Source: a virus
Virus record (IMG/VR): IMGVR_UViG_3300030451_000034
Location: 1-20,069 of that record
DNA length: 20,069 bases
Reading direction: 5' to 3' (one strand)
Positions 1-20,069 of this stretch are shown here, one piece after another. Position numbers and translations under genes: made by a program. The notes under the pieces were generated by a model. That model had not been told where the DNA came from. It made no database searches and worked only from the letters and a program-made list of their open reading frames with translations. How positions within the stretch are numbered: position 1 is the stretch's first letter; each line of letters starts with the position of its first letter.

Positions 1-341
1 ACGAGATGCTTGTACAGCAGAAAGAAGACTTCGGCTTTCAAGCCTACGTGGCACCGCGTGTGATACCTGTAGGGGGTGAGTACCACCCATACAGCATAGA
101 GCGTCTCAGCAAGGCTGGTAGGGCCGTTATGCGTGAAGCTAATCTGCCAGAGGAGTTACGACTGATGGACTTACGTAGGACAGGCACGACACAGATGGTC
201 GAAGCTGGTGTTCCTATGGGACAAATCATGTCTGTAACAGGACACAGTAACCCGCAGTCAGTGAAACCTTACATGAAGAATACGTATGCCAGTGCAAATA
301 GTGCATTGACAGCACGTAAATCACATGGTAAAAGCACTTAA
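1..341 (+). CDS. Tyrosine recombinase/integrase, C-terminal catalytic part (5' partial)
   Basis: The reading frame is open to the left window edge, so this is only the C-terminal catalytic part of the protein; the first in-frame ATG at position 6 is probably internal. Numbering from that Met, the end of a tyrosine recombinase fold is recognisable: an MDLRRT segment at residues 54-59 in place of the usual HxLRRT box, then GHS with His80, and Tyr89 exactly nine residues after that His, the spacing of the catalytic Tyr in XerC/lambda-type enzymes. Arg57 is the second catalytic Arg. The first His of the HxxR box is Met here, a departure from consensus. Enzymes of this family break and rejoin DNA through a phosphotyrosine link to integrate or resolve genomes. 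It lies directly upstream of the replication genes on the same strand. Family call is good; whether it integrates the phage is not shown, and no attP core can be recognised. Confidence 0.8.
   Translation, partial: EMLVQQKEDFGFQAYVAPRVIPVGGEYHPYSIERLSKAGRAVMREANLPEELRLMDLRRTGTTQMVEAGVPMGQIMSVTGHSNPQSVKPYMKNTYASANSALTARKSHGKST
306..334 (+). promoter_or_regulatory. Candidate sigma70 promoter upstream of primase
   Basis: TTGACA at 306-311 is a perfect -35 box, followed by a 17-bp spacer and TAAAAG at 329-334 (4 of 6 matches to TATAAT), preceded by TG at 326-327 as in an extended -10. Transcription would start near 341, at the integrase stop, and lead into the primase gene at 368. The -35 lies inside the integrase coding sequence, so chance is possible. 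Confidence 0.35.
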
Positions 342-367
342 CTGCCGCAAAGGAAAGTGATATATAC

Positions 368-1135
368 ATGGATAATATATATAACATTGTAAGTGATATG
401 GACGTACCCGTGGGTATGACCAAGCGTGTTGCTTGTCCTAACTGTGGAGAGAAGACATTCACAGTGACGAACAACATGGGTTCGCTTCTGTGGAACTGCT
501 ATCGTGCTTCTTGTGGTGTGAAGGGCGGCGCACGTGTTCGTATGAGTGCTGATGACATTCGTGCTGGCTTCGCCGGTGCAGATGACTTCGCCAAGCAGGA
601 CACGTTCAAGCTGCCCGACTACATCGTGCCACATGATTGGAACGTGGCAGAGATTGCGTGGGAGTTGTACGAACTGGACGCAGAGCAACTTGGCTTGATG
701 TATGACGTGAAGGAACACCGCATGGTTTTCCCCATCATACATGACGGCAAGGTTGTGGATGCTACAGGACGGTCACTGGGCAAGCGACTGCCTAAGTGGA
801 AGCGGTACGGAAAAAGTGGCTTGCCATACACATCAGGGTGTGGTAAGGTCGCCGTAGTTGTTGAGGACTGCTTGAGTGCAGCCGTTGTTGGTTACGGCAC
901 CTTTGTCGGGGTTGCGCTTCTAGGCACGTCTTTGCAAGAGTCGCATAAAAGGTATCTCTCGCAGTTCTCAACAGCAATCATTGCGCTAGACCCCGATGCG
1001 CTACCCAAGACTTTGCAGATGGCAAAGGAACTACGAGGACATGTGAACGATGTTCGTGTCCTTCGATTAACCGACGACCTCAAATATCGTAACCCGACAG
1101 ATATGGAGAACCTTCATGGAATTATCAATCATTAG
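368..1135 (+). CDS. DNA primase, zinc-finger plus TOPRIM, no helicase domain
   Basis: This 255-residue protein matches the primase half of T7 gp4. Residues 23-49 form a zinc-binding domain with Cys23, Cys26, Cys44 and Cys49 (C-x2-C-x17-C-x4-C), which in this family selects the template priming site. A TOPRIM core follows: VVVED at 163-167 with Glu166, and ALDPD at 206-210 with Asp208 and Asp210 as metal ligands. It makes the short RNA primers for lagging-strand synthesis. The protein ends after the TOPRIM domain, and the helicase is a separate gene that overlaps its 3' end, so the two activities joined in T7 gp4 are split here. The start ATG at 368 follows AAAGGAAAG. The call rests on both metal-binding motifs and on gene order. 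Confidence 0.9.
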   Translation: MDNIYNIVSDMDVPVGMTKRVACPNCGEKTFTVTNNMGSLLWNCYRASCGVKGGARVRMSADDIRAGFAGADDFAKQDTFKLPDYIVPHDWNVAEIAWELYELDAEQLGLMYDVKEHRMVFPIIHDGKVVDATGRSLGKRLPKWKRYGKSGLPYTSGCGKVAVVVEDCLSAAVVGYGTFVGVALLGTSLQESHKRYLSQFSTAIIALDPDALPKTLQMAKELRGHVNDVRVLRLTDDLKYRNPTDMENLHGIINH

Positions 1136-2339
1136 GAGCCTGATGGACAAGTCCTTCTACGATGACCATCGTGGCTCGAAATGTCCGCAGCGCCTGTTCA
1201 GTAAGGACGTGCGGAAGATTAAGCAGTCTATCGACACTGCTATGGACAGGTACGAGCGGAGCGTCACGCCCGACGAGATTGAAGCCCTGTTCATGTCGGA
1301 CAACCCGACACTGACTACTGCGCAGAAGCAGGCATATTCTAGCCTGTTCTCGCAGATTAAACGCGAAGAGCCTATGGGCAGCGACGTGGCACAGGAAGTG
1401 CTGTCCAAGCTGTTCCAGCAGGTCGTTGGCGAGGACGTAGCAAACATTGGCTTTGATATGGTCAATGGTGATGCGGCCAGCCTTGAGGCTCTGCGTAACC
1501 TGCTTGAGCGTTACGGTGACGACTTCATCCCCAACCTCAATATTGAGTGGGATGACATCAGTATTGAGACACTCATGGCGAAGGCTGAACTTGAAGCACG
1601 TTGGACTTTCAACATCCCAAGCGTGGCACGTAAGGTCGAGGGTGTGTCGGGTGGTCAGCTTATCGAAGTTGGCGCACGGCCTAACACTGGCAAGACATCG
1701 TTCCATGCCAGCCTGATTGCCAGCCCCGGCGGGTTTGCACATCAGGGTGCCAAGTGTATCATCTTGTGTAACGAAGAGCCTACGCACCGTGTCGGCGCAC
1801 GTTACCTTACGGCAGCAGCAGGCATGTCTGCCCGTGAAGTGCGGGACAACATGTCCAAAGCACAGGCACTGTACGCTCCTGTGATGAACAACATCAAGAT
1901 TAAGGAAGCGGGAGGTCGTGACATGGCATGGGTTGAGTCCGTATGCAAATCCTACCAGCCTGACATCCTTGTGCTTGACATGGGTGACAAGTTTGGCGTA
2001 CAGGGTTCCTTCGCTCGACAGGACGAGGCACTCAAGGCGTGTGCTATCTATGCACGTCAGATTGCCAAGACCTACGAGTGTGCCGTGTTCTACATGTCAC
2101 AGCTATCTGCAGAGGCAGAGGGTCGCGCACAGTTGAACCAGAGCATGATGGAGGGTAGCCGTACTGGTAAGGCTGCGGAAGCTGACCTGATGATACTGAT
2201 TGGCAAGTCACCAACAGTTGAGGGTCAGGAAGAAGACAGCCCCCTTCGCCATATCAACATAGTGAAGAACAAGTTGAATGGCTGGCACGGTATGGTAAAC
2301 TGTGAACTCGACTATCAGACAGCGAGGTATGAAGGATGA
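1116..2339 (+). CDS. Replicative DNA helicase, DnaB/gp4 superfamily 4
   Basis: This 407-residue protein has an N-terminal helical domain (about residues 1-150) and a RecA-like ATPase core. Walker A is GARPNTGKTS at residues 186-195; Walker B is DILVLD at 283-288; FYMSQLSAEAEGR near 327-339 fits the DNA-binding/sensor region of SF4 helicases. It should unwind duplex DNA as a hexameric ring and work with the separate primase upstream. Two starts are possible: ATG 1116, with GGAG seven bases upstream and a 20-base overlap with the primase, or ATG 1143, with AGGAG four bases upstream and no overlap. I chose 1116 because the extra residues (MELSIIRSL) look like the start of the N-terminal helix. 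The 3' end overlaps the polymerase start as ATGA. Function is secure; the start is less so. Confidence 0.9.
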   Translation: MELSIIRSLMDKSFYDDHRGSKCPQRLFSKDVRKIKQSIDTAMDRYERSVTPDEIEALFMSDNPTLTTAQKQAYSSLFSQIKREEPMGSDVAQEVLSKLFQQVVGEDVANIGFDMVNGDAASLEALRNLLERYGDDFIPNLNIEWDDISIETLMAKAELEARWTFNIPSVARKVEGVSGGQLIEVGARPNTGKTSFHASLIASPGGFAHQGAKCIILCNEEPTHRVGARYLTAAAGMSAREVRDNMSKAQALYAPVMNNIKIKEAGGRDMAWVESVCKSYQPDILVLDMGDKFGVQGSFARQDEALKACAIYARQIAKTYECAVFYMSQLSAEAEGRAQLNQSMMEGSRTGKAAEADLMILIGKSPTVEGQEEDSPLRHINIVKNKLNGWHGMVNCELDYQTARYEG

Positions 2340-4378
2340 AGATAACACTTGATGTAGAGAACACCGTCACCAAGCGTGATGGTAAGATGCACCTTGACCC
2401 ATTCGAGCCAGACAATACGCTGGTCATGGTGGGTATGCTGACTGACCAAGGCCAGTGTCTGACGTTCCCATTTGACCACGCTGACCGTCCTAATCAGGAC
2501 GACTACTATGAGCGTGTGCAGATGATGCTGGATGAAGCTACCGTGCTTATCTGCCACAACGCAGCGCATGACTTGCTGTGGCTGTGGGAGTCAGGCTTCA
2601 AGTACGACGGCCCTGTGTTTGACACGATGCTGGCAGAGTATGTCCTGCAGCGTGGGCAGAAGCAGCCGCTGTCGCTTGAGGCATGTGCAGAGCGTTACGA
2701 ACTGGACACCAAGAAGCAGGATACCCTCAAGGAGTATTTTGCCAAGGGTGTTAGCACTCGTGACATTCCGTACAACGAATTGACAGAGTATCTTATTGCG
2801 GACCTTGAAGCTACGCAACAGCTTTCTGACAAGCAGATGCTGCGCCTTAATCGTCAGGAGGATGCCGGTCTCAAGGGTACGGTGGAACTCACCAATCAAG
2901 TTGCTGTGTGTCTGTCGCGCATCTATCAGCGTGGTTTTGCTGTGGACCTGAATGCACTGGACACAGTGCGCGAAGAGTTTGAGCAAGAGCGTGATGACCT
3001 TGAGCGTGACTTGCAAGCCCATGTACGTAGACTGATGGGTGACACCCCTATCAACCTGAACAGCCCAGAACAACTGTCGTGGGTTGTGTACAGTCGCAAG
3101 GTTACAGACAAGCAGTATTGGGGCAACAGCATTGACCCCTATCAGTCGGACAACACCTTTCGCGGGTTGATGAATGAACTGACTGAGCGATTGTACAAGA
3201 CTAAGGCAACACAGTGCCGTGAGTGTAATGGCTCCGGTCAAGTACGAAAGGTGAAGAAAGATGGAACACCATTTGCACGAACTAATAAATGTACATCATG
3301 TGGTGGGGCTGGTTATCATCTTGTGGCTGGCAAAGAGTTGGCTGGACTAAAGTTTAAACCACCCGGCCCGAAGTGGGCTAGTGCCAATGGGTTCAGCACA
3401 AGCAAGCAGAACCTTGAGACACTGGAGAAAGCAGCACGTGTCAAAGGAATGACAGATGCTGTTGACTTCTTGTCAAAGGTTCGACGCCTGTCTGCTGTAG
3501 ATACATACCTGTCGTCCTTCGTGGATGGCATCCGTATGTACACCAAGCAAGATGGTAAGCTGCACGTCCGTTTGACACAGCACATGACATCGACAGGCAG
3601 GTTCAGTGGTCGTGACCCTAACATGCAGAACATGCCACGTGGCGGTACGTTTCCTGTTAAGAAGGTATTCGTGTCCCGCTTTGATGGTGGTAAGATTATG
3701 GAAGCAGACTTTGCACAGCTTGAGTTTCGTGCTGCTGCTTATCTCTCACAGGATGGAGTTGCAATTGAAGAAGTATCTACTGGGTTTGATGTACACTCAT
3801 ATACCGCTAAAGTTATTACCGACGCTGGTCAACCTACGGATAGGCAGACTGCGAAGGCTCACACGTTTGCACCGCTTTATGGCGCAACAGGCTTTGGGAG
3901 AACGGCAGCGGAAGCAGAGTATTACACGCACTTCACGGAGAAATACGAGGGTATCGGGTTATGGCATTCCAGATTGGCTAAAGAAGCTATAGCCACTGGC
4001 AAGATTACCACGCCTTCTGGTCGTGAGTTTGCCTTCCCTGATGTGGTGCGTAAGCCAAATGGCCGTGTGTCCCACTTCACACAGATAAAGAACTACCCTG
4101 TGCAGTCTTTCGCTACTGCGGACATTGTTCCGATTGCACTGCTGCACATTGATAAACTGCTTGACGGTATGCAGTCTTGTGTGGTAAATACTGTGCATGA
4201 CTCAATCGTCGTTGACGTTCACCCAGATGAAGAAAGGAGAGTTATCGACATAATACACCAGACAAACAAGGAGTTGCCTGATTTGATTACTATACGTTGG
4301 GGGTTAGTATTCAATGTACCACTACTACTAGAGGCAAAAATTGGCCCCAACTGGCTTGACACGAAAGATGTGTCGTGA
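2336..4378 (+). CDS. Family A DNA polymerase with 3'-5' exonuclease and DnaJ-like zinc module
   Basis: This 680-residue protein is the replicative polymerase. Proofreading exonuclease motifs are intact: Asp6 and Glu8 (DVE), Asn75/Asp79 (HNAAHD), Tyr152/Asp156 (YLIAD). There is no 5'-nuclease domain. Polymerase motif A is ADFAQLEFR (457-465, catalytic Asp458), motif B has Arg503, Lys507, Phe511 and Tyr515 in R-x3-K-x3-F-x3-Y spacing, and motif C is HDS with His621 and Asp622. Between the thumb motifs INLNSPEQL (239-247) and FSTSKQNLETL (353-363) sits a roughly 100-residue insertion with two DnaJ-type zinc knuckles, CRECNGSG (294-301) and CTSCGGAG (319-326). A partial DnaJ central domain in a phage PolA is a known trait of HMO-2011-type phages. 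The gene starts by ATGA overlap with the helicase. Phe511 corresponds to E. coli Pol I Phe762, which affects nucleotide discrimination. Confidence 0.96.
   Translation: MKITLDVENTVTKRDGKMHLDPFEPDNTLVMVGMLTDQGQCLTFPFDHADRPNQDDYYERVQMMLDEATVLICHNAAHDLLWLWESGFKYDGPVFDTMLAEYVLQRGQKQPLSLEACAERYELDTKKQDTLKEYFAKGVSTRDIPYNELTEYLIADLEATQQLSDKQMLRLNRQEDAGLKGTVELTNQVAVCLSRIYQRGFAVDLNALDTVREEFEQERDDLERDLQAHVRRLMGDTPINLNSPEQLSWVVYSRKVTDKQYWGNSIDPYQSDNTFRGLMNELTERLYKTKATQCRECNGSGQVRKVKKDGTPFARTNKCTSCGGAGYHLVAGKELAGLKFKPPGPKWASANGFSTSKQNLETLEKAARVKGMTDAVDFLSKVRRLSAVDTYLSSFVDGIRMYTKQDGKLHVRLTQHMTSTGRFSGRDPNMQNMPRGGTFPVKKVFVSRFDGGKIMEADFAQLEFRAAAYLSQDGVAIEEVSTGFDVHSYTAKVITDAGQPTDRQTAKAHTFAPLYGATGFGRTAAEAEYYTHFTEKYEGIGLWHSRLAKEAIATGKITTPSGREFAFPDVVRKPNGRVSHFTQIKNYPVQSFATADIVPIALLHIDKLLDGMQSCVVNTVHDSIVVDVHPDEERRVIDIIHQTNKELPDLITIRWGLVFNVPLLLEAKIGPNWLDTKDVS
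3215..3313 (+). other. DnaJ-type CxxCxGxG zinc-knuckle pair inside the DNA polymerase
   Basis: These bases encode polymerase residues 294-326, holding CRECNGSG and CTSCGGAG separated by a basic 17-residue linker. Each is a textbook CxxCxGxG repeat as in the cysteine-rich domain of DnaJ. DnaJ has four such repeats binding two zinc ions; two repeats here would bind one. The module lies in the thumb, where it could contact duplex DNA or a processivity partner; that role is inference. It is not evidence of chaperone activity, since no J domain or HPD motif is present. Confidence 0.9.
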
Positions 4379-4384
4379 TATAAC
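4356..4384 (+). promoter_or_regulatory. Strong sigma70-type promoter before the SSB-like gene
   Basis: TTGACA at 4356-4361 (perfect -35), a 17-bp spacer, and TATAAC at 4379-4384 (5 of 6 matches to TATAAT). The predicted start near 4391 would give a leader of about 29 bases carrying the GAGGAG ribosome binding site of the gene at 4420. The -35 lies in the last codons of the polymerase gene and the -10 straddles one of the few true gaps in this module. A short inverted repeat, GACAC/GTGTC at 4358-4362 and 4370-4374, overlaps the -35 and spacer and could be an operator or chance. Confidence 0.6.
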
Positions 4385-4419
4385 TAGGACTTTCCAACTC
4401 AAAAGAGGAGTATAAACAC

Positions 4420-5313
4420 ATGGAACTGACAACTATTGACACTAACAACTATGCCGCTATGGCGAAGGCTATGGGCATTGCAAACGAGACTGCTGGTGAG
4501 CGCAAGCAAGCCAGCACCCTTGCTCGTCTGCGCATCAATCACTCACCTGTCATGGGTGAGGCAGAGGTGAACGGCAAGAACGTAAACATGGAAGTGATAG
4601 CCGGTGGCACCTACCGTCTGGAAGTACCAGATGGGCCAACCTACTACGCAGAGTCGGTGAAGATTCGTCCGTACCTGCAACGCTTCATGTACAAGCGTTT
4701 TGTCCGTGGCATGGGTGACAGCCCTAACCGCTATGTGAAGACTGTCATGGCGGATAACCTGAACATCGACCTCAAGGACAATGATGGTGGGTTCAACTGT
4801 GGTAAACCCGCTGGCTACATCCAAGACTTCAAGTCCCTGCCTGAGAAGACGCAGGAACTTATCAAGCAGATTAAGCGTGTTCGCGTTGTGCTTGGTACAG
4901 TCGAACTGGTCAATGCCACAGATGCATCAGGCAATCCTGTGGAAGTAGACGAGACTGCCTTTATCTGGGAAGTCGATAACCGTGACGCCTTTAAGAACGT
5001 GGGCGGTGCGTTTACCCAGCTTGCTAAGATGAAGCGTCTGCCTGTGCAGCATCTGATTACTGCGAATACAGAGGAGCGTAAGATTCCTACTGGTGCAGTG
5101 TTCTATCTGCCTGTGGTATCTCTGGACGTTACCAAGACACTTGAACTGACCGATAAGGAACAGGGCATGTTTGGTGACTTCATGCAGTGGGTGAACAACT
5201 ACAACGAGTACATCATCAATGCATGGGCAGAGAAAGCTAACTCACACGACGACGAAGATGACGAGGCCATTGTAGACGGCATCGTTGATATCGAAGTAGA
5301 AGAGGTAGCGTAA
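4420..5313 (+). CDS. Putative phage single-stranded DNA-binding protein (acidic C-terminal tail)
   Basis: This 297-residue protein is not recognised as a known family with certainty. Its body mixes beta-strand-like stretches (about residues 45-80) with basic and aromatic residues, including a YLQRFMYKRFVRG segment (85-97) suited to binding nucleic acid. It ends in a strongly acidic tail, DDEDDEAIVDGIVDIEVEEVA, of the kind that T7 gp2.5, T4 gp32 and bacterial SSB use to recruit partners and block nonspecific binding. It lies between polymerase and exonuclease, where many phages keep their SSB or recombination mediator. It has its own near-consensus promoter and a clear GAGGAG site nine bases before ATG 4420, fitting a protein needed in bulk. 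The SSB role is inference; a RecT/Erf-like annealing protein is the main alternative. Confidence 0.5.
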   Translation: MELTTIDTNNYAAMAKAMGIANETAGERKQASTLARLRINHSPVMGEAEVNGKNVNMEVIAGGTYRLEVPDGPTYYAESVKIRPYLQRFMYKRFVRGMGDSPNRYVKTVMADNLNIDLKDNDGGFNCGKPAGYIQDFKSLPEKTQELIKQIKRVRVVLGTVELVNATDASGNPVEVDETAFIWEVDNRDAFKNVGGAFTQLAKMKRLPVQHLITANTEERKIPTGAVFYLPVVSLDVTKTLELTDKEQGMFGDFMQWVNNYNEYIINAWAEKANSHDDEDDEAIVDGIVDIEVEEVA

Positions 5314-6173
5314 TGAACCACCCTGCTGAACTGGCGTTGCACCAGTACATGGAGAATGCTGCTAAGGGTAAGTCCACCATGTCAGTGGAAACTATCCGGC
5401 AAGTAGGTCTTGATGTAGTGGCTGCACTTGGACGCCAGTTTGGTGGGGGCAATAAGCGTGACGAGTTTGGCTTGCGTATGTCAAACGTGGGTAGGCCAAC
5501 TTGTCAGCTTTGGTTTGAGAAGAACGAACCAGAGAAGGCATTGCCCCTACCAACTACATTCGTGATGAATATGATGATTGGAGACATCGTGGAAGCTGTC
5601 TTCAAGGGACTTCTAAAAGAAGCGGGGGTGAAATATGAAGACGATAAGAAAGTTACACTTGATCTTGACAATGGCACATCCATCTCTGGCACATATGATA
5701 TTGTTATTGATGGTGCTGTTGATGATGTTAAGTCTGCATCAAACTGGTCCTACAATAACAAGTTTGAATCCTTCGACACTCTTAGACAGGGTGATGCTTT
5801 CGGGTATGTAGCACAGCTTGCTGGCTACGCGAAGGCTTCCGGCAAACGTGCCGGTGGATGGTGGGTAGTGAACAAAGCCAATGGCGAGTTCAAGTATGTA
5901 CCAGCTACAGGTATTGACATTGACCAAGAGGTAGTCCATATTAAGCAAACGGCTGACACGCTGGAAGAGAACAGGTTTGAGCGTTGCTTCGATGCTGTAC
6001 CGGAGAAGTTCCGGGGCAAAGAGACAGGCAACATGGTTCTCACCACAGAGTGTGGGTTCTGTCGCTATCGGTTCGCCTGTTGGCCGGGGCTTGAAGAACG
6101 CCCAGCCGTAATGTCACAGGCAAAGCAACCTAAGACGGTTGCATATGTATCACTAGCAGAGGAGTATAAATAA
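5313..6173 (+). CDS. Cas4-like PD-(D/E)XK exonuclease with probable 4Fe-4S cluster
   Basis: This 286-residue protein has the RecB/Cas4 nuclease layout: GTYDIVIDG with Asp129, VDDVK with Asp138 and Lys140 (the D-x-K core), and QLAGY with Gln168 and Tyr172 (the RecB QxxxY motif). Four cysteines are placed as in iron-sulfur nucleases of the Cas4/AddB type: Cys64 before the nuclease core and Cys247, Cys250 and Cys256 after it. It probably degrades one strand of duplex ends for recombination or host DNA recycling, the slot of T7 gp6. It starts by TAATG overlap with the SSB-like gene, so the two are likely made together. A role in CRISPR adaptation is not suggested, as there is no cas1, cas2 or array. 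Confidence 0.85.
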   Translation: MNHPAELALHQYMENAAKGKSTMSVETIRQVGLDVVAALGRQFGGGNKRDEFGLRMSNVGRPTCQLWFEKNEPEKALPLPTTFVMNMMIGDIVEAVFKGLLKEAGVKYEDDKKVTLDLDNGTSISGTYDIVIDGAVDDVKSASNWSYNNKFESFDTLRQGDAFGYVAQLAGYAKASGKRAGGWWVVNKANGEFKYVPATGIDIDQEVVHIKQTADTLEENRFERCFDAVPEKFRGKETGNMVLTTECGFCRYRFACWPGLEERPAVMSQAKQPKTVAYVSLAEEYK

Positions 6174-6388
6174 TGAGTGAAGACATGGATACGTTGCTTG
6201 AAGAGATAAAAGCAACAGAAAAACACCTAGCAGAACTACGTGAAGAATATCGTGAGCGTAAGACAGCAGGTGTACGTGCTGCAATAGAGGCACGTGCAGA
6301 AGCAGATAAAGTGCTGCGTGAAGAATTGAAAGCTATCGGGTATCGTGACTTTACCCGTACCTTGGGTATCCACCGGCGACTAATCTAG
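6173..6388 (+). CDS. Small coiled-coil protein, unknown function
   Basis: This 71-residue protein begins by TAATG overlap with the exonuclease gene and ends by TAGTG overlap with endonuclease I. Residues 1-30 form a highly charged heptad-like helix (TLLEEIKATEKHLAELREEYRE), and a second charged helix covers about 35-55; the last 15 residues are basic and end in HRRLI. The layout suggests a homodimer with a basic end, perhaps DNA-binding, but no family is recognised. Its place between two nucleases suggests a part in DNA metabolism, which is inference. Confidence 0.7.
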   Translation: MSEDMDTLLEEIKATEKHLAELREEYRERKTAGVRAAIEARAEADKVLREELKAIGYRDFTRTLGIHRRLI

Positions 6389-6843
6389 TGCCTAATCACG
6401 CAGCATTTCGTGCAGCACGAAAGTATGGATATAGGAGTGGGCTTGAACACAAATTGTCGGTCTACCTTGACGAACTCAAAGTTAAGTATGACTATGAGAA
6501 GGTTAAGATTGAATGGGAAGACCTTGCGTACCGCACCTATACTCCAGACTTCGTGCTGGACAACGGTATCATCATTGAGACGAAGGGCATGTTCACTGCA
6601 GCAGATAGACGCAAGCATCTTGCAATCAAGAAGCAGCATCCCAAGCTGGATATACGCTTTGTCTTTGAGAACAGTAGACGTAAGCTACGTAAAGGGGCTA
6701 AGTCAACCTATGCGGAATGGTGTATCAAGTATGGGTTCAAATACTATGACCGCATCATTCCAGAGGATTGGCTGAAAGAGAAGGGAAAGAACAAGCACCC
6801 CAAGTTCATCAAGTTCACTGGAACCAAAGTAAAAAGGAGATAG
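6388..6843 (+). CDS. Endonuclease I, T7 gp3-like Holliday junction resolvase
   Basis: At 151 residues this is nearly the length of T7 endonuclease I (149). The PD-(D/E)XK active site is complete and in register with T7: Glu20 in RSGLE, Asp54 in YTPDF, Glu64 and Lys66 in IIETKG (T7: Glu20, Asp55, Glu65, Lys67). The enzyme cuts four-way junctions and branched DNA, resolving replication intermediates before packaging and, in T7, helping to break down host DNA. The start is GTG 6388, overlapping the stop of the coiled-coil gene; the Ser-Gly-Leu-Glu box directly after the N-terminus supports this start. The basic C-terminus (KFTGTKVKRR) fits DNA binding. It precedes an AAAAAGGAGA ribosome site for the next gene. 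Confidence 0.93.
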   Translation: MPNHAAFRAARKYGYRSGLEHKLSVYLDELKVKYDYEKVKIEWEDLAYRTYTPDFVLDNGIIIETKGMFTAADRRKHLAIKKQHPKLDIRFVFENSRRKLRKGAKSTYAEWCIKYGFKYYDRIIPEDWLKEKGKNKHPKFIKFTGTKVKRR

Positions 6844-6845
6844 CA

Positions 6846-7199
6846 ATGGAACATCTGGAGATTGAAGACAGAGACTTCGTAATACGAGTTAGGCCAACTA
6901 CCAGTGGAGATGAATGGACAGGTGAGATTGATATCTCCATTATCTCACAGGGTGGCAACCCACTGAGTGACGAAAGTTACGGGCAAGTAATGCACTTCTG
7001 CAAGATGATGTGCGCTACTGTGCCTATCATGGAACGAGATGAAACCATACGCGACATGGTACACACCTACGTTATGGAAGTAGTTGATAATGACACTATC
7101 ATCTTTGAAGAAGATGAAGATGACAGCTTGATTGTTACGAGAGAAGATGGTAATGTAGTCCATCTCAGCTTTGGTAGCAGGACAAAGGGGAGCGCGTGA
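6846..7199 (+). CDS. Conserved-looking acidic phage protein, unknown function
   Basis: This 117-residue protein starts at ATG 6846, two bases after the endonuclease I stop, with a strong AAGGAGA site seven bases upstream; longer starts in the same frame would overlap the resolvase deeply and lack such a site. It is acidic, with a run of Glu/Asp near residues 85-93 (FEEDEDD). The N-terminal half alternates like beta-strand (DFVIRVRPTTSGDEWTGEIDISII), then a Cys-containing helix (VMHFCKMMCATVPIM), then strand-like segments again. No enzyme motif was seen. It is clearly coding by spacing and ribosome site; its role is unknown. Confidence 0.75.
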   Translation: MEHLEIEDRDFVIRVRPTTSGDEWTGEIDISIISQGGNPLSDESYGQVMHFCKMMCATVPIMERDETIRDMVHTYVMEVVDNDTIIFEEDEDDSLIVTREDGNVVHLSFGSRTKGSA

Positions 7200-7519
7200 T
7201 GCGCCACGAGGCGTACATGCGAATGAGGATGCAAGAGTTACAACCAGACGAGGAGAAACTTATGGATGAGTTCTATTCAAAGCAGGGTAAACAAACCGAC
7301 ATGGTAAACTCCCCACCACATTACAACAAGGCTGGCGTTGAGTGCATTGACGCCATTGCTGCAGCTACAGGTGATGGCTACGAGTATTATCTGCAAGGTA
7401 ACATTATGAAGTACCTGTGGCGTTACCGCTACAAGAACGGTACAGAAGACCTCAAGAAAGCACAGTGGTATCTAGCCAAGCTGATTGAGGAGGTAGAAGG
7501 CTGCTACGATGCGAGTTAA
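7199..7519 (+). CDS. DUF3310-family protein
   Basis: This 106-residue protein starts at ATG 7199, sharing one base with the preceding stop (TGATG); a GTG one codon earlier is less likely. Residues 35-97 carry the DUF3310 signature: VNSPPHYN, then a segment with Cys-Ile-Asp-Ala-Ile, then the helical GNIMKYLWRYRYKNGTEDLKKAQWYLAKLIEE. The family is common in phages and is sometimes labelled 'nucleotide kinase', but I see no P-loop, so that label should not be carried over. It lies upstream of RNR, among nucleotide-pool genes. Family call is good; biochemical function is unknown. Confidence 0.85.
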   Translation: MRHEAYMRMRMQELQPDEEKLMDEFYSKQGKQTDMVNSPPHYNKAGVECIDAIAAATGDGYEYYLQGNIMKYLWRYRYKNGTEDLKKAQWYLAKLIEEVEGCYDAS

Positions 7520-7667
7520 AGTCTTCATTACCATTGACATAGACCCGGATGAATATCCGATACCTGCCGACGAGGATGTCGGCCTAGAGATTGAAGACGG
7601 TATACGTGAATACTTCTATGATGTAGACGGAGCCGAAATCAGACACATTAAAACGCTAACGGAGTGA
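7509..7667 (+). CDS. 52-residue conserved-type small phage protein
   Basis: A short acidic protein starts at ATG 7509 within the 3' end of the DUF3310 gene (11-base overlap) and ends four bases before RNR. AAGG lies eight bases upstream. It begins MRVKVFITIDIDPDEYPIPAD, a beta-strand followed by a Pro-rich turn, then a helix (GLEIEDGIREYFYDVDG) and a final strand (AEIRHIKTL), as in a compact beta-alpha-beta fold. I recall short proteins of this type in several phages but know no function. Without it 150 bases of a packed module would be empty, which supports the call. Confidence 0.72.
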   Translation: MRVKVFITIDIDPDEYPIPADEDVGLEIEDGIREYFYDVDGAEIRHIKTLTE

Positions 7668-7671
7668 CGCA

Positions 7672-9612
7672 ATGAACAATTATCTACCAACAGACTACCA
7701 GAACTTTATTGCCCTTTCCCGGTACGCCCGTTGGAAAGAGGATGAACAACGTCGTGAGACTTGGAGCGAGACAGTCGAGCGATACTTTGACTACATGGAA
7801 AAACACCTTGGGCAGAAGCACAACTACGCTTTGTCCGATGAACTACGCGCAGAACTTGAAGAGGCTGTGCTTAACCAAGACATCATGCCAAGCATGAGAG
7901 CATTGATGACCGCCGGTCCTGCACTTGACCGATGTCATGTCGGCGGCTACAATTGCTCCTACGTACCAGTGGATAGTCCTCGTGCCTTTGACGAGACAAT
8001 GTACATCCTCATGTGCGGCACTGGTGTAGGCTTCTCTGTAGAACGTCACCATACGGAGAAGCTGCCTGTCGTCAACGAAGATATGCATGACACAAACACT
8101 GTCATCAAGGTTGGCGACTCTCGTCCGGGCTGGGCCAAATCCCTGCGTGAATTAATCTCGCTGCTGTACGCAGGGCAAGTACCACAATGGGACACGTCAG
8201 AGGTTCGTCCTGCTGGCGCACGTCTCAAGACCTTTGGTGGTCGTGCGAGTGGCCCAGCCCCACTTGAGGAACTCTTCCAGTTCACTGTGGAGATGTTTAA
8301 GAAAGCATCAGGCCGCAGGCTATTTCCTATCGAATGCCATGACCTGATGTGTAAGATTGGTGAAGTGGTTGTTGTAGGCGGTGTACGTCGCAGCGCACTC
8401 ATCAGCCTATCTAACCTGAACGATGACCAGATGCGCCACGCCAAGTCAGGTCAGTGGTGGGAAGGTGAAGGCCAACGTGCGCTGGCTAACAACAGTGTTG
8501 CCTACAAAGGCAAGCCAGAGATGGGTACATTCATGCGTGAGTGGGTATCTCTATACGAGAGCAAGTCTGGTGAGCGTGGCATCTTCAACCGCAAGGCAGC
8601 GAAGGAGCAAGCCGCTAAGAATGGTCGCCGTGATGCGGAACAAGATTTCGGATGCAACCCATGCAGTGAAATTATCTTACGTCCGTATCAGTTCTGTAAT
8701 CTATCAGAGGTTGTTGTTCGTGCATCTGACACGCAGCAAACACTGACAGAGAAAGTTCGTCTGGCTACCATCCTTGGCACATTCCAATCTACACTCACGG
8801 ACTTCAAGTATCTGCGCAATGTGTGGAAGAAGAACACAGAGGAAGAGCGGCTGCTTGGCGTGTCACTGACAGGTATCATGGACAATGCTATGATGTCTGG
8901 CAAGTCGGCTCACCTTGGCATGAACATTGGGGCTACGCTAAACGCACTCAAGGAACAGGCTATTGTCACTAACGCCGCTATGGCGGAACAGCTTGGCATT
9001 GCACAGTCTGCGGCCATCACCTGCGTGAAGCCGTCTGGTACAGTCTCACAGCTTGTGGACAGCGCCTCTGGCATCCATGCTCGTCACAATCCGTACTACA
9101 TTCGCACAGTGCGTGGCGACAACAAAGACCCTATCACGCAGTTCCTTGTCTCTGAAGGTATACCGGCAGAGCCAGATGTGATGAAGCCTGACAGCACAAC
9201 AGTGTTCAGCTTCCCGATGAAGTCACCACACAGTGCAGTCACACGGTTCGACATGTCCGCTATTGAGCAGCTTGAACTGTGGCTCCTGTACCAGCGTCAC
9301 TGGTGCGAACACAAGCCGTCTGTCACCATCTCTGTGAAAGAACATGAGTGGATGGAAGTAGGCTCGTGGGTGTACGACCACTTTGATGAAGTGTCAGGCA
9401 TCAGCTTCCTGCCATTCAGTGAGCATACCTACAAGCAAGCACCTTATCAAGATTGCACCGTTGAAGAGTACGGCGCAATGTTGCAACAGATGCCCAAGAA
9501 AGTAAATTGGGATTTACTTCGTGAGTATGAGAAGGAAGATACTACGTCAGGTGGACGAGAGTTGGCATGTACTGCTGGCGTCTGTGAGGTAGTGGACATA
9601 GCTGCAGCATGA
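7672..9612 (+). CDS. Ribonucleoside-triphosphate reductase, class II, adenosylcobalamin-dependent
   Basis: This 646-residue protein converts ribonucleotides (probably triphosphates) to deoxyribonucleotides with an adenosylcobalamin radical. The catalytic set is complete: CNPCSEI at 328-334 gives Asn329, thiyl-radical Cys331 and Glu333; Cys95 (YNCSY) and Cys342 (YQFCNL) are the redox pair; Cys633 and Cys638 (CTAGVC) near the C-terminus are the shuttle cysteines. KPSGTVSQL around residue 455 is the phosphate-binding loop. The layout matches the monomeric Lactobacillus-type RTPR (about 739 residues) rather than the dimeric class II form. It needs no oxygen and no small subunit, but needs B12 from the host. 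GGAG seven bases before ATG 7672 sets the start. With MazG downstream it points to control of nucleotide pools during replication. Confidence 0.93.
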   Translation: MNNYLPTDYQNFIALSRYARWKEDEQRRETWSETVERYFDYMEKHLGQKHNYALSDELRAELEEAVLNQDIMPSMRALMTAGPALDRCHVGGYNCSYVPVDSPRAFDETMYILMCGTGVGFSVERHHTEKLPVVNEDMHDTNTVIKVGDSRPGWAKSLRELISLLYAGQVPQWDTSEVRPAGARLKTFGGRASGPAPLEELFQFTVEMFKKASGRRLFPIECHDLMCKIGEVVVVGGVRRSALISLSNLNDDQMRHAKSGQWWEGEGQRALANNSVAYKGKPEMGTFMREWVSLYESKSGERGIFNRKAAKEQAAKNGRRDAEQDFGCNPCSEIILRPYQFCNLSEVVVRASDTQQTLTEKVRLATILGTFQSTLTDFKYLRNVWKKNTEEERLLGVSLTGIMDNAMMSGKSAHLGMNIGATLNALKEQAIVTNAAMAEQLGIAQSAAITCVKPSGTVSQLVDSASGIHARHNPYYIRTVRGDNKDPITQFLVSEGIPAEPDVMKPDSTTVFSFPMKSPHSAVTRFDMSAIEQLELWLLYQRHWCEHKPSVTISVKEHEWMEVGSWVYDHFDEVSGISFLPFSEHTYKQAPYQDCTVEEYGAMLQQMPKKVNWDLLREYEKEDTTSGGRELACTAGVCEVVDIAAA

Positions 9613-9740
9613 TTGAAGGTGCGGACATGCCTAACTGGTGGCAGTGGTGGTTGTTATTCGCCATCACTGTCAACACAGCTATCAACGTAGTCGTGTTCTT
9701 CAAACACAGGTTTAGACAGAAGAAAGCTGTTGACACATGA
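9609..9740 (+). CDS. 43-residue single-pass membrane protein
   Basis: ATG 9609 overlaps the RNR stop (ATGA) and the frame runs to TGA 9740. The product has a short acidic N-terminus, a Trp-rich entry (NWWQWWLL), about 20 hydrophobic residues (LLFAITVNTAINVVVFF) and a strongly basic tail (KHRFRQKKA), so it is predicted to be a single helix in the inner membrane with the basic end in the cytoplasm. No good ribosome site is seen; translational coupling to RNR is likely. It is compatible with a small holin, antiholin or superinfection-exclusion peptide, but nothing decides between them. Confidence 0.6.
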   Translation: MIEGADMPNWWQWWLLFAITVNTAINVVVFFKHRFRQKKAVDT

Positions 9741-9758
9741 GTAAGGACAAACTAATAT
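9730..9758 (+). promoter_or_regulatory. Weak candidate promoter before the micro-protein cluster
   Basis: TTGACA at 9730-9735, a 17-bp spacer and TAATAT at 9753-9758 (4 of 6 matches to TATAAT). The spacing equals that of the two other candidates in this module. It overlaps two small coding frames, and TTGACA is common in this sequence, so chance is a real possibility. It would drive genes from about 9846 onward. Confidence 0.22.
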
Positions 9759-9874
9759 GGAAGCAAGGTGACGGGTGGGTGCAATATAATCCCCCTCGTC
9801 ACCACCCTTGCTATGAAGAGTGGATGAAACGGAAGGAGAAAGAGAATGAAAAAGCAGATGATACAGGTTCTTAA
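9737..9874 (+). CDS. 45-residue small basic/charged protein
   Basis: ATG 9737 overlaps the stop of the 43-residue membrane protein (ATGA) and ends at TAA 9874, overlapping the next gene by 29 bases. The sequence starts MSKDKLIWKQGDGWVQYNPP, a two-strand-like segment, then HHPCYEEWMKRKEKENEKADD, a charged helix. No family is recognised. The frame is supported by the chained ATGA overlap and by good use of the available space; a real but tiny accessory gene is the likeliest reading. Confidence 0.5.
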   Translation: MSKDKLIWKQGDGWVQYNPPRHHPCYEEWMKRKEKENEKADDTGS

Positions 9875-10079
9875 AAACCACGCCATTGCAAATATACACT
9901 TGCACAAAACGAATGTAGATGTATACTTTGCAAACCCTTCAGGTATCGGGGAACACTCTGATATTATGGAAGCCATCCAAGCAGAGTTAGATAAGATGGC
10001 TATGCACGAAGACCGCCTCGCAATCCTCAACAACTGGCCGCAAGGAGATGACAATGCAGAATCTGGAACCGCAGACTAA
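9846..10079 (+). CDS. 77-residue phage protein, unknown function
   Basis: A clear GGAAGGAG site (9833-9840 region) precedes ATG 9846. The protein has an N-terminal amphipathic helix (MKKQMIQVLKNHAIANIHLHKTNVDVYFANP), a central GIGEHSDIMEAIQAELDKMA segment and a helix ending HEDRLAILNNWPQ. I recall similar 'GIGEH.DI.EAI..ELDK' short proteins in marine T4-like and podoviral phages, without known function. The high helix content and His/Asp/Glu pattern could fit a small binding or regulatory protein; no catalytic motif was found. It overlaps the next gene by 26 bases. Confidence 0.75.
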   Translation: MKKQMIQVLKNHAIANIHLHKTNVDVYFANPSGIGEHSDIMEAIQAELDKMAMHEDRLAILNNWPQGDDNAESGTAD

Positions 10080-10491
10080 AGACCGTAAGAAGTTTGATTT
10101 AGACCTTGAATATGGCAAAGTGCGTGAGCAAATGGTAGCTGACATGCTTCAGGATAAGAAGATTGAGGTCAAGTCAGAGCGTGGCATGTGGATGCGCACA
10201 GGCAATATTGCCATTGAGTACGAGTGCTATGGCAAGCCCAGTGGCATTGCTGCCACAGAGTCGGACTACTGGTTTCATAATCTATGCATTGGTGACGAAG
10301 TGTTCGCTACACTTGTGTTCAATACAGACTCACTGAAGCGTATCATCGACAACCTAGATTACAAGAAGAGTGTATCGGGTGGTGACAACAAAGCCTCTCG
10401 CATGTACCTGCTAAACCTGCAGAAGCTGTTCTCTTCCGATGTAATCAAAGCCTTTAAGGAGAAAGCAGATGAACAAGAACCTTGCGGATAA
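10054..10491 (+). CDS. Probable PD-(D/E)XK-type nuclease, small phage family
   Basis: This 145-residue protein has a compact nuclease-like core: Glu25 in an N-terminal helix (DLEYGKVREQMVADML), then IEVK with Glu38 and Lys40, then NIAIEYECYGKPSGI (51-65) and an ATESDYWFH segment (67-75). The E-x-K strand followed by TGN-x-x-I-E and a later D-x-W is a pattern I associate with small phage resolvase/restriction-like nucleases. The start was set at ATG 10054 because AAGGAG at 10042-10047 is six bases upstream of it but directly abuts the alternative ATG at 10048. It lies away from the replication block, near MazG. A second nuclease besides endonuclease I is plausible; activity is inference. Confidence 0.6.
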   Translation: MQNLEPQTKDRKKFDLDLEYGKVREQMVADMLQDKKIEVKSERGMWMRTGNIAIEYECYGKPSGIAATESDYWFHNLCIGDEVFATLVFNTDSLKRIIDNLDYKKSVSGGDNKASRMYLLNLQKLFSSDVIKAFKEKADEQEPCG

Positions 10492-10681
10492 CTTTAACGC
10501 TGGCTACAAAGCCTTTGGCAGAGTAGAAGAGTTTCGTAGCCCTCGTTTTGGTACTCGTTATCGGCAGGTGGCTAACCCTATGAAGAAAGATACCACTCCT
10601 TACCGTGAGTGGCAACGAGGGTGGGAAGCTGCCTACTTTAAGAACTTGGAGCAACTAAATGGACTTGGAACTAGAAGCTAA
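10469..10681 (+). CDS. RMF/CrpP-like small protein
   Basis: AAGGAG at 10456-10461 lies seven bases before ATG 10469, and the gene overlaps its neighbours at both ends. The 70-residue basic product has the layout of the ribosome modulation factor/CrpP group: an N-terminal helix with AGYKAFGR (residues 11-18), a linker with RYRQVANPMKKDTTPY (30-45) and REWQRGWEAAYFKNLEQL (46-63), matching the GYxAxxxG ... NP(Y/F) ... WxxGWxxA pattern. E. coli RMF (55 residues) pairs 70S ribosomes into inactive dimers in stationary phase. Phages and plasmids carry many relatives of unknown role. Whether this one binds ribosomes cannot be judged from sequence. Confidence 0.6.
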   Translation: MNKNLADNFNAGYKAFGRVEEFRSPRFGTRYRQVANPMKKDTTPYREWQRGWEAAYFKNLEQLNGLGTRS

Positions 10682-11042
10682 ACAATGGATGAAGGAGAGG
10701 CAGTTGAGTAGTATTACCGCAGCAGAGTATCAGTCTCGCGCATGTGAGACAGCAATCTTCCCGAAGAAACAGGCTATGGAGTATCTTACTCTTGGCCTGA
10801 CAGGTGAGTCGGGTGAAATTGCAAACAAAGTGAAGAAGTTCATTCGTGATGGTGCAGTCAAGGACGAGTACCTTGCCAAGCGTATTGAGATTGGATACGA
10901 GATTGGTGATGTGCTGTGGTACTGCGCTGTATTGGCAGAGGAACTAGAGATGAACCTTGGTCACATCATGGAGAAGAACTTGGAGAAACTTGCAGACCGA
11001 CACAAGCGTGGAAAGATAAGCGGGTCAGGCGATAACCGTTAG
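10659..11042 (+). CDS. mazG: MazG-like nucleotide pyrophosphohydrolase
   Basis: This 127-residue protein has the all-alpha MazG/dUTPase-fold metal site: Glu50 and Glu53 in LTGESGE, and Glu81 and Asp84 in YEIGDVLWY, the ExxE...ExxD set that binds magnesium. The family hydrolyses NTPs or dNTPs to monophosphates and pyrophosphate; in marine phages it has been proposed to change host (p)ppGpp levels or to clean or recycle nucleotides, and neither is proven here. ATG 10659 has GGAG seven bases upstream. A TTG at 10704 with AAGGAG seven bases upstream would give a 112-residue form starting nearer the conserved AEYQSRA segment and is a real alternative. It completes the nucleotide group with RNR. 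Confidence 0.88.
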   Translation: MDLELEAKQWMKERQLSSITAAEYQSRACETAIFPKKQAMEYLTLGLTGESGEIANKVKKFIRDGAVKDEYLAKRIEIGYEIGDVLWYCAVLAEELEMNLGHIMEKNLEKLADRHKRGKISGSGDNR

Positions 11043-11044
11043 AT

Positions 11045-11149
11045 ATGTCTAAGTGGTTTATGCGAGTGTACATCAGTATTGTGTTCGCCTACATTGCTTA
11101 CATCATAGGCACAGCAGCAGTTCACACAGTGTGTGACTGCCTCAAATAA
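11045..11149 (+). CDS. 34-residue membrane peptide
   Basis: ATG 11045 is two bases after the MazG stop and the frame ends at TAA 11149, just before the terminator hairpin. The peptide is MSKWFMRV, then a 19-residue hydrophobic helix (YISIVFAYIAYIIGTAAVH), then VCDCLK with a CxC pair. It would be a single-pass inner-membrane peptide, last gene of the early/middle transcript. No clear ribosome site is seen, so the call rests on position, coupling and hydrophobic pattern. Confidence 0.5.
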   Translation: MSKWFMRVYISIVFAYIAYIIGTAAVHTVCDCLK

Positions 11150-11150
11150 G

Positions 11151-11175
11151 AGAGGGGGCTTCGCGGCCCCCTTTT
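11151..11175. terminator. Bidirectional rho-independent terminator between converging modules
   Basis: GGGGGC (11154-11159) pairs with GCCCCC (11166-11171) around a TTCGCG loop, extended by A-T and G-T pairs to 11151/11174. On the + strand it is followed by TTTTCTATTT, a good T-tract, so it ends the early/middle transcript. On the - strand the hairpin is followed by TCTCTTATTT, so it can also stop the late transcript, whose last stop codon is at 11176-11178. Confidence 0.9.
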
Positions 11176-14100
11176 CTATTTCATTGCTTTGTCGTATGCC
11201 CGTCCTATCTGTAACAGCCGGAACAAATCCTTTCTATCCGTACCATCCGGCTCTCTACCATACCTCTCTTCAAATTCGACAGCAGCGGCAGTACGAGTTT
11301 CTTTTCCAAGCCTCCTGTACTTCATCATAGCCTCTGCATATTTAGGTGCATTAGCAGACAGAACCTTACCCTTGCTAATATTCTTACGCACACCCTGTAT
11401 ACGCTTTTTAATCAAGGCACGGATACGGCTAGAAACATACTTTTCCTCTGTAAACTTTTCCTTAATCCTGTCGCTGGCATTTTCATAATCATTGCGCAGT
11501 CGCTGCTCGTACCTTTTGGCTGCATCTACAATATCAGGCAAGGCATCCCGCACAACTTTATTCTCAAACCTACGGATGCTTGGCACCTTTGACTTGCTAC
11601 CAAGTTCAAAGTCAGTGTACCCAAACTGCCCGATGTATTCACCATACTCATCATCTACGGTGGCTAGGTTGATACCGCCAAGAACACGGAACAGTGGCGC
11701 TACACGCCTCTTCTCTTCTGCAAACAGGAACTCACGCTTTGGTCTAGCAGCTTCAGACTCCGCTGATTCAAACCTAGCGAATGGACGAGATAAGTTTTGC
11801 ATGAAGCTAGTCTGAAAGTCTAGTGTAGGGTCTTCAGCCGTATCCTTGTACTGTAGACCGCGCATACCTGCTGCACGTTCCGCTTCAATAATCTGCGAGA
11901 ATGGAACAGCCCAAGTAGACAGGTAGTTGCCTAGTGTTCTCCCTAATAAGCGGCCAGCCTGTTCTTTATCAGTCAAATCAACACCAGTTGCTAGGTCAGC
12001 AACTTCCTGTACGAGACTTTGGCCTACACCTTCACGAATGTTAGTGCCAGCAAATGTTTCGGTAAACTCTTTAGCCTTAAACCAATCACTGAATGTACCT
12101 TCTTTTGCACGTTTCATAGCCTCACCCAGATACATAAACTGGCGCATTGGAAACTGGGGAGTAGTGTCCATTACAGCGTTGTCACCCGTCTTGAGTAGCT
12201 TGTAATCAGACGGTGCATCTTCTGACGTGCGGTATTGATATGCAGCACCGACAACAGACATAGACATTAGAAAGTCAGCCGCATAGTCAAGCGCATTTTC
12301 ATTTTCTTTATCTGGCTCGTCCATAAGTATAAGAGGAACGGTTCCCATACCTACAATATTACGAGATATACGCTGCCTATCTTTAGCAGTTAATTTTCCA
12401 GCACCTACCCTGCCTCTGGTCACAACACTAGCCAGTTTACGTGCGAGGGGTATGGATGCACCACCAGCATACTGTCCTAGCAGTTCCATGCTGTTAAACA
12501 TAAAGCGCGGGAACGGCAGCACAACAGTAAGTCCATTACGAACGATGAACTGTGATGTTGAACGGAACACAGGAATGTCAGGCTGTTTAGCATACGTTAC
12601 ATCCAAAGCCTTATTTGTAGCGTCTGCTATTAACTCATGAAATGAACGTGCGTCTTTCGGGCGTACAGTGGATGCGTCATTAAGCAGGTCACGAATCTTG
12701 CCATCGTTTATTGTGTCGATAAGGTCGATATCGTACTCACGCTTTGCCAGCCGTTCTAATTCACCAAGAAATGCACCCCGGCGAATGAGGTGTTCCTGCC
12801 AGCGGTTAGGTGTATTAAGCACGTCTACTGCATCTTCAACGACAGATAGCGTTGCGTCGATTGCGCCGCCTTCACCACGGCCTGTTAGCTTTTGAATTTC
12901 GTTGATGTTGTTGAACAGCAAGTCGTATTGCTTCGCTAGTTCAGGCTGTTCAAGTATAAAGTCTACGTAGTCTTTTGTATTCCGATAGCCTTCCGGGCTA
13001 AACATATACTTCATGTGACGGAAACTCTCACGCCAGTTACCAAAGCGTGTAAACTCTTTTGCACCTGCTACCACACCTTCGTTAGACAGGCGGTACAGGC
13101 TGTTGTCCATGACATTACCCAAGCCTTCCAGCGGCGCACGTATGCCACCTGACTGCAGGTTACGTGCTGCTGTAGCTACCTGCGATACAAGACCACCACG
13201 ACGGATGTTCTCAATACGCATAATCCCCTTACGCAAGCTGTTAGCTGCTTCCTTAGTTGCAGCTTCCTGCATAGCAATCATCTCATTAGCAGGACGCACA
13301 CGTTTAATTTGAGACAGCTTGTTGAGCGTCTTACCAGCCTCTGAGCCACCCGACACTACAGTAAGGATGTAGTCTTCAAAAGATATGCCATACTTGTTGA
13401 GCATATCTATTAGTTCGTCACCTGCGAGAAGTTCTTTATTGACTGTTAGTTCAAATAGATTGTCAATCAGTGGACGGTCATTGTTAAATGCTTCAGGGAA
13501 GCGGTCTTTCAATTCTGCCGCTGCAGCCACAAGACCATCAAACTTCTCTTGCTTTAATACGGGGCGTACAATTGCGTCTCCTTGACCCACAAGCATAGCT
13601 GCGTCTGTCTGGCTACTTTCGCCACGAAGAAACTCACGCACAGTTCCACGGTTTGCTTCTGCAATCTCTTCTGCTGTGTCTAGTCCAGCTTTCCTTGCCT
13701 TTGCACCGTCAAGAACTTTAACACCGTTTACTACACTGTGTATTTCTTTGCCAGTTTCTTTCTCAAATGCATCAATAAGTCCATCTGCAATATCTTGATT
13801 TGCTTCTCTAGCCTCTTGGGCTGCAGCCCTCTTAGCAGCCATCTCTTCTGCTGTTGCTTCTCTGGCTTTACCAATGCGCATTTTCTCTGCGAAGACACGC
13901 TCACGTGTAGCTTCTGCTGCCTCACGTGCTTTAACAGCCTTAGTGGCGTCCCGTAGCGGCTTCTCTACAGCCCTTTGACCTGCCCTACCTGCAATACCTG
14001 TAAGAGAGCCTACAGCCGGTGTAGCTTCAGCCATCTCAAGCATCATTGCCAAGTCACCACCAAATTTTTCACCAGCAGTTTCGGGGTCAAATGGCATAAT

Positions 14101-14802
14101 TTCTTTTCCGGTCATGCCAAATATCTTGTTATCTTCTGTGAATGTCGTATGCAACCAGCGAGTGAGATTGGCACCTGTGTCTTGAGCAGTTTCAGATGCA
14201 GCAGTCATACCAACAGCGAGGGGTTTAATTACTTCATCACCTACCGCACCCAACACTTTCATAACACCGTGAAGTTGTTCAGGAACTTTTTCGTCAAGAA
14301 AGTCTTGCGTCACTAAGATGTCAGGGTCATCACCATATAAACTACTTGCAATTGCACGTGTCTTATCATAGTCGAATGTTTCAGCAATCTGTTGCTCACT
14401 ACGCTCATCAAAAGTTAATGGTGCAGGGGCATCAACGAGTTCTAACTTAAAGGAAAGAGAACCCGGCCCTGTATCCGCAGTCGGAACAGTAGGCACAAGT
14501 TTATATCCCGCAGGAACTTCATTAGTTCGCAGGTAATAATCTTCTGGGCTTTCGTCTACTTGGGTGGTTGCAACTTCATCAGTGCTTGTGGGAGGGGCGT
14601 CGTACTGTTCAGCATCATTGCCTACAGTAAAACCGTCTTCTTTCTCAAGAGCCTCTAACTGCGAGAGTAACTCTTCTTCAGAAGAAGACTCTTGAGTGTC
14701 ATCAATTTGTTGTTCAGACTGTGCTGCTATTACAGGCCGTGCTTGCGCTTCATCTTGCTCAAGAGCCTCTAGTTGAGCCAGCAACTCTTGCTCTGTAGCC
14801 AT
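11176..14802 (-). CDS. Large internal virion / DNA-ejection protein (1208 residues)
   Basis: The start is ATG 14802, which forms a TAATG overlap with the 493-residue gene upstream; an in-frame ATG at 14826 would add eight residues and lie deep in that gene. Two near-identical helices, ELLAQLEALEQDE (6-18) and ELLSQLEALEKED (44-56), open the protein. Residues about 280-350 are a long Ala/Arg/Glu-rich helix. The central part (about 530-800) has amphipathic and hydrophobic stretches such as NGLTVVLPFPRFMF near 750. No lysozyme or transglycosylase motif was seen. Size, helical character and the last position after proteins of 163 and 493 residues recall T7 gp16 (about 1318 residues), the largest ejected core protein. 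Function is by analogy only; a large polyvalent virion protein is a safe description. Confidence 0.7.
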   Translation of the reverse strand: MATEQELLAQLEALEQDEAQARPVIAAQSEQQIDDTQESSSEEELLSQLEALEKEDGFTVGNDAEQYDAPPTSTDEVATTQVDESPEDYYLRTNEVPAGYKLVPTVPTADTGPGSLSFKLELVDAPAPLTFDERSEQQIAETFDYDKTRAIASSLYGDDPDILVTQDFLDEKVPEQLHGVMKVLGAVGDEVIKPLAVGMTAASETAQDTGANLTRWLHTTFTEDNKIFGMTGKEIMPFDPETAGEKFGGDLAMMLEMAEATPAVGSLTGIAGRAGQRAVEKPLRDATKAVKAREAAEATRERVFAEKMRIGKAREATAEEMAAKRAAAQEAREANQDIADGLIDAFEKETGKEIHSVVNGVKVLDGAKARKAGLDTAEEIAEANRGTVREFLRGESSQTDAAMLVGQGDAIVRPVLKQEKFDGLVAAAAELKDRFPEAFNNDRPLIDNLFELTVNKELLAGDELIDMLNKYGISFEDYILTVVSGGSEAGKTLNKLSQIKRVRPANEMIAMQEAATKEAANSLRKGIMRIENIRRGGLVSQVATAARNLQSGGIRAPLEGLGNVMDNSLYRLSNEGVVAGAKEFTRFGNWRESFRHMKYMFSPEGYRNTKDYVDFILEQPELAKQYDLLFNNINEIQKLTGRGEGGAIDATLSVVEDAVDVLNTPNRWQEHLIRRGAFLGELERLAKREYDIDLIDTINDGKIRDLLNDASTVRPKDARSFHELIADATNKALDVTYAKQPDIPVFRSTSQFIVRNGLTVVLPFPRFMFNSMELLGQYAGGASIPLARKLASVVTRGRVGAGKLTAKDRQRISRNIVGMGTVPLILMDEPDKENENALDYAADFLMSMSVVGAAYQYRTSEDAPSDYKLLKTGDNAVMDTTPQFPMRQFMYLGEAMKRAKEGTFSDWFKAKEFTETFAGTNIREGVGQSLVQEVADLATGVDLTDKEQAGRLLGRTLGNYLSTWAVPFSQIIEAERAAGMRGLQYKDTAEDPTLDFQTSFMQNLSRPFARFESAESEAARPKREFLFAEEKRRVAPLFRVLGGINLATVDDEYGEYIGQFGYTDFELGSKSKVPSIRRFENKVVRDALPDIVDAAKRYEQRLRNDYENASDRIKEKFTEEKYVSSRIRALIKKRIQGVRKNISKGKVLSANAPKYAEAMMKYRRLGKETRTAAAVEFEERYGREPDGTDRKDLFRLLQIGRAYDKAMK
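14635..14787 (-). repeat. Duplicated 13-residue amphipathic helix at the N-terminus of the 1208-residue protein
   Basis: Bases 14787-14749 and 14673-14635 (read on the - strand) encode ELLAQLEALEQDE and ELLSQLEALEKED, 38 residues apart. The DNA is also similar (both contain CAAGAGCCTCTA on the + strand), so this is a recent or conserved duplication. The helices have a Leu stripe and could dock to a repeated partner in the virion. Confidence 0.8.
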
Positions 14803-16283
14803 TATACGTACCTGCTGCCTGTCCAAATACGTCTAACGGTTGCTCCTTGAGAATTTGTATACTCTACAATAGCACCCGGACCTAGCGTAGACGTAAATGC
14901 TTTGCTTACAGCATCCCTTGCTGTGCCAGCACTTACTGGCGTAATGCCACCGTCTATTTGTTTTTGTATGTATGCACCTTTGTCTTCTTGTAGAGATTTT
15001 CTCTGACTTTTAAGTGTGTTTGTCATTTGGCTATCATCAATGCCAGCAACACGTTGCTCTACATTCTCTAGTGCGCGGGTCATGCGGTCATAAAATTGAA
15101 CTTCATTACCTTCAATCATGTAATCAAGCTGTCCTTCAATGTCTTTGACAAGACCTACAGGCTCAAGTTGACGCTTAATTTCAGCGTTGATAATACTATC
15201 AACAGACTGCTTACTAAATACAGATGTAGCTACACCTGCAGACGTATCCTCTGCCCTTGCGATATCTGCCAGACCTTTAATAGCATGGGCGCGTTGCTTC
15301 TCGTAAATCATAATCTCTTCTGGAGATGTGGCCCGTGCCAAGTTTTCTTCTGCAGATACAAGCATGAGTTCAAATGTAGCAAACTCAGGTGCGTTACGCT
15401 TCTTCTCAAGTTCAAGTTTACGTTCTTCAATAGTAAGACCAGTGAGTTCACGGCTTAATACAGCATCTTCTGCTTCTTGTTCTGCCTTGGCTACAGCCAA
15501 GTCCAGACGCCTAGCATCACGTGCGTCTCTGGCAAAGTCTAGGGCAAGCCTAAGTTCGTTATTTTCTTTGTCCGCATTAAACCTTTCAAGAGCGAGGTTA
15601 TATTGTCTATCTGCATCGTCAAGACGTGCCTGTGCCGACCGCATGTCCATTTCAAATTTTTCACCCTCACGCTCAAATCGCGTCTCGTCACGTTTAGCTT
15701 CTTTAGCAGAGAGGAAGCCACTACGGTCAATAGTAGCCATTTGCACATCAAGGTCAGCGGCTTCTTGTGCGGGAAGTGGCGCTGCTTCTTCAACCTGTTG
15801 CCGTACACGTCCAGATAAATCAGGCTTAAACAATGCACCATATAGACCTGCACCCTTTACCTCTCCCTTTGCAACAGGTAGTTTTGTAATAGGCGTTACA
15901 AACTTGCTAATATAATCCTGCATTGTGGTGCCTTCAGGTGCAGTAGTCTCAGCAAATGTTATGGCAGTGTTAACATCAATTCCTGCTTGCTTATTCTTCA
16001 ATAACTCTTGATAAAGAGCATTAGCCCCAGTAATATTTTTACCACCGTTAATATAAAGTTGAGCCGCTTTGTCTATGTCACCGTCTACAAGAGAGGCAAG
16101 ATTATTTAGAGTATCTTCCAACTCTCTTTTTTCTTTTTCTTGACGCTCAATCTCTGCACGACGACGAGTAATGCGGTACTGTGCCATGCCTTCAGCACGT
16201 TCCTGACTGCGCTGCATATCTTTTTTAAGCTGGTCGTCAATGCTTGTAGCTGCGCCTGTAATCAAACCCTCTAAAAAACTCAT
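14802..16283 (-). CDS. Coiled-coil internal virion protein (493 residues)
   Basis: It starts with a short hydrophobic, glycine-containing segment (MSFLEGLITGAATS), then a very basic/acidic helix (about 17-65) and, after a linker, a second long helical stretch at about 192-298 rich in Arg, Glu and Ala. The C-terminus (TLGPGAIVEYTNSQGATVRRIWTGSRYV) looks like a small beta-hairpin. No enzyme motif was seen. It shares a TAATG junction with each neighbour, so the three proteins of 163, 493 and 1208 residues are likely made in fixed ratio. In T7 the matching slot is gp15, a helical tube-forming ejection protein. Virion role is inferred from position and composition. Confidence 0.7.
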   Translation of the reverse strand: MSFLEGLITGAATSIDDQLKKDMQRSQERAEGMAQYRITRRRAEIERQEKEKRELEDTLNNLASLVDGDIDKAAQLYINGGKNITGANALYQELLKNKQAGIDVNTAITFAETTAPEGTTMQDYISKFVTPITKLPVAKGEVKGAGLYGALFKPDLSGRVRQQVEEAAPLPAQEAADLDVQMATIDRSGFLSAKEAKRDETRFEREGEKFEMDMRSAQARLDDADRQYNLALERFNADKENNELRLALDFARDARDARRLDLAVAKAEQEAEDAVLSRELTGLTIEERKLELEKKRNAPEFATFELMLVSAEENLARATSPEEIMIYEKQRAHAIKGLADIARAEDTSAGVATSVFSKQSVDSIINAEIKRQLEPVGLVKDIEGQLDYMIEGNEVQFYDRMTRALENVEQRVAGIDDSQMTNTLKSQRKSLQEDKGAYIQKQIDGGITPVSAGTARDAVSKAFTSTLGPGAIVEYTNSQGATVRRIWTGSRYV

Positions 16284-16774
16284 TATGCCCTCCGTGCCAT
16301 AAGCCCTTTAGGCTCTTCTGCAGGCTCGTCTACCTCTGGCTCTTCTTCTACCTCTTCAATACGCCCTTTCATTTCTTGGCGTACCATCTCAAGACGAGCA
16401 TCGCTTGTCTGTTCACTACGTTCTTCTGCTAGACCATCATCGTAGTCAATGCCAGCGTTCTCTGCGATAAGCATGAGCATTTCCATTATCAACGGAATGG
16501 TCAACATACCCACATCAATGCTGTGCTTGCCTTCCATCACACCAGACATCTGCATGGTATTAGCAATCGTTGTCACAGGCACACCAAGTTCCAAGACTTC
16601 TACGGCCTGTTCCATAAACTCTTCTGTAGCCATGCGGTCCATGTAATATTCGATGGTAGCGTCCACAGTAGGAAACTGTGCTGGCTGTTGCCACGGCCTT
16701 GCGCCCAGTTCATGCGTCAAAGACATACCGGGGATGGGGGCATCAAGAAGAGGACTTTGTTGTTCAATCGCCAT
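16283..16774 (-). CDS. Putative virion-associated protein (163 residues)
   Basis: The N-terminus has PLLDAPIPGMSLTHELGARPWQQP, a Pro-rich stretch of a kind I recall at the start of similar proteins in marine podoviruses and cyanophages. A helical middle follows, with a hydrophobic segment (VGMLTIPLIMEMLMLIAENAG, about 88-108), and the C-terminal 35 residues are highly acidic (RIEEVEEEPEVDEPAEEPK). The gene overlaps the 69-residue gene by 11 bases and its stop overlaps the start of the 493-residue gene (TAATG), preceded by GGAGGG. By size and position it would match T7 gp14, the membrane-facing ejection protein. That match is inference; no homology is claimed. Confidence 0.65.
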   Translation of the reverse strand: MAIEQQSPLLDAPIPGMSLTHELGARPWQQPAQFPTVDATIEYYMDRMATEEFMEQAVEVLELGVPVTTIANTMQMSGVMEGKHSIDVGMLTIPLIMEMLMLIAENAGIDYDDGLAEERSEQTSDARLEMVRQEMKGRIEEVEEEPEVDEPAEEPKGLMARRA

Positions 16775-16973
16775 TTTTTAGCATCTCTCTTTGCTTGCGA
16801 AGGACACGCATGTGCTGTGCTACACGATAAGCAGGCTGATTTACTGCATCGCTTTGTTGATTCATTGGCTGCTTACGAGGTGCCAGCAATCCAGAGGTAG
16901 GAACTTCTTTCTTCTCCTCAAGATTATCAATGTCCATATTTAGATAAAGCTGCCTAGCTGGGTTCGTAATCAT
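16764..16973 (-). CDS. 69-residue hypothetical protein in the late operon
   Basis: ATG 16973 has AGAGG six bases upstream on the - strand and lies ten bases after the stop of the 670-residue gene. The protein is polar and basic: MITNPARQLYLNMDIDNLEEKKEVPTSG leads to SGLLAPRKQPMN and a C-terminal helix (AYRVAQHMRVLRKQREMLKNGD). No family is recognised. Good ribosome site, tight spacing and an 11-base overlap with the next gene support it as a real gene, likely a small virion or assembly factor. Confidence 0.7.
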   Translation of the reverse strand: MITNPARQLYLNMDIDNLEEKKEVPTSGLLAPRKQPMNQQSDAVNQPAYRVAQHMRVLRKQREMLKNGD

Positions 16974-16982
16974 ATTTACCTC

Positions 16983-18995
16983 TTAAAACTTCGCACCAAT
17001 AAATGCGCTACCAAGTGTACCAATCAGGCTACCCAGCGCATTACCTGCTGCTGTCTTACCCTGTTCTGATGCAATCTTTGCTCGTTCATCCGCATTTAAT
17101 GTAGCGATAGCCATGTCGGCGATACGGTTCATCTCGTTTTCAGCAGATGTCCATGCCCACTCCATAGTGTCTGCATAGTATTGCCACAGATTATCGTAGG
17201 CTTGTTTACTAACATCCAAGACAGCAGATGCGTTCAACTCATTGGCCCTGTTAGTTGCTGCTGTATCAGCCGTGGCAATCTCACGCCGCCACTGTGCATT
17301 ACTCTGTGCAATCACAAGCTGGTTCTGTGCGTTAAACTGGTCACGTTGGTTGTTTAGTTCAGCATTGAAACGCTCTACAGTATTGCGTTGATTTGCGTTA
17401 AACTGTTCCTGCGCATTTTGCTGGGCTGCATTAAACTGTGATGTCTGGCTTTGAAGATTGGCAAAGAACTGGTCAGTCTGGTTTTGGGATGATGCATTAA
17501 ACTGACGGGCAGCATTCTCTGCGGCTGTGTCTGTAAACAGTGCCTGTACACGCGACTGTGCTTTGAACATCTCTGTCTGCTGCTGATTAGACAGGTTAGC
17601 CATGTCACGCTGCAAGAATGTCTGCGCGTTCATTACAGCAGCCTGTTGACGGTTAGACAAGTTAGCCATGTCTAGCTGTGCCAATGCGCTGGCTTCTGCC
17701 ATTACAAGAGCCTGCGAGTTAGATAGGTTAGCAAGGTTCATCGTGTTAATAGCACGAGAGTTCTCAAGCTGAACCTGCTGCTCTGCAGTAAAGTTCATGT
17801 TAGCAATGTCGCTAACCTTAGATGCGTTTAGAACACGGGCTTGAAACGCTTGGTCAAACTCCTGACCAATAAAGCTGGCTCGTTGCTCTGCAGCAAGCAT
17901 TGCACGTTGCTGACGGTTAGATAGGTTCTGTGATTCAAACTGGGCAAATGTGGATGCATCTGCTTGTGCAACAGGAAGGGCAGACTCAATCGCTGCTTGC
18001 ACAAGAGCCTGTCCCGCCATGCTGCTTGCGCCAAGACCACGCGCTGCCATCTTTTGTGTTGCCGCACGGAGCGCACCTGCGGCCCAGCCGGGAGGGTTGG
18101 TTGCATCAAAGTTAGCGGTAAGTGTCTCAAGCTGTCCTTGTACAGTAGCTTGTTGTGTAGGGGTAGCTTCCGCAGCTTGTATTTGCTCTGCAAACTTAGC
18201 CGCTGTTTCTGCATTAAATGTAGGCTCTACAAGTTCGTTTGCATCTAGCTTGCGCTGAACAGGGTTGTCAATTGTATGAGCCTTGCCCTGTGCTGCAGTA
18301 AGATTGCCCACGCTTGATTCTGTTTGTTCAGCAGCAACTACTTTAGAACGTGGGTCATTCGGGTCCAACTGTGCCGCATTCACAGAGTTCAGGGCGTTGT
18401 TTACAGCACCCTGCGATTGCTCTGCTTCCATCTTATTAGCAGCTTTTTCTTCTACGGCTGTTGCTTGCGCCAGACCAGCCTGTGCAGTGTCTACTGCTAC
18501 TGAACCTGTTACCGTGCCAGTATCAGGCTGCAATAGTTGTGCATCGTCCTGTGGCACAAAGGCTGGCTGCACTACCCCACCAGCAGGTATAGCGCCTGTT
18601 TCCATGCGTCCTACTGTAGCGTCGGTAATTGTTTGAGGTGCTGCAGGTGGTTCAGTAACAGGTGGTTGTTCTATTTTATTTATTGGGTCGAGAGGAGTTC
18701 CGCCGCTTATTCCACGTTTAAGTGTTCCATCGTCTCCAATTACAATCTTTTTACCGTCATCGTAATTAAAACCGGGGTCTATTGGAGGACTAGAAGGCAC
18801 TTGCCCACCCTCTTGCATCCTTACCACACCACCACGTGCCATCTGCATGGCCTTCTGCTGGTATTGCTGCATCTGTTGTTGACGCATAGGGTCTTGTGAC
18901 AGGAAACTCTGGAAGCCCTGCATGTTACCTTGATAACCCATAGCACGGGCAATTTTTTCCATGCCGCTTGGCTTAAACGCCTTAAACATTGCCAT
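16983..18995 (-). CDS. Virion protein with long 11-residue (hendecad) repeat rod
   Basis: This 670-residue protein has four parts. Residues 1-65 are Gln/Met-rich and end in ARGGVVRMQEGG. Residues 66-330 are Pro/Ala/Thr-rich and probably extended. Residues 357-598 are 22 uninterrupted 11-residue repeats, such as NLSNRQQAAVM, NAQTFLQRDMA, NAAQQNAQEQF and NANQRNTVERF, without one insertion or deletion. Residues 599-670 form an aromatic helix followed by GNALGSLIGTLGSAFIGAKF, a glycine-zipper hydrophobic end. Eleven-residue repeats form straight or right-handed helical bundles; 242 residues would span about 36 nm. It lies just upstream of the ejection-type genes and after the tail and holin-like genes. 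A rod that inserts into or spans the cell envelope fits, but that is inference. Confidence 0.8.
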   Translation of the reverse strand: MAMFKAFKPSGMEKIARAMGYQGNMQGFQSFLSQDPMRQQQMQQYQQKAMQMARGGVVRMQEGGQVPSSPPIDPGFNYDDGKKIVIGDDGTLKRGISGGTPLDPINKIEQPPVTEPPAAPQTITDATVGRMETGAIPAGGVVQPAFVPQDDAQLLQPDTGTVTGSVAVDTAQAGLAQATAVEEKAANKMEAEQSQGAVNNALNSVNAAQLDPNDPRSKVVAAEQTESSVGNLTAAQGKAHTIDNPVQRKLDANELVEPTFNAETAAKFAEQIQAAEATPTQQATVQGQLETLTANFDATNPPGWAAGALRAATQKMAARGLGASSMAGQALVQAAIESALPVAQADASTFAQFESQNLSNRQQRAMLAAEQRASFIGQEFDQAFQARVLNASKVSDIANMNFTAEQQVQLENSRAINTMNLANLSNSQALVMAEASALAQLDMANLSNRQQAAVMNAQTFLQRDMANLSNQQQTEMFKAQSRVQALFTDTAAENAARQFNASSQNQTDQFFANLQSQTSQFNAAQQNAQEQFNANQRNTVERFNAELNNQRDQFNAQNQLVIAQSNAQWRREIATADTAATNRANELNASAVLDVSKQAYDNLWQYYADTMEWAWTSAENEMNRIADMAIATLNADERAKIASEQGKTAAGNALGSLIGTLGSAFIGAKF
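17202..17927 (-). repeat. Tandem 33/66-bp protein-coding repeats (22 hendecads)
   Basis: The region encodes residues 357-598 of the 670-residue protein in a strict 11-residue phase. Part of it also repeats at DNA level with a 66-bp period: on the + strand TTAGACAGGTTAGCCATGTC at 17587, TTAGACAAGTTAGCCATGTC at 17653 and TTAGATAGGTTAGCAAG at 17719. This marks growth by 22-residue duplication, with NLSN opening the paired units. Confidence 0.92.
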
Positions 18996-19195
18996 TAGTT
19001 AAGTCCCATAAATACTGATACCACCATTGCTACCACAAGAATGGTGCTACCCATAATCATTGCTTCTAGCCGCCACATGCGCTTGTCCAAGCCCTCTAGC
19101 TTCTCTTGCACATTGGCATACCGGATAGCGCACTCCTTCTCGTGTGCCTCAAGTTCCATCTGGGTTTTGAGTGTCGGTTCCATCGCCAGCTTCAT
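18995..19195 (-). CDS. Holin-like small protein, XhlA-type topology
   Basis: This 66-residue protein has a charged coiled-coil N-terminus (about 12-45: ELEAHEKECAIRYANVQEKLEGLDKRMWRLE) followed by one C-terminal membrane helix (46-64: IMGSTILVVAMVVSVFMGL). That arrangement is the one of the haemolysin XhlA group and of several phage holin or spanin-associated proteins. It starts by TGATG overlap with the 60-residue gene and lies next to the tail protein gene, where T7 also keeps its holin. No endolysin is in the window. Holin is a plausible label; a virion or membrane anchor protein is the alternative. Confidence 0.6.
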   Translation of the reverse strand: MKLAMEPTLKTQMELEAHEKECAIRYANVQEKLEGLDKRMWRLEAMIMGSTILVVAMVVSVFMGLN

Positions 19196-19377
19196 CAGTC
19201 GTCTGCGTCAGCGATTGTAAGTGTACCGGCTTTGACCTGTCGTTGAATTTCGGCGTAGTGGCGGTTTCCGGGAGCAAGGGGTACAGACATTTCAACTCCG
19301 TCAATAGTCGCATTTATGCTAGAGTTTTCGCCACGATACGTCATGTATTTCGCATTTGAAATTGTCATTTCATTCAT
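19195..19377 (-). CDS. 60-residue conserved-type tail-adjacent protein
   Basis: GGAG lies nine bases before ATG 19377, which is two bases after the stop of the tail protein. The product reads as a small beta protein: MTISNAKYMTYRGENSSINATIDGVEMSVPL, then APGNRHYAEIQRQVKAGTLTIADADD with an acidic end. I recall very similar short proteins beside tail genes in marine cyanophages and pelagiphages, without a known role. It overlaps the holin-like gene by one base. Real gene with high likelihood; function unknown. Confidence 0.75.
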   Translation of the reverse strand: MNEMTISNAKYMTYRGENSSINATIDGVEMSVPLAPGNRHYAEIQRQVKAGTLTIADADD

Positions 19378-19379
19378 AA

Positions 19380-20069
19380 TTACAACTCCGCATCTAATTT
19401 TATATTAGCTGTTGTATCGCTACTTCCCATTTGAACAGCGCCCTGTCCCGCCGTTAATCCACCAGCAACATCAAATATCAAACATACTGTACCATTATCT
19501 GAACCTACTGAATTTATAGAAATCGCGTTGGTTGCTGTTACAGTGGCATTTGCAAAAACAGCAAAGTTTCCATCTGCCACTAGGGTAGGCTCTGCTCTCA
19601 TTTGAACAGGTAATGTTACTGCGCCGGTGTTTCTTGTAGCACTTTCATTTTGCGATACAGATATCCTAGTAAATGCACCGGCATCAGTGCCTCCTCCTAG
19701 TTTTATAAAATACCTCTGACACCTAGCCAACTCATCGCCAAACGACCGATGTTCAAACGCCGTGGCCTGTTCACCGACTTCAAGCTGGATGCCAGTAATT
19801 TCAAAGAAATTGCTAGTTGATGCAAATAAACTACCTACACCCGCTGCACGATTAGCAGCAGTATCCCCTGCCCAATCCGTACTCAAAGTTCCCCCAGCGT
19901 ATGTAGAGCCAGCGTGTTGCCACCAGTTAAGCTGCAAGTCCTCAGTGTTGTCATCACCGAACTCCATACCACTTGCTGATGATGGCACATTGAACTCAAA
20001 TCTTTGCCACGACGATGTGATGGTAAACACTTTCGCAATCTGTCTATTAGTGCCGTGGGAAGTTCTCGC
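19380..20069 (-). CDS. Tail fibre/carbohydrate-binding protein, C-terminal part (5' partial)
   Basis: The frame is open to the right window edge: residues read through it (ARTSHGTNRQIAKVFTIT) and the first candidate start at 20030 is a GTG inside a conserved strand, so the true start is outside. The sequence SSWQRFEFNVPS followed by a long beta region and FEITGIQLEVGEQATAFEHRSFGDELARCQRYF is a signature of jelly-roll carbohydrate-binding domains at the end of many marine phage tail or fibre proteins. The final 90 residues are beta-rich, Ala/Thr/Gly-rich and Val-rich, like a trimeric tip or collar. It likely binds a host surface glycan and would determine host range. The fold call is good; the ligand is unknown. 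Confidence 0.82.
   Translation of the reverse strand, partial: ARTSHGTNRQIAKVFTITSSWQRFEFNVPSSASGMEFGDDNTEDLQLNWWQHAGSTYAGGTLSTDWAGDTAANRAAGVGSLFASTSNFFEITGIQLEVGEQATAFEHRSFGDELARCQRYFIKLGGGTDAGAFTRISVSQNESATRNTGAVTLPVQMRAEPTLVADGNFAVFANATVTATNAISINSVGSDNGTVCLIFDVAGGLTAGQGAVQMGSSDTTANIKLDAEL

Follow-up and report, generated by a model that had tools for sequence, protein, structure and literature searches.

What is a cysteine-rich insert doing in the thumb of a phage family A DNA polymerase? The question is raised by a stretch of 20,069 nucleotides from an IMG/VR virus record (hereafter the window), in which the polymerase carries two CxxCxGxG motifs. The first-pass annotation of this DNA described them as DnaJ-type zinc knuckles and suggested that they might be an independent solution to processivity or partner binding.

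The window is a fragment of an HMO-2011-type phage, as judged by the identity of its polymerase and by its gene order. The polymerase gene (2336..4378, on the plus strand, as are all features given below) encodes a 680-aa family A DNA polymerase with a 3'-5' exonuclease, which we recognized from its translation, Pfam matches (DNA_pol_A, 4e-51; exonuclease, 3.5e-8), an AlphaFold2 model (pLDDT 91.3, pTM 0.83), and Foldseek, in which the top matches of the model were the Bst and Klenow polymerases. It is 76% identical to the polymerase of Puniceispirillum phage HMO-2011, with which the window also shares the order of its replication genes, and 37.6-76% identical, over 99-100% of its length, to those of the cultured members of the group. 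These values are above the threshold that we used for membership (at least 25% identity over 80% of the length to cultured members). As is typical of the group, exonuclease and polymerase domains are joined in one protein, with the two CxxCxGxG motifs between them. At the left edge of the window, a 111-aa open reading frame (6-341) resembles the C-terminus of a tyrosine integrase and occupies the place of the HMO-2011 integrase, consistent with the existence of temperate members in the group.

The insert is a known hallmark of these polymerases. Three publications describe a partial DnaJ-like region with two CxxCxGxG motifs in HMO-2011-type phages (PMC6918029, PMC8528129, PMC9038755), as the annotation had said, so the insert is not new. 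The annotation had also called its job untested; the open-licence literature on HMO-2011-type polymerases describes the region, and we found no functional test there.

The two motifs are exactly where the annotation placed them, and their CxxC pairs are kept in all the relatives examined. Motif 1 (CRECNGSG, residues 294-301; 3215..3238) and motif 2 (CTSCGGAG, residues 319-326; 3290..3313), identified by sequence and by conservation among relatives, lie in the thumb between the anchors INLNSPEQL (residues 239-247) and FSTSKQNLETL (residues 353-363). Among 200,000 shuffles of the polymerase protein, none had two CxxCxGxG motifs and 95 had one. Both CxxC pairs were present in all 347 relatives (262 + 85), a set that was chosen without a cysteine filter and that includes two contigs each present twice under different metagenome-assembled genomes (MAGs), and also in 10 cultured phages. 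Across 119 diverse polymerases, with identities down to 37%, the four cysteines, G299, and G326 were invariant. The glycine part of the motifs is otherwise degenerate, and the full double CxxCxGxG was missing from 113 of the 262 relatives. From these sequences, C294, C297, C319, and C322 can hold one zinc, not two. When the insert alone was used as query against 50,697 phage records, there were 12 matches, all to HMO-2011-type phages; other collections were searched for the module with longer polymerase queries only. Each contig found twice (L401/L402 and L404/L405) sits in two MAGs whose assigned phyla differ (Flavobacteriales TMED123 and Neomarinimicrobiota MED589), so these MAGs are no reliable guide to the host.

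The insert is larger than the annotation had it, and its constrained part is the tip. It spans about 98 residues (255-352; 3098-3391) and includes a variable helical part ahead of the zinc site. Based on the secondary structure of the model, thumb helix H (residues 205-234; 2948..3037; helices H and I are named by analogy to Klenow) is followed by helix H1 (PEQLSWVVY, residues 244-252; 3065..3091), the anchor before the insert, whose region aligns with FNLSS of E. coli, FNPSS of T7, and FNPNS of the sister phages. The first part of the insert (residues 255-286; 3098..3193) has predicted helices at 259-265 and 272-282. Then come two predicted strands, residues 287-293 (3194..3214) and 327-335 (3314..3340), that enclose the zinc motifs, and between the motifs is the tip loop QVRKVKKDGTPFARTNK (residues 302-318; 3239..3289), defined by its charge and by Lys/Arg conservation. 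After the insert, model and alignment place the second anchor, helix H2 (residues 357-369; 3404..3442), and the model then shows helix I (residues 373-402; 3452..3541). The mean conservation of the protein was 2.73. The zinc motifs (3.08 and 3.11) and the tip (2.82) were above it, the variable first part (2.13) and the second strand (1.86) were below it, and we therefore take the tip to be the constrained part.

The tip loop is basic in every relative. The loop between the cysteine pairs had a net charge of +3 to +11 in 328 of 328 sequences; this set is smaller than the 347 above because it alone required a complete open reading frame with the motif. The share of Lys or Arg among relatives was 97% at K305, 100% at K307, 86% at K308, and 92% at K318. 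The loop was 12-13 residues longer in 57 of 317 polymerases, and the CRP-738-like subgroup (L318-L397) had the most basic loops, with a mean charge of +9.

The likeness to DnaJ is partial. The module aligned with positions 12-52 of the DnaJ cysteine-rich profile (PF00684) at 26.2 bits, under the gathering cut-off of 32.7, and PF00684 has four CxxCxGxG motifs and two zinc centres where the polymerase has two motifs only. Compared with E. coli DnaJ, the module profile matched only motifs 2 and 3 (zinc centre 2), and it matched the antiterminator Q of phage lambda as well. Lambda Q was the best match in the PDB, a weak one (phmmer E of 0.3), and the module matched a Q-like PHROG family at 2.8e-6. 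For these reasons we read the module as a single putative zinc-finger-like site, not a DnaJ domain: the "DnaJ-type zinc knuckles" of the annotation stand as to the two motifs, with one possible zinc and a likeness to zinc centre 2 only.

The module is very unlikely to serve in recruiting a host protein (DnaK, thioredoxin, or the beta clamp, for example). Precedents exist in the literature, in that zinc centre 2 of DnaJ is reported to matter for DnaK and T7 uses host thioredoxin at its thumb insert. However, a search of the polymerase for a J-domain gave no match, the sole HPD tripeptide being in the palm after motif C, and DnaJ motifs 1 and 4 were not found; recruitment of DnaK is unlikely on these grounds, and the missing J-domain led us to set it aside. 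There was no convincing beta-clamp motif in the polymerase, and the few clamp-like strings all lie outside the insert.

The case for thioredoxin is weakened further by the site of the insert: the T7 thioredoxin-binding loop sits elsewhere in the thumb. The T7 loop runs from about residue 258 and ends ahead of FNPSS at residue 334, whereas the zinc insert comes after INLNS, the equivalent of FNPSS. The order given in the annotation (T7 loop, then the INLNSPEQL equivalent, then the zinc module) thus agrees with the alignment anchors. We found no insertion of the T7 type, before the FNPSS thumb helix, in the window polymerase. A direct profile alignment in which the T7 loop and the zinc module overlapped was dropped because the two anchors show a different order, and the T7 loop could not be placed in a MAFFT alignment either.

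Polymerases without the zinc motifs have a hairpin at the same site. The nearest zinc-free relatives among those compared were polymerases of Zobellviridae. The stretch bounded by the two anchors is 109 residues long in the window polymerase, 60-65 in Zobellviridae, and about 25 in the E. coli and T7 enzymes. In some Autographiviridae the insert is longer, with a basic tip of the same kind. A confident AlphaFold2 model of a Zobellviridae-like polymerase (L409) has a long beta-hairpin at the H1-H2 site (strands 243-255 and 265-276; pLDDT about 90 in this region) with a basic tip and no zinc motifs, so that a two-stranded hairpin linking H1 to H2 is predicted in zinc-bearing and zinc-free polymerases alike. 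A basic K-x-G...G-x-x-K tip was present in most of the sister phages compared. In some Autographiviridae and related phages (L490-L494, L096) the conserved basic tip is roughly G-[KP]-x-x-G-x-x-K-T and is unnamed in the literature that we found. Several zinc-free polymerases are split into two genes (L092:1453-3546, L095:1492-3602, L093:1483-3398, and L409-L488), the first encoding exonuclease and thumb and the second palm and fingers, in some with a small open reading frame between.

With a basic beta-hairpin already present between H1 and H2 in the zinc-free sisters, the zinc module most likely elaborates an older basic hairpin, to which the zinc motifs were added later. A profile alignment of zinc-bearing and zinc-free polymerases anchored both flanks of the insert (E of 9e-42). 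When the zinc tip was compared in isolation with the tip of the sister hairpin, their sequences had no significant similarity (hhalign E of 0.19), so the argument for a common origin is one of position and topology. In a tree of 23 rows, a branch with support 92/97 set the zinc-bearing polymerases apart, and the hairpin-bearing group adjoined them, with moderate support at the join and long-branched outgroups. The "independent solution" proposed in the annotation therefore holds insofar as the site is unlike that of the T7 loop, but the module was probably not inserted from nothing, as the sister hairpin was already there.

The sister hairpins also bear on whether the zinc site might be a structural staple for the thumb hairpin and nothing more, touching neither DNA nor a partner itself. 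Small zinc sites often act as structural staples, and the sister hairpins manage without zinc. A pure staple, however, would not require the tip lysines to be almost as conserved as the cysteines, as they are here, and we consider this explanation unlikely.

The explanation that we favor, with a probability of roughly one half, is that the module is a zinc-stapled basic hairpin at the tip of the thumb that holds duplex DNA behind the active site and makes the enzyme more processive with no need of a host factor. One zinc held by C294, C297, C319, and C322 would staple the end of the beta-hairpin between H1 and H2 and fix the short lysine-rich loop (K305, K307, K308, and K318). These lysines would most likely hold the nascent duplex by its phosphate backbone, keeping the enzyme on the DNA without a factor such as thioredoxin, in an elaborated form of the basic hairpin of the sister polymerases. 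We consider this the most likely job because the loop combines a position at the thumb tip with fixed positive charge, and it is from this position and charge that we infer contact with DNA. The thumb tip of Klenow-type polymerases contacts product DNA and affects processivity; we found no open-licence paper on deletions of it. One structure gives reason for caution. The crystal structure of the phage polymerase DpoZ has a mobile beta turn (8-9) in the thumb, ahead of helix alpha-12, which, from the order of elements, is probably the same hairpin. The hinge motion of this turn reportedly leaves DNA binding undisturbed, and the hairpin here therefore need not touch DNA.

An acidic protein tail could be the ligand of the basic loop just as well, and this is the main rival to a grip on DNA. 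The gene directly downstream of the polymerase (4420..5313) belongs to no known family and has an acidic C-terminal tail; together with its homologues, it is a candidate new family of single-stranded DNA-binding proteins (SSBs), and its product is a possible partner of the polymerase. The tail was strongly acidic in 88% of 262 homologues, compared to 3.3% of 875 control open reading frames, and this difference makes docking of the tail of the phage's own SSB, probably encoded by this gene, on the zinc tip a serious rival. It is in keeping with a tip that is basic in all relatives and with reports that the tail of the T7 SSB (gp2.5) binds the thumb insertion of its polymerase. On the other side, the downstream product had no match in the PDB, Pfam, or PHROGs, nor to T7 gp2.5, so it is no more than a candidate SSB. 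The charges of tip and tail did not compensate each other: within subgroups they were not significantly correlated, between subgroups the sign was wrong, and we rejected co-variation of the two. On balance, docking may occur but is doubtful, and we continue to favor the grip on DNA.

HMO-2011-type phages rank among the dominant viruses of the sea (PMC9038755). The hallmark of their polymerase is the zinc insert, for which the literature that we found gives no test of function. The hairpin common to the zinc-free relatives is a natural control that makes a role in gripping DNA easy to test. If the zinc tip changes the grip on DNA, it would be a compact, self-contained route to a processive family A polymerase.

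Compared with known systems, the window polymerase does not differ essentially from published HMO-2011-type polymerases (PMC9038755, PMC6918029, PMC8528129), with the same order of exonuclease, partial DnaJ-like region, and polymerase, and is another member. The zinc-free hairpin of Zobellviridae and some Autographiviridae shares with the module the site, the two strands, and, in most cases, a basic tip; it differs in the absence of the cysteine motifs, in an insert about 50 residues shorter in Zobellviridae, and in belonging to polymerases that are often split. The module shares with zinc centre 2 of DnaJ the matching cysteines and glycines of motifs 2 and 3, but its loop is longer and strongly basic. 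The zinc finger of lambda Q (4MO1, 7UBM) has two CxxC pairs at a similar spacing and is likewise inserted in a DNA-binding protein, one that is a transcription factor; this finger and a helix-turn-helix have been proposed to read DNA. A link between thumb insertions and processivity factors is established in T7, and one has been proposed in the organellar polymerases of plants. The T7 gene 5 loop is, like the module, a thumb insertion with basic residues in a phage polymerase, but it lacks a zinc motif and binds host thioredoxin. We tentatively suggest that, in one lineage of marine phages, an old hairpin of the thumb became a zinc-stapled grip on DNA, and that the lineage may so have reached high processivity of a family A polymerase with neither a host nor a phage clamp, at a position and by a chemistry unlike those of the T7 loop.
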